Source: Calothrix brevissima NIES-22 (lineage in GTDB: Bacteria; Cyanobacteriota; Cyanobacteriia; Cyanobacteriales; Nostocaceae). Taken from it: DNA of 64,000 nt. A program made the position numbers and the translations under genes. The notes below the pieces were generated by a model, which did no database searches, was not told where the DNA came from, and saw only the letters and a program-made list of their open reading frames with translations. The stretch lies in the NCBI RefSeq assembly GCF_002367995.1, contig NZ_AP018207.1, forward strand, positions 5,569,963-5,633,962. Reading direction: 5' to 3'. This document shows, in pieces, positions 1 to 64,000 of the stretch. Each line of letters opens with the position of its first letter. Within the stretch, counting starts at the first letter, position 1.

Positions 1-3000
1 ATAAGTCCATTAACTGTGATACTTCCAGTGGGAGAATTAATTGTTACTGGATCTTGGAAGCTGCTAGAGTTGATTGTAATTCCACCACTACCATCTTCAC
101 GCCCGATGGTAATGCTATTAAAGCCGTTTGCTAAGGCGTTGATGTCTGCTGTTGTCAAGTCTAAAGCAGCAGTATCGTTAGCAGCACCTAGAGTAATATT
201 TTGGCTAGTTGTCGTCGGTTGGAGTTTCAAGTTACCACTACCGCTTACAGTACCTGATGTGAAGTTAATCTCGTCAGCTTTTAGTGTCAGGTTGTTGCTA
301 CCTGCGGTTAAGGAGTTATTGAAAGCGATCGCGCTATTATTAGAAGTGAATGTTTTATCTCCTGTACCAGTCAAGGTAACAGCACTATTAAATATTTGAT
401 TACCTGTGGTTGTAATATTACTAGCCACATTATTATTAGAAGATTTAGTAGTTAAGCTACTTAATGGAGTTGTACCACCAACAGCAGCACCGAAAGTAAG
501 ATTTCCTGTACCTGCATTTAAGCTTAAATTACTGTCACCATTAATATTACTGCTGAAGTTAATATTACTATTATTTGTCTTGAAGTCTTGGTTAGTACCA
601 GTTAGACTAACTACAGTATTAAAGTTTTGATTTCCTGTGGTGCTAATATTACTAGCAACATTGGTATTTGCTGCTGTTAAAAATAAGCTACTTAATGGAG
701 TTGTATCACCAACAGCACCGCCGAAATTAATTTCACCTGTACCTGCATTTAAACTTAAATTACTGCTAGCATTAATATTACTGCTGAAGTTGATATTACT
801 ATTATTTGTCTTGAAGTCTTGGTTAGTACCAGTCAAGGTAACTGTACTCTGAAAATCTTGATTGCCTGTGGTGCTAATATTATTGGCAATATTGGTATTA
901 GCAGATGTCACAGTTAAACCAGTCAATGCAGATGTATTACCAACAGCACCGCCGAGAGTAATATCACCAATACCAGCATTTAAACTTAAATTACTGCCAC
1001 CATTAATCGTACTGCTGAATGCGATATTACTATTATTGGTTTTGAAGCTTTGGTTACTACCAGTCAGGCTAACTGTACTCTTAAATTGTTGCGCACCTGT
1101 AGTATTGATATTACTTGCAATATTTGTATTATTGGCGTTGACGTTTAAGTTACTCAACGCAGTTGTACCACCAACTTCACCGTCAAAGCTAATATTTGTG
1201 ATGGCATTGAGAGTTAAATTGCTATTACCATCTACTGTACCCTTAAAAGTAATATTATCCGCCTTAAAAGTATTAGCCGTACTAGTAAACTTGACAGGGT
1301 TATCAAATATTAAATCACCTGTTACAGTGAGGCTACTAGGAAGATTGGTATTAGAAAACGCCAGATTTAAACTACTTAATGGAGTTGTACCACCAATTAC
1401 ACCACCAAAATTAATCGCACCTGTACCAGCATTTAAAGTTAAATTACTAGCACCATCAATCGTACTGTCGAAGGTGATATTACTATTATTTGAATTAAAA
1501 GTTTGGTTAGTACCAGTCAGGGTAACAGGACTAGTAAATTGTTGATTGCCTGTGGTGTTAATATTACTTGCAATATTAGTATTTGCTGCTGTCACATTTA
1601 AACCAGTCAATGCATTTGTGCTACCAATAGCACCACCGACAGTAATGTTTCCTATACCTGCATTTAAGATTAAATTACTATTACCATTAATATTACTACT
1701 GAAGGTGATATTACTATTATTTGAATTTAAGGTTTGGTTAGTAGCACCAGTTAAGGTAATAGAACTAGTAAATTGTTGATTGCCTGTGGTGTTAATATTA
1801 CTTGCAATATTGGTATTTGCTGCTGTTGAAGATAAGTTATTTAAGGGAGTGGTGCCCCCAACTGAACTATTAAAGCTAATATTTGTGATGGCATTGAGAT
1901 TTAAATTATTATTGCCGTCTACTGTATCGTTAAAGGTAATATTACCAGCGTTGAACGTATTGGTAGTACTAGTAAGGTTGACAGGACTATTAAATATTAA
2001 ATCGCCTGTGACATTGAGGCTACTAGGAAGAGTAATATTGGAAAATGCCAGAGTTAAACTAGTCAATGGAGTTATACCACCAACAGTATCAGCGAAATTA
2101 ATATCACCTGTACCAGCATTTAAGCTCAAATTACTAGCACCATCAAGCGTACTATCGAAGGTGATATTATTATTATTTGAATTAAAAGTTTTACTACTAC
2201 CACCAGTTAAGATAACAGGACTAGTAAATTGTTGATTGCCTGTGGTGCTAATATTACTAGCAATCTTAGTATTAGCTGCTGTCAAAAATAAGTCAGTTAA
2301 TGCCGTTGTACCACCTACAGCACCACCCAAAGTAATATTTCCTGTACCAGCATTTAAGCTCAAATTACTAGCACCATCAAGCGTACTATCGAAGGTGATA
2401 TTACTATTATTTGAATCGAAAGTTTGGTTAGTACCACCAGTCAGGGTAACAGGACTAGTAAATTGTTGATGACCTGTGGTGCTAATATTACTAGCAACAT
2501 CGGTATTATCTGCTGTCAAAGATAAGCCAGTTAATTGAGTTGTACTACCAACATCACTAACTAAAGTAATATTTCCCGTACCAGCATTTAAGCTCAAATT
2601 ACTAGCACCATCAATCGTACTATTGAAGGTAATATTACTATTATTAGAATTGAAGTTTTGGGTAGTACCAGTTAAGGTAACAGAACTAGTAAATTGTTGA
2701 TTGCCTGTGGTGCTAATATTACTCGCAATATTGGTATTAGTAGCTGTCAAAGATAAGCCAGTTAATTGAGTTGTACCACCAACTGCGCCACCTAAAGTAA
2801 TATTTCCTGTACCTGCATTTAACGTTAGATTACTAGCACCATCAATCGTATTGTCGAAGGTGATATTACTATTATTTGAATTGAAAGTTTTACTACCACC
2901 ACCAGTCAGAGTAACGGAACTAGTAAATTGTTGATTGCCTGTGGTGCTAATATTACTCGCAATATTGGTATTAGCTGCTGTCAAAGATAAGCCAGTTAAT

Positions 3001-4480
3001 TGAGTTGTACCACCAACAGCACCGCCTAAAGTAATATTTCCAGTACCTGCATTCAAGCTCAAATTACTAGCACCATCAATCGTACTGTTGAAGGTGATAT
3101 TACTATTATTGGTATTGAAGTTTTGGTTAGTACCGCCAGTTAAAGTAACAGGACTAGTAAATTGTTGATTACCTGTGGTGCTAATATTACTAACAACATT
3201 GGTATTATCTGCTGTTAAAGATAAGCCAGTTAATTGAGTTGTACCACCAACAGCGCCACTTAAAGTAATATTTCCTGTGCCTGCATTTAAGGTTAAATTA
3301 CTAGCACCATCAATCGTACTGTCGAAAGTGATATTACTATTATTTGCATTGAAAGTTTGGTTGTTACCACCAGTTAAGGTAACAGGACTAGTAAATTGTT
3401 GATTACCTGTAGTTCTAATATTACTAGCAACATTGGTATTTACTGCCGTCAAAGATAAACCAGTTAATTGAGTTGTACCACCAACAGCACCACCTAAAGT
3501 AATATTTCCTGTGCCTGCATTTAAGGTTAAATTACTGGCACCATTAATACTATTGCTGAAGGAGATATTACTATTATTTGAATTGAAAAGTTTGCTACCA
3601 CCACCAGTCAGAGTAACAGAACTATTAAATTGTTGATTGCCTGTAGTGGTAATATTACTAGCAATATTGGTATTAGTCGCTGTCACAGATAAGCCAGTTA
3701 ATGCAGTTGTACCACCAACAGCAGCATTAAAGCTAATATTTGTAATTGCATTGAGAGTTAAATTGCTATTGCCATCTACTGTACTATTAAAGGTAATATT
3801 ATCAGCCTTAAAAGTATTAGTAGCACTAGTAAGGTTAACAGGGTTATCAAATATTAAATCGCCTGTAACATCTAGATTACCGGGAAAATTAATATTGGAA
3901 AATACCAGATTTAAACTACTTAATGGAGTTATACTACCAACTAAACCACCTAAAGTAATATTTCCTGTACCTGCATTTAACGTTAGATTACTAGCACCAT
4001 CAATCGTATTGTCGAAGGTGATATTACTATTATTTGAATTGAAAGTTTTACTACCACCACCAGTTAAGGTAACAGGACTAGTAAATTGTTGATTGCCTGT
4101 GGTGCTAATATTACTTGCAATATTGGTATTTGCTGCTGTCAACGATAAGCCAGTTAATGCAGTTGTACCACCAACTGCGCCGCCTAAAGTAATATTTCCT
4201 GTACCTGCATTTAACGTTAAATTACTGCCACCATTAATTGTATTACTGAAGGAAATATTACTATTATTTGAATTGAAGGTTTTGCTACCACCACCAGTTA
4301 AGGTAACAGGACTAGTAAATTGTTGATTGCCTGTGGTGCTAATATTACTTGCAATATTGGTATTTGCTGCTGTCAACGATAAGCCAGTTAATGCAGTTGT
4401 ACCACCAACTGCGCCGCCTAAAGTAATATTTCCTGTACCTGCATTTAACGTTAAATCTTCCGCACCGTTAATAGTGCTGT
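1..4480 (-). repeat. Array of ~18 imperfect 222-235 bp repeats inside tpsA
   Basis: The segment encoding GGTTALTGLSLTAANTNIAS recurs with spacing of about 221-235 bp, at roughly + positions 469, 703, 931, 1162, 1385, 1616, 1849, 2070, 2305, 2540, 2771, 3006, 3238, 3471, 3706, 3929, 4160 and 4394. Most units are about 231-235 bp. Shorter units of about 222 bp (near 1162-1385, 1849-2070 and 3706-3929) carry a different internal sequence (ITNISFDGEV-like), giving a higher-order pattern. Neighbouring copies such as those at 4093 and 4327 are almost identical, pointing to recent duplication or gene conversion. All units keep the reading frame. The array continues past the left edge. Confidence 0.9.
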
Positions 4481-6302
4481 TAAAGCTAATATTACCTGTA
4501 CCAGAACCAGTCGTGATGCTGGTAGCGCTACCCCCAAGGTTAACAGCACCGTTGAAGCTAATATTTCCGCCAGCCGTATTAGCAGAAGAGTTGATACTGT
4601 TACCAATGGTAATGCTACCACCTGTTGTTGTCAGACTGATTTGACCACCATTGCCATTTGTGGCGGAAGAATTTAAACTGCCTGTAGCGATCGCACCTGT
4701 AGCCTTGTCAGTACTTAAGGTGATACCACCACCATTTTCACCATTTGTTGTTGTTGAGGTGTTAATATTGCCTACCTCAATACTGCCATCTGCTAAGTTT
4801 AAGGGAGGCGCAGGTAATTTGAAGGTTGTACCTCCCTGATTTGAGGGAATATTATCGCCTGTCACTGAATTTAACCCAGCACGTACAATCAAAGCGCGAC
4901 TGGTTGTCAACTCTGTGAAGTCTGGATCGTTTGCAGGAATATTAGCACTAGTATCTGCTGATGTAATGGTAATATTTCCGCCCTTGACACTCCCTGTCGT
5001 CTCTATCTTTAAGGCTGCGCCAGTGTAATTCCCAAACTCAACATCACTGTTAGCTGTGATAATCGGATCGAAGTAACTAACAAAATTACCTGCACCGCCT
5101 GATAGATTGCGAATGCTAAATTGTCCACCACTGCGAAAATGGGCGTCACCAGAAACATTACCATCACTAACTAAACTCAAGTTATTACCACTGACAAAGG
5201 GTGTCTGGGGATGATTCAAAGCGAAAATATCAATACTTTGATTTCCCTGGATATAAAGATTACCCCCAGCTTGGGCTAAAAAAGGATTGGCGACAGTATC
5301 CCGTGCTAAGACTGTGTTTTTTGCTAATAAATTTAAATCGCCAGTGGTGCGCAGTTGACTTTCTGGCAAAATTAAATTTTGGGCGGCGTTAAGGGTAGCT
5401 GTTTTTGCTGTTACGCCTGTAACGGCTACATCCCCAGCATTGACGGGGATACCTGATGCAGCTAGTTGCACCTGTCCATTATTAACTGTCAAACTTTGAT
5501 TATTGGCCGTACCTCTACCAGTTAATAATTTTGGTAATGAGGCTACAGAAACATTTCCCGATACAGCTGCGTTGGCGGGAATTTCTAAACTGAGTAAATG
5601 TCCTGCTTGACTAATACGGATGAGATTTTGTCCTGGTACGGAGGCGACGGTAATATTACCTGCTGGTGCAGATAGCTGTCCGGTGCTAACTACTGTACCA
5701 CCCAGTAAATTTAAATTACCTGCATTTACAGTCAAATTACCCAGGTTAATAATACTCCCTGGTTGAGATGTGTTGAAACTAAAGCTTGTGGGGTTACCGA
5801 TTAAAGCTGCGTAGTTATTATTACCTGATGCCTGAAACCAATTGCCACCAATACCAATAGCATTAGCAGTACTGACGGTAAAATCAGCCGGTACATTTAA
5901 GCTGGCGTTAGCACCAAACATAAAGCCAGCCGGATTGAGCAAAAATAGATTAGAATTCCCGCCAGTAACTTGAATTAAACCGTTAATAATGGAAGGATCG
6001 CCGCCAACTACCCGCCCTAAGATATTGTGCACATTCGGGTTAGACAAAAAATTGGCGATTTGGTTGTTATCTAAGCCAAATTGTTGAAAACTGTGGAAAA
6101 GATTGGCTTTATCACCGGATAGAGTACCACCACTAATATCTAACTGGTTACCGTTAGGCGTAACTATAGTATTTGTACTGTCAACTGCTGGTGTAATTGA
6201 CTGCCCTTTAGCTGGAGCGATCGCACCTAAAGAAAATATCTGCGCGATCGCTTGACTCACAATCAGTATTAATAGGTTAATCTTTTGTGCTAGTGAATTC
6301 AT
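1..6302 (-). CDS. TpsA-type filamentous haemagglutinin-like adhesin (3' end outside window)
   Basis: Large secreted adhesin or exoprotein of a two-partner secretion (TPS) system, exported through the outer membrane by its TpsB partner (divergent gene at 7814). Reading starts at ATG 6302 and stays open to the left edge: about 2100 codons with no stop. The N-terminus has a hydrophobic signal-like stretch, then the TPS secretion domain, recognised by NLFHSFQQF, ILGRVVGG, LIQVTGGNSNLFLLNP and GFMFGANASL. After residue ~600 the protein becomes a long array of ~74-78-residue repeats rich in Gly, Asn, Thr and Ser (motifs GTGNITLGG, TALTGLSLTAANTNIASN, TFNSNNSNISF), as expected for a right-handed beta-helix stalk. 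The gene downstream of the trypsin-like protein is on the same strand, 226 bp away, so co-transcription is plausible but a hairpin lies between them. The ligand is unknown. The plus strand over the repeats is also open for long stretches, a by-product of repeat composition. Confidence 0.9.
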   Translation of the reverse strand, partial: MNSLAQKINLLILIVSQAIAQIFSLGAIAPAKGQSITPAVDSTNTIVTPNGNQLDISGGTLSGDKANLFHSFQQFGLDNNQIANFLSNPNVHNILGRVVGGDPSIINGLIQVTGGNSNLFLLNPAGFMFGANASLNVPADFTVSTANAIGIGGNWFQASGNNNYAALIGNPTSFSFNTSQPGSIINLGNLTVNAGNLNLLGGTVVSTGQLSAPAGNITVASVPGQNLIRISQAGHLLSLEIPANAAVSGNVSVASLPKLLTGRGTANNQSLTVNNGQVQLAASGIPVNAGDVAVTGVTAKTATLNAAQNLILPESQLRTTGDLNLLAKNTVLARDTVANPFLAQAGGNLYIQGNQSIDIFALNHPQTPFVSGNNLSLVSDGNVSGDAHFRSGGQFSIRNLSGGAGNFVSYFDPIITANSDVEFGNYTGAALKIETTGSVKGGNITITSADTSANIPANDPDFTELTTSRALIVRAGLNSVTGDNIPSNQGGTTFKLPAPPLNLADGSIEVGNINTSTTTNGENGGGITLSTDKATGAIATGSLNSSATNGNGGQISLTTTGGSITIGNSINSSANTAGGNISFNGAVNLGGSATSITTGSGTGNISFNSTINGAEDLTLNAGTGNITLGGAVGGTTALTGLSLTAANTNIASNISTTGNQQFTSPVTLTGGGSKTFNSNNSNISFSNTINGGSNLTLNAGTGNITLGGAVGGTTALTGLSLTAANTNIASNISTTGNQQFTSPVTLTGGGSKTFNSNNSNITFDNTIDGASNLTLNAGTGNITLGGLVGSITPLSSLNLVFSNINFPGNLDVTGDLIFDNPVNLTSATNTFKADNITFNSTVDGNSNLTLNAITNISFNAAVGGTTALTGLSVTATNTNIASNITTTGNQQFNSSVTLTGGGSKLFNSNNSNISFSNSINGASNLTLNAGTGNITLGGAVGGTTQLTGLSLTAVNTNVASNIRTTGNQQFTSPVTLTGGNNQTFNANNSNITFDSTIDGASNLTLNAGTGNITLSGAVGGTTQLTGLSLTADNTNVVSNISTTGNQQFTSPVTLTGGTNQNFNTNNSNITFNSTIDGASNLSLNAGTGNITLGGAVGGTTQLTGLSLTAANTNIASNISTTGNQQFTSSVTLTGGGSKTFNSNNSNITFDNTIDGASNLTLNAGTGNITLGGAVGGTTQLTGLSLTATNTNIASNISTTGNQQFTSSVTLTGTTQNFNSNNSNITFNSTIDGASNLSLNAGTGNITLVSDVGSTTQLTGLSLTADNTDVASNISTTGHQQFTSPVTLTGGTNQTFDSNNSNITFDSTLDGASNLSLNAGTGNITLGGAVGGTTALTDLFLTAANTKIASNISTTGNQQFTSPVILTGGSSKTFNSNNNNITFDSTLDGASNLSLNAGTGDINFADTVGGITPLTSLTLAFSNITLPSSLNVTGDLIFNSPVNLTSTTNTFNAGNITFNDTVDGNNNLNLNAITNISFNSSVGGTTPLNNLSSTAANTNIASNINTTGNQQFTSSITLTGATNQTLNSNNSNITFSSNINGNSNLILNAGIGNITVGGAIGSTNALTGLNVTAANTNIASNINTTGNQQFTSPVTLTGTNQTFNSNNSNITFDSTIDGASNLTLNAGTGAINFGGVIGGTTPLSSLNLAFSNTNLPSSLTVTGDLIFDNPVKFTSTANTFKADNITFKGTVDGNSNLTLNAITNISFDGEVGGTTALSNLNVNANNTNIASNINTTGAQQFKSTVSLTGSNQSFKTNNSNIAFSSTINGGSNLSLNAGIGDITLGGAVGNTSALTGLTVTSANTNIANNISTTGNQDFQSTVTLTGTNQDFKTNNSNINFSSNINASSNLSLNAGTGEINFGGAVGDTTPLSSLFLTAANTNVASNISTTGNQNFNTVVSLTGTNQDFKTNNSNINFSSNINGDSNLSLNAGTGNLTFGAAVGGTTPLSSLTTKSSNNNVASNITTTGNQIFNSAVTLTGTGDKTFTSNNSAIAFNNSLTAGSNNLTLKADEINFTSGTVSGSGNLKLQPTTTSQNITLGAANDTAALDLTTADINALANGFNSITIGREDGSGGITINSSSFQDPVTINSPTGSITVNGL

Positions 6303-6352
6303 AGTATTTTTCGCTATACAGGTAACTCAGTTACTGTGGTATTAGGGTATAA

Positions 6353-6395
6353 AAAAGCAGCAAGAAATTCCCCCATCCCAGCAGATGGGGGAATT
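6353..6395 (-). terminator. Strong hairpin between the trypsin-like gene and tpsA
   Basis: A perfect 12-bp inverted repeat (6366-6377 and 6384-6395, loop 6378-6383) with a GGGGG/CCCCC core. On the minus strand it is followed after 7-8 nt by a run of six T (6353-6358). This resembles an intrinsic terminator or attenuator that would lower read-through from the upstream gene into tpsA, whose start is 51 bp downstream. A processing or stability hairpin is the alternative. Confidence 0.5.
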
Positions 6396-6528
6396 GTTGA
6401 CCACTCAAAACCTTGGTGGATGTGCTATCTTCACCTAAATTCGATTTAGAGTGTCCGACAGCGCCCTATTACTACTATTGTCAGCATTGATACTGAGTCT
6501 TCCTAAGAGCTTTTACTTAATTGCCAAG

Positions 6529-7398
6529 TTACCGATTCACAGCCTCAATATCTGTCTCGAAAATTTCTTGTTGGAAATTAAATGGTATGTTGCCTCTCAG
6601 GGACATAGTTAATAATGGCGGTGTCAGGTCTAATCTAACACGCATTCTCGAATAATTACGCAATTGGCTAAACCCCCTTCTTTTGCCCAATGTCTTGCTC
6701 TGGTTTTGGTTTTTATCGAATAGCGTCACTACACGCCCTGAACTATCAAATACCGGGCCGCCTGCTAATCCTGATAAATTATACTGAGGAGGTAAGTTAG
6801 TATAAGTACGGGACTTATCTTTTTTCTGTAACTCTGTGACATGAAACATCCGGTTGTTCCCGCTAGGCGGGTTAGCGAATCCACCGACGTATACACCATT
6901 ACAAAGCTGCGGATCTGCTTGTTGACAATCTACAGGATCTTTTGTTTCGATTAATTTGGCAATTTCATAATTGCGATCGCTCTTAAAACGCACAATGGCT
7001 AAATCTTCACCCGGAATTTCTTCAATATCTGCGGCAGAAATTCTGATTTTTTGGCGCTTATTACCCCCTACACCGGAAGATAATGGTGTAATAATGTCAT
7101 ATTGAATATTCTTGTCTTGTACTACCTTCTTGGTTGTGAATACGGCGTAAACGTTGGTTCCTCCTTCTTGATAGACACCGCTAATCACCCCCGAACCCGC
7201 CGCACCCACACTAGGCTCAATCCTGACTACCGTTGCTTGCGCGATCGCTGCTATTTCTTTTGGCTGCAATTCCTTAGCGTTGTCTGACTTTTGATTAATA
7301 GCTGGCGATTGCACAGCCTTTTGCGCCAGCGCCGGTACAACTCCTGTGAGGATCGTGACACCAGCTAGACAACTTGCTACTAAAGATTTGTTTAACAT
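6529..7398 (-). CDS. Secreted trypsin-like protein lacking catalytic His and Ser (pseudo-protease)
   Basis: A 289-residue exported protein with a clear signal peptide (cleavage near ALA-Q, residues 23-26) and a trypsin-like (S1/DegP-like) fold as seen in cyanobacterial periplasmic proteases. Recognisable landmarks are GSGVI (68-72), the VYAVFTTKKVV strand (83-93), EDLAIVRF (131-138), VYVGGFANPP (169-178) and GLAGGPVFDSSGRVV (210-224). The usual family motifs at these places are TxxHVV, DLAVV and GMSGGPV. Here His is replaced by Lys91 and the nucleophile Ser by Ala212, while Asp132 remains, so I infer no peptidase activity. Cys158 and Cys166 could form a disulfide. It sits upstream of tpsA on the same strand and divergent from tpsB, suggesting a binding, chaperone or scaffold role for the adhesin. 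Start: ATG 7398, followed directly by the signal peptide. Confidence 0.8.
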   Translation of the reverse strand: MLNKSLVASCLAGVTILTGVVPALAQKAVQSPAINQKSDNAKELQPKEIAAIAQATVVRIEPSVGAAGSGVISGVYQEGGTNVYAVFTTKKVVQDKNIQYDIITPLSSGVGGNKRQKIRISAADIEEIPGEDLAIVRFKSDRNYEIAKLIETKDPVDCQQADPQLCNGVYVGGFANPPSGNNRMFHVTELQKKDKSRTYTNLPPQYNLSGLAGGPVFDSSGRVVTLFDKNQNQSKTLGKRRGFSQLRNYSRMRVRLDLTPPLLTMSLRGNIPFNFQQEIFETDIEAVNR

Positions 7399-7813
7399 TT
7401 ACTTTCCTTCCCCTTGGATGCTAATCTGCCTCAGTTGTTGATTCAGACGTAGATAGAAACAATCTGCTTGGTTATTGCTACTAAATACAAATTTTGGTGA
7501 ATTTGTATTCATTTTCTGCTGCTATAGTGCTTTAGCCTTATTTTTAGTATCTAAACCACGCCTATAAAAAAACACACAAGAAATACTTAAATTTTAACCG
7601 ATCACATATCAATTTAATATAAAACCGCGTAATTACGGATATTTTTACAGAAAAAATACATAAAATATAAGAATTCTCCAAAAAAGCTCAAAATCATCCA
7701 TCTCATGCGGCAATTGGTTTTTATAGCTTTATAAAGATTCTGTAAAATGTGATATTTATTACGTATGATTGAGTATTAGTGCTTAAGTAAAATTTTTATT
7801 GTGTAACAAAAAA
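7399..7813. other. AT-rich divergent intergenic region of the TPS locus
   Basis: About 415 bp between the divergent starts of the trypsin-like gene and tpsB. It is strongly AT-rich with several A- and T-runs, and contains no convincing ORF, tRNA or repeat. Promoters for both directions must lie here. I do not see a clear -35/-10 pair or a recognisable operator. Confidence 0.5.
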
Positions 7814-9583
7814 ATGTATTCTTTATTACAGAAATTTGGCGCGGGGATGATATTTTTATTTTCTAGCAGCCTGATGATTGCTGGGATATTCCCTAATTAT
7901 GCTGATGCCAAATTAGCCACAGCAATATCAACGGCAGCTAGCAATACATCTTTGCATCTCAACAGTCAACCAGAGAAAAAGGGACAAGGGCAAAGAGATC
8001 CTTTTGCGCCTAACTTTGCCGATAAATTAGAGATTTCCCAAGCAACACCCACCCCAGAAGCTTCACCAACGCCAGATTCTCCGCAGATTACCGTCACTAA
8101 AATCGATTTGCAAGGTAGTAGTTTTGCCGAATCAACTGCCATTCAGTCTATTTTGAAGACTGTAGAAGGACAGACAGTCAGTTTAGCCCAGTTGAAGAAT
8201 ATTGCAGACCGAATTACTGGTTGGTATTTTGAGCAAGGCTACATTACCTCAGAAGCAATTGTAGACGAGTCATCTATTAAAGATGGCGTCGTCAAAATTC
8301 AGGTAATTGAAGGTACTATCCAAGAAATTCAAATTGACCCACCGACAAAACGCATTCATCCTGATTATGTGCGATCGCGGATTGCAATGGGCAGTCACAA
8401 ACCTTTTTCGCAACCCAAGCTAGAAGAACAATTAAGATTATTGCAAATTGACCCGCTATTTAGCAAAGTAGAAGCTAGTATTCGTCCGGGAACCAATCCA
8501 GGTCAAAGTATTGTCGTAGTGCGCGTCACCGAAGCCGAACCTTTTGACTTAGTTTTGAGTGCAGATAACTATTCTCCCCCTAGTTTGGGTTCGGAAAGAT
8601 TGGGTATTGGTGCTATTTATCGCAACCTGACAGGAATTGGCGACCAAATCAGCGCCAGTTATTACTTTTCGACTAAAAGTGGCGGTTCCAATCTTTACGA
8701 CTTTAGCTATCAAGTACCGCTAAATCCCATGAACGGGACTTTGCAATTAAGAACTGCAATTAACCAAGTCAAAGTCGTTCAAGCACCATTCGACATATTT
8801 GACATTCGCGGTGAATCTAGTTTGTATGAAATTACCTACCGCCAGCCAATAGTGCGATCGCTCGCTCAAGAATTTGCTTTATCCTTAGGTTTTAGCGTCC
8901 AAAACGGTCAAACATTCACCTTTGCAGGGCCAACCCCCTTTGGTATCGGGCCTGACAATGATGGTAATAGCCAAACCCGAACAATTAGATTTAGCCAAGA
9001 TTACGTACAACGCAGTCTTGAGGGTGTTTGGGGATTGCGATCGCAATTTAACTTTGGCATAGGTGCTTTTGATGCTACCATTAACGACGACCCCAAACCC
9101 GATGGTCGGTTTTTTAGTTGGTTATTGCAACTACAGCGACAGCAAAAGTTAAGTCAAAATAATTTGTTAATTGCCCAACTTGACTTACAACTTACACCCA
9201 ATGGTTTATTACCCTCTCAACAATTTGTCATAGGTGGCGGTCAATCAGTACGTGGCTATCGTCAAAATGTCCGCGCAGGTGATAATGGATTGCGATTATC
9301 TCTAGAAAACCGCATCGGTTTACAACAAGACCCTAAAAATGGTCAAGATGTACTGCAATTAGCACCATTTTTTGATTTGGGATATATCTGGAATGTCGAT
9401 AATAACCCCAACCTGATCCAAAAACAAAAGTTTATCAGTGGTTTAGGGCTAGGTGTTTTATGGAAACCCCTACCAGATTTTAACTTGCGCGTAGATTATG
9501 CCGTTCCCCTAATTGAGCTAGACGATCGCGGAACAAATGCGCAAGATGACGGCTTGTACTTTAGCGTTGGCTTACATCTTTGA
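7814..9583 (+). CDS. ShlB/FhaC/HecB-family two-partner secretion transporter (TpsB)
   Basis: Outer-membrane transporter that exports the TpsA partner. From ATG 7814 the protein has 589 residues: a signal peptide (to about residue 35, ending near YADA), a Pro/Thr-rich linker (PTPEASPTPDSP), POTRA domains (about 85-235; VTKIDLQGSSFAES, GVVKIQVIEGTI) and a C-terminal 16-strand beta-barrel of the haemolysin activator type. The VRGYRQN motif of loop 6, needed for secretion in this family, is near residue 477, and the protein ends in an aromatic-rich strand (YFSVGLHL), typical of outer-membrane proteins. An in-frame TTG at 7799 would add five residues (MCNKK), but ATG 7814 leads straight into the signal peptide. 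The divergent tpsA makes the partnership likely. Confidence 0.93.
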   Translation: MYSLLQKFGAGMIFLFSSSLMIAGIFPNYADAKLATAISTAASNTSLHLNSQPEKKGQGQRDPFAPNFADKLEISQATPTPEASPTPDSPQITVTKIDLQGSSFAESTAIQSILKTVEGQTVSLAQLKNIADRITGWYFEQGYITSEAIVDESSIKDGVVKIQVIEGTIQEIQIDPPTKRIHPDYVRSRIAMGSHKPFSQPKLEEQLRLLQIDPLFSKVEASIRPGTNPGQSIVVVRVTEAEPFDLVLSADNYSPPSLGSERLGIGAIYRNLTGIGDQISASYYFSTKSGGSNLYDFSYQVPLNPMNGTLQLRTAINQVKVVQAPFDIFDIRGESSLYEITYRQPIVRSLAQEFALSLGFSVQNGQTFTFAGPTPFGIGPDNDGNSQTRTIRFSQDYVQRSLEGVWGLRSQFNFGIGAFDATINDDPKPDGRFFSWLLQLQRQQKLSQNNLLIAQLDLQLTPNGLLPSQQFVIGGGQSVRGYRQNVRAGDNGLRLSLENRIGLQQDPKNGQDVLQLAPFFDLGYIWNVDNNPNLIQKQKFISGLGLGVLWKPLPDFNLRVDYAVPLIELDDRGTNAQDDGLYFSVGLHL

Positions 9584-9595
9584 CAAACTCATTTG

Positions 9596-9745
9596 TGGAC
9601 AAGGGAAGGGGGACAAGGAGGACAAGGGGGACAAGGGGGACAAGGAGGACAAGGGGGAAAAACCCACAAACAAGCATAAAAATTTCTCTTCTCTAGTCCC
9701 TAGCTCCTAGTCCCTAACCCCTAGTCCCTAGCCCCTAACCCCTCG
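9596..9745. repeat. Two short tandem repeat arrays (GGGGGACAA-type and CTAGTCC-type)
   Basis: 9596-9657 is an array of about seven imperfect 9-bp units GGGGGACAA/GGAGGACAA. 9695-9742 is an array of the heptamer CTAGTCC or CTAACCC. Both unit types recur elsewhere in this window (36362-36412, 24259-24295, 54990-55029). They resemble the short tandemly repeated repetitive (STRR) sequences known from heterocystous cyanobacteria. Confidence 0.85.
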
Positions 9746-9784
9746 CTTCAGTCACAATAAAGATAAAGATATCTAAATTGAGCC

Positions 9785-10339
9785 GTGACAGCAAACCTAG
9801 TTAATCCTTCAACTTCTGTTTTTCGCCTCTCACCGTTAATTCGGATTACACTGTTGAGTTTATATATCGCCCTCACAGTTCCCTTACCTTTTTTAGCCCA
9901 AGTTACAGCTGCACCTATCCCACCGTCATTATTATGGCTAGGAATTGGTATCGGTTTGATTGCTTTATATGCAGTGTTGACCGAAAGAGTTATTGTAGAC
10001 GACCAAGGAATACAAGTAGCCTATCCTGTATGGGTACCGCGATTTTTTCGTAAAGGTTGGTCTTTGGCTTGGTCGGATGTGAAAGAATTAAAACCCCGCA
10101 CCACTGGTCAAGGAGGTATTGTATATTATTTCCTGAGTCAGTCTGGACAAGCTTATTTATTGCCGATGCGTGTAGTAGGATTTGCTCAACTCGTTAGGCA
10201 AGTACAAGCAAAAACAGGTATCGACACCACAGATGTGCGTCCTTTAGCACAACCTTGGATGTATTTTATATTGCTGGGTTTCACGTTATTGTTGCTGTTG
10301 GTAGATGCTTGGACTATCTCTACAGCCCTAACTCAGTAA
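9785..10339 (+). CDS. Conserved membrane protein with a PH-like segment, function unknown
   Basis: A 184-residue protein starting at GTG 9785. Hydrophobic helices lie at about residues 20-40 and 47-66, followed by a soluble section (67-150) with the pattern RVIVDDQGIQVAYPVWVPRF and LAWSDVKELKPR, like the bacterial PH-domain/YdbT-like modules that begin with a strand and a WxDI-type motif. A last helix is at about 158-178. I recognise it only as a cyanobacterial hypothetical protein of this kind. It is 68 bp upstream of the ABC ATPase on the same strand, but a heptamer array lies between them. No catalytic residues are evident, so a membrane-anchoring or protein-interaction role is possible. 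Confidence 0.7.
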   Translation: MTANLVNPSTSVFRLSPLIRITLLSLYIALTVPLPFLAQVTAAPIPPSLLWLGIGIGLIALYAVLTERVIVDDQGIQVAYPVWVPRFFRKGWSLAWSDVKELKPRTTGQGGIVYYFLSQSGQAYLLPMRVVGFAQLVRQVQAKTGIDTTDVRPLAQPWMYFILLGFTLLLLLVDAWTISTALTQ

Positions 10340-10342
10340 TTA

Positions 10343-10376
10343 CTAATTCGTAATTCGTAATTCGTAATTCGTAACT
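10343..10376. repeat. Heptamer array AATTCGT
   Basis: Four to five tandem copies of AATTCGT directly after the stop of the preceding gene. The same unit appears at 35202-35224, in both cases just beside a coding region. Confidence 0.85.
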
Positions 10377-10407
10377 ACGATTGATTTTGACCAATTCTTA
10401 AAGAAAG

Positions 10408-11196
10408 TTGAACTTGGATACTGTCACCCCAAAAGCCATACTCAAATTAGAGCAAGTTAATCTGTTTACAAAGCTCAAAACCCAACTATCAGCCAATCAC
10501 CAAGGATATCCCATATTGCAGGATATTTCCTTTGCGGTTTACCCAGGCGATCGCATTGTCATTGTCGGGCCATCAGGTGCGGGAAAAACAGCCTTATTCA
10601 AGCTGATTAACCGCCTGATGGAACCAAGTAGCGGCAAAATACTTCTAGAAGATCGGGAATATCGCCAAATCCCTATAGTTGAGTTACGCCAGGTAGTCAC
10701 GCTGGGATTACAAGAGTCTAAGCTTTTGGGAATGACAGTCCAACAAGCATTGGCTTATCCATTGGTATTGCGTGGTTTATCCAAACAGACAATACAGCAA
10801 CGAGTCAGTTATTGGATAGAACAACTGCATATACCCAATGATTGGTTAGGACGCACTGAAGTTCAACTTTCTCTGGGACAGCGCCAACTAATTGCGATCG
10901 CCAGAGCTTTAGTCATCCAACCAAAAATATTATTATTAGATGAGCCAACTTCCGCCTTAGATTTTGGTATTGCCACCCATGTAATAGAAATCTTAATTCA
11001 GCTGGCTGCCAGCCATCACACCACAATTTTAACAATTAATAACCAGCTAGAATTAGCACAGGTATTTGGTACAAGACTCTTCCACCTCCAGCAAGGTCAA
11101 TTGTTAACAGATCGAACAACTGCTGAGGTAGACTGGTCTAATTTACGCGCCAGCTTGCAACAAGCAGAAGCTCAAGCCTCCCAAGAGTGGATTTAA
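10408..11196 (+). CDS. ABC transporter ATP-binding protein (FetA/YbbL-like)
   Basis: ATPase subunit of an ABC transporter, 262 residues, start TTG 10408 (no better start before the first strand, ILKLEQVNL). Visible motifs are Walker A GPSGAGKTA, Q-loop LQESKLL, signature LSLGQRQ (variant of LSGGQ), Walker B ILLLDEP and D-loop SALD. At the place of the H-loop histidine (usual ILVTHQ) the protein reads ILTINNQ, so the switch His is replaced by Asn212. The short Q-loop region and overall pattern resemble the YbbL/FetA group, which pairs with a UPF0014 permease. No permease gene is adjacent, so the partner must be elsewhere. Substrate unknown. Confidence 0.85.
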   Translation: MNLDTVTPKAILKLEQVNLFTKLKTQLSANHQGYPILQDISFAVYPGDRIVIVGPSGAGKTALFKLINRLMEPSSGKILLEDREYRQIPIVELRQVVTLGLQESKLLGMTVQQALAYPLVLRGLSKQTIQQRVSYWIEQLHIPNDWLGRTEVQLSLGQRQLIAIARALVIQPKILLLDEPTSALDFGIATHVIEILIQLAASHHTTILTINNQLELAQVFGTRLFHLQQGQLLTDRTTAEVDWSNLRASLQQAEAQASQEWI

Positions 11197-11203
11197 ATAT
11201 GAG

Positions 11204-11340
11204 TCAGTGGTCAGTGGTCAGTGGTCAGTTGTCCAGAAGGCTATAGGTAACAGACAAAAATTATTTCTCCTCCTTGTCTTCCTTGTCCTCCTTGTCCCCC
11301 TGCTCCCCTGCTCCTCTGCTTCCTCTGCTTCCTCTGCTGA
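11204..11340. repeat. Heptamer GTCAGTG array and pyrimidine-rich TCCTTG/CTGCTTC arrays
   Basis: 11204-11230 holds about four copies of the heptamer GTCAGTG. 11269-11340 is a pyrimidine-rich run of CTCCTTGTC and then CCTCTGCTT units, ending at the stop codon of the convergent response regulator. No coding potential is visible. Confidence 0.8.
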
Positions 11341-12111
11341 CTACACCCTTTGCGTACTCAGAGTTGAGCGTTGATTGCTAAATCTCTCTTTGGGTAATTT
11401 TGCTGGTGATTGCGGTAAGTTGGAATTTAAAATTTCCATGTTAAACCGGTATCCTACATTCCGGATAGTTTGAATTAAACTGGGTTGCCGAGGATCTAGT
11501 TCAACTTTTTTCCGCAGCGATAAAACGTGAGTATCAATAGTGCGTGGATTATCAATGGCGTCAGGCCAAGCTCTTCTGAGCAATTCTGACCTAGACAGAG
11601 GTACTCCTCCAGCTTGTGCTAAAACGTATAGTAAACTGAATTCTTGAGGTGTTAAATCGATAAATTCTCCCTGAAATCTCACCCGGCGTTGCACTAAATC
11701 AATTTGCAAAGCACCATAATCTAAGTAAGCTGGTGCAACAGGCGTGCGGTTGCGACGAATTAGCGCTTCTACTCTGGCTAAAAACTCTTGCATCCCAAAT
11801 GGTTTGCTCAAGTAATCATCTGCTCCCGCCCTTAAACCGACTACAACATCACCTTCATTTGCACGGGCAGATAGCATTAAAATTAACGGCTGTTGCTGAC
11901 GATGCAGCCAACGGCAAAATTCAATGCCATCACCATCAGGTAAATCAGCATCTAGAATCACCAGTGTTGGTTGCTGGCTCAAAAACACTTCCCTTGCTTG
12001 ATATATGCTGGCGGCTTGATGTACGCGATATTCGAGCTGCTGCAAGTGCCAACCGAGCAACGACCTCAGATGGGGATTCCCCTCAACGATTTCAATACAA
12101 ACCGAACCCAC
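11341..12111 (-). CDS. OmpR/PhoB-family response regulator
   Basis: DNA-binding two-component response regulator, 256 residues. Receiver domain at about 4-118 with the phosphoacceptor in VILDADLPDGDG (Asp54) and conserved Lys in LSKPFG. In the acidic pocket the usual EDD is read as EGN, so one Mg-coordinating acid appears to be missing. The winged-helix DNA-binding domain (about 128-228) has DLTPQEFSLL, SRSELLRRAW and the closing TIRNVGYRF hallmark. No histidine kinase gene is adjacent, so it is an orphan here. The last ~25 residues are polar and not conserved-looking. Start ATG 12111. Confidence 0.9.
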   Translation of the reverse strand: MGSVCIEIVEGNPHLRSLLGWHLQQLEYRVHQAASIYQAREVFLSQQPTLVILDADLPDGDGIEFCRWLHRQQQPLILMLSARANEGDVVVGLRAGADDYLSKPFGMQEFLARVEALIRRNRTPVAPAYLDYGALQIDLVQRRVRFQGEFIDLTPQEFSLLYVLAQAGGVPLSRSELLRRAWPDAIDNPRTIDTHVLSLRKKVELDPRQPSLIQTIRNVGYRFNMEILNSNLPQSPAKLPKERFSNQRSTLSTQRV

Positions 12112-12665
12112 GGTGGCAAGACCCCTTAGCGTTGATGACTTTCAAATTAACAAGCCCATGCCCAAGGTTTTGTAGTCTTTGTTACTCCAATTATGATTAA
12201 CTTGACATTTTGTGATGACAATATTAGCTAAAAGTTTAACTTATGCTTTAACTTCAGCCGATTAGTAATATTCTTAAATTTTTGTTAGACTTATGAAAAT
12301 TATTTCTGGCTACACATCCTAGCTCCATCGAAGGGGGTAAAGCACCAAAAAGCGATCGCTAAACTCACCGATCCTGCCCAAAGGTATATCCTGACTTCAT
12401 TCCCAAAGCAGATCGCACCCGGCAAAACTTAGTTTTAAGATAGTCTAAAAACGCAGGAAGTTACAAAAGCAAATTATAAAAATAACTTACTTACTTGACT
12501 TATTTTGTGCTTTCTGGAATAGGATCAGAATACGTTGTAGCTGCTGGAGGGTAATACCCAAAGTAGAGAAATTGATTTTGACTCCTGGATAGGGGGAAAG
12601 TCACACTTCACATTTTTGCCCGGATCATTTACAATTCTCATTCCAAAGAGATTTATTCAGCAGTT
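12112..12665. other. 554-bp intergenic region between divergent genes
   Basis: It lies between the start of the response regulator (minus) and the small protein gene at 12666 (plus). It has one HIP1 site (12353-12360) and AT-rich tracts, but no ORF with coding character and no RNA gene that I recognise. It presumably carries the promoters of both flanking genes. Confidence 0.4.
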
Positions 12666-12920
12666 ATGCTCCAAGACACACAAACCATCCGCTATTACCA
12701 AAGAATTACCGACGCCTTCGTCGAGTTATGGAATCGCGGTTATCGTATGGACGATATGCGGATGTATTTGGATGGATATTTAGCCGCGCTGAGACATGGG
12801 AACGCCATTGAACCCTATTTGATTCATCGCCTCGAAGAGGAAGCCAGCCGCTACCTATACGATGCCTCAAACTTTGCAATGGTGCAACCAGAACCAGAAC
12901 CACAACACGATTACTACTAA
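12666..12920 (+). CDS. Small conserved cyanobacterial protein (DUF6761-like)
   Basis: An 84-residue acidic, mostly helical protein (MLQDTQTIRYYQRITDAFVELW, YRMDDMRMYLDGYLAALRHG, IEPYLIHRLEEEASRYL), with a charged tail. It has no signal peptide or membrane helix. I recognise it as a small protein common in filamentous cyanobacteria; the DUF6761 label is from memory and uncertain. Start ATG 12666 after a purine-rich AAAGAG stretch. A stable hairpin downstream (13041-13090) may end its transcript. Confidence 0.75.
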   Translation: MLQDTQTIRYYQRITDAFVELWNRGYRMDDMRMYLDGYLAALRHGNAIEPYLIHRLEEEASRYLYDASNFAMVQPEPEPQHDYY

Positions 12921-13040
12921 TGCCCTGCTGGGGTCAATGGTAGTTACCACTAATCAACGCAGATGATTATAGCATATTACCTGCCTTGATCAAGGGGTCG
13001 TGTGGTATGGAATTTTGAAGATATTTTTGATAAAACATTT

Positions 13041-13090
13041 TCCCCCAGTCATCTAATCTTTTTGTCGAGACTACTGGGGGGATTTTAGTT
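13041..13090 (+). terminator. Hairpin with CCCCCAGT/ACTGGGGG stem
   Basis: 8-bp perfect stem (13042-13049 and 13073-13080) with a 23-nt loop, followed by GATTTTAGTTT. It sits 120 bp after the stop of the gene at 12666. The T-run is imperfect and the loop long, so this is only a possible terminator; a decayed palindromic repeat is an alternative. Confidence 0.35.
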
Positions 13091-13102
13091 TGGGGGTAAT
13101 TG

Positions 13103-13252
13103 TTGACGGTTGACGGTTGACCGTTGACCGTTGTACGGGCGGGTTCACAAATATCCTCACGGATCAACGATAATTCTCAATCAACCCGCCCCTACTGACT
13201 ATGCCCCATGCTCCATGCCCAATGCCCAATGCCCCATGCCCCATGCCCCATA
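13103..13252. repeat. TTGACGG array, a 63-bp GTACGGGCGGG palindromic element, and an ATGCCCC array
   Basis: Three repeats in a row. 13103-13132 is a heptamer array (TTGACGG changing to TTGACCG). 13133-13195 is an element with imperfect inverted ends GTACGGGCGGGTT and AACCCGCCCCTAC. 13201-13252 is an octamer array of ATGCCCCA/ATGCCCAA. The middle element has an inverted-orientation relative at 15462-15522, sharing both ends and the internal ATATCCTCA. Confidence 0.8.
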
Positions 13253-13338
13253 ACAAAATGTAAACTTTTGCGGGAACTGCATAAAACTCTAAACAATCTC
13301 TGATAAGTGGATGCAGATCTTAGCTAGGAATATTTTAT

Positions 13339-14700
13339 GTGACAGTCATAGAGTTAAGTTTTGAGCAAGCAATGCTGGTTTTAGACAAAGCATTGCAAAA
13401 GAAGCATCTGAGTAATATCCAAGAGATGGTGCTTAGATTGTGCTGGAGTGGATATACTTATGCAGAAATTGCCGAAAGCTCGGGTTACGATGATGATTAC
13501 ATCCGAGATGTAGGCTTTCGGTTATGGCAAATGCTCTCAAAAGCGCTGGGGGAAAACATCGCTAAAAGTAATGTCAAGACAGTCTTGCGCCGCCATTATT
13601 CCAGCCTAAAGCAAGTAGAGTCACAAGTATCTACTATCGCTGCATTTCCTACCCCGAAAATCCAACAGCAGCAAGATTGGGGAGAAGCGATAGATGTTTC
13701 TGTGTTCTATGGACGCCAGAAAGAACAAGAATTGCTGCAACGCTGGATTATTGATGAAAAATGCCGTTTGCTCATGTTGTTAGGAATGGGAGGGATTGGT
13801 AAGACAGCTTTGTCTGTAAAGGTTGCAGAAAAGTTACAAAGTAAGTTTGATTTTGTTTTTTGGCGCAGTCTACGCAATAGTCCAGCAATTTCTGATTTGA
13901 TGCGGGAGTTAATTTCTTTCGTCTCCCAGCAATCAGCAGCGAGTTTACCAGAAAGCCTGGATGTACAAATTTCTTACTTAATGAAGTATTTGCGCTCTCG
14001 ACGCTGCCTCATTTTATTGGATAATATCGAATCGCTTTTGCAAAGTGGAGAGACATCCGGACATTATTGTGCTGGATATGAAGGATACGGTCAACTTCTC
14101 AGAAGGTTAGGAGATGAAGTCCATCAAAGTTGTCTAGTTTTTACTACCAGAGAAACCCCTAGTGGGTTTACAGCTAGAGAAGGTGACGCTTTACCGGTGC
14201 GATCGCTCCAACTCACTGGTTTATCTGCGGTAGAATCACAGCAAATCCTCGCAACTAAAGGATTAGTAGATTCGACAGATGAATGTCAGCAGTTAATTCA
14301 GCGTTATGCAGGTAATCCTTTAGCTTTGAAAATTGTCGCTACGACAATTCAGCATTTGTTTGATGGGAATATTTGCCAATTTTTACAGCAAGGTTCAGTG
14401 ATTTTTGGCGATATTTGGGAAATATTAGAGCAACAGTTTAACCGCTTATCTGCTAACGAAAAGCAGGTGATGCATTCCCTAGCAGTTAAGCAAGATTGGG
14501 TAGGTTTACAACAATTACAACAGTATGTAATTCCGCAAATCTCAGAGCGAGAATTACTAGAAGCACTTTTTTCTTTACAAAGGCGATCGCTAATTGAACA
14601 GCGCTCGGCTAGTTATACTCAACCAACTGTAGTTATGGAATATGTGAGTGAAAACCTGATTGGTAAAGTGTGCTGTGAAATACCGACAGGAGCTATTTAG
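13339..14700 (+). CDS. STAND NTPase with vWA-MoxR-associated N-terminal HTH domain, C-terminally short
   Basis: A 453-residue signal-transduction ATPase. Residues 1-90 form a sigma-region-4-like HTH (LSNIQEMVLRLCWSGYTYAEIAE, IRDVGFRLWQMLSKALGE), as at the N-terminus of many cyanobacterial NB-ARC proteins. The NB-ARC part has Walker A GMGGIGKTAL (149-158), Walker B RCLILLDNIES, sensor LVFTTRE and the GNPLALKI (GLPL-like) motif, then a winged-helix section ending EYVSENLIGKVC. Relatives normally continue into WD40, TPR or other sensor repeats. Here the protein stops right after the winged helix with an unrelated-looking tail (EIPTGAI), and the DNA beyond 14700 has no continuation. It may be truncated or a minimal form. 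Start GTG 13339. Confidence 0.8.
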   Translation: MTVIELSFEQAMLVLDKALQKKHLSNIQEMVLRLCWSGYTYAEIAESSGYDDDYIRDVGFRLWQMLSKALGENIAKSNVKTVLRRHYSSLKQVESQVSTIAAFPTPKIQQQQDWGEAIDVSVFYGRQKEQELLQRWIIDEKCRLLMLLGMGGIGKTALSVKVAEKLQSKFDFVFWRSLRNSPAISDLMRELISFVSQQSAASLPESLDVQISYLMKYLRSRRCLILLDNIESLLQSGETSGHYCAGYEGYGQLLRRLGDEVHQSCLVFTTRETPSGFTAREGDALPVRSLQLTGLSAVESQQILATKGLVDSTDECQQLIQRYAGNPLALKIVATTIQHLFDGNICQFLQQGSVIFGDIWEILEQQFNRLSANEKQVMHSLAVKQDWVGLQQLQQYVIPQISERELLEALFSLQRRSLIEQRSASYTQPTVVMEYVSENLIGKVCCEIPTGAI

Positions 14701-14808
14701 TCATTAGCTTAATCATGTTGTTCTCTAGCGCGATCGCACTTGATGCTACGCTCAGCCTAAATGCGATCGCGCTTTTTGATGATTTGTCTGATAAACCACC
14801 TCATAGTC

Positions 14809-14942
14809 CAATACGGTTCAGTTAGCATTAAAACCATGATTTAACGTAGGTTGGGTTGAGGAACGAAACCCAACAAAGCGGCTTTGTTGGGTTTCGCTAT
14901 CGCTCTACCCAACCTACATTTATCCTTAACTGAACTGTATTG
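14809..14942. mobile_element. 134-bp MITE with 16-bp terminal inverted repeats and 10-bp target duplication
   Basis: Left end CAATACGGTTCAGTTA and right end TAACTGAACTGTATTG are inverted repeats with one mismatch in 16. The element is flanked by perfect 10-bp direct repeats CCTCATAGTC at 14799-14808 and 14943-14952, the expected target-site duplication. The interior is itself nearly palindromic (GTAGGTTGGG with CCCAACCTAC; GAAACCCAACAAAGC with GCTTTGTTGGGTTTC), so the RNA would form a long hairpin. It has no coding capacity. A 10-bp duplication fits IS4-like transposases, but the parent IS is not in view. Confidence 0.88.
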
Positions 14943-15058
14943 CCTCATAGTCAAGCCTGCAAGAATTAAGCAATACTTGTAAATATCTAGTTGTAATTTT
15001 TAATGAGATATGGTGGCGTGAGTATTTCGGTCACTATAGACTATGAGGTGATGTCAAA

Positions 15059-15445
15059 ATGCCCAAATGGAAATTAGTTACAGAATTCACCTTTGATAGC
15101 GCTCACTATATCAAAGATTATGATGGCCCTTGTGGTCGAATGCATGGACATACTTATAAAGTGAGACTAGAAGCTACATCATCAAAGTTGCACTCTTCAG
15201 AATATTGCCCGCATCCAGTTATGGTAGCTGATTTTAAAACCTTAAAATGGGCTAAACAAGATGTGACCAAAGGCGGACTCGATCATTGCGTTCTCAATGA
15301 AGTCTTACCTCCAGAATATGAAACAACTGCGGAGATGATCGCCAAGTATATTTACGATCAAACTAAGCAGAAGTTACCCGCAGAGGTACAGCTTAAAGTT
15401 CGAGTTTCCGAAACACCGAATAGTTGGGTAGAGTATCAAGATTGA
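15059..15445 (+). CDS. queD: 6-carboxytetrahydropterin synthase-like protein (QueD/PTPS family)
   Basis: Zinc-dependent enzyme of the PTPS fold that converts dihydroneopterin triphosphate to 6-carboxytetrahydropterin in queuosine/deazapurine synthesis. 128 residues, the normal QueD length. Zinc ligands are visible as His16 (FDSAH) and His29/His31 (RMHGH). The catalytic Cys25 is in GPCGRMHGH, Asp75-His76 in LDHCVLN, and the substrate-binding Glu118 in VSETPNSWVEY. ETTAEMIAKYI matches the PTxE region. Start ATG 15059 with GAGGTG about 9 bp upstream. It stands alone, without other queuosine genes nearby. No preQ1 riboswitch was recognised upstream. QueD is the most likely assignment, but PTPS-family members with other pterin substrates cannot be excluded. 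Confidence 0.87.
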   Translation: MPKWKLVTEFTFDSAHYIKDYDGPCGRMHGHTYKVRLEATSSKLHSSEYCPHPVMVADFKTLKWAKQDVTKGGLDHCVLNEVLPPEYETTAEMIAKYIYDQTKQKLPAEVQLKVRVSETPNSWVEYQD

Positions 15446-15461
15446 AGATGATCGTTAGTCA

Positions 15462-15522
15462 GTAGGGGCGGGTTTATTTGGATCTTTGTTAATAATGAGG
15501 ATATCGATGAACCCGCCCGTAC
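15462..15522. repeat. 61-bp palindromic repeat, inverted relative of 13133-13195
   Basis: Ends GTAGGGGCGGGTT and AACCCGCCCGTAC are inverted repeats. Its reverse complement shares both ends and the internal ATATCCTCA with the element at 13133-13195. Small, non-coding and found at two places 2.3 kb apart, it looks like a dispersed MITE-like repeat. Confidence 0.75.
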
Positions 15523-15628
15523 AGTTTTCATTGGTCATTTATAGAAAAATTTGACTAAAATAACTTTCTTTGTCTCTTATTCGCCAATTATTTGCGTAAT
15601 TTGTCTTAATTTGACGCAATAATCACCT

Positions 15629-15680
15629 AAAAATTAATCCGATCGCTAGTTTCCAACTGTGCGATCGGATTAATTTTTGT
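15629..15680. terminator. Perfect 18-bp stem hairpin
   Basis: Inverted repeat 15629-15646 / 15661-15678 is perfect over 18 bp, with a 14-nt loop and a HIP1-like GATCGC core. A-tracts on the left and T-tracts on the right arm would give a U-rich end in both directions. It could end the queD transcript 180 bp upstream (bidirectional terminator). Confidence 0.55.
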
Positions 15681-15709
15681 TGAAGCAAAAATTTTTATAA
15701 AAAAATTAG

Positions 15710-15895
15710 CCGAATAAAAAGTATGCGCAATTACAGCAGATCAAAGCTAATACTATTAGCGATCGCCTCCAACCATCTGATGGACATGTGACGCTAGGAT
15801 TGGCGCGTGAAGTAGCTGATTGGATTGAGAATTTAGATTCACCGTTACTCAAAGCTGTAGGTGCAATCGAGATCTATTACCAACAGCAACTCTAG
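15710..15895 (+). pseudogene. Possible gene remnant without start codon
   Basis: An open frame ending at TAG 15893-15895 reads ...QQIKANTISDRLQPSDG and HVTLGLAREVADWIENLDS, closing with YYQQQL. Its composition (helical, mixed charge, in-frame HIP1 site) looks like a real protein, unlike the AT-rich flanks. There is a stop at 15707 and no ATG, GTG or TTG before residue ~27, so it is probably the 3' remnant of a decayed gene. A short product from GTG 15788 is conceivable. Family not recognised. Confidence 0.3.
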
Positions 15896-16597
15896 AGATA
15901 AAAGTTATACCAATTGCTGGGTAATAGCATTAAGTATTAGCAATCTGTCCCATGAATTTTTTGCTCTTGTCTGAAGACGAGTAAAAACCTTTACTTAAAA
16001 ATTGCATATTTTATCAGTGGTAGAGGTTAAACAATTAACTTCTACCATTGTTATTAATAGCTTACTGCTAGCTGATGAATAAAGATTGCAAAGTTATTGA
16101 GTAATTTGTTATACTCCAAATGCCAGCTAAATCTTAATATTTTTTTCCTCCTCAAGGTATAGAAATCGTTAAGCGCAAGTAAAATAAATTATATTAATAA
16201 TTCTTCTTATTGTGTTTTTGCCGGAAATTAATCTCTAATCCTCGTATTAATTAAGTTTTTCTAGCAATAAATGGCAATATCGCCGTTAAAATCTGTGGTT
16301 TACGTTGGCGGTAAGCCCTGCTAGAGCGAGATTTGGAGTTAACAGAATAATATTATTTTTTCTTCCACTGAAAGCGGTAAGTTTTAGGATAAAATTAAGT
16401 ATATATACTTGAAAAACAAGTAAAACTAGCCCAAAAATTAGCTGATAGCGATTGATAATTCTTAACCTTCATAAAGTTATAAATCGCTTTATTAAGCTTT
16501 TGATAATAGTTATCTCAGGTTCTACATTCATGCCGCAATCTGTTGCCAGAATTGTGTAATCTGAAAACAGCGAAGCTAATAATTAAATTGAGGTCTG
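15896..16597. other. Gene-poor AT-rich stretch with hairpins
   Basis: About 700 bp without a credible ORF. It contains a 13-bp hairpin (16018-16030 / 16035-16047, one G-T pair, 4-nt loop) followed by TTGTTATT, and a smaller one at about 15980-15995 (AGTAAA/TTTACT). The stretch could hold a non-coding RNA or terminators, but I see no known family. Confidence 0.4.
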
Positions 16598-16813
16598 ATG
16601 ACTCCTAAGATTATGCGTCAGCTTTGGTCGGTGGTGGAAACCGCCCAGACCAAGACTTTATTACAATTAGACGATGCTAGTTTGGTGCAATGGTTAGTAA
16701 AGCAGACCAACACCGAAGCATTGTTGGAACAGAAAGAGACTGATTTTCTGTGTGATTACATTCAATCGCGCCTGTCTCTGATTCGCGATTTAGCTTATGA
16801 ACGACAGTGTTAA
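16598..16813 (+). CDS. Small conserved hypothetical protein (71 aa)
   Basis: A short, mostly helical, soluble protein (MTPKIMRQLWSVVETAQTKT, LLQLDDASLVQWLVKQ, SRLSLIRDLAYERQ). It has no signal peptide, membrane segment or Cys motif. The start is ATG 16598, preceded by GAGGTCTG, a fair ribosome site. It resembles small proteins conserved among Nostocales, but I cannot name the family. It is convergent with ribD, 44 bp apart. Confidence 0.6.
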   Translation: MTPKIMRQLWSVVETAQTKTLLQLDDASLVQWLVKQTNTEALLEQKETDFLCDYIQSRLSLIRDLAYERQC

Positions 16814-16857
16814 GCGCGATCGCTCTTTGCTTTTGTGATATTTCTGATATTGAAGAT

Positions 16858-18045
16858 TTATTGAGTATTTCGGGGAAGATAACCTTCTACCAAGCAATCA
16901 GAACCAACCACACGCCAACGAACATTTTCGAGGGGTAACGCTTCAGTCATGGTGGTAAAGCCCAAATCACCTACGGGTGTAGGAGCATTACTACCACCGA
17001 TGATTTTCGGAGCAATAAAAGCAAGAATTTTTTGTACTGCTCTGTTGGCGATCGCACTCGCAGCTAAAGTTCCACCACATTCCCACAATACGCTACAAAA
17101 ACCCCGTTCATACAAGTGCGCCATAACATTATCTGGTGTCAGGGAAGTGAACTCTACCACTTCCACCCCCCGTTGCCGTAACATTTCTTGAACATTAGGG
17201 TTAGCAGCTACTTCTGTCAATACTAAGGTAGGAGCCTCAGATGTTTGCCATAGGCGAGCATTTTCTGGCAAGTTAAGATGGCGACTCATCACGACTCGCA
17301 AAGGATTATGGGTCGCTACCTGATGGCTGGTTAAATAAGGATTATCCTGTCGCACAGTATTTCCACCGACAATCACAGCATCACAAGCAGCCCGTAGCTG
17401 ATGTACTTCATTGCGGGCGGCTTGATTTGTCACCCAAGCGCTATGACCAGAAGTTGTAGCAATTTTGCCATCCAATGTCATGGCATACTTCAAAATACCT
17501 AGAGGGCGTTTGTAGAGAATTCGATGGACAAAAGCTTCGTTGAGTTGCTGACAGGCGGCTTCTTCTACCCCTACTAACACTTCTATACCAGCAGCTCGTA
17601 AACGGGCAATCCCACCCCCAGCGACTAGGGGATTTGGATCTACCATCCCCACTACTACTTTGGTTACTCCCGCATTAATTAAACCTTCCGAACAAGGTGG
17701 AGTACGCCCATAGTGGTTACAAGGTTCCAGATTTACGTAAACGGTAGCACCACGAGCAGCTTCTCCGGCGGCTCTGAGGGCAAAAACTTCTGCATGAGGT
17801 TCGCCCGCACGGGGATGAAACCCTTCGCCCACAATCTCCCCATCCTTGACAACCACTGCACCCACTAAAGGATTGGGGGAAGTGCGTCCCAAAGCGCGAC
17901 GGGCGAGTTCTATACACCGCAGCATCATTAGGGAATCAAAATCACTCCCTACCCGTTTGTCTGTTGAATTCATGGGCGGGGTATTTTCTAGATTGTAGTT
18001 AGGTAGAGAGCCATCTATTTGAGCAAGCACAGGGGAGTTATCCAT
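16858..18045 (-). CDS. ribD: Bifunctional riboflavin biosynthesis deaminase/reductase RibD
   Basis: Carries out steps two and three of riboflavin synthesis: deamination of the pyrimidine from GTP cyclohydrolase II, then NADPH-dependent reduction of the ribosyl side chain. The N-terminal deaminase domain (about 35-180) has the zinc site HAEV (His84) and PCNHYGRTPPC (Cys109, Cys118 in ATG-18045 numbering). The C-terminal reductase (about 180-395) has RPLGILKYAMTLDGKIAT, AVIVGGNTVRQDNPYLT and LWECGGTLAAS. Full length for the family. I choose ATG 18045 (MDNSPVLAQ). A TTG at 18066 adds seven residues, and ATG 17973 would remove a non-conserved 24-residue extension. Not in an obvious operon. Confidence 0.93.
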   Translation of the reverse strand: MDNSPVLAQIDGSLPNYNLENTPPMNSTDKRVGSDFDSLMMLRCIELARRALGRTSPNPLVGAVVVKDGEIVGEGFHPRAGEPHAEVFALRAAGEAARGATVYVNLEPCNHYGRTPPCSEGLINAGVTKVVVGMVDPNPLVAGGGIARLRAAGIEVLVGVEEAACQQLNEAFVHRILYKRPLGILKYAMTLDGKIATTSGHSAWVTNQAARNEVHQLRAACDAVIVGGNTVRQDNPYLTSHQVATHNPLRVVMSRHLNLPENARLWQTSEAPTLVLTEVAANPNVQEMLRQRGVEVVEFTSLTPDNVMAHLYERGFCSVLWECGGTLAASAIANRAVQKILAFIAPKIIGGSNAPTPVGDLGFTTMTEALPLENVRWRVVGSDCLVEGYLPRNTQ

Positions 18046-18170
18046 AAGTTTGGGGAACACTCTCAATATTTTCCACGCTAGCTGGTCTTTTGCGCGATTT
18101 TTTAATAGTAATATTCAGCTTTTACTTTTGGCGATCTTATGGCGATCTTAACTTATAGGGATATTCACAA

Positions 18171-18189
18171 GGGCGGGGTTTCCCTGCCC
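18171..18189. other. Short GC hairpin after the DUF2207 gene
   Basis: GGGCGGGGTTTCCCTGCCC forms a 7-8 bp stem with one mismatch, 31 bp beyond the stop of the DUF2207 gene. It lacks a clear T-run, so terminator function is uncertain. Confidence 0.3.
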
Positions 18190-18219
18190 ATAAGGATTTG
18201 GTGGGAAATTGGTATTGGT

Positions 18220-19104
18220 TTAACCGCCACCGCCACAACCACCGCCGCCGCAACCACCGCCACCACCGCAGCCACCGCCACCACCACCACAACCTCCGCC
18301 ACCGTAGTTACCACCGTCACCATTGCGATCGCTACTACTATTCTTTCCAAATACTAGTCCGTATAAAAATATAAGACCGAAAAATCCCCAAAATAGCCAC
18401 CAAAACCAACTACCAAAAGATGAAGAAGATCCTGAACTTTGCCATCGTGATGGTTTGATATCAGTACCTGTGCTGTCAAAGTTTACCTGAACGGCTAACT
18501 CTTCTCCTGGTTCGATGGCTGTTGATGCTATTGCTTCAATAGTTTTAGCATCAACTTTGCGAATATTAGCTTCTTTACCCCAGCTTTGGAAATCTTTAAT
18601 TTTAGTGGCGAATTGTTCTGGAAACTGAACTGTGACCTTTGCTTGTTTGACAGCAGCTTTTCGTTCATGAAATATAGCTTTCCAATACAATTGTGCATCA
18701 TCTACATTTACTTTTAATCCCCCAATCACACGATATTTCAACACAAACGTATGACTTTCTGGTGCTTTTAAAGAATGCTCCCAATTAATCCAGAATTTAT
18801 TATTTTCTATTTTTGTAGCACTGGGTAATATTTGCCCATTTTCTGATACTGTTACTTCCTGAATTTCGTCTATTTTATCTATAAGAATGTAGCGATAGCG
18901 TTGATTAGTGTAATCATCAGTAAAGGTATATTTTTGGGTTTCAGTAATTAACATGTCACCATTAGTTTGTACGACTACATCAACATTGATAAAGTCCCAA
19001 TAGAAAGGGACGGATTCAGCTTGGACATGATAAAGAGAAAATGTCAGGCTGAAAATTAGGGTTATTGAAAATAGAATTATTCTTTGAATTAGTTTGCTGT
19101 ACAT
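18220..19104 (-). CDS. DUF2207-domain membrane protein with Gly/Cys-rich tail
   Basis: A 294-residue protein with an N-terminal signal or anchor (residues 5-28), an extracytoplasmic DUF2207-type domain (about 30-215; FYWDFINVDVVVQTNGDMLI, YTFTDDYTNQRYRYI, QLYWKAIFHERKAAV), one strongly aromatic membrane helix (about 234-258, WFWWLFWGFFGLIFLYGLVF) and a cytosolic tail. The last ~27 residues are almost pure glycine with four evenly spaced cysteines (CGGGG units). Such SGGGG/CGGGG tails occur in DUF2207 and TPM-domain proteins; the function is unknown. The tail DNA (18220-18304) is GC-rich and repetitive, so copy number may vary. Last gene in a row of minus-strand genes, 277 bp from the LuxR regulator with a MITE-like element between. 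Confidence 0.8.
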   Translation of the reverse strand: MYSKLIQRIILFSITLIFSLTFSLYHVQAESVPFYWDFINVDVVVQTNGDMLITETQKYTFTDDYTNQRYRYILIDKIDEIQEVTVSENGQILPSATKIENNKFWINWEHSLKAPESHTFVLKYRVIGGLKVNVDDAQLYWKAIFHERKAAVKQAKVTVQFPEQFATKIKDFQSWGKEANIRKVDAKTIEAIASTAIEPGEELAVQVNFDSTGTDIKPSRWQSSGSSSSFGSWFWWLFWGFFGLIFLYGLVFGKNSSSDRNGDGGNYGGGGCGGGGGGCGGGGGCGGGGCGGGG

Positions 19105-19224
19105 AAATCGTTTGACTCATTAATATTATTGGATATAGCTATAGTTTGAATTAGTTTCGCTTCTCAAAGTTGAGAAATTAATTTTGTAGTAATAACTTCA
19201 GACGTGACTATAAATTTACTTATT

Positions 19225-19335
19225 AGACTTCTTGCATAAATATTGTCGCTGTGTTAATTAGGAGTTTGAAAAGCTCACGCAGAGCCGCAGAGACGCAGAG
19301 AAGAATGAGAAATTTAGGACTTTTGCAAGAGGTCT
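19225..19335. mobile_element. 111-bp MITE-like element with TIRs and ATT target duplication
   Basis: Left AGACTTCTTGCATAA and right TTTTGCAAGAGGTCT are inverted repeats (two mismatches in 15). Flanking ATT at 19222-19224 and 19336-19338 is a 3-bp direct repeat, as made by IS5-type transposases. The interior contains the CGCAGAG-type sequence found in other intergenic spots (for example near 30890). It has no ORF and lies between the DUF2207 gene and the LuxR regulator. Confidence 0.65.
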
Positions 19336-19381
19336 ATTTTGTACTGAAAATATTACACATACCAGTTTGATTATTTACTTA

Positions 19382-20089
19382 TCAATCAATTAATCCTGCT
19401 GCTCTCGCTCGAATTTTCGTAAAAATTCTGATATTTATCCCTTGATTTCTTAATTCATGACAATCAATACCTAAAGCGGCTTGTAGTGTATCCCAATGTT
19501 TGCGTACAGTGCGTTCCGATACACAAATATGTGCAGCAATCGCTTTATCTTGTAATCCTTCATTAAAGGCTAGTCTGAGTAGTTTTAAGATTTCTGGTTT
19601 CAGGTTTAATTTCTCATATATATCTGGGTAAATATAGATATCTGTCATTTCTTTAATCCGAGTAAATACCTTTAATGCTCCATCTATTCTGGAGAGCATA
19701 TCTTGACTAGTAATATTTTTATCGGCAATGACAAATCCTCCTTGATGTTTATCAATTGCGGGTTTGATTTGCACTAGTCTTTTGACATAAGGACTTTGGA
19801 CAAATATATTCAATTTAGGATATTTTTGCATTACCTGTTGTAAAAAATCTAAACCTATCTGAGTTTGTGCTATTCCTCCTAATTTTTCTGGGAGGTAAAT
19901 ATCCATGATTATTAGATCGGGTTGCCAATTTGAGATTTTATGAATAGCGTCATATGCTGTTCGCGTACTGATAATATTTCCATCAGGATATTGAGTCTTT
20001 AGCAATTGTGCTGTTGCACTTAGAGCAATATCATAACTATCAACTAGCAAAATTTGCAGTGATACTTTCTTTGTTAAATATTGGATCAT
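19382..20089 (-). CDS. LuxR/NarL-type response regulator
   Basis: A 235-residue regulator with a receiver domain (about 10-135; ILLVDSYD, phosphoacceptor Asp63 in LIIMDIYLPE) and a C-terminal HTH (about 165-225; LRLAFNEGLQDKAIAAHICVSERTVRKHWDTL). In the acidic pocket the usual paired acids after ILLVD are read DS, so phosphorylation may be weaker or altered. It lies 225 bp after the CHAT-receptor gene on the same strand, which suggests it is the output regulator for, or is co-regulated with, that cluster. No histidine kinase is nearby. Start ATG 20089. Confidence 0.85.
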   Translation of the reverse strand: MIQYLTKKVSLQILLVDSYDIALSATAQLLKTQYPDGNIISTRTAYDAIHKISNWQPDLIIMDIYLPEKLGGIAQTQIGLDFLQQVMQKYPKLNIFVQSPYVKRLVQIKPAIDKHQGGFVIADKNITSQDMLSRIDGALKVFTRIKEMTDIYIYPDIYEKLNLKPEILKLLRLAFNEGLQDKAIAAHICVSERTVRKHWDTLQAALGIDCHELRNQGINIRIFTKIRARAAGLID

Positions 20090-20314
20090 AGGAATAAATT
20101 ATTCTGGAAAATAAACCATTAAGCGATCGCTTTTCACCCCGCTAAAGGAATATCTACAGTTCGAGTCATAATTTCCGCAATTGTTACAAAACTTTACACA
20201 GTCTGGTTTAGGGAATTCCAAATAAGAAAACATCACGATCGTTAACTTACTAAGCCCGCAACCTCGTAGGGGCGGGATCACCCCACCCATACCATCTGTC
20301 GCATTGTTTCTCAC

Positions 20315-23014
20315 CTATTTACAAGGAATATCTTTGGCGAAATCAAACTTCAATTGCTGATTATGCTCTTTAACAGTCAATATGGGTTGTGTGTTAATTC
20401 CTTTGCGATTTCCTGTGGCTTCAAAAATAATCTTCGAGCCTTTTAAGACATCACTAAATGCTGCTTTATCTGGGTTAATATCTGTTTCAAACAATTTCTG
20501 TTGAATTACTTTTCTATCAATAGGTTTACCTACATCTTGATTTTTAATAGCTTGCACAATTGCTTGCACAGCCTCGTATGATAAGGCGACTCTTCTATTT
20601 AAATCACCGCCCCAATATTCATTAATCTGTTTAGCGAAGTCTTGCGCACCACATTGTTTTGGATGCCATTCACTAGCTAAAAATAAGCTTTTTGTAGCTG
20701 TTTTGGCTTGATTAATAACGTCTTGAAGATAAAGAGTATTGGCTCCTAAAATAGGTTTTTTACCATTATTTAACTTGATAATATTAATCGCCTTTTGCAA
20801 TGTTGTATTATCATCAGTTCCGCCATCAGGTAATAGTACCAACGCATCTGCCTCTTGAACCTGGGAGGGAAGTTCATTGGTATTAAAGTTTGGATCGGAT
20901 AAGTCAACTTTAAGAAGTATTTTTCCTTGATATGATTGAATTACCTTCTCAAATTCGTCAGCTAAATCTTGGCTAAACCATTCTTTGCTATTATAGAAAA
21001 TGACGACTTTTGGCTGAGTTTTTAGTAAATCATTAACTAAATAATCTACCAAAGTTTTTGCTTCTTCTCGAGTAGATGCAGTTGTGCGGAAGAATACTTT
21101 ATTGGAACTAGCACAACTTTGTAAATTCACTACAGTGCTGGTGGGAGAAATTAAGACAAGCTCGTTTGGGGAATAAACTTTTAAAGCTTCACAGGTATTA
21201 GGTGAGGTGTAATGTCCTACTACAGCGAGAATTTTTTGATTTTGGGATAGTTGTGTAGCAATTTGTTTAGCTTGCTTTTGTTGATTGCGATCGTTAGCAA
21301 TGACAACTTGTAAATTTATCCCGTTTTTAACTGCGACATCTTGAGCTTGAGCAACGCCAAATAAGATATCTAATCCAGAATTAACATTTAAGGGTGCTGC
21401 TACAGCAATAGTGTAAATTGGAAAGACAGGATTTTGTTTATGTCGCGTATTTACGAAAGCATTGTTACGATAAATTAGCACTTCTGGATCTTGCAATGCG
21501 GCTAAAGCTGTTTGACGTAAACCTTGAACTTTTTTATTTTCTCCTGCTTGAAAGCGGAGACTATCAAAAGTTTTGTATGCACTCTCATAGTCACCTTGAG
21601 CAAATTCTTGAATTCCTTGCTCTTTTAATTTGAGATATGGCTGACTCAATTTGACTCTGCTATCAGCAATTGCTTTTTCACCCAAGCTAATAAAGTTGTC
21701 TATTTTAGATTGAATTGTTTCATCATTTATTGGGGGTTTACAGCTGGAAGAAAAAATTGAACAGCGATTAATATAAATTAAAGTGGCTGCAATAATTCCT
21801 ACGACAGCAGCCAAACCCAAGATTTTCTTACGCAGCAGGAAAGGTGACGGTGAAGGGGAAGGAGAGGGATCTTGTATCATTGGATGATTGTCTGAGGTTG
21901 GAGCAGGCCAAAAAAATTCAGGCTGATTGGGATTGAGACAAACGACAGGTAGCCAAGAAGCAGTGGGAAAAGTAGCTTTTAAAGTGTCTAGGCGATCGCG
22001 TGCTTCCCGCACTGCTAAACACAGGGGTATACCTTGCGAAAACTCTCGTAAAAAGTAGAGTAAAAATTGACCAGCAATTCTATCTGGTACGGGTTCCCGC
22101 ATCACTATTGAGGCTGGAACGTTTAACTGTGTCAAAAAATCTGCAATTCCTAAGCCATCACAGGAATTGAAAATTGCTAACTTTAAACCTTTACTTACGG
22201 ATTTCCTTAAGCTAGGAGTTAATGCTTCTAAAGGTAAAAATGTATCCTGACTAATTTGAATCTGTCCGCCTGTTTTTTGGCTGGAACTATGACCAGCAAA
22301 AAAGAGGATATCCCAAACATTTTCAAATAATAAATGAGCAATCTCTTCTTCTGTTGGCTCCACTTTCCAAGTAATTTGTGCTCCTCTTGCTTCCAAAATT
22401 TCGAGAGCGTTTCTATCGGCTTCTAGTTGTAAATTTCCCTGAGAACTGCCGAATATAGCTAAAACTTTGACTGGTGTTTTAAAGGTAGCTACTTGATAGT
22501 AAAATTTAGTAAACAAGGCAAATTCTGTGTTAGGGAGTTTAGAAAATAAATCCCAGATATGCCAAGGTAGTCTCCGTAAAACATCATTGTGCTGATGATT
22601 TGCAGTGTGACATCTAATGATAATGGGAACAGATTGATCGGCTTTGACTTTGATATTGGCTTGAATGCGATCGCGTAAACTTTTAAAGGCTGGATTTTGA
22701 AACCAGTTCTTACAGTAATTCTCTAGCTCTTCGGCTCTTTGTTTCCAACTATCTAAAGCTACGTTTGTTACCTGTCCAGGAACAGCTTGTAATGTCCGAC
22801 TATTCTCAAGTAATATATCTTGCCAATTTTCGTATAACTTTGGTATCGGCGACGCTGGGGGAATTTCAGTTAAATCATTGTGTTCATCAATAATTTTACC
22901 GTCTTCAAAAATTTGCACTCTGACACAAAAGCCGTCATCAAAGCTACCGCTACTAATCTCAAGTACAACAGCGACATTTTGAGGAGGTTGAAGACTAGAG
23001 GAGGATAGCACCAT
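20315..23014 (-). CDS. CHAT caspase-like protease fused through one membrane helix to a periplasmic ligand-binding (PBP1) domain
   Basis: An 899-residue predicted single-pass receptor protease. Residues 1-370 include a CHAT (caspase HetF associated with TPR) domain with the dyad His242 (DILFFAGHSSS) and Cys285 (LAIFNSCDG). A Ser-Pro linker (382-391, SPSPSPSP) is followed by one membrane helix (about 398-415). After it come a short helical TPR-like section (about 445-520) and a type-1 periplasmic binding fold (about 530-880) like branched-chain amino acid receptors (YTIAVAAPLNVNSG, ILAVVGHYTSPNTCEAL, VLISPTSTVV, VVIFYNSKEWFSQDLADEF). There is no N-terminal signal peptide, which places CHAT inside and the sensor outside. 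The gene follows a DUF1822 gene (80 bp) and a sigma-like gene. Inference: ligand binding controls the protease. Start ATG 23014. Confidence 0.85.
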   Translation of the reverse strand: MVLSSSSLQPPQNVAVVLEISSGSFDDGFCVRVQIFEDGKIIDEHNDLTEIPPASPIPKLYENWQDILLENSRTLQAVPGQVTNVALDSWKQRAEELENYCKNWFQNPAFKSLRDRIQANIKVKADQSVPIIIRCHTANHQHNDVLRRLPWHIWDLFSKLPNTEFALFTKFYYQVATFKTPVKVLAIFGSSQGNLQLEADRNALEILEARGAQITWKVEPTEEEIAHLLFENVWDILFFAGHSSSQKTGGQIQISQDTFLPLEALTPSLRKSVSKGLKLAIFNSCDGLGIADFLTQLNVPASIVMREPVPDRIAGQFLLYFLREFSQGIPLCLAVREARDRLDTLKATFPTASWLPVVCLNPNQPEFFWPAPTSDNHPMIQDPSPSPSPSPFLLRKKILGLAAVVGIIAATLIYINRCSIFSSSCKPPINDETIQSKIDNFISLGEKAIADSRVKLSQPYLKLKEQGIQEFAQGDYESAYKTFDSLRFQAGENKKVQGLRQTALAALQDPEVLIYRNNAFVNTRHKQNPVFPIYTIAVAAPLNVNSGLDILFGVAQAQDVAVKNGINLQVVIANDRNQQKQAKQIATQLSQNQKILAVVGHYTSPNTCEALKVYSPNELVLISPTSTVVNLQSCASSNKVFFRTTASTREEAKTLVDYLVNDLLKTQPKVVIFYNSKEWFSQDLADEFEKVIQSYQGKILLKVDLSDPNFNTNELPSQVQEADALVLLPDGGTDDNTTLQKAINIIKLNNGKKPILGANTLYLQDVINQAKTATKSLFLASEWHPKQCGAQDFAKQINEYWGGDLNRRVALSYEAVQAIVQAIKNQDVGKPIDRKVIQQKLFETDINPDKAAFSDVLKGSKIIFEATGNRKGINTQPILTVKEHNQQLKFDFAKDIPCK

Positions 23015-23094
23015 AAACGACCTAGCGAGGATATTGGGAAGTCAAGGATTTATTATTAGATAAGCATGATTCCGCAAAACTACGCAAGAGTTAG

Positions 23095-24201
23095 CTAAAT
23101 TAGAAAATCTTCGCTAAAGCTGGCATCATTGAGAACGACAAGGGCGCGGAAGCGATCGCCTGCATCGGCTGTAAACTTGAACTGAATATAATCATCTTTC
23201 TGGCGCGATTCTACAGAAAAAAACGACCTACCATTTTCATCTAACCCCATGAGCTTTAATCCTGATGGTAAATGAGACGATTTTTCTAAGGGATAAACTC
23301 GCAATAAAATTAACATTTTGCCATCTAATTTAGGCAAAATTCCTACCATTAATACTATGGAATATCCCAGGAGATAAATACCTAAATCTTTAGCATTAAT
23401 TACTGGACATGCTGGATTTTTTGGGTCTATTTCCCACAATAACTCAGCAGCTTGCCAGCGTATTTCATCATCTTCAGTTGTTTGGATAAGTTTTACTAAA
23501 GCCTCTTGAGGAGTGAGATATGAATCACAGTAACTTCCGCGATAAAGTTGTTCAACTCTTTGGCGAATTACATCGTTACCTCGATTTTGCAGTTGCTGTT
23601 GTGGCTGCTCAATTAATGTTTTCATGCTGCGAAAATTGCTGAGTAATTTTGGTGTAGGTTGCCAATCAGATTCAAATTTATGTTGTAGCCATTGTGTCAG
23701 TTTTACAATTGGTGATGCTGTTGGTTCTAAGGTTAAACGCTCTAGCAATAAATCCAATGATTGAAAATAGCTACGCGGTAGTTCTGTTACAGATATAGAT
23801 TCAACAAATCCTAAAATGTGCCCTTCTTGGTAAGGTTCATCGAGTTGCACGATCGCGTAACCAATGCGTTCTGTCCAAACTTCCTGTGGGATGTGACATT
23901 TGCGATCGCACTGACGCAAGCAACGACATTCTAAAAAGCCTTGCAAACTAGGAATATACAAGTCCGCAATATTTTCGATCATGCGTTCTAGGGGATTCCA
24001 GCTATGACTGAGTTCTAAATCGCTCTCGATACCCAATAGTTGTAAATAACGCCGCGTGACTAACACAGCCAAAGTATTGCGATAAACTTGTTGCGATCGC
24101 TCTTCAGTTAGTTGCTGTTGCGCAAATTTGTAAGCTTGTATTCGATCCGTTGCTGTAATTGCAATTGCAATCTGCGGAAATCTTTCTGCGGTATTCATCA
24201 T
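23095..24201 (-). CDS. DUF1822 family protein
   Basis: A 368-residue soluble cyanobacterial protein of the DUF1822 family, recognised by VYRNTLAVLVTRRYLQLLGIESDL, SWNPLERMIENIADLYI and the Cys cluster LECRCLRQCDRKC (three or four cysteines, possibly metal binding). The middle is helical and Gln-rich, and the C-terminus (about 270-368) is beta-rich with LRVYPLEKSSHLPSGLKLMGLDENG. Function unknown. In cyanobacteria this family is often next to a sigma-like gene and a CHAT or CHASE2 gene, as here: 86 bp after the sigma-like gene and 80 bp before the CHAT receptor. It is probably an adaptor or regulator in that unit. Start ATG 24201 (a second ATG follows at once). Confidence 0.83.
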   Translation of the reverse strand: MMNTAERFPQIAIAITATDRIQAYKFAQQQLTEERSQQVYRNTLAVLVTRRYLQLLGIESDLELSHSWNPLERMIENIADLYIPSLQGFLECRCLRQCDRKCHIPQEVWTERIGYAIVQLDEPYQEGHILGFVESISVTELPRSYFQSLDLLLERLTLEPTASPIVKLTQWLQHKFESDWQPTPKLLSNFRSMKTLIEQPQQQLQNRGNDVIRQRVEQLYRGSYCDSYLTPQEALVKLIQTTEDDEIRWQAAELLWEIDPKNPACPVINAKDLGIYLLGYSIVLMVGILPKLDGKMLILLRVYPLEKSSHLPSGLKLMGLDENGRSFFSVESRQKDDYIQFKFTADAGDRFRALVVLNDASFSEDFLI

Positions 24202-24258
24202 AATTTGTCATTTGTCATTGGTCAGATACGCGATTCATCGCGTCTGTACAATTGTCTC

Positions 24259-24295
24259 CCTAGCCCCTAGCCCCTAGTCCCTAGCCCCTAGTCCA
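24259..24295. repeat. CTAGCCC heptamer array overlapping the end of the sigma-like gene
   Basis: About five tandem copies of CTAGCCC/CTAGTCC. The in-frame TAG stop of the sigma-like gene (24288-24290) is one of the CTA units read on the minus strand. Confidence 0.85.
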
Positions 24296-25019
24296 ACAAC
24301 TGTTTTAAATGGGAGAAACATCTTGTGCGACAAAATCTCCTCACTGCTGATGGTTCGATTGCATATTTTTGGGCGATCGCATTCCAAGAGAAATTTCCGG
24401 AATCATGTAACACCTTTAAAATATGAATCAACAAAATTTGACAGTTAACCTGGGGATAACTCTGCATTCGACAATTTTTGAAGGCTTGGGGATGATTTTG
24501 CACTAAATCTAGCCATTCTTGGATAGTTTCATCCCAGCGATCCGGATCTGGCGCTGGCGGTTCCATCCACTGATGATTTTCTGCATCTGTAACAGCATTT
24601 AACCGTCTTCTTTCTTCATCGGCTTTTTGGCGAATTACATCATGAATTACCCAGCGCAGTTTTTGGTTAAACCAGGTGACAAAACTAGCCGTTGTTGGCT
24701 GATACTGTCCCAGATTTTCCATAAACCATACCCAAGTTCTTGATAAAGCTTCACTATATACATCTGGTGATATTCTTGCGCCGTTCCAAATTAATCGGGA
24801 AGACTTCATCATCGCGATAATGAAATCCTTCACCCGCTCTGGATTCTCGGCTTGAGATAATTGTGCAAATAACCATTGACGCGCCGGAATATCATTCATA
24901 ATTTCCTGGAGCGTTTTTTGTTGCTGTAATAACCTGCTTCTGGACATTGAGTTATTTAAAGCAGCTTCCAGCAAGCCAATCAAAGGAGATTCCTTCAAGT
25001 CATTAGACATAAAAGTCAT
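24288..25019 (-). CDS. Sigma-70-like transcription factor (group of the DUF1822/CHAT clusters)
   Basis: A 243-residue protein with two sigma-like parts. Region-2-like at about 70-135 (DVYSEALSRTWVWFMENLGQY, SFVTWFNQKLRWVIHDVIRQ), comparable with the -10 recognition and core-binding helices of ECF sigma factors. A region-4-like HTH at about 205-240 (FSWNAIAQKYAIEPSAVRRFCRTRC) would contact the -35 element. The linker (135-200) is longer than in ordinary ECF sigmas. It is first of three closely spaced minus-strand genes (sigma-like, DUF1822, CHAT receptor). Promoter recognition is inferred and it could act as a non-sigma DNA-binding protein. Start ATG 25019, or ATG 25010 (MSNDLKE). Confidence 0.8.
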   Translation of the reverse strand: MTFMSNDLKESPLIGLLEAALNNSMSRSRLLQQQKTLQEIMNDIPARQWLFAQLSQAENPERVKDFIIAMMKSSRLIWNGARISPDVYSEALSRTWVWFMENLGQYQPTTASFVTWFNQKLRWVIHDVIRQKADEERRRLNAVTDAENHQWMEPPAPDPDRWDETIQEWLDLVQNHPQAFKNCRMQSYPQVNCQILLIHILKVLHDSGNFSWNAIAQKYAIEPSAVRRFCRTRCFSHLKQLLD

Positions 25020-25451
25020 CCAGACCCAATTAATATAGGTTGGAATATCATGACACTTGCGAACCTCCTTTCACCTGTTTGATAGCTTATCGGCGTTACA
25101 GGTGGGAATAATTCAAATTATTTACAAAACTTTATAAAAAGGCAGCGCTTTGGCTATGCTTGGCGACTGAGCAGATGGCAGAAGGATCAGAATTCTCTAC
25201 GCAGTTCATCAAGACTACTAGCGATTTTCAGATCAGTTGCTCATCGCACAATCCCGCCGTCACCCTATAAGGGTGCGGCTAATTGAACATGAGCTTACCT
25301 TAAGTGGGCTAAAGAATTCAGCCCACAAAGGTGGGCTTTGTAGCGATAGCCCCAGGCTTCTAGCCTGCGGGCGGTATATCGGGTAAGTCAGCAATTTCTA
25401 TGAGTATTGAGAAATCATACCAATGCCCAATGCCCAATGCCCAACACCCCA
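25020..25451. other. Intergenic region with palindromic repeats between kinase and sigma-like genes
   Basis: 432 bp without ORF. 25255-25380 contains dispersed-repeat material: AGTGGGCTAAAGAATTCAGCCCAC is an inverted repeat (GTGGGCT/AGCCCAC), followed by GCGATAGCCCCAGGCTTCTAGCCTGC with GGCT/AGCC symmetry. 25421-25450 is a CCCAATG array reaching the kinase stop. The rest (25020-25250) should contain the promoter of the sigma-like gene. Confidence 0.5.
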
Positions 25452-27227
25452 TTACTGCTGAAGTTGTTGAATAAAGGATTGGGCTAGCTTGGCACAATTA
25501 GTCAGTCCTTGTTGACTACAAAGTGTATCAGCTTTCTGAAAATCTTGAATGGCCTCTTCCCTAGAGCCAAGTGCAGCGTAAACCCGGCCGCGATTAAAGT
25601 AAGCTTGAGCAAAATCTTTTTTATGTTCAATTGCTTGAGTAAAATCGTCAATCGCTCCTTGTAATTTATTTTGGGCGGCTAAAGCGTTACCTCGGCCATC
25701 ATAGGCGATCGCGGCGATATCTGGTTTATTAGTGGTTAATTGTAGAGCTTGGTTATAATCAGCGATCGCTTTATTGTAATCTTGAAATTGTTCAATATAT
25801 AAAACACCCCGGTTAATATAAGCTTGAGGATCGTTGAGATTCAAGTCTATTAACTTAGTAAAATCTGCCAATGCTCCTTCTTTATTTTTTAAATTACGCC
25901 GTGCATTAGCTCGATTTAAGTAAGCATCACCATACATAGAATTAAGCTTAATTGCTTGCGTACATTCCTCCTCAGCTTTTTGGGGTTGTTGTAGCAGTAA
26001 AAGTGCAGCACAGTGGCGACTATAAGCTTCAACGTAATTTTTATTTAATTCAATCGCCTTGCTTGCATCTTCCGCCGCACGCTGAAAATTACTCGCCAGA
26101 AAGTGAGCATTTGCTCGTTCATAATATGCTTCCGCATACTTAGGATTAAGCTTGATAGCTTGAGTGAATTCTTTAATCGCTTCTGACTTATCTTTTTTCT
26201 CTAATTTTTCTCGTCCCCGTTCATAAAATGCTAATGCTTGGGTTATCGGTAGCTGACGATATACAGCAAAACCAATTCCTGCAATTGCAATTACTCCGAT
26301 TACCCCAATAACAATAGATGGTTTGACGGGAATTTTTAGGGGTATTGGATTATTTTGAGTGATTTTTGTCGGCAATGGTGAGAAACCTGGAGAATAAGCC
26401 GCGATTTTACTCAAATCTGCAAGTACTTCACTAGCCGCTTGGTAACGCTTGCGCCAATCAGCCACAACCATTTTATCAATCACATCTGCCAAAGTCGGAC
26501 TAACTTTAACTTGGTTGCGCCAAACCATTTCACCAGGGGTAGGACTGCTGTTACCACGCAGCTTAGTTAAATCATGGGCTGGTAAACCCAACAGTGCTTG
26601 AATCGCAATCATTCCCAAAGCATAAATATCACTGTTGAATTGGGGAAAACCATGAAATTGTTCCATTGGCATATAAGCCGCAGTTCCAACAGCTGCTGTG
26701 GGTGTTAATTGTCCATGCGGAATTTGCGCGTTGATTTCTTTAACTGCACCAAAATCAATTAATACCAGTTTTCCATCAGTAGAGCGGCGCATTAAATTAG
26801 ATGGTTTAATATCGCGGTGAATCACTCCTTGACTATGTACAAATACTAAAATGGTTAAAACTTCTGTTAATAGCTGAGTAACTTGCTGTTCGTTCCAAGG
26901 TTGATGCGGTTGTATTTCTTGGTGTAAAGGATAACCATCAATTAATTGCTGCGCCAAGTAAAATTCTTTATCTTGCTCAAATTCTGCTAATAAAGTGGGT
27001 ATTTGGTCATGTCTACCCAATTTTTCTAATATTTCTGCTTCTTTTTTAAATAATCGGCGCGCTGCACTTAAGGCTAAAGGGTCTTGGCTGGAGTAGCTCA
27101 GCTGCTTAACCACGCATTGCGGATGAGTTGGACGCTTGAGATCTTTTGCCAAAAAGGTTTTTCCAAAAGCCCCTCCGCCCAAGACTTGAACTATTTCATA
27201 ACGTCCGTCCAAGAGTTGACCGATCAT
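25452..27227 (-). CDS. Ser/Thr protein kinase with membrane helix and TPR repeats
   Basis: A eukaryotic-type (Hanks) kinase of 591 residues from ATG 27227. The kinase domain (about 8-275) has the Gly-rich loop VLGGGAFGKTF, VVKQL with the ATP lysine, HRDIKPSN (137-144), DFGAVKE (158-164) and a GTAAYMPMEQ activation segment. One membrane helix follows at about 303-323, then a C-terminal array of six to seven TPR repeats (about 330-585; AIKLNPKYAEAYYERANAHF and similar). The TPR part would lie outside the cytoplasm, as in other cyanobacterial kinases of this layout. A GTG at 27263 would add 12 residues. It is upstream of the sigma-DUF1822-CHAT cluster on the same strand, 432 bp away; a functional link is possible but not shown. 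Confidence 0.92.
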   Translation of the reverse strand: MIGQLLDGRYEIVQVLGGGAFGKTFLAKDLKRPTHPQCVVKQLSYSSQDPLALSAARRLFKKEAEILEKLGRHDQIPTLLAEFEQDKEFYLAQQLIDGYPLHQEIQPHQPWNEQQVTQLLTEVLTILVFVHSQGVIHRDIKPSNLMRRSTDGKLVLIDFGAVKEINAQIPHGQLTPTAAVGTAAYMPMEQFHGFPQFNSDIYALGMIAIQALLGLPAHDLTKLRGNSSPTPGEMVWRNQVKVSPTLADVIDKMVVADWRKRYQAASEVLADLSKIAAYSPGFSPLPTKITQNNPIPLKIPVKPSIVIGVIGVIAIAGIGFAVYRQLPITQALAFYERGREKLEKKDKSEAIKEFTQAIKLNPKYAEAYYERANAHFLASNFQRAAEDASKAIELNKNYVEAYSRHCAALLLLQQPQKAEEECTQAIKLNSMYGDAYLNRANARRNLKNKEGALADFTKLIDLNLNDPQAYINRGVLYIEQFQDYNKAIADYNQALQLTTNKPDIAAIAYDGRGNALAAQNKLQGAIDDFTQAIEHKKDFAQAYFNRGRVYAALGSREEAIQDFQKADTLCSQQGLTNCAKLAQSFIQQLQQ

Positions 27228-27512
27228 GGTATTTTTGCTGCTACTGTTAGCTAATTTTAACACTGAAGATAATATTTCGTACTGAAATAAAAATCAGCGA
27301 TCGCGATCGCATTCATCTTATTTTTCCCAAGATTAAGTGGGAAAATAAGATATTTGGACTATCTTATCCGTAATGTGTTAAAAGCTGCCACAAATTCAGT
27401 ATTTGACGACAGCACAACATTTGACAGCTTCATCTCCCCGTGTATCTTCTGAGACTGGGTTTGCTGCTGAAAGTTTGTAAATAATCAATAAATAAATAAT
27501 GAATTAAGGTAA

Positions 27513-27974
27513 TTAGGGTAAATATTTTTGCACCACAATCCAACCGGTGAGTGATACCCAAGCAAAACCGATAAATAAAATAATATTGATAGTGACATGT
27601 AAATTTCTTACCCAATGTCTTTCAGGGCTGATTTGCGTAGCGCTGAAAGCCGAAAGCAAAACTAAGACAACTACTAATAATCCAGCAACCAAGTGTGATG
27701 AGTGACCAAGGGAACCAAAATGACCCAAAGTACCGATAATACCAATGGCCAGCAATAGCAGCACCAAGCTGACCATAGTAATACCCATAGTAAAGTGAAG
27801 CGATCGCATTCGCCCCAACCCCCGATGAAACATCGGTAAACTCGGAGGTTGCTGCAAATTCCTCGCCTTATACATCCAAAAGCCAGTCGTCGCCAACATT
27901 ACGTATGCCAGCAAGGATAACCCCATCGACCAAGCCGCTATTTTCCACAACCAAAGAAAAGAAGGCAAATTCAT
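27513..27974 (-). CDS. DUF4079 family membrane protein
   Basis: A 153-residue protein with four hydrophobic helices (about 10-32, 60-84, 90-112, 125-147) and conserved-looking histidines (FHRGLGRMRSLHF, GSLGHSSH, LHVTINIILF) spaced as in cytochrome b561-like or DUF4079 membrane proteins of cyanobacteria. Haem binding is an inference from these His positions. Monocistronic by layout: the next gene in the same direction is 197 bp upstream, behind a terminator. Start ATG 27974. Confidence 0.8.
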   Translation of the reverse strand: MNLPSFLWLWKIAAWSMGLSLLAYVMLATTGFWMYKARNLQQPPSLPMFHRGLGRMRSLHFTMGITMVSLVLLLLAIGIIGTLGHFGSLGHSSHLVAGLLVVVLVLLSAFSATQISPERHWVRNLHVTINIILFIGFAWVSLTGWIVVQKYLP

Positions 27975-28012
27975 ACATTGATTGTAGAGTACAACGCCGA
28001 TTAGGGAGCAGG

Positions 28013-28120
28013 GGGCAGGGGGACAAGGAATTTTAGATTTTAGATTTTAGATTTTAGATTCAAACCCAATCCAAAATCGCAAATCCAAAATCCAAAATTG
28101 AATTGCCCAATGCCCAATCA
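28013..28120. repeat. Short-repeat block: GGGGGACAA, TTTTAGA array, ATCCAAA array, CCCAATG
   Basis: 28031-28060 has four copies of TTTTAGA, followed by ATCCAAAATCGCAAATCCAAAA-type sequence and CCCAATGCCCAAT. It uses the same modules, in the same order, as the fuller cassettes at 36390-36518 and 54990-55141. Confidence 0.8.
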
Positions 28121-28148
28121 ACAAAAAAGGCTGCTGAATCCAGCAACC
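28121..28148 (-). terminator. Intrinsic terminator of the DUF1830 gene
   Basis: On the minus strand GGTTGCTG, loop GATT, CAGCAGCC forms an 8-bp stem (one G-T pair; + coordinates 28129-28136 and 28141-28148) directly followed by six T (28123-28128). It lies 24 bp after the stop of the gene at 28172. Confidence 0.85.
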
Positions 28149-28171
28149 CTAAAATTTGAGAAAAAATTTTT

Positions 28172-28567
28172 TTAATCAATTGATGCTAAACCAGCTACTG
28201 ATAATGGTTTTGTTGTATCTTCAATTTTTGTATTAATTGGTTGCACCAGTGGATTTTTATGAATAGAGCCTATTGTTACATCTGAGTTGTTACTTGACTC
28301 ATAAGTACCATGCTCATTAATTGCTAGGCGTATGCAAGGTATAGTATCCGATAAAATTGCACTTGCCATCATCCCCGTATGAATTTCCATTTGACCTTCT
28401 CTAGGGGCTTCAAACACGAGCCTTTGCCCAGGAAAAACAACCCTTTCAAAATACCAATTGGGAATATTTGTGATGCGGGCAACCTGGATTTTGCTCGTGG
28501 CATTTATGTAGCAGCAGAGAATTGTCCCCGATTGCTCAGGTGGTAGTGGATCTAGTATTTGAGCCAT
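28172..28567 (-). CDS. DUF1830 family protein
   Basis: A 131-residue soluble protein. The first ~75 residues match the cyanobacterial DUF1830 pattern (ILCCYINATSKIQVARITNIPNWYFERVVFPGQRLVFEAP). The C-terminal ~45 residues are polar and variable. The family is restricted to cyanobacteria and of unknown function. Single gene with its own terminator. Start ATG 28567. Confidence 0.85.
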   Translation of the reverse strand: MAQILDPLPPEQSGTILCCYINATSKIQVARITNIPNWYFERVVFPGQRLVFEAPREGQMEIHTGMMASAILSDTIPCIRLAINEHGTYESSNNSDVTIGSIHKNPLVQPINTKIEDTTKPLSVAGLASID

Positions 28568-29160
28568 AACTGCTGAGGAGCTTTACGCCACAATTTTACA
28601 TTACACTAGCAAAACTAACACTTGGCGATCCCCACAAGCTGTAACTCCGACTACCAACTGCATATTTCTGCATTATTTCTATCTAAAGATAGGTGTCTAA
28701 TATAAAATTTTTGTAAATATTTTTTATTTCCGTACAATTATACACTATAACAGAAGTTTTTCATATTGATTTTTTGACAAACGCTTTGCCAATTCTCAAT
28801 CCCAGTCTTGAAAAATATGGCATGGCGACGATCCCCTCAGCTTTGCTTCGCCACCACAAAAATTTTTGCTTGATCTCTACCAACAGCAAAACATGACGAT
28901 TCATCGCTTAATGAAGAAGGTGAATGTTATGGTAAAGCTATATGAAACATATCTTTATAAAACCAATCTCATGGATGTCATAGCTATGAGATGCGCAGCA
29001 ATTATAGCTATTTCCCCGGTTACCACGAGAGGGTTGACTTTGAGCGGACGGTAGCTGAAATCTCCAGCGCGATCGCCATCAAAGAAAACAAGCACAACTT
29101 ACACAGACAGTTTAATACTGGATGTCTCTTTCACTTTAGTTTCTCCACACAAACGGCAAG
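28568..29160. other. 593-bp divergent intergenic region
   Basis: AT-rich, between the DUF1830 gene and the radical SAM gene. The short frames inside it have no coding character. A TTGACA hexamer at 28774-28779 could be a -35 element for rightward transcription, but no matching -10 at 17 bp is convincing. The radical SAM transcript therefore probably has a leader of unknown length. Confidence 0.35.
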
Positions 29161-30750
29161 ATGGCAGTTGACGCAAGCACAATGGAAAATCGAATTCTTT
29201 ACGTTCGCCTTCCCTGTAACCCCATCTTTCCCATTGGGGTTGTCTACCTAAGCGATCACGTTCACAAACAGTTTCCGAATATCCAACAACGTATTTTTGA
29301 TTTGGGATCTGTACCACCTTTAGATTACACATCAGCTCTAGAGCGATGTATAGATGAATTTCAACCCACACTATTAGTATTTTCTTGGCGAGATATCCAA
29401 ATATACGCTCCTGTTGGTGGTCGTGGTGGTAACCCTCTACAAAATGCTTTTGAATTTTACTATGCGAAGAATCCCCTAGTGAAATTACGCGGCGCTTTTG
29501 GGGGATTACGAATTTTTATCGCTTACTACGTAGAATTATGGCGAAATTTGGGATTAATTAAACGCGGTTTAAAACGCGCTCAAAAATATCAGCAATCCGC
29601 CCGCGCAATTGTTGGTGGTGGTGCAGTTAGCGTCTTCTACGAACAGTTGGGTAAAAGTTTACCGTCAGGGACAATTATCTCTGTAGGTGAAGGGGAAACT
29701 CTGTTAGAAAAATTTTTAAGTGGAAAAGAATTTCGGGATGAACGCTGCTATGTTGTGGGTGAAACTCAACCCCGACAACGGCTAATTCACGAACAACCCA
29801 CCCCACTGGAAAAATCTGCCTGTAACTACGACTATATCGAAAGCATCTGGCCGGAATTTAACTATTACCTCCAAAGCCAAGACTTTTATATCGGCGTGCA
29901 AACCAAACGCGGCTGTCCCCATAACTGCTGTTATTGTGTATACACCGTAGTCGAAGGTAAACAGGTACGAATTAATCCCGCAGATGAAGTTGTGGCGGAG
30001 ATGCGCCAATTGTACGATCGCGGAATTCGCAATTTCTGGTTTACTGATGCTCAATTCATCCCTGCTAAGAGATTTATCGATGATGCAGTAGAACTGTTAC
30101 AGAAAATCGTCGATTCTGGGATGACAGACATCCATTGGGCAGCATACATCAGAGCGGACAACCTCACACCCGAGTTGTGCGACTTGATGGCGAAAACTGG
30201 GATGAATTACTTTGAAATCGGGATTACCAGTGGTTCTCAAGAACTCGTGCGGAAAATGCGCATGGGTTATAACCTGCGTACTGTCTTACAAAACTGTCGC
30301 GATTTAAAAGCTGCTGGTTTTAATGACTTAGTTTCTGTCAACTACTCCTTTAACGTCATTGACGAACGTCCCGAAACCATCCGCCAAACCATCGCCTATC
30401 ACCGCGAACTCGAACGGATTTTTGGCGCAGATAAAGTTGAACCGGCTATTTTCTTTATTGGCTTACAACCCCATACCCACTTAGAAGAATATGCCTTTAA
30501 AAAAGGTATTCTCAAACCAGGGTATAATCCCATGAGCTTGATGCCTTGGACAGCCAAAAAACTTTTGTGGAATCCCGAACCCCTTGGTTCCTTCTTTGGC
30601 GAAGTCTGCTTACAAGCTTGGCGACAAAACCCCAATGACTTTGGGCGCGAAGTCATGAACATCTTAGAGGAGAAATTGGGTTGTGCTGATTTAGAGGAAG
30701 CACTATCTGCACCAATTGAGAAAAACGAGAAACAGTTGGTAGGTGTTTAA
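29161..30750 (+). CDS. Radical SAM protein (photosystem II high-light-acclimation type)
   Basis: A 529-residue radical SAM enzyme. The N-terminal part (about 10-195) looks like a B12-binding-type Rossmann fold without an obvious DxHxxG motif. The radical SAM core (about 225-450) has the 4Fe-4S motif CPHNCCYC (CX3CX2C), followed by FWFTDAQFIP, IHWAAYIRAD and FEIGITSGSQELVRKMRMGY. The overall sequence matches cyanobacterial proteins annotated as photosystem II high-light-acclimation radical SAM proteins; that role is recalled from annotation and the reaction is unknown. Start ATG 29161; ATG 29182 (MENRILYVRL) is a good alternative. A terminator follows at 30849. Confidence 0.88.
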   Translation: MAVDASTMENRILYVRLPCNPIFPIGVVYLSDHVHKQFPNIQQRIFDLGSVPPLDYTSALERCIDEFQPTLLVFSWRDIQIYAPVGGRGGNPLQNAFEFYYAKNPLVKLRGAFGGLRIFIAYYVELWRNLGLIKRGLKRAQKYQQSARAIVGGGAVSVFYEQLGKSLPSGTIISVGEGETLLEKFLSGKEFRDERCYVVGETQPRQRLIHEQPTPLEKSACNYDYIESIWPEFNYYLQSQDFYIGVQTKRGCPHNCCYCVYTVVEGKQVRINPADEVVAEMRQLYDRGIRNFWFTDAQFIPAKRFIDDAVELLQKIVDSGMTDIHWAAYIRADNLTPELCDLMAKTGMNYFEIGITSGSQELVRKMRMGYNLRTVLQNCRDLKAAGFNDLVSVNYSFNVIDERPETIRQTIAYHRELERIFGADKVEPAIFFIGLQPHTHLEEYAFKKGILKPGYNPMSLMPWTAKKLLWNPEPLGSFFGEVCLQAWRQNPNDFGREVMNILEEKLGCADLEEALSAPIEKNEKQLVGV

Positions 30751-30783
30751 TGAAAGCGGCGGGAAACTCCGATCCTTGGGTGG

Positions 30784-30842
30784 AGCGCCTGGGGCATAGG
30801 GCATAGGGCATTGGGCATAGGTAATTTCTTTGCCCCATTCCC
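30784..30842. repeat. GGGCATA/GGGCATT tandem repeat
   Basis: Tandem GGGCATA and GGGCATT units and their complementary CCCCAT units. Relatives at 13201-13252, 31104-31134 and 54231-54298. Confidence 0.75.
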
Positions 30843-30848
30843 CATGCC

Positions 30849-30883
30849 CAAAAACTCCATCCCCTGGTGGGTGGAGTTTTTCA
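30849..30883 (+). terminator. Intrinsic terminator after the radical SAM gene
   Basis: Inverted repeat AAAAACTCCA (30850-30859) / TGGAGTTTTT (30872-30881), with extra CCC/GGG pairing in the loop. The right arm ends in T-rich sequence. About 100 bp after the stop at 30750. Confidence 0.75.
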
Positions 30884-31360
30884 TTTTTGAACCGCAGAGA
30901 ACACAGAGAACACAGAGTTAAGAGCAAAGACTTTTACCGCCAACGCTTGATATACTGTTGATTTTCTTGATTGAGACAATCTTAATTAACAGATTTTTTG
31001 TACTAGTGGACTGTCTAGACTAAAGTAGTGGATTAGTCAAACTCTTGTGGGATGGGCGTCCTGGGCGGACAAGATGTCCACCCCACAAAAAAATCACTCT
31101 TTCCCATGCCCAATGCCCAATGCCCCATGCCCATTTTCTAGCTAGAGTGAGTCAGAATAGCGATCGCGTAAAATAATCAGCAAGCCAATTTCTGCTGTTT
31201 TTGGCAGATAAAGTTGTTCTCGCTCCATAACAGCAACTTGAGCAATAATTTCTGCTATATAGCGTAATTCGTACCTCAAAAAGTAAACTTAAAAGAGTTA
31301 TAGATACAAATTTACAATTCTTTACTTTATCCGCCTTGGCGGTGAAATTAAATAAACCTC
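30884..31360. other. Intergenic region with palindromic repeat
   Basis: About 480 bp before the DICT gene. 30890-30920 has GCAGAGAACACAGAGAACACAGAG repeats. 31046-31089 is a palindromic element (TTGTGGG...CCCACAA). 31104-31134 is an ATGCCCA array, and there is one HIP1 site (31160-31167). No ORF was supported. The promoter of the DICT-pentapeptide operon should be in the AT-rich 31260-31340 part. Confidence 0.5.
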
Positions 31361-32755
31361 ATGTTAGAAGGCTCAATACTCCAACAATTAGAAAGTATTC
31401 ATCGCCGTAGTACTAGACCAATTCGGTTTGGCGTGTACTACAAAAATACCCTAGTTGCCTTGTGTCATGCCCTAGAAGACCATATCCTCAAAGATGATGG
31501 TCAACCTTTAGTCATAACTGCCTTCCAACGGGGTAAATGGTATCTCCAAGAAGCAGAAAGATACGCAGACATCGCCCAACACAGCCGCCAGATAGTAATT
31601 ATGGCAGCCCCTGATGGGGGATTTGGCGAACATCCTACCAGTCAATTAGCTAATGTAGACTTAGTTGCCTTAGATCCAGGCGATGCCGTAGCGCAAGAGT
31701 GGCATCTAATAATTCTTTCACCTAAATACACAGCAATGGTAATTTGTCAAGAATTATCAGAAGCTGATTATGGTAGTGGTGGCTTACCTGCATCGGACTT
31801 AGAGCGCAAATTCTACGGCTTATGGACATTTGAGCCAGAGTTAGTGAGAGAGACAGCAGAATTAGCGATCGCTCATATTAAACCATACAACCCCGAACTC
31901 GCAGACAAACTCACCGCCCAGAAAAACTCCATTCAGCCCAGTTTTGTCACCCCAGAAGATTTGAGTACTGTTGTCTCCCTGGTGGTACATTACCTGCAAG
32001 ATGGGCAGGAACATTTACCCGTTCCCACAGCCCCGCGTCAAAAAGTCCTAGATAACAACTTGGTTTCTAACGAAATTCAAGCATTTTTGCGGATGGCGCA
32101 ATTAATCGATTTAGCAGATATTAATAACCCAATGGCGGCGGCGGAAGTCGTAGCCCTATCAGAAACAATGGGGCAACTGTTAAACCTCCCCGCATGGCAA
32201 ATTAAAAGATTGCGCCTAGCCGCCTTACTACACCGCATAGATCCTTTACAAAAAGCCGAAAGCGTTCTCGTAGCTGGTAGTTCTAGACGTTACCCAGAAG
32301 AATCTGCCAATCCTCCCTTAAGCTGTCCCCTAGTACCAGGCGCACAAGTATTGCGCACCATGCCCAGATTACGCGCAATTGCCCAAATTATTACCCATCA
32401 AACCGAATGGTGGGATGGTACAGGCGAACCAGCAGGTTTAGCAGGAGATGAAATTCCCCTAGAATCGCGAATTTTATCTTTAGTCGCAGATTTTCAATGG
32501 CGAGTTAACCAGAAAAAATTAGCCCAAATCAGCCCCGAAGAAATTTTTACTCAAGCTTTAGATGAGTGCAAACAACAAGCAAACCGCTTTGACCCTAAAC
32601 TAATAGATACCCTAACTTTGTTAGTCATGGGTTTGCAACAAGGACTCGACTTAACCCTAATAGAAACCAAAGTCAGTGCCGGTATGTGGCTAATTGATTC
32701 CCGATGGGATAGCCAAAGCAAGACTAGTCAGGAAATTGGTAGTTACCCGCAATGA
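31361..32755 (+). CDS. DICT sensory domain protein with degenerate HD-GYP-like domain
   Basis: A 464-residue signalling protein. Residues ~8-160 form a DICT domain (sensor found with diguanylate cyclases and two-component proteins; FGVYYKNTLVALCHALED, PLVITAFQRGKWY). The second half (about 225-440) is all-helical and recalls HD-GYP phosphodiesterases: LRLAALLHRID, then HQTEWWDGTGEPAGLAGDEIP. The metal-binding HD pair reads HR and the GYP motif reads GEP, so c-di-GMP hydrolysis is doubtful and the domain may only bind ligand or partner. The stop overlaps the start of the pentapeptide gene by 4 bp (ATGA), so the two are translationally coupled. Start ATG 31361. Confidence 0.85.
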   Translation: MLEGSILQQLESIHRRSTRPIRFGVYYKNTLVALCHALEDHILKDDGQPLVITAFQRGKWYLQEAERYADIAQHSRQIVIMAAPDGGFGEHPTSQLANVDLVALDPGDAVAQEWHLIILSPKYTAMVICQELSEADYGSGGLPASDLERKFYGLWTFEPELVRETAELAIAHIKPYNPELADKLTAQKNSIQPSFVTPEDLSTVVSLVVHYLQDGQEHLPVPTAPRQKVLDNNLVSNEIQAFLRMAQLIDLADINNPMAAAEVVALSETMGQLLNLPAWQIKRLRLAALLHRIDPLQKAESVLVAGSSRRYPEESANPPLSCPLVPGAQVLRTMPRLRAIAQIITHQTEWWDGTGEPAGLAGDEIPLESRILSLVADFQWRVNQKKLAQISPEEIFTQALDECKQQANRFDPKLIDTLTLLVMGLQQGLDLTLIETKVSAGMWLIDSRWDSQSKTSQEIGSYPQ

Positions 32756-33387
32756 ATATTGAAGCGATTAAATTAGGAAATCTCAAACAACTTTCAGGGG
32801 CAAATTTAGAAGACGAAGAACTCTGTCAACTAGATTTAAGCCGGATTAATCTTGCAGGCGCTACCCTTGTCGGGACTAATTTCACTGGTTCCAAACTCGA
32901 AGGCGGGCATTTAGAAGGCGCAAATTTGATGGGCGCAAACCTCCAAGCCACCGACTTGCGAGCAAATCTTATGGGCGCAAACCTTATGCAAGCAGATTTA
33001 ACTGGTGCTGATTTGCGTGGTAGCAATTTACGCGGTGCTAACTTCATGGGTGCAACACTTGCTGATGTATCCTTAGCTGGCGCTTTTTTGAGTGGTGCTA
33101 ATTTAATGAACGTCAATTTACAAGGCGTTGATTTACGTGGCGCTGATTTGCGCGGTGCTAACCTGACAGGTGCTAATCTCAAAGGTGCAGATTTAAGCCG
33201 CGCTGATTTGCAAGGGGCGTTATTAAGTCAAGCTAATCTCGAAGAAGCCGACTTACGCGGCGCGAATCTCGCCGGGGCTAATTTTACAGGCGCAAATTTA
33301 TTATGTGCTGAATTAGAAGGAGCAAATTTAAACGGCGTAAATTTAGATAAAGCTTGCGTCGTCGGCACAGTTGTGGAGAAGGTGTAA
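32752..33387 (+). CDS. Pentapeptide repeat protein
   Basis: A 211-residue protein almost entirely of A(D/N)LXX pentapeptides (about residues 25-205; LRGADLRGANLTGANLKGAD and similar). This should fold as a right-handed quadrilateral beta-helix. No signal peptide or membrane segment, so it is cytoplasmic. Such proteins serve as rigid interaction surfaces or DNA mimics; the specific role is unknown. It starts at ATG 32752 inside the stop of the DICT gene, suggesting that both products work together. A perfect 12-bp hairpin follows its stop. Confidence 0.93.
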   Translation: MNIEAIKLGNLKQLSGANLEDEELCQLDLSRINLAGATLVGTNFTGSKLEGGHLEGANLMGANLQATDLRANLMGANLMQADLTGADLRGSNLRGANFMGATLADVSLAGAFLSGANLMNVNLQGVDLRGADLRGANLTGANLKGADLSRADLQGALLSQANLEEADLRGANLAGANFTGANLLCAELEGANLNGVNLDKACVVGTVVEKV

Positions 33388-33396
33388 CTACAAATA

Positions 33397-33429
33397 TTTT
33401 CAGGTAAATACACTACATTTACCTGAAAA
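33397..33429. terminator. Perfect 12-bp hairpin after the pentapeptide gene
   Basis: TTTTCAGGTAAA (33397-33408) and TTTACCTGAAAA (33418-33429) with a 9-nt loop, 10 bp after the stop at 33387. There is no long T-run after the right arm, but position and symmetry suggest a terminator or 3'-stabilising hairpin. Confidence 0.5.
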
Positions 33430-33488
33430 ATCTACAATTGAAATATAATCAACTAGTTTAATAAGAAACAGGAATTTTTAGGCTTTTT

Positions 33489-33875
33489 TCATAACCAGAT
33501 GCGTGTAATAGAATAGGCATCAAAAGCCGAATCGCGGCTTACTAAAACCAGGCGATGATTCATCGCTTGCGCTACCAAAATCCGATCGAATGGATCTCGA
33601 TGATGCAGAGGTAAATAACGAAACTGAATAGTATCAGTAAATGTAATAGGCAGAATCGTCATACCAGCAGCAATTACTTGTGGTTCAATATCTTCAAACA
33701 ATCCACTTAGAGATAATTTTCCAATATTCAGTTTAATCGCCATTTCCCAAAGACTAGCAATACTGAAGAAAACAGTTTCAGCAGATTCAATTTTTTCTTT
33801 AGTTGAAATCGGTAGATTTGCATCATTTGAGACAAACCATATCAAAGTATGAGTATCCAAAAGTAATCTATTCAT
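33489..33875 (-). CDS. PIN-domain toxin, VapC-type
   Basis: A 128-residue PIN-domain ribonuclease, likely toxin of a type II toxin-antitoxin pair. The acidic metal site is visible: Asp7 (LLLDTHTLIW), Glu44 (ASLWEMAIK), Asp94/Asp97 (RDPFDRILVAQA) and Asp115 (VSRDSAF). The form LLLDTHxLIW...HRDPFDRxLxAQA is the common cyanobacterial PIN group. Its start overlaps the antitoxin stop by 4 bp (33872-33875), typical of such pairs. Likely target RNA, unknown. Confidence 0.9.
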   Translation of the reverse strand: MNRLLLDTHTLIWFVSNDANLPISTKEKIESAETVFFSIASLWEMAIKLNIGKLSLSGLFEDIEPQVIAAGMTILPITFTDTIQFRYLPLHHRDPFDRILVAQAMNHRLVLVSRDSAFDAYSITRIWL

Positions 33876-34099
33876 TCCATATATTCTTTCATATCCTCAA
33901 GTGGCGCATCAAAGTCATCAGGTAGCGGTAAAACAAACATATCTTTCATTGTTCCCGCAACACGAAATTTCTTTGTCAGTTGTTCTTGGGTAGACTGTTT
34001 AGCGTGCTTCTCTAACAAAAACTCAATATAATGAAGCACTTCTGTCTGAAGAGATTCAGGGAGTTCTTCTAGTTTTTGTAAAATTAATGGCTCTATCAT
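33872..34099 (-). CDS. DUF2281-type antitoxin
   Basis: A 75-residue protein with the helical N-terminus LQKLEELPESLQTEVLHYIEFLLEKHA of DUF2281 antitoxins and an acidic C-terminus (PLPDDFDAPLEDMKEYME) able to wrap the PIN toxin. The gene precedes the toxin and overlaps it by 4 bp, the usual order. Autoregulation would be expected from the family. Start ATG 34099. Confidence 0.85.
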   Translation of the reverse strand: MIEPLILQKLEELPESLQTEVLHYIEFLLEKHAKQSTQEQLTKKFRVAGTMKDMFVLPLPDDFDAPLEDMKEYME

Positions 34100-34175
34100 T
34101 ATGTATTTTCCTGATTAATCTTTACTCAAAAAATCATAGCTGCTTATGTTGTCTAATATTAAAAATTATCAAGAA

Positions 34176-34357
34176 AGGCAGAGGGCAGGAGGCAGAAGGC
34201 AGAAGGGAATTCTGATTCCTGCCCTCTGCCACGACCGAAGGGAGTAAGGGTTTAAGACCCCCACCAAATTGAAAATTTGGTGGCTCTTGTTTAGGAGGGG
34301 TCAGAATCCCCTTCTAAACAAAACCTTCTGCCCTCTGCCCTCTGCCTTCTGCCTTCT
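34176..34357. repeat. GGCAGAA-type arrays as inverted arms around a palindromic core
   Basis: 34176-34205 (GGCAGAGGGCAGGAGGCAGAAGGCAGAAGG) and 34321-34357 (CCTTCTGCCCTCTGCC...) are tandem arrays in opposite orientation, so the block is a large imperfect inverted repeat. In the middle is a perfect 10-bp hairpin CCACCAAATT-GAA-AATTTGGTGG (34261-34283) and a TTAGGAGGGG/CCCCTTCTAA pair (34291-34316). It directly abuts the stop of the CPBP gene. Confidence 0.75.
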
Positions 34358-35182
34358 TCAATAATTTTTCTTTTTCCACATCCACGCTGCCAAGATACTC
34401 ATAAATAATACACCCATTACACCTTGCAAAGGATTATTATTTACCCCAGTTATCCAATCAGGAACTTGACCAGAATATTTAATTAATTGACCAACATTAA
34501 TAATGTAATATCCCCCAACCAAACCCCCATGCAATCCTATTGGTAAGCCCAGCCTTCCTCTACGCCAACGTTTCCCACACACTTGGGTTAACCCCAATAA
34601 TACTAAAGCAGGAAATTGTGGCAGAGTATGAATAATTGCTGCTAATGGTTTAATAAAATGCAATCCTGCAAATATAATCGCATCTGTCCATAGAGAAATA
34701 TTGGGGCTGTAATTACGTTCTAATTCATTCAACAACCAACCGCGAAATAATAATTCCTCGGCAAAACCTACGCCTATACCAACAATACAACCTTCTAAAA
34801 CAATTTTTAGTAAAAATACCTGGGATGGTTGCCAAATTAACCAGCCAAAAGCCCCTTGTAAACCAAATAATATTAAAACGCTAGTAATACCAATAGCCAA
34901 ACCCCATACTAAGTCTACGCCGTTATTGCGGGAAAATTCTAAACCATAATGCTGTAGTATATGCGGTTCTTGATAAACATATTTACCCCATATTCTTAAT
35001 AAGAAAATAAACTCTACATAGAGCAATACCATTGTTAAGATACTTACTAAATTAGCATCCTTGACTAGTAAGTATATTGGTGCAGCAAATGGCAACCACA
35101 GCAATAATAAGGCTAATATAAAACAACCCAGCCTTATAGGGGCAGGGCGTTGAGCTAAATGATGAATAAATTGAATTTTCAT
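34358..35182 (-). CDS. CPBP-family intramembrane metalloprotease
   Basis: A 274-residue polytopic membrane protein with about seven to eight hydrophobic helices. The family motifs are visible: EELLFRGWLLNEL (Glu-Glu...Arg), FAGLHF with its His, and LHGGLVGGYY near the C-terminus. These form the putative catalytic site of CAAX/bacteriocin-processing (Abi) proteases. Substrate unknown; in cyanobacteria several paralogues are usual. Single gene, start ATG 35182. Confidence 0.9.
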   Translation of the reverse strand: MKIQFIHHLAQRPAPIRLGCFILALLLLWLPFAAPIYLLVKDANLVSILTMVLLYVEFIFLLRIWGKYVYQEPHILQHYGLEFSRNNGVDLVWGLAIGITSVLILFGLQGAFGWLIWQPSQVFLLKIVLEGCIVGIGVGFAEELLFRGWLLNELERNYSPNISLWTDAIIFAGLHFIKPLAAIIHTLPQFPALVLLGLTQVCGKRWRRGRLGLPIGLHGGLVGGYYIINVGQLIKYSGQVPDWITGVNNNPLQGVMGVLFMSILAAWMWKKKNY

Positions 35183-35198
35183 AAAAGCAAAGCCATAA

Positions 35199-35500
35199 AT
35201 AATTTGTAATTCGTAATTCGTAATGACGCTCGAAGACTCGCTCTAAGCGAAGCTATGCCGTTGGCGAAGCCTCTCGAAGAGAAGGCTTTACGCTGCGCTA
35301 ACGTAATTCATAATTAAAGATAAGTCTAGACTTAATCTTTGAGAATAGAAACCCAAACGGATTTTCAGTAAGTAGGCGATGTTACCACAGCATATTACAA
35401 AATGTAAAAAGCTGGTAACTTTGATTAAAGACAAAAATTATCTTGCAATTGTGCCTACTTACTTGATTACGAATTACAAATTATCAATTACGAATTATTT
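35199..35500. repeat. AATTCGT array and dispersed CGAAG repeat element
   Basis: 35202-35224 is an AATTCGT heptamer array. 35226-35311 is a GC-richer block (CTCGAAGACTCGCTCTAAGCG...GGCGAAGCCTCTCGAAGAGAAGGC...CTGCGCTAAC) with internal inverted repeats, a dispersed element type of Nostocales. The rest up to 35500 is AT-rich without ORF, ending in another AATTACGAATTA-rich stretch before clpS. Confidence 0.65.
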
Positions 35501-35782
35501 TTATTCATCAGGTTCAATTGTGCTACTTAAACCATGACTTTTTAAAGTTTCACAGTAGAACTCAGCATGTTCTTGCGCACAAGTAATCACTAAAGCTAGC
35601 CCGTTATGATGGGCTTCCATCATAATGCTTACAGCTTGGGGCTGACTGAGGCTCGGCACTGTAGTCATTAGTACCTGCACCACGTACTCCATAGAGTTGT
35701 AGTCGTCGTTATGGAGCAAAACGCGATACTGAGGCGCGAGCTTGCGGGATGTGGAACGCTTCTCAATGGTTTCGACTGACAC
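35501..35782 (-). CDS. clpS: ATP-dependent Clp protease adaptor ClpS
   Basis: Adaptor that delivers N-degron substrates to the ClpC(A)P protease. The ClpS core is clear: PQYRVLLHNDDYNSMEYVVQVL with the NDD substrate-pocket residues, then AVSIMMEAHHNGLALVITCAQEHAEFYCETLKSHGL. I choose GTG 35782 (MSVETIEKRS, 93 residues), the usual family length. An upstream in-frame GTG at 35854 would add 24 Cys-rich residues (CEAIASQSLCCSK) not typical for ClpS. Cyanobacteria have two ClpS forms; the paralogue type was not determined. Confidence 0.93.
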   Translation of the reverse strand: MSVETIEKRSTSRKLAPQYRVLLHNDDYNSMEYVVQVLMTTVPSLSQPQAVSIMMEAHHNGLALVITCAQEHAEFYCETLKSHGLSSTIEPDE

Positions 35783-36013
35783 GGTTCTTTGCTCTTTCAG
35801 GTTTGCTTTACTACAACAAAGTGACTGTGAAGCGATCGCTTCACAGTTATTCACCTATTTTATAGCATTTATATTCAGATGCCTGCCCAGAAAAATTTTT
35901 GCTTTTCAAAGCCGATGACGACAATCCAGTTTCCAACAAGGTAGGTGTAATAGTGCTAACCTAATGGTTGCAGCCGTTTTTCCTTGACAAGATTACCGCC
36001 TGCTACAAGCGGC

Positions 36014-36382
36014 ATGATTATGGACATGAGCCTAGACTTTCAACCAGGACAAGTTGTCTCTTTAAAGCATCGCGACATAATTCTTTATGCAGAAGTCATT
36101 CAAGTTGTGCTTTCCCGTCAATTGTGCTGGGTACGTCCTGTAGTGCTAGTTGATTACATCCTTGAACCACCCCATCTCACCGATTTGCGAGATGCTTCAG
36201 ATTTACTCTGGCCTGTAAATTTATTTCAACCCGCCCTAGATACTGAAGTTATTGCGATATTAAGTCAAGTATTAGCCAAAGAACCGAAAACTGAACCCGA
36301 CTCAGCCGCTAAACAGAAACTCCATCAATTTATGCACTTAGTTTGGCAGGAATATCAGCAGGGGCTAGGGGCTAGGGGCTAG
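36014..36382 (+). CDS. Conserved cyanobacterial hypothetical protein
   Basis: A 122-residue soluble protein with a beta-rich N-terminal half (FQPGQVVSLKHRDIILYAEVIQVVL, CWVRPVVLVD), resembling a small SH3-like or KOW-like barrel, and a helical C-terminal half (KQKLHQFMHLVWQEYQQ). Three in-frame ATGs (36014, 36020, 36026) are possible; the sequence MSLDFQPGQVV at 36026 looks like the conserved start. The last residues (GLGARG) and the TAG stop come from a GGGGCTA heptamer array, so the original C-terminus has been altered by repeat insertion or expansion. Function unknown. Confidence 0.65.
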   Translation: MIMDMSLDFQPGQVVSLKHRDIILYAEVIQVVLSRQLCWVRPVVLVDYILEPPHLTDLRDASDLLWPVNLFQPALDTEVIAILSQVLAKEPKTEPDSAAKQKLHQFMHLVWQEYQQGLGARG

Positions 36383-36518
36383 GGGCTAGGGGGACAAGGG
36401 GGACAAGGAGGACAAGAAATTTTAGATTTTAGATTTGCGATTTTGGATTTTAATCTAAAATCTAAAATCCAAAATCCAAAATTGTTTCCAATGCCCAATG
36501 CCCAATGCCCAATGCCCA
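36362..36518. repeat. Composite repeat cassette: GGGGCTA, GGGGGACAA, bistable TTTTAGA/ATCCAAA hairpin, CCCAATG array
   Basis: In order: GGGGCTA x5 (36362-36390), GGGGGACAA x3 (36390-36415), a palindrome whose arms 36419-36435 and 36452-36468 pair perfectly over 17 bp, ATCCAAA units, TTGTTTCC, then CCCAATG octamers to 36518, ending next to the aminotransferase stop. From GGGGGACAA onward it is nearly identical to 54990-55141. Confidence 0.9.
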
Positions 36519-37691
36519 TCATTCATACCTAATTCCCGCATCCTTGAGGCGTTGAATTGCTTCGTGCATTCGCTCGTCAGATATGGTGAGGGCGATGCGG
36601 AAAAAGCCTTCTCCGGCGGCACCGTAACCGTTGCCTGGAGGCACAAGAATGCCGCATTTGTCAAGGAGAAGGTTGACAAATTCTGTGGAGGTATATCCTG
36701 GGGGTACTGGAACCCAGACATAAAGAGTCGCTTTTGGCGGTTGAATCGGCCAGCCTAGAGATTGTAGCCCTTTAACGATAATATCTCGGCGATTTTGGTA
36801 TACGGAAATTACAGATTGCAGTTCTGATTCATCGGTAGAATAAGCAGCGATCGCACTAACTTGAATGGCTTTAAATACCCCAGAATCGACGTTACTTTTT
36901 ACCTGTGTCAAACCTTTAATCCCAATAGCATTACCGACTACAAAACCAATCCGCCAGCCGGTCATATTGTAAGACTTAGATAAACTGTGAAACTCAATGG
37001 CTACATCTTTAGCACCAGGAATTTGGAGTATACTCGGCGGTTTATAGCCGTCGTAGGCCATTTCTGAGTAAGCGTTGTCATGGCACAGCAAAATATCGTA
37101 TTGCTTGCAGAAAGCTACCAATTCCTCAAAAAATTCTATTGTTGCTAATGCTCCTGTGGGATTATTTGGATAGTTAATCCACAACAGTTTTGCTTGACGG
37201 GCTATTTCTTCCGGAATCGCCGTTAAATCGGGTAAAAATTGATTCTCTGCCTTTAAAGGCATAGTATAGGGTTCGCCACCTGCAAATAATGTTGCAGTTC
37301 GATAAACAGGATAACCAGGATCGGGTATTAGCGTGTAATCTCCTGCTTCTACAAAGGCGAGGAAGGTATTATGAATGGCTTCTTTAGAACCGATAGAAGA
37401 GACAACTTCTGTATTGGGATTTAACCCAGCTACTCCAAACCGTCGTTCCATCCACTTAGCTGCTGCTTCCCGAAATGCTTGAGTACCTTGATAGGGGGGA
37501 TAGTTGTGGGTGGAGGGATTATCTATCGCCTCATGCATTACTTGGAGTATATGGGCTGGAGTCGGTCTATCTGGATCGCCCACCGCTAAATTGATGATAT
37601 CAACTCCCTGAGCTACGAGTTCATTTCCTTTGCGATTAATTTCCGCGAATAGATAGGGAGGAATTTTTTCTAGGCGTTTAGCGAATTGCAT
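36519..37691 (-). CDS. PLP-dependent class I/II aminotransferase (LL-diaminopimelate aminotransferase-like)
   Basis: A 390-residue fold-type I aminotransferase. The PLP lysine is in SLSKSYNMTGWRIGF, with INYPNNPTGA, the CHDNAYSEMAYDG acidic motif and a C-terminal Arg in FFRIALT. The beginning MQFAKRLEKIPPYLFAEINRK and VGDPDRPTPAHI resembles the group annotated as LL-diaminopimelate aminotransferase in cyanobacteria and methanogens; other amino acid specificities (aspartate, alanine) remain possible. ATG 37691 is chosen over an upstream TTG at 37712. The composite repeat touches its 3' end. Confidence 0.85.
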   Translation of the reverse strand: MQFAKRLEKIPPYLFAEINRKGNELVAQGVDIINLAVGDPDRPTPAHILQVMHEAIDNPSTHNYPPYQGTQAFREAAAKWMERRFGVAGLNPNTEVVSSIGSKEAIHNTFLAFVEAGDYTLIPDPGYPVYRTATLFAGGEPYTMPLKAENQFLPDLTAIPEEIARQAKLLWINYPNNPTGALATIEFFEELVAFCKQYDILLCHDNAYSEMAYDGYKPPSILQIPGAKDVAIEFHSLSKSYNMTGWRIGFVVGNAIGIKGLTQVKSNVDSGVFKAIQVSAIAAYSTDESELQSVISVYQNRRDIIVKGLQSLGWPIQPPKATLYVWVPVPPGYTSTEFVNLLLDKCGILVPPGNGYGAAGEGFFRIALTISDERMHEAIQRLKDAGIRYE

Positions 37692-37898
37692 GGCGAATTG
37701 TAAATAGTGCAAATGTTAATGCTCATTAGCACAGTTTACGCCAGAGGAGGGATCTAAATTTTAACTCACCCAAAATTGCCCTAGATGAGAGCAGTTGAGT
37801 TATTGATGCAATAGTTTTCCGAAATGAATGTTGAGAATGCTGAAGTTATATAGCTCTAGGTAGAGAAAAAAAATGCAAATTCGCACAATAATTGACTG

Positions 37899-38096
37899 TT
37901 ATCCCCAACTCGGAACTAATTTAATTCTGCCGGCATCCATCTCTGCCATTAATAATTCCAGAGCTTCATAATCAACATCAGATATATAACCCATTTGTGT
38001 TAATTCTGAGTTGATTTCATTTTCAATTTCTGGGGTTAACTTTTTAATATCCAGTGCCTTTTCTACTAATTGCCGAATAGCATGTTTAGTTCCCAT
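37899..38096 (-). CDS. Small conserved hypothetical protein (65 aa)
   Basis: A short acidic helical protein (MGTKHAIRQLVEKALDIKKL, TPEIENEINSELTQMGYI, VDYEALELLMAEMDAGRI). The pattern resembles small cyanobacterial proteins of unknown function that end in a conserved DYEALELLMxxMxxGxI segment. A perfect CRP-type palindrome lies 81 bp upstream of its ATG, so it may be under cAMP control. Confidence 0.7.
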   Translation of the reverse strand: MGTKHAIRQLVEKALDIKKLTPEIENEINSELTQMGYISDVDYEALELLMAEMDAGRIKLVPSWG

Positions 38097-38568
38097 AAAG
38101 TGTAAGCCAAATTATATTTGCTCTTAATTATCCAAGATAAAGTTTGGTATAAAAAGTGATCTGAAACCATGTTCGGTTGTGATCTAGATCACAATTTATC
38201 ACCAAGGAACTTCACGATTAAACTCAGTATTTACCGATATTCAGCAGAGAATTTCCGGATTTTCACGGAAAAGGTAACCCGATTATAAATCAACTTCAAC
38301 ATTAGGCAAAGTAACTTTCTCAGCATAGTTACTTATGTCTATCTGCTGCTTTAGTTGTCTATGTTGATTGTTTTTTAACTTTGAATTAAAAAAAGTATAT
38401 ATACATACATTTTGCCATGTATTTAGGACAATCTTTAAAAGAATACGTAAGTGATAAAGATTCAGCAAAGGAACCTCAGACAAATGGCCGATGTAATGCA
38501 AAAAAGTTTATGTTCAAATACATCTCAGCTAGAGTTTACTGTTCAATAACTTTAATTAGGATTTGATT
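38097..38568. other. Divergent intergenic region with CRP-type site
   Basis: 472 bp between the divergent small protein and STAS genes. Besides the palindrome at 38177 it is AT-rich. TATAAT (minus strand, 38111-38116) and TATACC (minus, 38146-38151) are possible -10 boxes for the leftward gene. A 72-residue minus frame at 38283-38501 lacks coding character. Confidence 0.4.
38177..38194. promoter_or_regulatory. Perfect CRP-type palindrome TTGTGATCTAGATCACAA
   Basis: Exact match to TGTGA-N6-TCACA, the consensus for CRP, also reported for cyanobacterial cAMP receptor proteins (SyCRP1, AnCrpA), and a perfect 18-bp palindrome. Centre at 38185.5, 89 bp from the ATG of the gene at 38096 and 383 bp from the STAS start. 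Confidence 0.7.
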
Positions 38569-38871
38569 ATGCAAGCGGTACTTACGTGTCCACAAATTAC
38601 AGTTATTCGTCCCCAAGGTTGTCTCAATGCTGCCAATGCGTTGGAATTTGAGCGCGAGCTGACCACCGCTTTGGCAAAGGACGAGACTTCCACCTTGGTA
38701 GTGGACTTAGCAGAGGTAGAATCATTAGACAGCGCAGGTTTGATGGTATTAGTATCTGCACTGAGGCTAGCGGGAACTTTAGACCGAAGTTTGCGTCTAT
38801 CCTCTGTTTCTGCGTCAATAAGAATTATTTTTGAATTGACACAATTAGACCAGGTATTTGAAATTTTTTAA
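38569..38871 (+). CDS. STAS-domain anti-sigma factor antagonist-like protein
   Basis: A 100-residue single STAS domain like SpoIIAA/RsbV (VIRPQGCLNAANALEFERELTTAL, TLVVDLAEVESLDSAGLMVLVSALRLA). The serine in LDSAGLM is the usual phosphorylation site for partner-switching kinases. It would bind an anti-sigma factor or a serine kinase; no partner is adjacent. ATG 38569 is preferred to TTG 38563, with TTAGGA about 9 bp upstream. Confidence 0.9.
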   Translation: MQAVLTCPQITVIRPQGCLNAANALEFERELTTALAKDETSTLVVDLAEVESLDSAGLMVLVSALRLAGTLDRSLRLSSVSASIRIIFELTQLDQVFEIF

Positions 38872-39131
38872 TTTAAATCTGGATAAACCGCAGGATCGCT
38901 GAGGGAGATAGGAAAATATGGGAAACAAGGGAGTAGTTTCTGTCTTGAATCCGTAATTTACCCAACCTCCCTCATCAAGGCTTCAACAAGCTGGCGATTT
39001 ACTCTTAAAACTTTAATTTTCTATATATGTAACAGAATTGTAAGTTGCAGCGCATTTTTCTGTGAAATGACTGAATCAATGCTATGGTTAGAGGTGAGTA
39101 GCTGTAATTAAGGTAGCTAGAAGATAGCACA

Positions 39132-41804
39132 GTGGCTGTTGCAGTTGAAAATTTAATCACACCGGATATTTTTAAGCCAGCGCGTTACTTAGGTAATGAG
39201 CGTTTAGCAATACACAAACCTTGGGAAACGGCAACAATACGCTGGGTGCTTACCTATCCAGAAGTATATGAAGTCGGATCGTCCAACTTAGGACATATCA
39301 TTCTCTATAACATCTTAAATGCCCAGCCGCGACAGTTATGCGATCGCGCTTACCTACCCGGCCCGGATTTATCAGCGAAACTCCGACAAACAAATACACC
39401 GTTATTTGCTGTCGAATCGAAGCGATCGCTGAATGAATTTGATATTTTGGGCTTTAGTCTCAGTTACGAGCTGGGAGCCACCAATATTTTAGAAATGTTG
39501 GATTTGGCAGGCCTACCCCTAACTTGGCAAGAACGAACAGAGGGCAATTACCCCCTAATTTTTGCCGGCGGACAAACAGCAACTTCTAATCCCGAACCTT
39601 ACACCGACTTCTTTGACTTTATCGCCCTCGGTGATGGAGAAGAACTATTACCAGAAATTGGCTTAGTTTTAGAAGAAGGTAAACAAACCGGGTTGAGCCG
39701 GAAAGAATTGTTGCTGGACTTAGCTCAAATCCCAGGTGTATATGTACCCCAGTTTTATCAAATGGCAGAGGATGGTTCGGTACATCCGATACAGCCAAAT
39801 GTTCCCAAACGCATTTTGCGCCGGGTGGCTACCCCCATCCCGGCTTATTCCATTGGGCTAGTTCCCTACGTCGAGACAGTACACGATCGCCTAACCATTG
39901 AAATTCGCCGGGGCTGTACTCGTGGTTGTCGCTTTTGTCAACCAGGAATGCTCACCCGTCCCGCCAGAGATGTCGCCCCCGAAAAAGTCGTCGAAGCCAT
40001 TGAAGCGGGAATGCGGGCGACTGGTTACAATGAATTTTCCTTGCTGTCCCTGAGCTGTTCTGATTATTTAGCCCTCCCATCTGTGGGGATGGAAATTAAA
40101 AATCGGTTAAAAAATGAAAATATTACCCTGTCTCTCCCTAGCCAAAGGGTAGATAGATTTGACGAAAATATTGCCAATATCCTGGGCGGTACCAGACAAG
40201 GCGGGCTAACCTTTGCCCCAGAAGCGGGAACCCAGAGAATGCGAGATATTGTCAATAAAGGACTGACCAATGAAGAATTGCTCAGAGGGGTAAAAACAGC
40301 TTGGGAAAATGGCTGGGATAAAATCAAGTTGTACTTTATGATTGGTTTACCGGGTGAAACCGATGCCGATGTCGTCGGTATTGCCGAAACCGTCAGCTGG
40401 TTACAGCGTGAATGTCGAGGACAAGGTAGAAGACCGCTCAACTTTAATATTACGATTTCTAACTTTACGCCCAAACCCCATACCCCCTTCCAATGGCACT
40501 CAGTGGCGACAGCAGAATTTGCCCGCAAACAGCGGCTATTGCGGCAAGAATTTCGCCGGATTAAAGGAGTCAAGCTAAACTTTACTGATATCCGGATTTC
40601 TGCAATGGAAGACTTTATAGGTAGAGGCGATCGCTCTTTAGGCAAAGTCCTCCGCCGTGCGTGGGAGTTAGGAGCAGGAATGGATTCTTGGTATGACAGT
40701 GTAGATAAAGCTTTTGCCGCTTGGGGGGAAGCGATCGCCGAAGCAGGTCTAGACTGGAAATACCGTCAAGTAGAACAGGGTGAATGGAACCTGTTTCATC
40801 AACAAGACAATCAATTAGAGAAGGCGGCGACGCTAAAAGACAACGATCGGGAAAATTCCCTGTCAGCAACTTCCACCGTTTCCGCTTCCCAGACAACCGC
40901 CCTTGATGTACCCTTACCTTGGGATCACATTGATACAGGGATTGATAAAAAGTGGCTGAAAGAAGATTTACAACGCGCCCTAGAAGCCGCAATTGTTCCA
41001 GACTGTTCTTTTGATGGCTGTTCTCATTGCGGTGTCTGTGGCACCGATTTTGGTCACAATATCGTCATCGAGCCACCGCCCATCCCGGAATTTGCTGGTG
41101 AGTTTGTGCCCAATACTACTAAAGTCCAACGCTTGCGCGTCTGGTTTGGTAAGCAAGGTGACATGGCTTTAGTCAGCCACTTAGATTTACTCCGCCTGTT
41201 CGATCGCGTGGTGCGCCGCGCTGGTTTACCCATAGCCTTTACTGGCGGGTTTCATCCCTCTCCGCGTATTTCCGTAGCTAATGCCTTAGCTTTGGGAGTA
41301 ACAAGCAATGGTGAAATAGTAGATTTTGAATTAACGCAGTTAATGGAAGCGGAAACTTTCCGCGAACATTTAACTCAAGAATTACCCAAAGACATCCCTA
41401 TATATGATGTCCAACAAGTGGATTTAAAAGCGCCTTCAGCTAGTCAAGCAATTGTCGCCGCAGAATATTTCATTACTGTGTCTACAATGACAGAAGTTAC
41501 GCCTAGTCAATGGCAAAACTGGATTGAGCAAATTCAAGCTCAAACTGAAATTACTTACGAGCAAACCAGCAAATCTGGGAAAACCCAGGTAGTAAATCTG
41601 CGCGATCGCTTATTTGCACTGGAATTGATTGCTAGCGACAACAGCCCCACCGAGTCTACAGCCAAACTACGTTATTTAGGCAGCTGTCGTCCTGATGGCG
41701 TGTCGTTGCGTCCCGAACAAATTCTATTTATGTTAGAAATAGTAACAGGCTCAGAATTTGTTCTGTTGCACATCCAGCGCAATCGGCTAGTTTTAGGTAT
41801 ATAA
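39132..41804 (+). CDS. TIGR03960-family B12-binding/radical SAM protein with C-terminal DUF2344 domain
   Basis: An 890-residue protein. The N-terminal B12-binding-like part (about 35-215; TYPEVYEVGSSNLGHIILYNIL, LIFAGGQTATSNPEPYTDFFD) precedes the radical SAM core (about 245-480) with the cluster motif RGCTRGCRFC (Cys at about 261, 265, 268). The C-terminal domain (about 655-880; KVQRLRVWFGKQGDMALVSHLDLLRLFDR, FHPSPRISVANALALGV) is the radical SAM-linked DUF2344. A Cys cluster (DCSFDGCSHCGVCGTDFGH, about 621-640) lies between. It is often adjacent to ribonuclease E/G genes, as here, suggesting an RNA- or ribosome-linked role; substrate unknown. Start GTG 39132. Confidence 0.9.
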   Translation: MAVAVENLITPDIFKPARYLGNERLAIHKPWETATIRWVLTYPEVYEVGSSNLGHIILYNILNAQPRQLCDRAYLPGPDLSAKLRQTNTPLFAVESKRSLNEFDILGFSLSYELGATNILEMLDLAGLPLTWQERTEGNYPLIFAGGQTATSNPEPYTDFFDFIALGDGEELLPEIGLVLEEGKQTGLSRKELLLDLAQIPGVYVPQFYQMAEDGSVHPIQPNVPKRILRRVATPIPAYSIGLVPYVETVHDRLTIEIRRGCTRGCRFCQPGMLTRPARDVAPEKVVEAIEAGMRATGYNEFSLLSLSCSDYLALPSVGMEIKNRLKNENITLSLPSQRVDRFDENIANILGGTRQGGLTFAPEAGTQRMRDIVNKGLTNEELLRGVKTAWENGWDKIKLYFMIGLPGETDADVVGIAETVSWLQRECRGQGRRPLNFNITISNFTPKPHTPFQWHSVATAEFARKQRLLRQEFRRIKGVKLNFTDIRISAMEDFIGRGDRSLGKVLRRAWELGAGMDSWYDSVDKAFAAWGEAIAEAGLDWKYRQVEQGEWNLFHQQDNQLEKAATLKDNDRENSLSATSTVSASQTTALDVPLPWDHIDTGIDKKWLKEDLQRALEAAIVPDCSFDGCSHCGVCGTDFGHNIVIEPPPIPEFAGEFVPNTTKVQRLRVWFGKQGDMALVSHLDLLRLFDRVVRRAGLPIAFTGGFHPSPRISVANALALGVTSNGEIVDFELTQLMEAETFREHLTQELPKDIPIYDVQQVDLKAPSASQAIVAAEYFITVSTMTEVTPSQWQNWIEQIQAQTEITYEQTSKSGKTQVVNLRDRLFALELIASDNSPTESTAKLRYLGSCRPDGVSLRPEQILFMLEIVTGSEFVLLHIQRNRLVLGI

Positions 41805-42352
41805 TCCGTCAAGGGTAACTGGCTAGTAGTTGCCCTAACTTGGTACATCGTGGGAATTGATTTTTGGCAAGGTTGCGTTAGAATGGGATGAAGAGAAATT
41901 TTCTGGCGCTGCATTGAATCAGCTGATTCACTACCCGATTCAGGGTCACAAGCAAAAATATTAGAGTGCAACTTCTAGGATAGTATCCCGGAAAAACTGA
42001 GGCAGGTTAAAGAACACTCTCTCTATAGCTACTTAGTGAATTAGTCATTAATAACAAGCTCGTCGGCAACTCTTCCTCCATGCTTTTAAAACAACTGCTG
42101 AATACCTAATACTTCAATGTTAAAGGTATAGCATCAAAAATCAACCATAGATGGTTGATTCAATTGCTTAAACATATGCAGCCTTTTTGGAATAATAGCG
42201 CGTGGAAACGCCATCACACCTTCCCTAGCTCTTTAAATCAGAGCTTAGATTCACAAATTTTATTACCAGCAGCACCTTTTAAGGATTGCAGGGGCGAGAG
42301 GCATAATAAACCTCCTTTACCAGTTAGTGCTGCAAATTTTTGAGGAAATTGA
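41805..42352 (+). promoter_or_regulatory. Long leader region upstream of rne
   Basis: 548 bp without a supported gene. rne genes usually have long 5' leaders through which RNase E regulates itself. A perfect 9-bp hairpin ATCAACCAT-AG-ATGGTTGAT (42141-42160) lies about 190 bp before the start. A 62-codon frame (42155-42343) ends 9 bp before the rne ATG but has no convincing start or composition. The leader role is inferred from family knowledge. Confidence 0.4.
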
Positions 42353-44479
42353 ATGCCAAAGCAAATTATTATCGCGGAACAGCATCAAATCGCGGCTGTC
42401 TTTTCGGAAGATCAAATACAAGAACTGGTGGTAGCCACAGGTCATCACCAAATTGGTGATATCTACCTGGGTGTAGTCGAAAATGTATTACCAGGTATTG
42501 ATGCAGCCTTTGTGAATATTGGCGATCCAGAACGTAACGGTTTTATTCATGTTACTGACTTAGGGCCTTTAAAGCTCAAACGTACCGCCGCCGCCATTAC
42601 AGAATTATTAGCACCACAGCAAAAAGTACTGGTGCAAGTCATGAAAGAGCCAACGGGAACCAAAGGCCCCAGGCTCACTGGTAACATTACCTTACCGGGG
42701 CGTTATGTAGTGCTGATGCCCTATGGTAGAGGTGTCAACTTATCGCGGCGAATTAAAAGTGAAAGCGAGCGAAACCGCTTGCGCGCCTTAGCAATTTTAA
42801 TTAAACCTGCGGGAATGGGTTTACTAGTCCGCACAGAAGCAGAAGGTAAACCAGAAGAAGCAATCATCGAAGATTTAGAAGTATTGCAGAAGCAGTGGGA
42901 AGCAATTCAACAAGAAGCCCAATCTACCCGCGCGCCAGCCTTACTGAATCGAGATGATGACTTTATTCAACGTGTTCTGCGGGATATGTACGGTGCAGAT
43001 GTGAATCGAATTGTCGTCGATTCCAGTACCGGTTTGAAGCGAGTCAAACAGTATTTGCAAAACTGGAGCGGGGGTCAAACACCGCAGGGATTGTTAATCG
43101 ATCACCATCGCGATCGCTCCCCAATTTTAGAATACTTCCGCATTAATGCTGCTATTAGAGAAGCCCTCAAACCAAGAGTAGACTTACCTTCTGGGGGATA
43201 CATCATCATTCAGCCTACTGAGGCATTAACAGTTATAGATGTTAACTCCGGCTCCTTTACACGTTCCGCCACAGCTAGAGAGACAGTGTTGTGGACAAAC
43301 TGTGAAGCTGCCACAGAAATCGCCCGCCAAATGCGTTTACGTAATATTGCTGGGGTAATTGTAGTCGATTTCATTGATATGGAATCGCGCCGCGACCAAT
43401 TACAAGTTCTGGAACACTTTAATAAAGCCCTGAAAGCCGATAAAGCGCGACCGCAAATCGCCCAACTCACCGAGTTAGGTTTGGTCGAACTTACCCGGAA
43501 ACGCCAAGGTCAAAATATTTACGAACTATTTGGTGAAACTTGTCCCCATTGCGGTGGTTTAGGGCATACAGTGCGTCTCCCTGGAGAAAGCGAAAACAGA
43601 ATGCCAACACCTCCAGCAGAAATTCCCGATCGCTTTGTCTTACCCCATAGAGAGCCTAGAGAAGCAAGAGAACCCAGAGAAATCCGCGAAACCAGAGAAC
43701 CACGGCTACCAGTAGCCCGGATTCCCGAACCCAGGGAAACATACGATGGCTTTGGCGAACCATTTGATACAGACTCAGACTTAAGTGCCCTGAATCTGAT
43801 GAATCATCCCAGCTATCAAGAAATGAGCGATCGCGATAAGCGCCGCACCCGTACCCGTCGCAGTCGCATTGGTATCGGTACTCCCAATGGCAAAGATGAA
43901 CCCAGAGTAATTAACAGTCCACTCACTTATAGTAGCGAAGCCGACTTAGATCTTGATGCTGATAACGAACTAGCAACAACATCAGAGATACCTGCACCTA
44001 CCCTCAATAAACAAAGTTGGGGCGAACGGGGAGAAAGGACAAAAATTACTAAAGTCGAGCCAGTCAAACCAGTGGTAGAACCACCGGAAATTAGGACTGT
44101 AGAAATGACGATAGAAGAGCAGGATGTTTTTGCTTTAATGGGTATTTCGCCTTTGGTGAAATTAGAGCGGGAAGTCAAAAATCCCAAATCTGTGATTATC
44201 AACATTGTCCAACCCGGACAAGCGCCAACTGCATCCCCCGAACCAGTTTTAGAGCCAATTCCCGCTCCCCAGAAAACTAAAACTGAAGTTAGCGCCGTTA
44301 AATTAGCTGCACCACCAGTTGAAGTTGAACCACAACCTGTTTTACCCCAACCAGTAATCGAACCATCAGGATTTACAGATTTTGCTGATGAAGGGGAAGT
44401 AACTACTTCCACAGCCAGCCGTCGCCGTCGTCGCCGCTCTTCCGCCACTGACGGCAGTAGCTCCACCGAAGAAAGTTAA
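42353..44479 (+). CDS. rne: Ribonuclease E/G
   Basis: Endoribonuclease that starts mRNA decay and matures rRNA. 708 residues. The S1/RNase H-like and catalytic half (1-~420) has IGDIYLGVVENVLPGIDAAFVNIG, RLTGNITLPGRYVVLMP, VIDVNSGSFT and IIVQ-like metal-binding segments, then the Zn-link CPHCGG (about 395-400). The C-terminal part is natively unfolded. It includes an Arg/Glu-rich stretch EPREAREPREIRETREPR (about 433-455), and ends in the nonapeptide RRRRRRSSA (690-698), known in cyanobacteria as the recognition site for PNPase. Followed 7 bp later by rnhB, so they are co-transcribed. Confidence 0.95.
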   Translation: MPKQIIIAEQHQIAAVFSEDQIQELVVATGHHQIGDIYLGVVENVLPGIDAAFVNIGDPERNGFIHVTDLGPLKLKRTAAAITELLAPQQKVLVQVMKEPTGTKGPRLTGNITLPGRYVVLMPYGRGVNLSRRIKSESERNRLRALAILIKPAGMGLLVRTEAEGKPEEAIIEDLEVLQKQWEAIQQEAQSTRAPALLNRDDDFIQRVLRDMYGADVNRIVVDSSTGLKRVKQYLQNWSGGQTPQGLLIDHHRDRSPILEYFRINAAIREALKPRVDLPSGGYIIIQPTEALTVIDVNSGSFTRSATARETVLWTNCEAATEIARQMRLRNIAGVIVVDFIDMESRRDQLQVLEHFNKALKADKARPQIAQLTELGLVELTRKRQGQNIYELFGETCPHCGGLGHTVRLPGESENRMPTPPAEIPDRFVLPHREPREAREPREIRETREPRLPVARIPEPRETYDGFGEPFDTDSDLSALNLMNHPSYQEMSDRDKRRTRTRRSRIGIGTPNGKDEPRVINSPLTYSSEADLDLDADNELATTSEIPAPTLNKQSWGERGERTKITKVEPVKPVVEPPEIRTVEMTIEEQDVFALMGISPLVKLEREVKNPKSVIINIVQPGQAPTASPEPVLEPIPAPQKTKTEVSAVKLAAPPVEVEPQPVLPQPVIEPSGFTDFADEGEVTTSTASRRRRRRSSATDGSSSTEES

Positions 44480-44486
44480 TCTAAGT

Positions 44487-45152
44487 ATGGTGAAAACCAG
44501 ACAAACTGCGGCAGATATTTGCTCCGTACCCTCCCCCAGCGCATTCAATTGGCTGGAGTTATCTGACTTATCAGGTACTTCAGCCATAGCGGGTGTAGAT
44601 GAAGTGGGGCGAGGGGCGTTATTTGGCCCTGTAGTTGCAGCAGCAGTGTTACTACCTGCTGCTGCTTTGCCGGAACTAATCGCAGCTAAAATTAACGATA
44701 GTAAAAAGCTGTCTAGTTCCCGCAGAGCGCAACTAGCAAAGCAAATTTGTACCCTAGCAATAGACTGGAAAATTGGCTTTGCTTCCACGGCGGAAATCGA
44801 TCGTTTAAATATTTTGCAAGCCACATTGTTGGCAATGAAGCGGGCTGTGCTGAAATTGAAGGTACAGCCTGCTTTGTGCTTAATTGATGGTAATCAGTCC
44901 ATCAAAGACTTATTACTACCACAACAAACAATAGTTAAAGGAGATGAGCGATCGCTAAATATAGCCGCAGCTAGTATAGTGGCTAAAGTTTGGCGCGACG
45001 ATTTAGTGCTGCGTCTAGCATCAAAATACCCCATGTACGACCTCACAAGTAACAAGGGTTATGGTAGCCAAAAACATTTACTAGCTCTGCAAAAATACGG
45101 GACTTCACCCCTGCATCGCAAATCTTTTCGTCCTTGCCAAATCTCATGCTGA
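44487..45152 (+). CDS. rnhB: Ribonuclease HII
   Basis: Cuts RNA of RNA-DNA hybrids and removes misincorporated ribonucleotides. 221 residues, with the catalytic motif AGVDEVGRG (Asp38, Glu39), the GPVVAAAVLL strand, DSKKLSSSRR, ALCLIDGN (third Asp) and KGDERSLNIAAASIVAKVWRD. Start ATG 44487, 7 bp after the rne stop. A 7-bp hairpin (45151-45157 / 45164-45170) overlaps its stop region, facing the convergent DUF1997 gene. Confidence 0.94.
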   Translation: MVKTRQTAADICSVPSPSAFNWLELSDLSGTSAIAGVDEVGRGALFGPVVAAAVLLPAAALPELIAAKINDSKKLSSSRRAQLAKQICTLAIDWKIGFASTAEIDRLNILQATLLAMKRAVLKLKVQPALCLIDGNQSIKDLLLPQQTIVKGDERSLNIAAASIVAKVWRDDLVLRLASKYPMYDLTSNKGYGSQKHLLALQKYGTSPLHRKSFRPCQISC

Positions 45153-45201
45153 AGAACCATTGTGTTCTTCGGCTTGTTGATTGGGAATAGGGAAAAGACG
45201 T

Positions 45202-45789
45202 TTATTCCGGATTGAGAATTGGTAATTCTCCAGTGCGATCGCTCAGTCCTTGTTCTTTTGTTTGGACGCTCACCCAACGACGATAATCTGCTAACAATTG
45301 ATGTAGCAATCTTTGCTTCACAGTCAACAGCACACTCTTGAGTAAACCATTACCAGTAGCTTCTAAAATTGGTTTAGGAGTAAAACAAAATGGTGGTGGT
45401 AGTTCTACCTGTACTGCTAAATCCGCTTTGCCTTGTAGATAAGTTTCTGTATTGTGTTGTAATGGAGAGAGATAACCTTTTAAATTTAGCGCAAAGCGTT
45501 GATTAATATAATCAACACCCAGAATTTCACAACCTACAGAACGTAAATAAAGAGTTCCCTGGGAATCTGCCCATACTCTCATGTCTACAGTAGGTTGAAT
45601 ACTGAGTGACATAAAACTCAAAGGACGCATTTTCAAACGAAATACTTCTTCAGAGATTTGCTGAATGCGATTATTATCTACCAACGCATAAACTAGTCGC
45701 TGGGGTTGACGCAAGTAGTGCTGAATGGGAATAGGCTGCTTGGGAACAACTATTTCCACCGATTGAGAAGCAGTAAACTGGGTCGTCAT
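45202..45789 (-). CDS. DUF1997 family protein
   Basis: A 195-residue soluble protein of the cyanobacterial/plant DUF1997 family: IPIQHYLRQPQRLVYALVDNNRIQQISEEVFRLKMRPLSFMSLSIQPTVDMRVW, later LKGYLSPLQHNTETYLQGKADLAVQVELPPPFCFTPKPILEATGNGLLKSVLLTVKQRLLHQLLADYRRW. The shape (a mixed beta sheet closed by a long C-terminal helix) recalls SRPBCC-like folds. Function unknown. Conserved beside rnhB in Nostocales. Start ATG 45789. Confidence 0.85.
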   Translation of the reverse strand: MTTQFTASQSVEIVVPKQPIPIQHYLRQPQRLVYALVDNNRIQQISEEVFRLKMRPLSFMSLSIQPTVDMRVWADSQGTLYLRSVGCEILGVDYINQRFALNLKGYLSPLQHNTETYLQGKADLAVQVELPPPFCFTPKPILEATGNGLLKSVLLTVKQRLLHQLLADYRRWVSVQTKEQGLSDRTGELPILNPE

Positions 45790-46292
45790 GGGTAGTTATA
45801 TATAATTTGTCATTTAATCTTTTTAGTTCTTTAAAAAAATTAAATTGACTGGTAAAAAGTTTAAACTTATTTGATTATAAAAATAATTGCTGCTAAAAAA
45901 CTATCGCCTATGGGTAAAAACTTGATAATCTGATTACTATCTTTAGATAGAAAAATATATGCGTAGTCATTGGAATTAATGATTGACAAAAGAGAGAAAC
46001 TATGTAAAGCCTGGTAATTAATGAATAGTAAAATTACTCATTAATCCAGTGCAACATTAAATCACAGGTTAGGAATTATCTATTTCTAGAAAATAGTTTT
46101 GGCAACCTAATTTATCCTTAGTAAAAATCCTTACTCTCGGCAAGTATTTTATTGTTAGTAGGAGTTTAGCAAATCAAATTCATCCTAGCCAGTTTTCAGT
46201 CACAAATAATATATGTAGCACTATCCCCAGCTATTCAAAATGTACTAGAACATCAATGTTGAGCATTTTTTGTCAATGTGTAATTCCTATTA
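45790..46292. other. AT-rich intergenic region
   Basis: About 500 bp without ORF between the DUF1997 start and the MITE. The only structure noted is a 7-bp self-complementary CTATCTTTAGATAG near 45938-45951. Confidence 0.4.
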
Positions 46293-46441
46293 GGGACATC
46301 CAATTTTTTAAATACCCAATAAATTTGTAGTGCGAGCGTCTCGCTCGCTTTTGAACACCAGCGAGCAAGAGTTCGGCGTGAGCGCTCAGTCGAACGCTGC
46401 TCGCACTACGAAATATGGGTAATTTATTTTTTGTAAGTCCC
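46293..46441. mobile_element. 149-bp MITE with long inverted ends and TTA target duplication
   Basis: Outer ends GGGACATCC... and ...AAGTCCC are inverted, followed inside by ACCCA/TGGGT and a strong inner pair GTAGTGCGAGC (46327-) / GCTCGCACTAC (-46409). The central part carries GCGAGC repeats. A 3-bp direct repeat TTA flanks it (46290-46292 and 46442-46444). No ORF. IS5-like or Tc1-like transposition is inferred from the short duplication. Confidence 0.7.
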
Positions 46442-46501
46442 TTAACTACTGACAAATTACAATTGAATTTCGGGAACTCTAAAAAATAAATTATTCCATT
46501 C

Positions 46502-46560
46502 AAGTCGTTGACTGTTGACGGTTCACAGTTAACAGTCAACAGTCAACAGTCAACCGTGAA
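46502..46560. repeat. GTTGACT/CAGTCAA heptamer palindrome
   Basis: Tandem AGTCAAC units facing GTTGACTGTTGACGG, giving a long imperfect hairpin about 85 bp upstream of pheA. Same heptamer class as 13103-13132. Confidence 0.75.
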
Positions 46561-46643
46561 CAATAACTTCGGGAATATTTTTTTACCTGCAAGTCCCTTC
46601 TCACCCTAGTTATCACTTCAAATCGCATTTTACAGCTAAAAAT

Positions 46644-47513
46644 ATGACATTATCCATCGCACATTTAGGCCCGCCAGGTACTTACGCAGAGCAAGCAGCT
46701 GTTATTTATGCTAACTGGTTAAAGCAAAATACAGGAATTGAAGCTACTTTATGTCCTTATCCTAGCATTGCCCAATCACTCCAAGCTGTTGCCCAAGGAA
46801 ATACTCAATTAGCAGTTGTACCGGTAGAAAATTCCATTGAAGGTAGCGTCACCATGACAATGGATGCGCTGTGGATGTTGGATAGTTTACGAATTCAGTT
46901 AGCGCTGATATTACCAATTACTCATACTTTAATTTCTTGCGCTACTAGTTTAGATGAAATCAAAACTGTTTATTCACATCCACAAGCTTTAGCACAATGT
47001 CAAGGATGGTTAGAGCAGTTTCTCCCAAACGTACAGCTAATTCCTAGCAATTCCACCACTGAAGCATTAGAGTTACTGAAAGAAGATACTACATCAGCTG
47101 CGATCGCATCTATGAGAGCAGCTGAACTCTACAACCTACCTACATTAGCTACTGGTATCAACGATCGTCCAGAAAATTGCACGCGCTTTTGGGTAATCAG
47201 TCAAGGTGAAACAGACAATTCATACCCAAAATCCTCAACCAGTCGGACTCATACATCCCTGGCTTTTAGTTTACCTGCTAATCTACCCGGCGCACTTGTC
47301 AAACCTTTGCAGATATTTGCACAATTAGACATCAACCTCAGTCGGATTGAATCTCGTCCCACAAAACGCTCGTTGGGAGAATACTTATTTTTTATGGATT
47401 TAGAAGCAGATGCGGATACACCGAAAATGCAATCTGCTTTAGCAGAATTAAACAGCTACACAGAAATTCTGAAAATTTTTGGTAGCTATAATATTCTGCC
47501 AATAGAAATTTAG
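46644..47513 (+). CDS. pheA: Prephenate dehydratase
   Basis: Converts prephenate to phenylpyruvate in phenylalanine synthesis. 289 residues, a monofunctional form without chorismate mutase. The dehydratase domain (1-~185) has HLGPPGTYAEQAA, VPVENSIEGSVTMTMD and the catalytic Thr in ENCTRFWVI (TRF). The ACT regulatory domain (about 205-285) has GALVKPLQIFAQLDINLSRIESRP, the ESRP motif for Phe feedback binding. Start ATG 46644. Confidence 0.95.
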   Translation: MTLSIAHLGPPGTYAEQAAVIYANWLKQNTGIEATLCPYPSIAQSLQAVAQGNTQLAVVPVENSIEGSVTMTMDALWMLDSLRIQLALILPITHTLISCATSLDEIKTVYSHPQALAQCQGWLEQFLPNVQLIPSNSTTEALELLKEDTTSAAIASMRAAELYNLPTLATGINDRPENCTRFWVISQGETDNSYPKSSTSRTHTSLAFSLPANLPGALVKPLQIFAQLDINLSRIESRPTKRSLGEYLFFMDLEADADTPKMQSALAELNSYTEILKIFGSYNILPIEI

Positions 47514-47515
47514 CA

Positions 47516-47555
47516 TTGGTTAGTAGTCAGTGGTTAGTAGTCAGTGGTCAGTTGT
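47516..47555. repeat. TTAGTAGTCAGTGG heptamer-type array
   Basis: Tandem GTCAGTGGTTAGTA units right after the pheA stop, related to 11204-11230. Confidence 0.75.
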
Positions 47556-47587
47556 TTTTATCCCGAACCACTGCACTTTCTTTCTAG

Positions 47588-48238
47588 CTATAACTTTTGG
47601 TTAAATGTGTCTTTGAGAACAGTCCGCGCTGCTAAATGATTTCTGGTAGAAGTTAAGATTTCCGATTCCCGTTCTAGACGAGCAGCAGTATCTCGCATTT
47701 CTAACAATGATTGCTGTTCTGCGGCTACCCCATAAAGGTTACTAGCTACCCAATAAGATAATTCTGTGGGTAAATCTGGGACATCTTCTGGTAATTCAAT
47801 ATTTTGTTCTGTTAATTTGGCGGAAAGACGCACAACATCACGCAACAGTTGTTCAACTTCAGATGCTAAAGGCCGTAAATCTTTGGTTGGTGCTTGGTCT
47901 TCAATCCACTCAACTAAAGCTACGCGGTAAGGTTTTTCGCGCACATATTCTAAAATACGGAATCTTTGCTGACCTAAAGTTAACATCTTCATCCGGTCAT
48001 CTGGCAGTCGCTGGTAATGAATAATTTCTGCACAGCAACCAACATTAGCAATGGTTCCTTTGACTGGATCGACCATTAAAACACCAAACCTGCGATCGCT
48101 TTCCAAAATCGTGTTCATCATGATTCGGTAGCGAAATTCAAATATATGCAGAGGTAATGGTCTGCTGGGAAAAAGAACTACATCAGGCAACGGGAACACA
48201 GGTAGTTCGCGAACTGCAATTCTAGATGAGGATGTCAT
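47588..48238 (-). CDS. Lon N-terminal (substrate-binding) domain protein
   Basis: A 216-residue stand-alone LON substrate-binding domain without ATPase or protease part (VRELPVFPLPDVVLFPSRPLPLHIFEFRYRIMM, RFGVLMV, VGCCAEI, LTLGQQRFRILEYV). The helical C-terminal half corresponds to the Lon linker helix region. Full-size for the cyanobacterial and plant PUA-like LON proteins; role in protein quality control is inferred. Start ATG 48238. Confidence 0.92.
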   Translation of the reverse strand: MTSSSRIAVRELPVFPLPDVVLFPSRPLPLHIFEFRYRIMMNTILESDRRFGVLMVDPVKGTIANVGCCAEIIHYQRLPDDRMKMLTLGQQRFRILEYVREKPYRVALVEWIEDQAPTKDLRPLASEVEQLLRDVVRLSAKLTEQNIELPEDVPDLPTELSYWVASNLYGVAAEQQSLLEMRDTAARLERESEILTSTRNHLAARTVLKDTFNQKL

Positions 48239-48331
48239 AGTTACTTTGGTATAAAGTTAATCTCTAAGATTTAAAGTACTCTGCTTCTCCCGTAATTTGT
48301 TTTTATTCTATCATTTGTTTTGAATGCTAAT

Positions 48332-48362
48332 TAAAAAGCCCTGAGGTAGATTACTTCAGGGC
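48332..48362 (-). terminator. Intrinsic terminator of the str-rpsJ transcript
   Basis: Stem GCCCTGAGGTA / TACTTCAGGGC (48338-48348 and 48352-48362, one mismatch, 3-nt loop), followed on the minus strand by TTTTTAATTAG. It is the first strong T-tailed hairpin after rpsJ. Confidence 0.8.
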
Positions 48363-48379
48363 AGTGTCAATGTGAATAC

Positions 48380-48536
48380 AAGGGTCAATGGTCATTTGTC
48401 AATGGTCAATGGTCATTTGTCAAGATTAAATGGTTCTGGACTTTTGACTAGGGTCAATGGTCATTTGTCAAGGTTAATGCCTCTGGACGTTTGACTATAG
48501 ACGTTTGACTATGGACTTTTAACTATAGACTTTTGA
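48380..48536. repeat. GTCAATGGTCATTT and GGACTTTTGACTAT arrays
   Basis: Two heptamer-based arrays: GTCAATG/GTCATTT units, then TTGACTATAGAC-type units, filling the gap between the terminator and the rpsJ stop. Confidence 0.8.
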
Positions 48537-48538
48537 CT

Positions 48539-48856
48539 TTAAAGTTTTACTTCGATATCTACACCTGATGGTAAATCCAACTTCATCAGCGCATCAATTG
48601 TTTTAGAAGAAGGTTGATAGATATCAATGATCCGGCGATGGGTACGAGTTTCAAAATGTTCTCGGGAATCTTTATCTACGTGAGGCGATCGCAATACACA
48701 ATAGATTTTACGTTTTGTCGGCAAAGGAATAGGCCCAATAGCTGTGGCGTTGGTGCGGTTAGCGGTGTCTACAATCTTCTCGCAAGATGTATCCAATAAG
48801 CGACGATCGAAAGCTTGTAAGCGGATTCTAATTTTCTGCTGCTGTAGAGTTGCCAT
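48539..48856 (-). CDS. rpsJ: 30S ribosomal protein S10
   Basis: 105 residues, complete S10 ([66 protein letters not shown]). Also known as NusE, part of transcription antitermination. It follows tuf in the cyanobacterial arrangement, with an extra hairpin between. Start ATG 48856. Confidence 0.97.
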
Positions 48857-48949
48857 CTTTAGTTTTCTAGGTTCTGGTTAGTTAAGTTAATAGAAAGAAC
48901 TGGAGACTGGGACTCCCAATTGCCAATTCTTTCAACAAAGGGAAGAGAA

Positions 48950-48983
48950 AGGAGCAGAGAATGATTGTGCTATCTCTGCTCCT
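48950..48983 (-). terminator. Hairpin between tuf and rpsJ
   Basis: Perfect 11-bp stem AGGAGCAGAGA (48950-48960) / TCTCTGCTCCT (48973-48983), 12-nt loop, 24 bp after the tuf stop. On the minus strand it is followed by TTCTCTTCCCTTTG. Probably a partial terminator or processing site that lowers rpsJ relative to tuf. Confidence 0.6.
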
Positions 48984-49006
48984 TTTTAATGAGAGCTACA
49001 AAGGTG

Positions 49007-50236
49007 TTATTTGAGAATCTTAGAAACAACACCCGCACCGATGGTACGACCACCTTCACGAATCGCAAAGCGCATCCCTTGCTCAATCGCGATTGGGTTG
49101 ATCAATTCTACAGTCATTTTGATGCGATCGCCTGGCATCACCATTTCTGCCGCAGCGCCTTCATCGGAGGTAAATGCTGTGATGGTGCCGGTTACATCAG
49201 TTGTCCGTACATAAAACTGGGGACGGTAGCCAGGGAAAAATGGGGTTTTCCGGCCGCCTTCTTTTTCTGTCAGAACGTACACTTCACCTTCAAATTGAGT
49301 GTGAGGTGTAATCGAACCGGGTTTAGCTAGTACCATACCGCGCTCAACGTCTTCTTTTTTTAGACCACGCAGCAGTACACCGGCGTTATCTCCAGCCATA
49401 CCTTCATCGAGGCTCTTCTTGAACATTTCGATGCCGGTGACGGTAGTGGTACGAGTATCTCTCAAACCAACTAGCTCTACAGTATCGTTAACCTTAACCT
49501 TACCTCTTTCGATACGTCCAGTAGCCACAGTTCCACGACCTGTGATGGTGAACACATCTTCTACAGCCATCAAGAAGGGTTGGTCAACAGCACGCTCTGG
49601 GTCGGGAATGTAGGAGTCTACAGCGTCCATCAATTCGTAGATTTTATCTACCCATTTATCTCCACCCCTTTGGGTTTTGGGGTCAGCAGTCATTTTTTCT
49701 AGAGCTTTGAGACCAGAGCCTTTGATAATGGGAATATTGTCACCATCAAAATCGTATTCAGTCAACAATTCTCTGAGTTCTAGTTCGACTAGTTCCAACA
49801 GTTCTTCGTCATCCATCATGTCTTCTTTGTTCAAGAAGACCACCAAGCTGGGAACGCCTACTTGTTTTGCTAGCAGGATGTGTTCGCGGGTTTGGGGCAT
49901 GGGCCCATCGGTTGCAGCTACTACCAGGATGGCTCCATCCATTTGTGCCGCACCAGTAATCATATTTTTCACGTAGTCAGCGTGTCCAGGACAGTCTACG
50001 TGAGCATAGTGGCGGTTTTGGGTTTCATACTCAACGTGAGCTGTGTTGATGGTAATACCCCGCGCCTTTTCTTCTGGTGCGTTGTCGATTTGGTCGTAGC
50101 CTTTAGCTATAGCTTGGCCCAGAGCCGCCAAGGTCATAGTGATGGCTGCTGTTAATGTTGTTTTACCGTGGTCAACGTGGCCAATAGTACCGATGTTAAC
50201 GTGGGGTTTATTCCTTTCAAACTTTGCGCGTGCCAT
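49007..50236 (-). CDS. tuf: Elongation factor Tu
   Basis: GTPase that brings aminoacyl-tRNA to the ribosome. 409 residues, the cyanobacterial/plastid length. G1 GHVDHGKT (19-26), switch [16 protein letters not shown]3 DCPGH, G4 NKED and the cyanobacteria-type insert around [13 protein letters not shown] are all visible; domains II and III follow. Start ATG 50236, 22 bp after the fusA stop, so part of the str operon. Confidence 0.98.
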
Positions 50237-50258
50237 GAATGCTCGTTTCCTTTTTTAA

Positions 50259-52337
50259 TTAAGCGTTCCCTTTGCTTTTAGCGATGATTGCCTCAGCCAC
50301 GTTGCGAGGCACTTCTTCGTAGTGGCTAAACTCCATTGAGAAGATGCCCCGACCCTGGGTTTTAGACCGGATATCAGTGGCGTAGCCAAACATTTCTGCT
50401 AATGGGACTTTAGCAGTCACTTTAGCAAGACCTTGCTCAGATCCCATACCCTCAATTTGTCCGCGACGGGAATTGAGGTCACCCATGACATCGCCCAGGA
50501 AGTTCTCTGGAACTTCAACTTCGACTTTCATCATAGGCTCTAAGAGGACAGGCGAAGCTTTGGTTACTGCTTCTTTCAACGCCATAGATCCGGCGATTTT
50601 GAAAGCCATTTCTGAAGAGTCTACATCATGGTAAGAGCCATCTACCAATGTAGCTTTGACATCAATGAGCGGATAGCCAGCTAAAATCCCAGATTCGCAG
50701 CATTCTTTCATTCCTTGCTCTGCGGGGCCGATGTACTCTTTCGGTACTACACCACCCACAATCTTAGAAACAAATTCAAAGCCGCTTCCTGGTTCGCCTG
50801 GTTCCAAATCGATCACTACGTGACCGTATTGACCCTTACCACCACTTTGGCGGATAAATTTACCTTCAATTTTGGAGACTGCTTTACGAATTGTTTCGCG
50901 GTAAGCTACTTGGGGGGCACCCACATTTGCTTCCACTTTAAATTCACGTAACATCCGGTCTACCAGAATTTCCAGGTGTAGCTCTCCCATCCCTGCAATC
51001 ACTGTTTGGTTGGTTTCAGGATCGACGTGGACGCGGAAGGTCGGGTCTTCTTCTGAAAGCGATTGCAGTGCCTTGGATAATTTATCCATGTCATTCTTGG
51101 TTTTGGGTTCAACCGCCACCGAGATTACAGGCTCAGGGATGAATAAAGATTCCAGAATTACTGGCGCTCCTTCATCAGTAATGGTGTCACCTGTTAGGGT
51201 ATCTTTCAAACCCAACGCTGCACCTAAATCGCCAGCCCGCATTTCTTCGACATCTTGTCGTTCATCCGCTTTCAAAATCACGAGGCGGGAGATCCGTTCT
51301 TTCTTATTCTTGGTCGCGTTGAGAATGTAACTACCTTTCTTCAGGACACCTGAATAAACGCGCACAAAGGTTAGGCGACCGTATGGATCAGCCATAATCT
51401 TGAATGCCAGAGCTGACAATGGTTCGTTATCATCAGCACGACGCTCAACGGTATCGCCGTTGGGTAATGTACCTTGAATTGCGGGTACATCAATTGGTGC
51501 TGGTAGGTAATCTACAACCGCATCCAGCATTAGCTGTACGCCTTTATTTTTGAAGGCTGAACCGCACAGCACAGGCACAATTGTACCCGCGATGGTTCCT
51601 TTGCGCAGAGCAGTTTGAATTTCCGCTTCTGTAAGTTCTTCGCCCTCGAAGTACTTATTCATCAAATCGTCATCGGTTTCTGCTACTGCTTCGATGAGTT
51701 TGGCGCGGTATTCTGTTGCTTGCGGTTGCAAATCTTCAGGAATTTCAGTGTCCTGAATATCTGTTCCCTGATCGTTGTTGTAAATATAGGCACGCATCCG
51801 TACCAGGTCAACGATACCTTTAAATTCGGTTTCGCTACCAATTGGCAGTTGAATGGCAATGGCGTTAGCTCGCAAGCGATCACGCATTTGCTCGTGAACT
51901 CTATAGAAGTTCGCGCCTGTACGATCCATCTTGTTGATAAAGGCGATGCGCGGTACTTTATAGCGATCTGCTTGTCGCCATACTGTTTCTGACTGGGGTT
52001 GTACGCCACCTACAGAACAGAACACGGCGATTACACCATCCAACACACGCATGGAGCGTTCAACTTCAATTGTGAAGTCAACGTGACCTGGAGTATCGAT
52101 AATGTTTATTTGATGATCTTTCCAGCTGGTACTGATAGCTGCTGCGGTGATGGTAATTCCTCTTTCCCGCTCTTGCTCCATCCAGTCTGTGACGGCTGTT
52201 CCTTCATGGACTTCGCCAATCTTATGAATTATCCCAGAGTAAAACAATATTCTCTCTGTTGTTGTTGTCTTGCCCGCATCTATATGCGCCGCAATGCCGA
52301 TATTGCGTACTCTCTCTAGCGGGATCGTGCGTGCCAC
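50259..52337 (-). CDS. fusA: Elongation factor G
   Basis: Translocation GTPase, 692 residues, full length. G1 [17 protein letters not shown] switch I, G3 DTPGHVD, G4 NKMDRTG, then domains II-V with GMGELHLEI and the RRGQIEGM loop of domain V. Third gene of the rpsL-rpsG-fusA-tuf-rpsJ operon. Start ATG 52337. Confidence 0.98.
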
Positions 52338-52474
52338 AGTAGCCTCCTATAGTTTTCGCCTCATGATATCTTGTATATTACTCTTTGTTAAGATTCTATA
52401 CTTTTACGGAAAACCGTCTTTTTTTGAAACCCGCGATATATCGTTACCATATAAACGATATACCGCTTTTGGAT

Positions 52475-52945
52475 TTAGTAACGATAGTGAGCAAAGGCTT
52501 TGTTGGCTTCTGCCATGCGGTGTGTTTCTTCCCGCTTACGAATAGCATTTCCGGTTTCGTTGGCTGCATCCATTAACTCATTGGCTAATTTGCCTGCCAT
52601 TGTGCGTCCGGGTCGAGAACGAGAAAATTGTACCAGCCAACGTAGTGCTAGGGTAGTACCCCGTTCGGAACGCACTTCCATTGGTACTTGGTAGGTAGCG
52701 CCACCTACTCGGCGGGCTTTGACTTCTACTAAAGGCGTTGCATTGCGCACTGCTCTTTCAAAGGTTTCTAAAGCTGGATTACCAGTGCGTTCTTCAATTG
52801 TTTTCATGGCATCATAAACGATGCGTGCCGCTAGTGATTTTTTTCCATGACGCATTATGCGCCGCATTATCATGCTAACTAGGCGACTATTATAAACTGA
52901 GTCAGGCGGAACTGGGCGCCTTTGACTAACACCACGACGAGACAT
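52475..52945 (-). CDS. rpsG: 30S ribosomal protein S7
   Basis: 156 residues, the standard S7 length ([79 protein letters not shown]). Primary rRNA-binding protein of the 30S head. Start ATG 52945, 384 bp after rpsL, an unusually long gap for this operon. Confidence 0.98.
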
Positions 52946-53329
52946 ACTTCACCCTTAATTCGGTTTTGGCAACGAAATTATATGCTATCAGACACCGGAA
53001 ACTAAAAGCGGTACGAACCGCCGCTCAAACTTCCTGAATTTTTCTTTTACAGATGCAGCCAGGTCAACCTAATTCACTTGTTACCTGACTTCAGATAAAC
53101 AAGGCGACAACAGTAATAAACCTTAATATCTAGATTAAAGCGTTGCTGTCACTTTACTTTAGATTCTGGTCAAAAGTTCTGACACTTGCTCGCTTAGTGC
53201 AAAACTTGATTTTTTAACACAGACAAAAGAAGTATAACTAATGCTGCGGCGAATGCCCTTTTTGGTTCGGTGCGTCTTTTGAAACCAGACGATTAATCGT
53301 ATATTTTGATGCGATTAACCGCCTAGTGA
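52946..53329. other. 384-bp rpsL-rpsG spacer with hairpins
   Basis: No ORF. It contains a hairpin just after the rpsL stop (53291-53299 / 53312-53320, GATTAATCG / CGATTAACC, 12-nt loop) and a smaller GCGGT-ACGA-ACCGC hairpin (53008-53021) followed on the minus strand by TTTTAG. These could be attenuators, processing sites or S7 feedback structures. Confidence 0.5.
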
Positions 53330-53713
53330 CTATTTTTTCGCTTCTTTGGGACGCTTGGTTCCATATTTGGAACGTCCTTGCTTGCGGTCTTTGACCCCTG
53401 CTGTATCTAAGGTGCCACGGATAATATGGTATCTCACGCCTGGGAGATCCTTAACCCGACCACCGCGAATCATCACAACAGAGTGTTCTTGGAGGTTGTG
53501 ACCGATACCTGGAATGTAAGCTGTGACTTCAAATCCAGATGTCAGCCTGACTCTTGCCACTTTCCGGAGGGCTGAGTTAGGCTTTTTAGGAGTAGTCGTG
53601 TATACTCTGGTACATACGCCCCGGCGTTGGGGGCATTGCTTCAGAGCGGGAGACTTGGTTTTCTGACGCGCTTTTTCGCGTTCATTACGTATGAGCTGCT
53701 GTATAGTTGGCAT
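53330..53713 (-). CDS. rpsL: 30S ribosomal protein S12
   Basis: 127 residues, complete S12 ([75 protein letters not shown]). The decoding-site segment TPKKPNS has the wild-type streptomycin-sensitive lysine. First gene of the str operon on the minus strand. Start ATG 53713. Confidence 0.98.
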
Positions 53714-53834
53714 GAGTTACAGCGCGTGAAGCTGCTTAGGGTCTAAGTTTTAACAAATCCTAATTATAACTTTTTTAAGGATTCCATGTCAATTGGTATT
53801 TTTCAGGGATTTTTGGGTCTGGGAATGTTCTGAA

Positions 53835-54182
53835 TTATTGATGATTGACTATAGATTCTGGATTCATTTCAAAAGAATTTCCACAACCACAAATAGCGAT
53901 CGCCTGAGGATTTTGGAAGCGAAAGCCCCCACCCATTAGATCTTCTGAATAATCTACTGTTAAGTCATTAATATATTTTAAACTATCGCCATCGATCACT
54001 GAGGGAATGCCATTGAGGTCAAAAGTGCGATCGCCTACTTTGACGGTTTCATCAAAAGACAAATCGTAAAACCAGCCAGAACAGCCACCAGACTTAATTG
54101 TTAATCGAAATAAAACATTTTGTGGCTGTTTTAATTTTAGCCGCCTGATTTCACTGGCAGCTGCGGGACTCAACTGAATCAT
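53835..54182 (-). CDS. A-type iron-sulfur carrier (HesB/IscA/SufA family)
   Basis: A 115-residue protein with the three conserved cysteines Cys34 (SGGCSGW), Cys98 and Cys100 (CGCG) that hold a transient Fe-S cluster or iron. IQLSPAAASEIRRL and NGIPSVIDGDSLKYINDLTVDYSEDLMGGGFRFQNP match the family. Single gene upstream of the str operon. Start ATG 54182. Which A-type carrier (IscA-, SufA- or HesB-like) it is cannot be told from sequence alone. Confidence 0.9.
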   Translation of the reverse strand: MIQLSPAAASEIRRLKLKQPQNVLFRLTIKSGGCSGWFYDLSFDETVKVGDRTFDLNGIPSVIDGDSLKYINDLTVDYSEDLMGGGFRFQNPQAIAICGCGNSFEMNPESIVNHQ

Positions 54183-54230
54183 AGAATTTATTTTGAGACA
54201 TTTTCAACCCGATCTTTAGAGTATTACAGA

Positions 54231-54298
54231 ATGGGGCATTGGGTATTGGGCATGGGGCATTGGGCATTGGGCATTGGGCATTGGGCATTGGGCATTGA
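54231..54298. repeat. GGGCATT tandem array
   Basis: About eight copies of GGGCATTG / GGGCATGG, 7-8 bp period, upstream of the Fe-S carrier gene. Confidence 0.85.
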
Positions 54299-54354
54299 GA
54301 AGAAAAGGACTATTGCCTTCTTAACAAATGACAAATGACAACTGACCATAACGC

Positions 54355-54382
54355 AAAATCCCACCCGACAAGCAGATGGGAT
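54355..54382 (-). terminator. Possible terminator of the cupin gene
   Basis: Stem ATCCCA/TGGGAT (54358-54363 and 54377-54382) with a 13-nt loop, followed on the minus strand by TTTTGCG, 30 bp after the cupin stop. Short stem, so moderate support. Confidence 0.5.
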
Positions 54383-54411
54383 AAGGTGAAAGATTGCTAA
54401 ATTAAGGAATT

Positions 54412-54861
54412 TTAACGACTTTGTTCGCCAGTGCGGGCGTAATCATCTTGATAGCGGATGATGTCGTCTTCGCCCAAGTACTCGCCATTTTGGACTTCGA
54501 TTAAAACCAAGGGAATCACACCAGGGTTTTCTAGACGGTGGGCTGTACACTGAGGTACATAGGTAGATTGATTATTGGTTAATAAAATTTCGCGATCGCC
54601 ACACAACACTCTAGCTGTACCACAAACAACAATCCAGTGTTCGCTGCGGTGATGGTGCATTTGCAGGCTGAGGCGGTGTCCTGGCTTAACTTCAATACGT
54701 TTAATTTTATATCCTCGTCCTTCTTCCAACACTGTGAAAGAACCCCAAGGGCGTAATTCTGTAGCTGCAACGCCTCTAGAAGTCACAGATGAAGGTAAAG
54801 GAAGAGTGTTAGTTTGGGTTGTTTCGGAAATTTGAACCATAGTAACCTCATTTAAAGACAT
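54412..54861 (-). CDS. Cupin protein like the C-terminal domain of type II phosphomannose isomerase
   Basis: A 149-residue single cupin. The core ELRPWGSFTVLEEGRGYKIKRIEVKPGHRLSLQMHHHRSEHWIVVCGTARV and ENPGVIPLVLIEVQNGEYLGEDDIIRYQDDYAR matches the isomerase domain of ManC/AlgA-type bifunctional enzymes. The metal site is the HHHRSEHW group plus the later Gln/His. Without the GDP-mannose pyrophosphorylase part it is probably a mannose-6-phosphate isomerase, or a sugar-nucleotide-related cupin. Start ATG 54861; ATG 54840 is an alternative. Single gene. Confidence 0.85.
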   Translation of the reverse strand: MSLNEVTMVQISETTQTNTLPLPSSVTSRGVAATELRPWGSFTVLEEGRGYKIKRIEVKPGHRLSLQMHHHRSEHWIVVCGTARVLCGDREILLTNNQSTYVPQCTAHRLENPGVIPLVLIEVQNGEYLGEDDIIRYQDDYARTGEQSR

Positions 54862-54989
54862 TAAAAACCGTCTGTACTCTAAGAACCATTGATGAGAACT
54901 CTGGTGTTACCGTGTAGTTGCGAACATCAAGAATTGAGTCGTACCTTGCCTACCATAGCAAAGAGAAAAATATAGTGCAGGAAATCTGG

Positions 54990-55141
54990 TGAGGAGGGAC
55001 AAGGGGGACAAGGGGGACAAGGGGGACAATGAATTTTAGATTTTAGATTTGCGATTTTGGATTTTAATCTAAAATCTAAAATCCAAAATCCAAAATCCAA
55101 AATTGTTTCCAATGCCCCATGCCCAATGCCCAATGCCCAAT
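54990..55141. repeat. Composite repeat cassette, near copy of 36390-36518
   Basis: GGGGGACAA x4 (54993-55029), the bistable hairpin with perfect 17-bp arms 55033-55049 and 55066-55082, ATCCAAA units, TTGTTTCC, then CCCAATGCCC octamers to 55141, three bases before the stop of the glycosidase-like gene. Confidence 0.9.
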
Positions 55142-55144
55142 TCC

Positions 55145-57136
55145 TTACTTTTGTTCCAAGAAAATACCAATGCCGTTGTGGACACGGGCAGCAGTATTGG
55201 GGGAACGGTCAAGCAATTGCCCACCTAGATAAAGACTGGTGGAACTGCCACCGTCTAAATTGAGGGCATCTACACAACCTAGAAGTTGCATGAGTTGAGC
55301 ATGTTCCGCTAAAGTTGGGCCAGGGCCGCCTGCACGATTGTGTGTGGCTGTAATCATCAATTGACCTGTGCTATTGATACAGATACCACTGCGAATTGCT
55401 TTTTCCGCAATAAAGGCATCGCTAAATTTTTCGCTTTTAGCATCAAGGACAATTTGACGATTTTTGATGAGTAGCGGCCCTGCACCGATAATGTTGGGAT
55501 AACGATTAAACTCACTAGAAATTGTGGTGCTAGTAATGTTTAGTACGGTACCTATTGGTAATTGGGCAGCAGTATTGATAGCATTACCTCGATAAACAAG
55601 CAGGTAGCCATCAGGGGGAATAGGAAAGCTTGTTTGCCCAGCTTTACCACCCGGTAATTGATTGATAACTTGCTCTTTCTGGACTGTCAAGATGATTTCG
55701 TTATCTGAAAGGGGAGTGTAAGACTGTCCCCAAAGGCTGGTGTAACGGGCTATACCACTTTGAATATAGGCACTGTTAAGGAATAATATTGGCGAACGCA
55801 GATTATTCGCTGTTGTTAATGTTTCTTGTAAGGTGAGGCGATCAAAGTAAAAGTCTCCGGCATCGTTCCAAGCGATCGCGCCTCGGTTTAAAATCGGCCC
55901 GGATATCCATTGGCCATCTTGGCGAATTGCACCTAAAGGTAAGCGATTATTGCGGTTAAAATAGCCACCATTAATTGCCGCCACGGCTGAATATTTCGGT
56001 GCTATTTGCATTAAAGGTGCTGTTCCCTCCATTGCATTAGGATTACTGCGAATCGGTTTCAGGGTTAGCCCAAAGGCGCGGGGATTAATTTCTAGCCAAA
56101 CAACTGGAAAGCGTTCTTTTCCTAAATTAACTATCTGCTGTCGCCAGTGTAATCCCTTAGCCCAGGTAATATCTTTTGCTACTAGTGCATCCGGTCGCAC
56201 ATCAACGATTAGGCGATTAGGGTTAGCAACAGTAGTAATTCTGGGTGACATCCCAAAAGGAATGCTCAAACTAATGACTGTTTGATTGTTGACTACCTCC
56301 ACTTGCTTAATCAAAGATTCTGGTGCAGGTAATAACTGTTTGAGCAGATTTGGTACTGGTGCTGGTAAGGGTGCTGGCGGTAGGGGACTATATCGTTGTA
56401 TCAAAGCTGGATCGGCTATGCCATCGATGGTGATTTTCCAGATGCGATTGGGAATTTTAGCAGGTTTAGCCGTTGGCGTATCGGGATCTTGAGGACTTTT
56501 GACGGGTAACTCTTGTCTAACTTGCCAAGGTGCAGGACGGTCGAGATTTATCACCAGCCGCTCGCCAAAACTTTCTCGATTTTGTGAGATTTCTCTGACA
56601 TTGGCAGTAGGGGTAGAAATCACCAAAATGTTGCCATTGGCTTGGATTTGCCATCCTGCTGTCTGGGCTAGATTTGTAATATCTAAATAGCGGTATCCTT
56701 TTTGCAGCCAAGCATTGAGAGAAATTTGGGTGTTACTGGCTGAAAACCAATCTATTGGTTGTTCGACAGGATTGTTAGTATTTAATAAATCCACTCCGAT
56801 TAATTGTCGGAGTGCACCGTCACTGATGTAAATTGTTGATTGATCTGCGTTTCCTGGACGCTGTAACCAAGCGCCTGCAACAGTCCGACCATTAAGGGAA
56901 ATTTGATTACCATAGATCACACCCCAAGCTCCGGGTATTGTAGAAACCTCTGGTTTTACATTTGGTGCCGGGATATTGCTTGTTGGTAACTCTTGGGCCA
57001 TGGTAAGACTGGTAGTATATAAACACAGTGCTGTGACAACTACAGGTGAGATATTAGTCAGAAACCATCTGCTATAACCCTGGTTGACAATAGCGTGACT
57101 GTATTTTTGGCGATCGCAATTAGGCATTTTTAACAT
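55145..57136 (-). CDS. Phosphodiester glycosidase-family (NAGPA-like) exported protein
   Basis: A 663-residue protein with a signal peptide (about 28-48, ending TMA-Q). The N-terminal part (about 65-260) has a copper-amine-oxidase-like/AMIN-like fold (GAWGVIYGNQISLNGRTVAGAWLQR, RLVINLDRPAPWQVRQELP), and an AMIN-like strand (270-330) follows. The C-terminal phosphodiester glycosidase domain (about 375-655) has SAVAAINGGYFNRNNRLPLGAIRQDGQWISG, GAGPLLIKN, THNRAGGPGPTLAEHAQLM and NLDGGSSTSLYLGGQLL. It likely acts on cell-wall or exopolysaccharide phosphodiesters in the periplasm; substrate unknown. Start ATG 57136. Confidence 0.88.
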   Translation of the reverse strand: MLKMPNCDRQKYSHAIVNQGYSRWFLTNISPVVVTALCLYTTSLTMAQELPTSNIPAPNVKPEVSTIPGAWGVIYGNQISLNGRTVAGAWLQRPGNADQSTIYISDGALRQLIGVDLLNTNNPVEQPIDWFSASNTQISLNAWLQKGYRYLDITNLAQTAGWQIQANGNILVISTPTANVREISQNRESFGERLVINLDRPAPWQVRQELPVKSPQDPDTPTAKPAKIPNRIWKITIDGIADPALIQRYSPLPPAPLPAPVPNLLKQLLPAPESLIKQVEVVNNQTVISLSIPFGMSPRITTVANPNRLIVDVRPDALVAKDITWAKGLHWRQQIVNLGKERFPVVWLEINPRAFGLTLKPIRSNPNAMEGTAPLMQIAPKYSAVAAINGGYFNRNNRLPLGAIRQDGQWISGPILNRGAIAWNDAGDFYFDRLTLQETLTTANNLRSPILFLNSAYIQSGIARYTSLWGQSYTPLSDNEIILTVQKEQVINQLPGGKAGQTSFPIPPDGYLLVYRGNAINTAAQLPIGTVLNITSTTISSEFNRYPNIIGAGPLLIKNRQIVLDAKSEKFSDAFIAEKAIRSGICINSTGQLMITATHNRAGGPGPTLAEHAQLMQLLGCVDALNLDGGSSTSLYLGGQLLDRSPNTAARVHNGIGIFLEQK

Positions 57137-57860
57137 TATTTACGAGATACTGTGAAAATTGTTCACCCAAGATATAGGTTCACTTATGATGCAGAATTAT
57201 TAAACGATCGCTATCTGAGTTTTTAATAAACGTGATAGTATATATGATGGCTTGTTGTCTCTTGCGGACAGAAATCACAATTTCTTCATAAAACTACTAC
57301 AACTCAGTGTTTTAACTGGCACTTTCAGCAACCAAGACAGTTGTCCTGGTAATTTATGCTGGATTGAATTATTCCCTCCTCACCGATGTTTGCTACTGTT
57401 GCTACTTGAGTGAGGTATAGCTAGTAGTGACGCCGGTGGCAATCAATAAAATCAACAAAATTTTCGATACCAAGAGCAATATTTAGGAAGTGTCAAATGG
57501 GCATATAGTGGAATAGGCTGAATTTTCTGACTGTATTCAGGTAACTTCAGCAACTTTGCTGTCAGGTTGGTAATAACTACCTTTACCTGAAAAATCACTG
57601 TCATCTGGAAAAGAATTGAGAAAACACTTAGCTTCACGATATAAATATAAAGCTAATAGTTGAAAAGTAATTTAGCTAACTCAGCATAAACACATAAAAA
57701 TAACGCGAATATTTTAACACGGGTAAACCTATAAATAGAACCGAAGTTAAATTTTTCCCCTAAATTTCGGTGTTGATATTTTTCCCCCATTGCTCAAGGT
57801 TGAGAAGTTTTTCTCACAAGCAGCAGCAAAATTCGTAACTCAGGATTTCAGGAACAGTCT
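57137..57860. other. 724-bp divergent intergenic region upstream of glutamate synthase
   Basis: AT-rich with no credible ORF. It should hold the promoters of both divergent genes. I looked for an NtcA site (GTA-N8-TAC) by eye and did not find a convincing one, nor a glutamine riboswitch. Confidence 0.4.
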
Positions 57861-60800
57861 ATGAATAATCAAGCAAGGAAGCAAGTGCAGAATATGACAT
57901 TTTCAGATACTGACTCACAGGGTAATTACCAAGGACAAAGGTGGTTAGTTGAGGAACGGGATGCTTGTGGTGTGGGGTTTATTGCCCATCGCCTAAATTC
58001 TGCCAGCCACGAAATTGTGGACAAAGCTTTAACAGCTTTGACTTGCTTAGAACACCGAGGTGGTTGTAGTGCTGACCAAGATTCAGGGGATGGTGCAGGG
58101 ATATTGACTGCCATACCTTGGGAGTTGTTCCAAGACTATATCCCCAGGGGGACAGAGTCTAACTCTACCAGCAATTTAGCAGTAGGGATGATTTTCTTAC
58201 CGCAAGACCCCCAAGCAGCCCAACAATCGCGGGTAATGGTGGAAAAAATCGCCGCCGAGGAAAAATTTACTGTGCTGGGATGGCGAGTAGTCCCCGTACA
58301 GCCAGATAGTTTAGGGATACAAGCGAAAGAAAATCAACCCCAAATTGAACAAGTCTTTTTATCTGCAGCGACAAGTGGTGAAGAACTAGAAAGGGCGCTA
58401 TATATCACCCGACGGCGGATTTTTAAAGTAGCTAAAAGTATTTCCGAAGACTTTTATATCTGCTCCTTGTCGAGTCGCACAATTGTTTATAAAGGAATGG
58501 TGCGTTCGGCGGTATTGGGAGAGTTTTATCTAGATTTAAAAAATCCGGCTTATCAAAGTGCCTTTGCTGTGTATCATCGCCGCTTTAGCACCAATACTAT
58601 GCCCAAGTGGCCTTTAGCTCAACCCATGCGGTTGTTGGGTCATAATGGCGAAATCAACACTTTGTTAGGCAATATCAACTGGATGATGGCGCGAGAAGCG
58701 ACTTTAGCTCATCCAGTTTGGGGCGATCGCATTGAAGAATTCAAGCCTTTAGTTCATATTGACAATAGCGACTCAGCTACATTAGATAACGTCCTCGAAC
58801 TCTTAGTGCGATCGGGACGCAGCCCCTTAGAAGGCTTGATGATGCTAGTCCCCGAAGCTTATCAAAATCAGCCTTCTTTGCAAGATTATCCAGAGATTAC
58901 CGATTTTTACGAATATTACAGTGGTTTGCAAGAAGCATGGGATGGCCCGGCATTATTAGTATTTAGTGATGGGCAAAAAGTAGGCGCAACCTTAGATCGT
59001 AACGGTTTAAGACCTGCACGTTACGTCATCACCAAAGATGATTACATCGTCGTTGCTTCCGAAGCTGGTGTAGTAGACCTCCCTGAAGCAAACATCGTAG
59101 AAAAAGGTAGACTCGGCCCGGGGCAAATGATTGCCGTGGATTTAACTACCAATGAAGTGCTAAAAAATTGGGAAATTAAACAACGGATTGCGAAGCAGCA
59201 CCCCTATGGGGAATGGTTGCAACAGCACCGTCAAGACCTGAAGACATTGGTAAACGGTTATGCGGGAAGCAGCAATGGTAATGGTAATGGTGTAGCGAAT
59301 AGCAATGGCAATGGGCATGTTGCTAATAACAACGGACACATTACCCCAGAAAAGACAATAGATAAACAAACCTTGCTACAACATCAAGTAGCCTTTGGTT
59401 ACACCACAGAAGATGTAGAAATGGTGATTCAGCCAATGGCGATGCAAGGTGCAGAACCCACCTTCTGTATGGGTGATGATATTCCTCTGGCGGTGTTGTC
59501 AGAAAAACCCCACTTGTTGTATGACTATTTCAAACAGCGCTTTGCTCAAGTAACTAACCCGGCGATTGACCCCTTAAGAGAAAAGCTAGTGATGTCTCTC
59601 AAGGTGGAACTGGGCGAACGGGGTAACTTATTAGAAGTTAAGCCAGAATATGCAAAAAGAATCAAACTCGATTCACCTGTACTCACAGAAAAAGAATTAG
59701 CGGCGATTAAACTTTCCGGCTTTGCAACGGCGGAATTATCTACATTATTTGAAATTGCTTCCGGGCCAGAAGGCTTAAAAGCAGCCGTAGAGTCATTACA
59801 AGCCAAAGCTGCGGAATCAGTGCGGGCGGGTGCAAAGATTTTGATATTGAGCGATCGCTCTTCTTTAGGCACAGAATACAGCTATATTCCCCCACTGTTG
59901 GCAGTTGGTGCAGTCCACCATCACTTAATTAGTCAAGGCTTGCGGATGAAAGCCTCGCTGATTGTCGATACAGCCCAATGTTGGAGTACTCATCACTTTG
60001 GCTGTTTGATTGGCTATGGTGCTGCTGCTGTTTGTCCTTACATGGCTTTAGATACCGTCCGCGATTGGTGGTCAGATAGTAAGACACAGCAATTTATGAC
60101 CAGAGGTCAGATTGCGACGATTACCTTAGAACAAGCGATCGCCAATTATCGCAAAGCTGTAGAATCTGGTTTACTGAAAATTCTCTCGAAAATGGGAATT
60201 TCTCTGCTGTCCAGCTATCAAGCAGCCCAAATCTTTGAAGCCATCGGGATTGGTGGCGATTTATTAGCACTCGGATTCAAAGGTACAGCTTCCCGCATCG
60301 GTGGTTTGAGTGTTAGTGAATTGGCGCAGGAAATTCTCTGTTTCCACCACAAAGCGTTCCCCGAACTGACAACCAAGAAGTTAGAAAACTTAGGCTTTGT
60401 GCAATATCGTCGTGGCGGCGAATACCACATGAACAGCCCCGAACTCGCCAAAGCCTTGCATAAAGCTGTAGATGGGAAGCAATACGACCATTACGAAGTT
60501 TATAAACAACACCTGCAAAATCGCCCAGTCACCGCCTTGCGCGACTTATTAGACTTCCAAAGCGATCGCCAATCTATTCCTTTAGAAGAAGTCGAGTCAG
60601 TTAGCGATATTGTCAAACGCTTCTGTACTGGGGGAATGTCTTTAGGTGCGTTGTCTAGAGAAGCCCATGAAACTTTAGCGATCGCCATGAATCGCATCGG
60701 TGGTAAATCTAACTCTGGCGAAGGTGGCGAAGATCCAGTGCGTTATAACGTGTTGGATGATGTGGATGAATCCGGTCATTCGCCTACCCTTCCCCACCTC

Positions 60801-62561
60801 AAGGGATTAAAGAATGGTGACACAGCTTCTAGTGCCATTAAACAAGTAGCATCCGGACGCTTTGGTGTGACACCTGGTTACCTAGCCAGCGCCCAGCAAA
60901 TTGAAATTAAAATTGCCCAAGGTGCAAAACCAGGAGAAGGCGGACAATTACCAGGGCCAAAGGTCAGTCCTTATATCGCCATGTTGCGACGTTCCAAACC
61001 CGGTGTCACCTTAATTTCCCCACCACCGCACCATGATATCTACTCCATTGAAGACCTCGCCCAGTTAATTTTTGACCTACATCAAATTAACCCCAAAGCA
61101 CAAGTATCTGTGAAGTTAGTCGCAGAAATTGGTATTGGTACCATCGCCGCAGGTGTAGCGAAAGCTAACGCCGATATCATCCAAATTTCCGGTCATGATG
61201 GCGGTACAGGTGCTTCACCATTGAGTTCGATTAAACACGCTGGTTCTCCGTGGGAACTCGGATTAAGCGAAGTCCATCGCGTACTCATGGAGAACAGTTT
61301 GCGCGATCGCGTCATTTTGCGTGTTGATGGCGGTATCAAGAGTGGCTGGGATGTCCTCATCGGTGCCTTGATGGGCGGCGAAGAATTTGGTTTCGGTTCC
61401 ATCGCCATGATTGCAGAAGGCTGCATTATGGCGCGGATCTGCCATACAAATAACTGTCCTGTGGGTGTCGCTTCTCAAAAAGAAGAACTCCGCAAGCGCT
61501 TCTCCGGTATGCCAGAACATGTTGTGAATTTCTTCTACTTTATCGCGGAAGAAGTACGCAGTCTGTTGGCGAAATTAGGCTACCGTTCCCTATCAGAAGT
61601 AGTTGGACGCGCAGACTTATTGAAAATGCGCGAAGACATCAAACTCACCAAAACCGAATCAATCAACCTCAACTGCTTGCTGCAGTTACCAGATACCAAA
61701 GAAAATCGTAGCTGGTTGGTGCATGAAGAAGTTCACAGCAACGGTGCAGTGATCGATGATGAATTACTCGCAGATCCAGACATTTTAGCGGCGATTCGTC
61801 ATCAATCGACCATCTCCAAAACCGTGAAAATCGTCAACACCGATAGAACTGTTGGCGCGAGATTATCCGGCGCGATCGCATCTAAATATGGTGATAGCGG
61901 CTTCGCAGGACAAATTCATCTCAACTTCCAAGGTAGTGTCGGGCAAAGTTTTGGCGCTTTCAACCTTCCGGGAATGATTCTCCGTCTCGAAGGCGAAGCT
62001 AACGACTATGTAGGTAAAGGGATGCATGGTGGTGAAATCATCATCAAACCCCCGGCTAATGCTATCTATGACCCAGCACAAAACGTCATCGTTGGCAATA
62101 CCTGTCTCTATGGTGCTACTGGCGGCGTGTTATTCGCCAACGGTTTAGCCGGAGAACGGTTTGCTGTGCGTAACTCCAAAGGTGTCGCCGTGATTGAAGG
62201 TGCAGGGGATCACTGCTGCGAATACATGACAGGTGGTGTAATTATCGTCCTCGGTAAAGTTGGACGCAACGTTGCTGCGGGGATGACAGGGGGATTAGCT
62301 TACTTCTTAGATGAAGATGGTTCCTTCCCTGAATTTGTGAATAAGGATATTGTCAAGATTCAACGAGTTAGCACCGAAGCGGGTGAGAAACAACTCAAAG
62401 AATTAATTCAAACACATTGCGATCGCACTGGTTCGCCTAAAGCAAAATTAATTCTGCAAAATTGGCAAGAATACTTACCTAAATTCTGGCAATTAGTACC
62501 ACCTTCTGAAGCTGATGGCCCGGAAGCTAATCCTCAAATTAAACAATTGAGTGCAGTTTAG
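57861..62561 (+). CDS. gltS: Glutamate synthase, probably ferredoxin-dependent (Fd-GOGAT)
   Basis: Makes two glutamates from glutamine and 2-oxoglutarate; the main entry of ammonia with glutamine synthetase. 1566 residues. The glutaminase domain starts at Cys36 ([11 protein letters not shown]), which becomes the N-terminal nucleophile after removal of a 35-residue propeptide. Then come the central domain, the FMN-binding synthase domain (about 870-1260; [34 protein letters not shown]) with the 3Fe-4S cysteines [12 protein letters not shown], and the C-terminal GXGXG beta-helix domain. A low-complexity Asn/Gly insert (about 470-497, GNGNG) is in the linker. No small subunit gene is adjacent, supporting the ferredoxin type, but NADPH-type GltB is not fully excluded. 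Start ATG 57861 after AGGAAC. Confidence 0.92.
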
Positions 62562-62604
62562 GGATTAAGTTTGTAGTCAGAACTAAATTTCTGGCTACCT
62601 TAAA

Positions 62605-62648
62605 AAGGGACACAGGTAATTAAATTTATCTGTGTCCCTTGATTTTTT
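62605..62648. terminator. Bidirectional terminator between gltS and the transposase
   Basis: Perfect 11-bp stem AAGGGACACAG (62605-62615) / CTGTGTCCCTT (62630-62640), 14-nt loop, followed by GATTTTTT on the plus strand and by T-rich sequence on the minus strand. It ends gltS 45 bp after its stop. Confidence 0.9.
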
Positions 62649-62778
62649 ATTTTGGATTTATGCAGATTTGGGAAAAATCTCTAGGGTTTTATTTTTTGAG
62701 TTTAGACTAGACAGCAACAAATGACCCAGCAGTGCTGAGTTAATAAAACACAACCTTCAAGAATGAAGATATTTGAGA

Positions 62779-64000
62779 TTAAGCAGATTTTTGTTCCTCT
62801 TTGCGTGGTTTAGAAGCAGTCTTTTTAACAATTGGATATCGTATTTTCCGGTTACGGACTTTACCTGGTGTCCACCCAAGGGACTTTCCACGAGGTTTGG
62901 GTGGAGAGGTAGGAGTACCAATCGCGGCGAAAACTCCACCCATAGCTTGAGCAACTCGTCCTGGGGTCAATTTATCCATTGACTTCTGCCAAGGAAGAGG
63001 ATTATCAGCAACGATATCACAAGCTAACCATAACTCCCAAGTGATTAACGGCATTAAGTCACTCCAATGTTCACATTGTTCTGGAGTACTGAATTTTGGT
63101 ACTGTCCAATGTAAGCGTTGCTTAAGAAAACGATACCAATGGTCAATCGTGAATCGGCGCAAGTACAATCGCCAAACTTCATCCAATGGTGGCATTTGTT
63201 CCCCAACCCAAGCCAACCACAAGGGTCTTAATACTCTCAAATTGCCATCAAGATCAAGACGTTCCACCTTCAGTAGCATCATTGGGCGTGCAGCAGCTTT
63301 GCGAAAATGCAAATCTTCCCACAGACTGACTTTAACTCGTCCCAATTTTGGGTCATTTACTTCCAGCACAGATGCCACTTCGCCCCAGGTTGAGGGTTCA
63401 TTGAGTTTAAATTGAGCACCATGCTTGCGAGGACGACCCTTGCCAGAGTAAGCAGGTGGTGCGCCCCATAGACACAGATTTGAACGCAGTCTAACTAAGA
63501 TATCGGCTTTTATACTAGCTGTCTTTAATACGAAAGGCGCACAACCATATTCACTGTCCCAAAGCGAAATTGGTCGAACAGACATTGATTCACATACCTT
63601 TTTGAGTTGTTCAACTGCTTTCTCAATCGGATTGTCCCAACTGGTAATCCGTTCATGCCTCAGCGGTAGTGCCCAACTTCCTGAATCCTCTGGTATCCAA
63701 GCTATAGTACTATATCCCTGCCCAATCGTAATCGGTTTATTTCCCGCGATCGCTGTGCTACTGTGTTCTATTGTCCGTTCTTTGAGTGTCACCGCATCTG
63801 GGCGTGACCAAGCTGTATGGTCTCCTGCCAACAATATGCGTTTTTCTGTTGGTATTTGCTTGATATATAACTCCATTAATTTCTCACGGTCTGGTTTGGT
63901 ATCTTGTATCGCTTCATAGATACTCGGCCATTTACGTCTAAACACTGGCGATAAAGATAAATCTGCCAGACTGTAGACATTACGGGTCAACAGTATCGCA
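62779..64000 (-). CDS. DDE transposase (IS4/IS701-like), 5' end outside window
   Basis: At least 406 residues, open to the right edge (reading AILLTRNVYSLADLSL). A TTG at 63990 is probably not the real start. DDE residues are visible in LAGDHTAWSRPDA, ISLWDSEYGCAP and RRFTIDHWYRFLKQRLHWTVP (the YREK-like IS4 signature). It matches a transposase type common in cyanobacteria (NCBI NF041680-like, from memory). The C-terminus ends in a Lys/Arg-rich tail. The IS left end should lie between 62650 and 62778 but I could not define its inverted repeat, since the other end is outside. Inserted after gltS without harming it. No frameshift seen. Confidence 0.88.
   Translation of the reverse strand, partial: AILLTRNVYSLADLSLSPVFRRKWPSIYEAIQDTKPDREKLMELYIKQIPTEKRILLAGDHTAWSRPDAVTLKERTIEHSSTAIAGNKPITIGQGYSTIAWIPEDSGSWALPLRHERITSWDNPIEKAVEQLKKVCESMSVRPISLWDSEYGCAPFVLKTASIKADILVRLRSNLCLWGAPPAYSGKGRPRKHGAQFKLNEPSTWGEVASVLEVNDPKLGRVKVSLWEDLHFRKAAARPMMLLKVERLDLDGNLRVLRPLWLAWVGEQMPPLDEVWRLYLRRFTIDHWYRFLKQRLHWTVPKFSTPEQCEHWSDLMPLITWELWLACDIVADNPLPWQKSMDKLTPGRVAQAMGGVFAAIGTPTSPPKPRGKSLGWTPGKVRNRKIRYPIVKKTASKPRKEEQKSA

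Follow-up and report, generated by a model that had tools for sequence, protein, structure and literature searches.

A putative transmembrane receptor-protease linked to sigma-like and DUF1822 genes in cyanobacteria

Can a cyanobacterial membrane receptor pass an outside signal to transcription through a caspase-like protease of its own? The question is raised by three consecutive minus-strand genes in the window, the whole 64-kb stretch of Calothrix brevissima NIES-22 DNA analysed here. They encode an ECF-like sigma factor (24288..25019; 243 aa, with putative regions 2 and 4), a DUF1822 protein (23095..24201; 368 aa) and a protein with a CHAT domain, a transmembrane helix and a PBP1 domain (CHAT-TM-PBP1; 20315..23014; 899 aa). 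Their intergenic gaps of 86 and 80 bp agree with a preliminary description of the locus. Here, we describe the domains, the conserved dyad, the transmembrane segment, the gene trio, the swapping of sensors and a shared promoter-like element. Our best explanation, tentative and falling a little short of an even chance, is that a one-protein transmembrane receptor-protease with a ligand-gated CHAT domain cuts DUF1822, an anti-sigma, and would thereby free the ECF-like sigma.

A receiver-HTH response regulator gene follows on the same strand (19382..20089), and its receiver scores 29.6 bits with PF00072, just below the cut-off of 30.2. It is accessory and not conserved with the trio. Further matches to the response-regulator model lie a few genes from the DUF1822/CHAT loci L115 (145 aa) and L158 (240 aa), the L and G numbers being our labels for the loci and genomes compared. 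A membrane protein of DUF2207 type, whose C-terminal tail is rich in Gly and Cys, is encoded at 18220-19104 (minus strand). Just 5′ of the sigma gene is the gene for a Ser/Thr protein kinase with TPR repeats (25452-27263, minus strand), and no kinase-size ORF is directly 5′ of sigma in L103, L094, L095 and L104. An Rfam scan of the 64-kb window gave no match.

The CHAT domain (21971..22423, minus strand; residues 198-348) scores 46.6 bits with PF12770, above its cut-off. The catalytic dyad, proposed earlier as His242 (22289-22291) and Cys285 (22160-22162), is present in 105 of the 108 aligned rows, and the other three are fragments not covering it. By this score and the His/Cys dyad, the window protein belongs to the CHAT protease family and its proteolytic activity is predicted. 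The first 370 residues recur in 108 ORFs with differing C-termini and include a conserved region N-terminal to CHAT, at the place where the published class treated below has an alpha+beta domain, EACC2. The HetF model NF045509 matches the CHAT region weakly, with 22.8 bits against a cut-off of 1200.

The PBP1 domain (Peripla_BP_6; 20498..21325, minus strand; residues 564-839) scores 85.6 bits with PF13458 against a cut-off of 31.7. Its pocket motif aligns with that of LivJ. Of 34 CHAT-PBP1 rows, 33 have the pocket serine S604 and 22 have T627, and both residues align with LivJ positions that presumably contact the amino-acid backbone. The pocket motif suggests that the ligand may be amino-acid-like.

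A single transmembrane helix is placed at the hydrophobic peak of residues 398-416 (21767..21823, minus strand). A hydrophobic segment above threshold is C-terminal to CHAT in 41 of 45 proteins, and only L106, L113, L117 and one member of the L121 pair lack it. More Lys and Arg lie on the CHAT side than on the PBP1 side in 31 of the 45, the reverse holds for 3 and 11 are ties, which amounts to a positive-inside bias. As the hydrophobic peak of L106 and L113 is elsewhere, leaving them out gives 30, 3 and 10 of 43.

The C-terminal sensor is variable. Nine further CHAT proteins of the same type were scanned in the own genome, and eight of them carry at the C-terminus CHASE2, an extracellular small-molecule domain, whereas the window protein carries PBP1. 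The ninth gives weak TPR matches only.

Moreover, the four kinds of protein that contain TM-PBP1, namely CHAT, Ser/Thr kinase, AAA and stand-alone, have exchanged this module on several occasions. The Ser/Thr kinase of L069 (Pkinase, 103 bits) has the same tether and PBP1, with 43% identity over residues 418-881, and other kinase-PBP1 proteins are found by Pfam in L184 and by kinase motifs only in L070, L088, L183 and L187. They share the PBP1 module and the membrane-side tether with the window protein, but their output is a kinase and that of the window is CHAT. The other PBP1 relatives outside CHAT are AAA_35 fusions (L185, L186) and stand-alone proteins. A tree of 69 PBP1 domains needs 12 changes among the four kinds, and its well-supported branches alone impose at least 6 for CHAT. 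In this tree, a group with 100/100 support unites the window clade, which has six CHAT proteins, with three kinase fusions and two further CHAT proteins.

The receptor is repeatedly joined to different cytoplasmic enzymes and therefore supports sensing outside and output inside. The arrangement put forward in the preliminary description, with the sensor outside and the protease inside, is thus backed by the domain order, the hydrophobic segment after CHAT, the positive-inside bias and the occurrence of TM-PBP1 on Ser/Thr kinases.

Two kinds of additional genes accompany some of these loci. A stand-alone PBP1 gene is located one or two genes 5′ of sigma in the same direction in L096 (11286-12668), L110 (283-1683) and L129 (285-1706), and in L096 its product is a close relative of the CHAT protein's PBP1 part. 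The CHASE2 versions in L051-L054 and L056-L058 have a gene of about 230-310 aa after CHAT, and the two scanned match DUF928, above the cut-off in L051 and below it in L056.

How constant is the trio? We selected relatives by two CHAT motifs, not by neighbours, and the sample consists of those nearest the window. A contig profile scan built on six aligned CHAT-PBP1 proteins yielded at least 567 stretches, at least 558 of them relatives, and we kept the best 80. Adding the window itself and stretches from its own genome and from related ones gives 41 distinct CHAT+PBP1 loci, with near copies among them such as L118/L133 and L134/L135/L139.

A DUF1822 gene is within 1 kb in 30 of the 36 CHAT-PBP1 loci having at least 2.5 kb upstream, and a sigma-model match is beside it as well in 26 of the 36. 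The co-occurrence of CHAT-TM-PBP1, DUF1822 and sigma, first suggested by the window alone, is therefore a conserved neighbourhood, and because of this conservation we take the sigma and DUF1822 genes to be linked to CHAT-PBP1. In two of the six remaining loci, DUF1822 is farther off, at 1.4 and 2.8 kb. None was found near CHAT-PBP1 in the other four (L109, L113, L120, L126), which counts against our best explanation. Where the same N-terminal CHAT type has another C-terminus, DUF1822 is within 1 kb in 32 of the 47 loci with room, and the sigma model, which was built from the PBP1 type, matches next to DUF1822 in 7 of the 47.

The sigma and DUF1822 genes are tightly coupled. The gap between them has a median of 14 bp, they overlap in 8 of the 29 loci carrying all three genes, and in L097, L118 and L133 the pair is together on the strand opposite to CHAT. 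The tree distances correlate with r of 0.76 for sigma and DUF1822, 0.71 for sigma and CHAT, and 0.78 for DUF1822 and CHAT. With the PBP part, r is 0.65 for CHAT, 0.59 for sigma and 0.50 for DUF1822. None of these values is equalled in 2000 shuffles, and shared species descent contributes to all of them.

The own genome has 11 DUF1822 genes, and 9 of them, the window one included, adjoin a CHAT gene of the window's N-terminal type. The other two (L050, L055) are without an adjacent CHAT gene and count against our best explanation as well. L050 and L055 have a neighbour of 390 or 468 aa, the size of the paralogue sigma proteins, and the 468-aa one gives no sigma match.

The sigma identity of the window gene is suggested by the predicted fold, as its sequence score with TIGR02937 is 22.9 bits, below the curated cut-off of 42.9, and this is counted against our best explanation. 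Longer proteins at paralogue loci score above the cut-off, with 109.4 in L051, 63.1 in L053 and 43.6 in L054. Among eight upstream proteins of relatives scanned, three (L055, L056, L059) give no sigma match, which is also counted against it. With the type III-E CRISPR sigma model NF041236, the window protein scores 18.3 bits against a cut-off of 100. Within the sigma group, this model is the second commonest NCBIfam match, with 5 of 36 members at E ≤ 0.01 and far below its cut-off.

The DUF1822 protein is modelled (pLDDT 89.5) with an alpha/beta N-domain, a helical insert and an Ig-like C-terminal beta sandwich. Residues 181-210 are weakly predicted, as for a flexible linker, and the helical insert is missing from shorter DUF1822 members. 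Such a two-domain protein with a flexible linker would suit, rather than prove, a protease substrate. A Cys cluster, pointed out earlier in this protein, turned out not to be conserved. By sequence or fold, no relation to Csx30 or a known anti-sigma is found among the matches listed, and this is counted against our best explanation.

The upstream regions of the sigma genes were compared as well. One clear block 5′ of sigma is common to six loci, the window, L103, L094, L095, L104 and L105. It reads TAAAGTTTTGTAAA-N27-CCGATA, with some letters altered in L104 and L105, and is located in the window at 25088..25134 on the minus strand (copy 1). A near copy with one mismatch, TAAAGTTTTGTAAC-N26-TAGATA, is 5′ of the response regulator gene at 20151..20196 on the same strand (copy 2). 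In L094, L095, L103 and L104, too, a copy with N26 stands behind the CHAT gene, and L128 has one there with a single mismatch.

The pattern TAAAGTTNNGTAAM-N26/27-CNGATA occurs exactly at nine places in seven of 98 related genomes, and the reversed control matches once. The receptor-protease system accounts for five of the nine, in G000, G008 and G009, which are the genomes where close orthologues were seen, with 39 of the 98 searched for the protein. The other four have no sigma, DUF1822, CHAT, PBP1 or regulator match in the 2.6-3.0 kb around them and are counted against our best explanation. When one mismatch is tolerated, 40 CHAT-PBP1 loci, the window excluded, contain 12 matches, and each of 12 shuffled patterns gives 0 or 1. 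At the same stringency, the own genome has the two window copies and one other place only, while with two mismatches the counts are about the control level (7 against 9 and 13 against 8).

The genes behind the second copy differ among the loci. In the window it is followed by the response regulator and in L103 by an orthologue of the window DUF2207 protein. L094 has a small membrane protein there, with a vWA/solute-binding protein next to it, L104 has two small proteins before the same vWA protein, and in L095 a 235-aa protein, then the regulator and further small genes, precede a protein resembling the vWA one. This pair of the small membrane protein and the vWA/solute-binding protein (L094 10055-12520, L104 8567-10972, L095 1403-3811), assigned by Pfam in L094 and L104 and by resemblance in L095, takes the place of the DUF2207-type protein of the window and L103. 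Several genes behind the second copy look membrane- or envelope-related. Two readings of the element offer themselves: the system's sigma could recognise it in front of its operon and of the genes that follow, or its first half could be a site for RpaB (HLR1), with an ordinary −10 behind it.

Are such systems already known? The general kind of system has been predicted before. Burroughs et al. (2021, eLife; PMC8195603) describe EACC2-caspase proteins with variable sensors including CHASE2. Like the window protein, they have a constant N-terminus with a caspase-like domain and a variable C-terminal sensor, possibly extracellular. As in the window, ECF sigma and DUF1822 are adjacent, in most of the TRADD-N-independent neighbourhoods. 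PBP1, the sensor of the window, is not named in the class text, which speaks of CHASE2 and "several small-molecule-binding domains". The text also calls DUF1822 a TPR protein, in contrast to the alpha/beta, helical-insert and Ig-like model obtained here, and proposes auto-peptidase action where our best explanation has DUF1822 cleavage. Earlier, a 2010 survey (PMC2853523) reported a caspase-like/ANF-receptor fusion, called metacaspase, in Nostoc punctiforme PCC 73102 and a CHASE2 fusion too. The former resembles the window protein in its caspase-like domain fused to a PBP1/ANF-type receptor, and its neighbours are not discussed in the survey's text on it.

Three studied systems resemble parts of the proposal. 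In type III-E CRISPR, Csx30 binds and inhibits CASP-sigma and the CHAT protease Csx29 cuts Csx30 (PMC10028731). As in the trio, the genes of an ECF sigma and of a CHAT protease stand together with that of a middle protein; however, Csx29 acts in complex with the RNA-guided Cas7-11, whereas a membrane receptor is the expected trigger in the window. Likewise, the Lon protease CalpL cuts the anti-sigma CalpT and frees the ECF sigma CalpS (PMC11417357), again a ligand-triggered protease, an anti-sigma and an ECF sigma, although CalpL has a SAVED domain and senses cA4 inside the cell. Anabaena HetF is reported to cleave PatU3 (PMC12288457) and so is, like the proposal, a cyanobacterial protease cutting a regulatory protein. 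It differs by its role in cell division and heterocyst formation, and the available text of that paper mentions no PBP1 or sigma partner.

In the mechanism that we propose, DUF1822 at rest would act as an anti-sigma holding the adjacent ECF-like sigma. A small molecule would be bound by the periplasmic PBP1, and the signal would cross the membrane through one transmembrane helix, as the reuse of the module suggests, and switch on the cytoplasmic CHAT cysteine protease. This would cut DUF1822, by precedent most likely its dedicated substrate, and the freed sigma would start transcription from the element, both of its own operon and of the genes after it, some of which look envelope-related. The release of sigma by DUF1822 cleavage is plausible by the analogy of Csx29/Csx30 and CalpL/T/S. 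We prefer this explanation because the trio is conserved, sigma and DUF1822 are coupled, the dyad and S604 are kept, the precedents have the same three roles and the element is shared.

Alternatively, CHAT may process itself and DUF1822 may be a positive adaptor or scaffold bringing sigma, so that the sigma output arises without an inhibitor. A sigma gene tightly paired with a second gene often makes a sigma/anti-sigma pair, and both studied protease/sigma trios cut the middle protein, so we regard this alternative as unlikely, even though no anti-sigma relative of DUF1822 appears among the matches listed. It is near the published class proposal, where a stimulus induces autopeptidase activation and the last step goes via the coupled ECF sigma (PMC8195603). 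The same authors group the class with the apoptosis- or immunity-type systems of multicellular bacteria, and the own genome (G000) has a very large caspase-like repertoire with 78 CHAT matches, some being pieces of one gene. Thus, CHAT might cut many proteins and halt or kill the cell to counter invaders, with sigma and DUF1822 regulating the operon only. This appears quite improbable, as the variable domains are small-molecule receptors (PBP1, CHASE2), the TM-PBP1 part is common to Ser/Thr kinases and envelope-like genes are behind copy 2.

Another alternative takes up the LuxR-type regulator, which the preliminary description had counted as a core part, and joins all four genes into one two-component-like pathway with the receptor signaling to the regulator. 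Copy 2 precedes the regulator gene in the window and a weak copy with four mismatches does so in G009, the sole relative with a close regulator beside the system. However, the 89% identical system of Tolypothrix sp. FACHB-123 is without an adjacent regulator, other relatives of the regulator sit elsewhere in the genomes and the gene set has no histidine kinase. The core role thus loses its support and this pathway is highly improbable. As to the element alone, and compatibly with any of these readings, it may be the target of an activator, probably RpaB at HLR1, before the −10 of an ordinary sigma, which would make the expression of the system light- or redox-controlled. The element spacing is unlike a normal −35/−10 pair and the first half is RpaB-site-like, both counted against the sigma reading. 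With the HLR1 core consensus taken from PMC11633204, its reverse complement fits copy 2 at 20198..20183, and the core matches also at the L095, L105 and L106 sites. Since the GATA box lies at a fixed distance of 26-27 bp, the HLR1 site would come to stand near −40 to −55. Yet copy 1 is an imperfect core, and a general RpaB site is not expected to hold an exact two-part form at one locus, where five of the nine matches are, so this activator site is quite possible, if somewhat under an even chance.

In the literature searched, we found no experiment on a system of the window type, no paper pairing DUF1822 with CHAT as a whole word and none joining the CHAT domain, cyanobacteria and CHASE2. One paper retrieved with CHAT domain, cyanobacteria, caspase and periplasmic deals, in its available text, with other systems (PMC10907252). 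The class is known, but the version with a PBP1 receptor and the apparent promoter element are new details, and in the literature searched we did not come across the Craspase-type sigma/anti-sigma link, the repeated receptor swapping or the element.

If our best explanation is true, it explains the role of many cyanobacterial sigma/DUF1822/CHAT clusters, nine DUF1822-CHAT pairs in the own genome among them, and gives DUF1822 a role. Through its caspase-like protease, a transmembrane receptor would then act on transcription and not on cell death, in a directly testable case. With the exchangeable receptor module and the promoter-like element at hand, the ligand and the regulon come within reach. 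More broadly, and so far doubtfully, there may be a general cyanobacterial non-CRISPR pathway of receptor, caspase-like protease, anti-sigma and sigma. In it, exchangeable outside receptors (PBP1, CHASE2) would drive CHAT to cut DUF1822, which would be a new anti-sigma family, and each freed sigma would read its own element, here the two-part pattern, before its operon and neighbouring genes. Beside the two-component systems and regulated intramembrane proteolysis, such a pathway would give bacteria a further widespread route from outside signals to transcription, and it would be related to the Craspase logic as a cousin with a membrane receptor.
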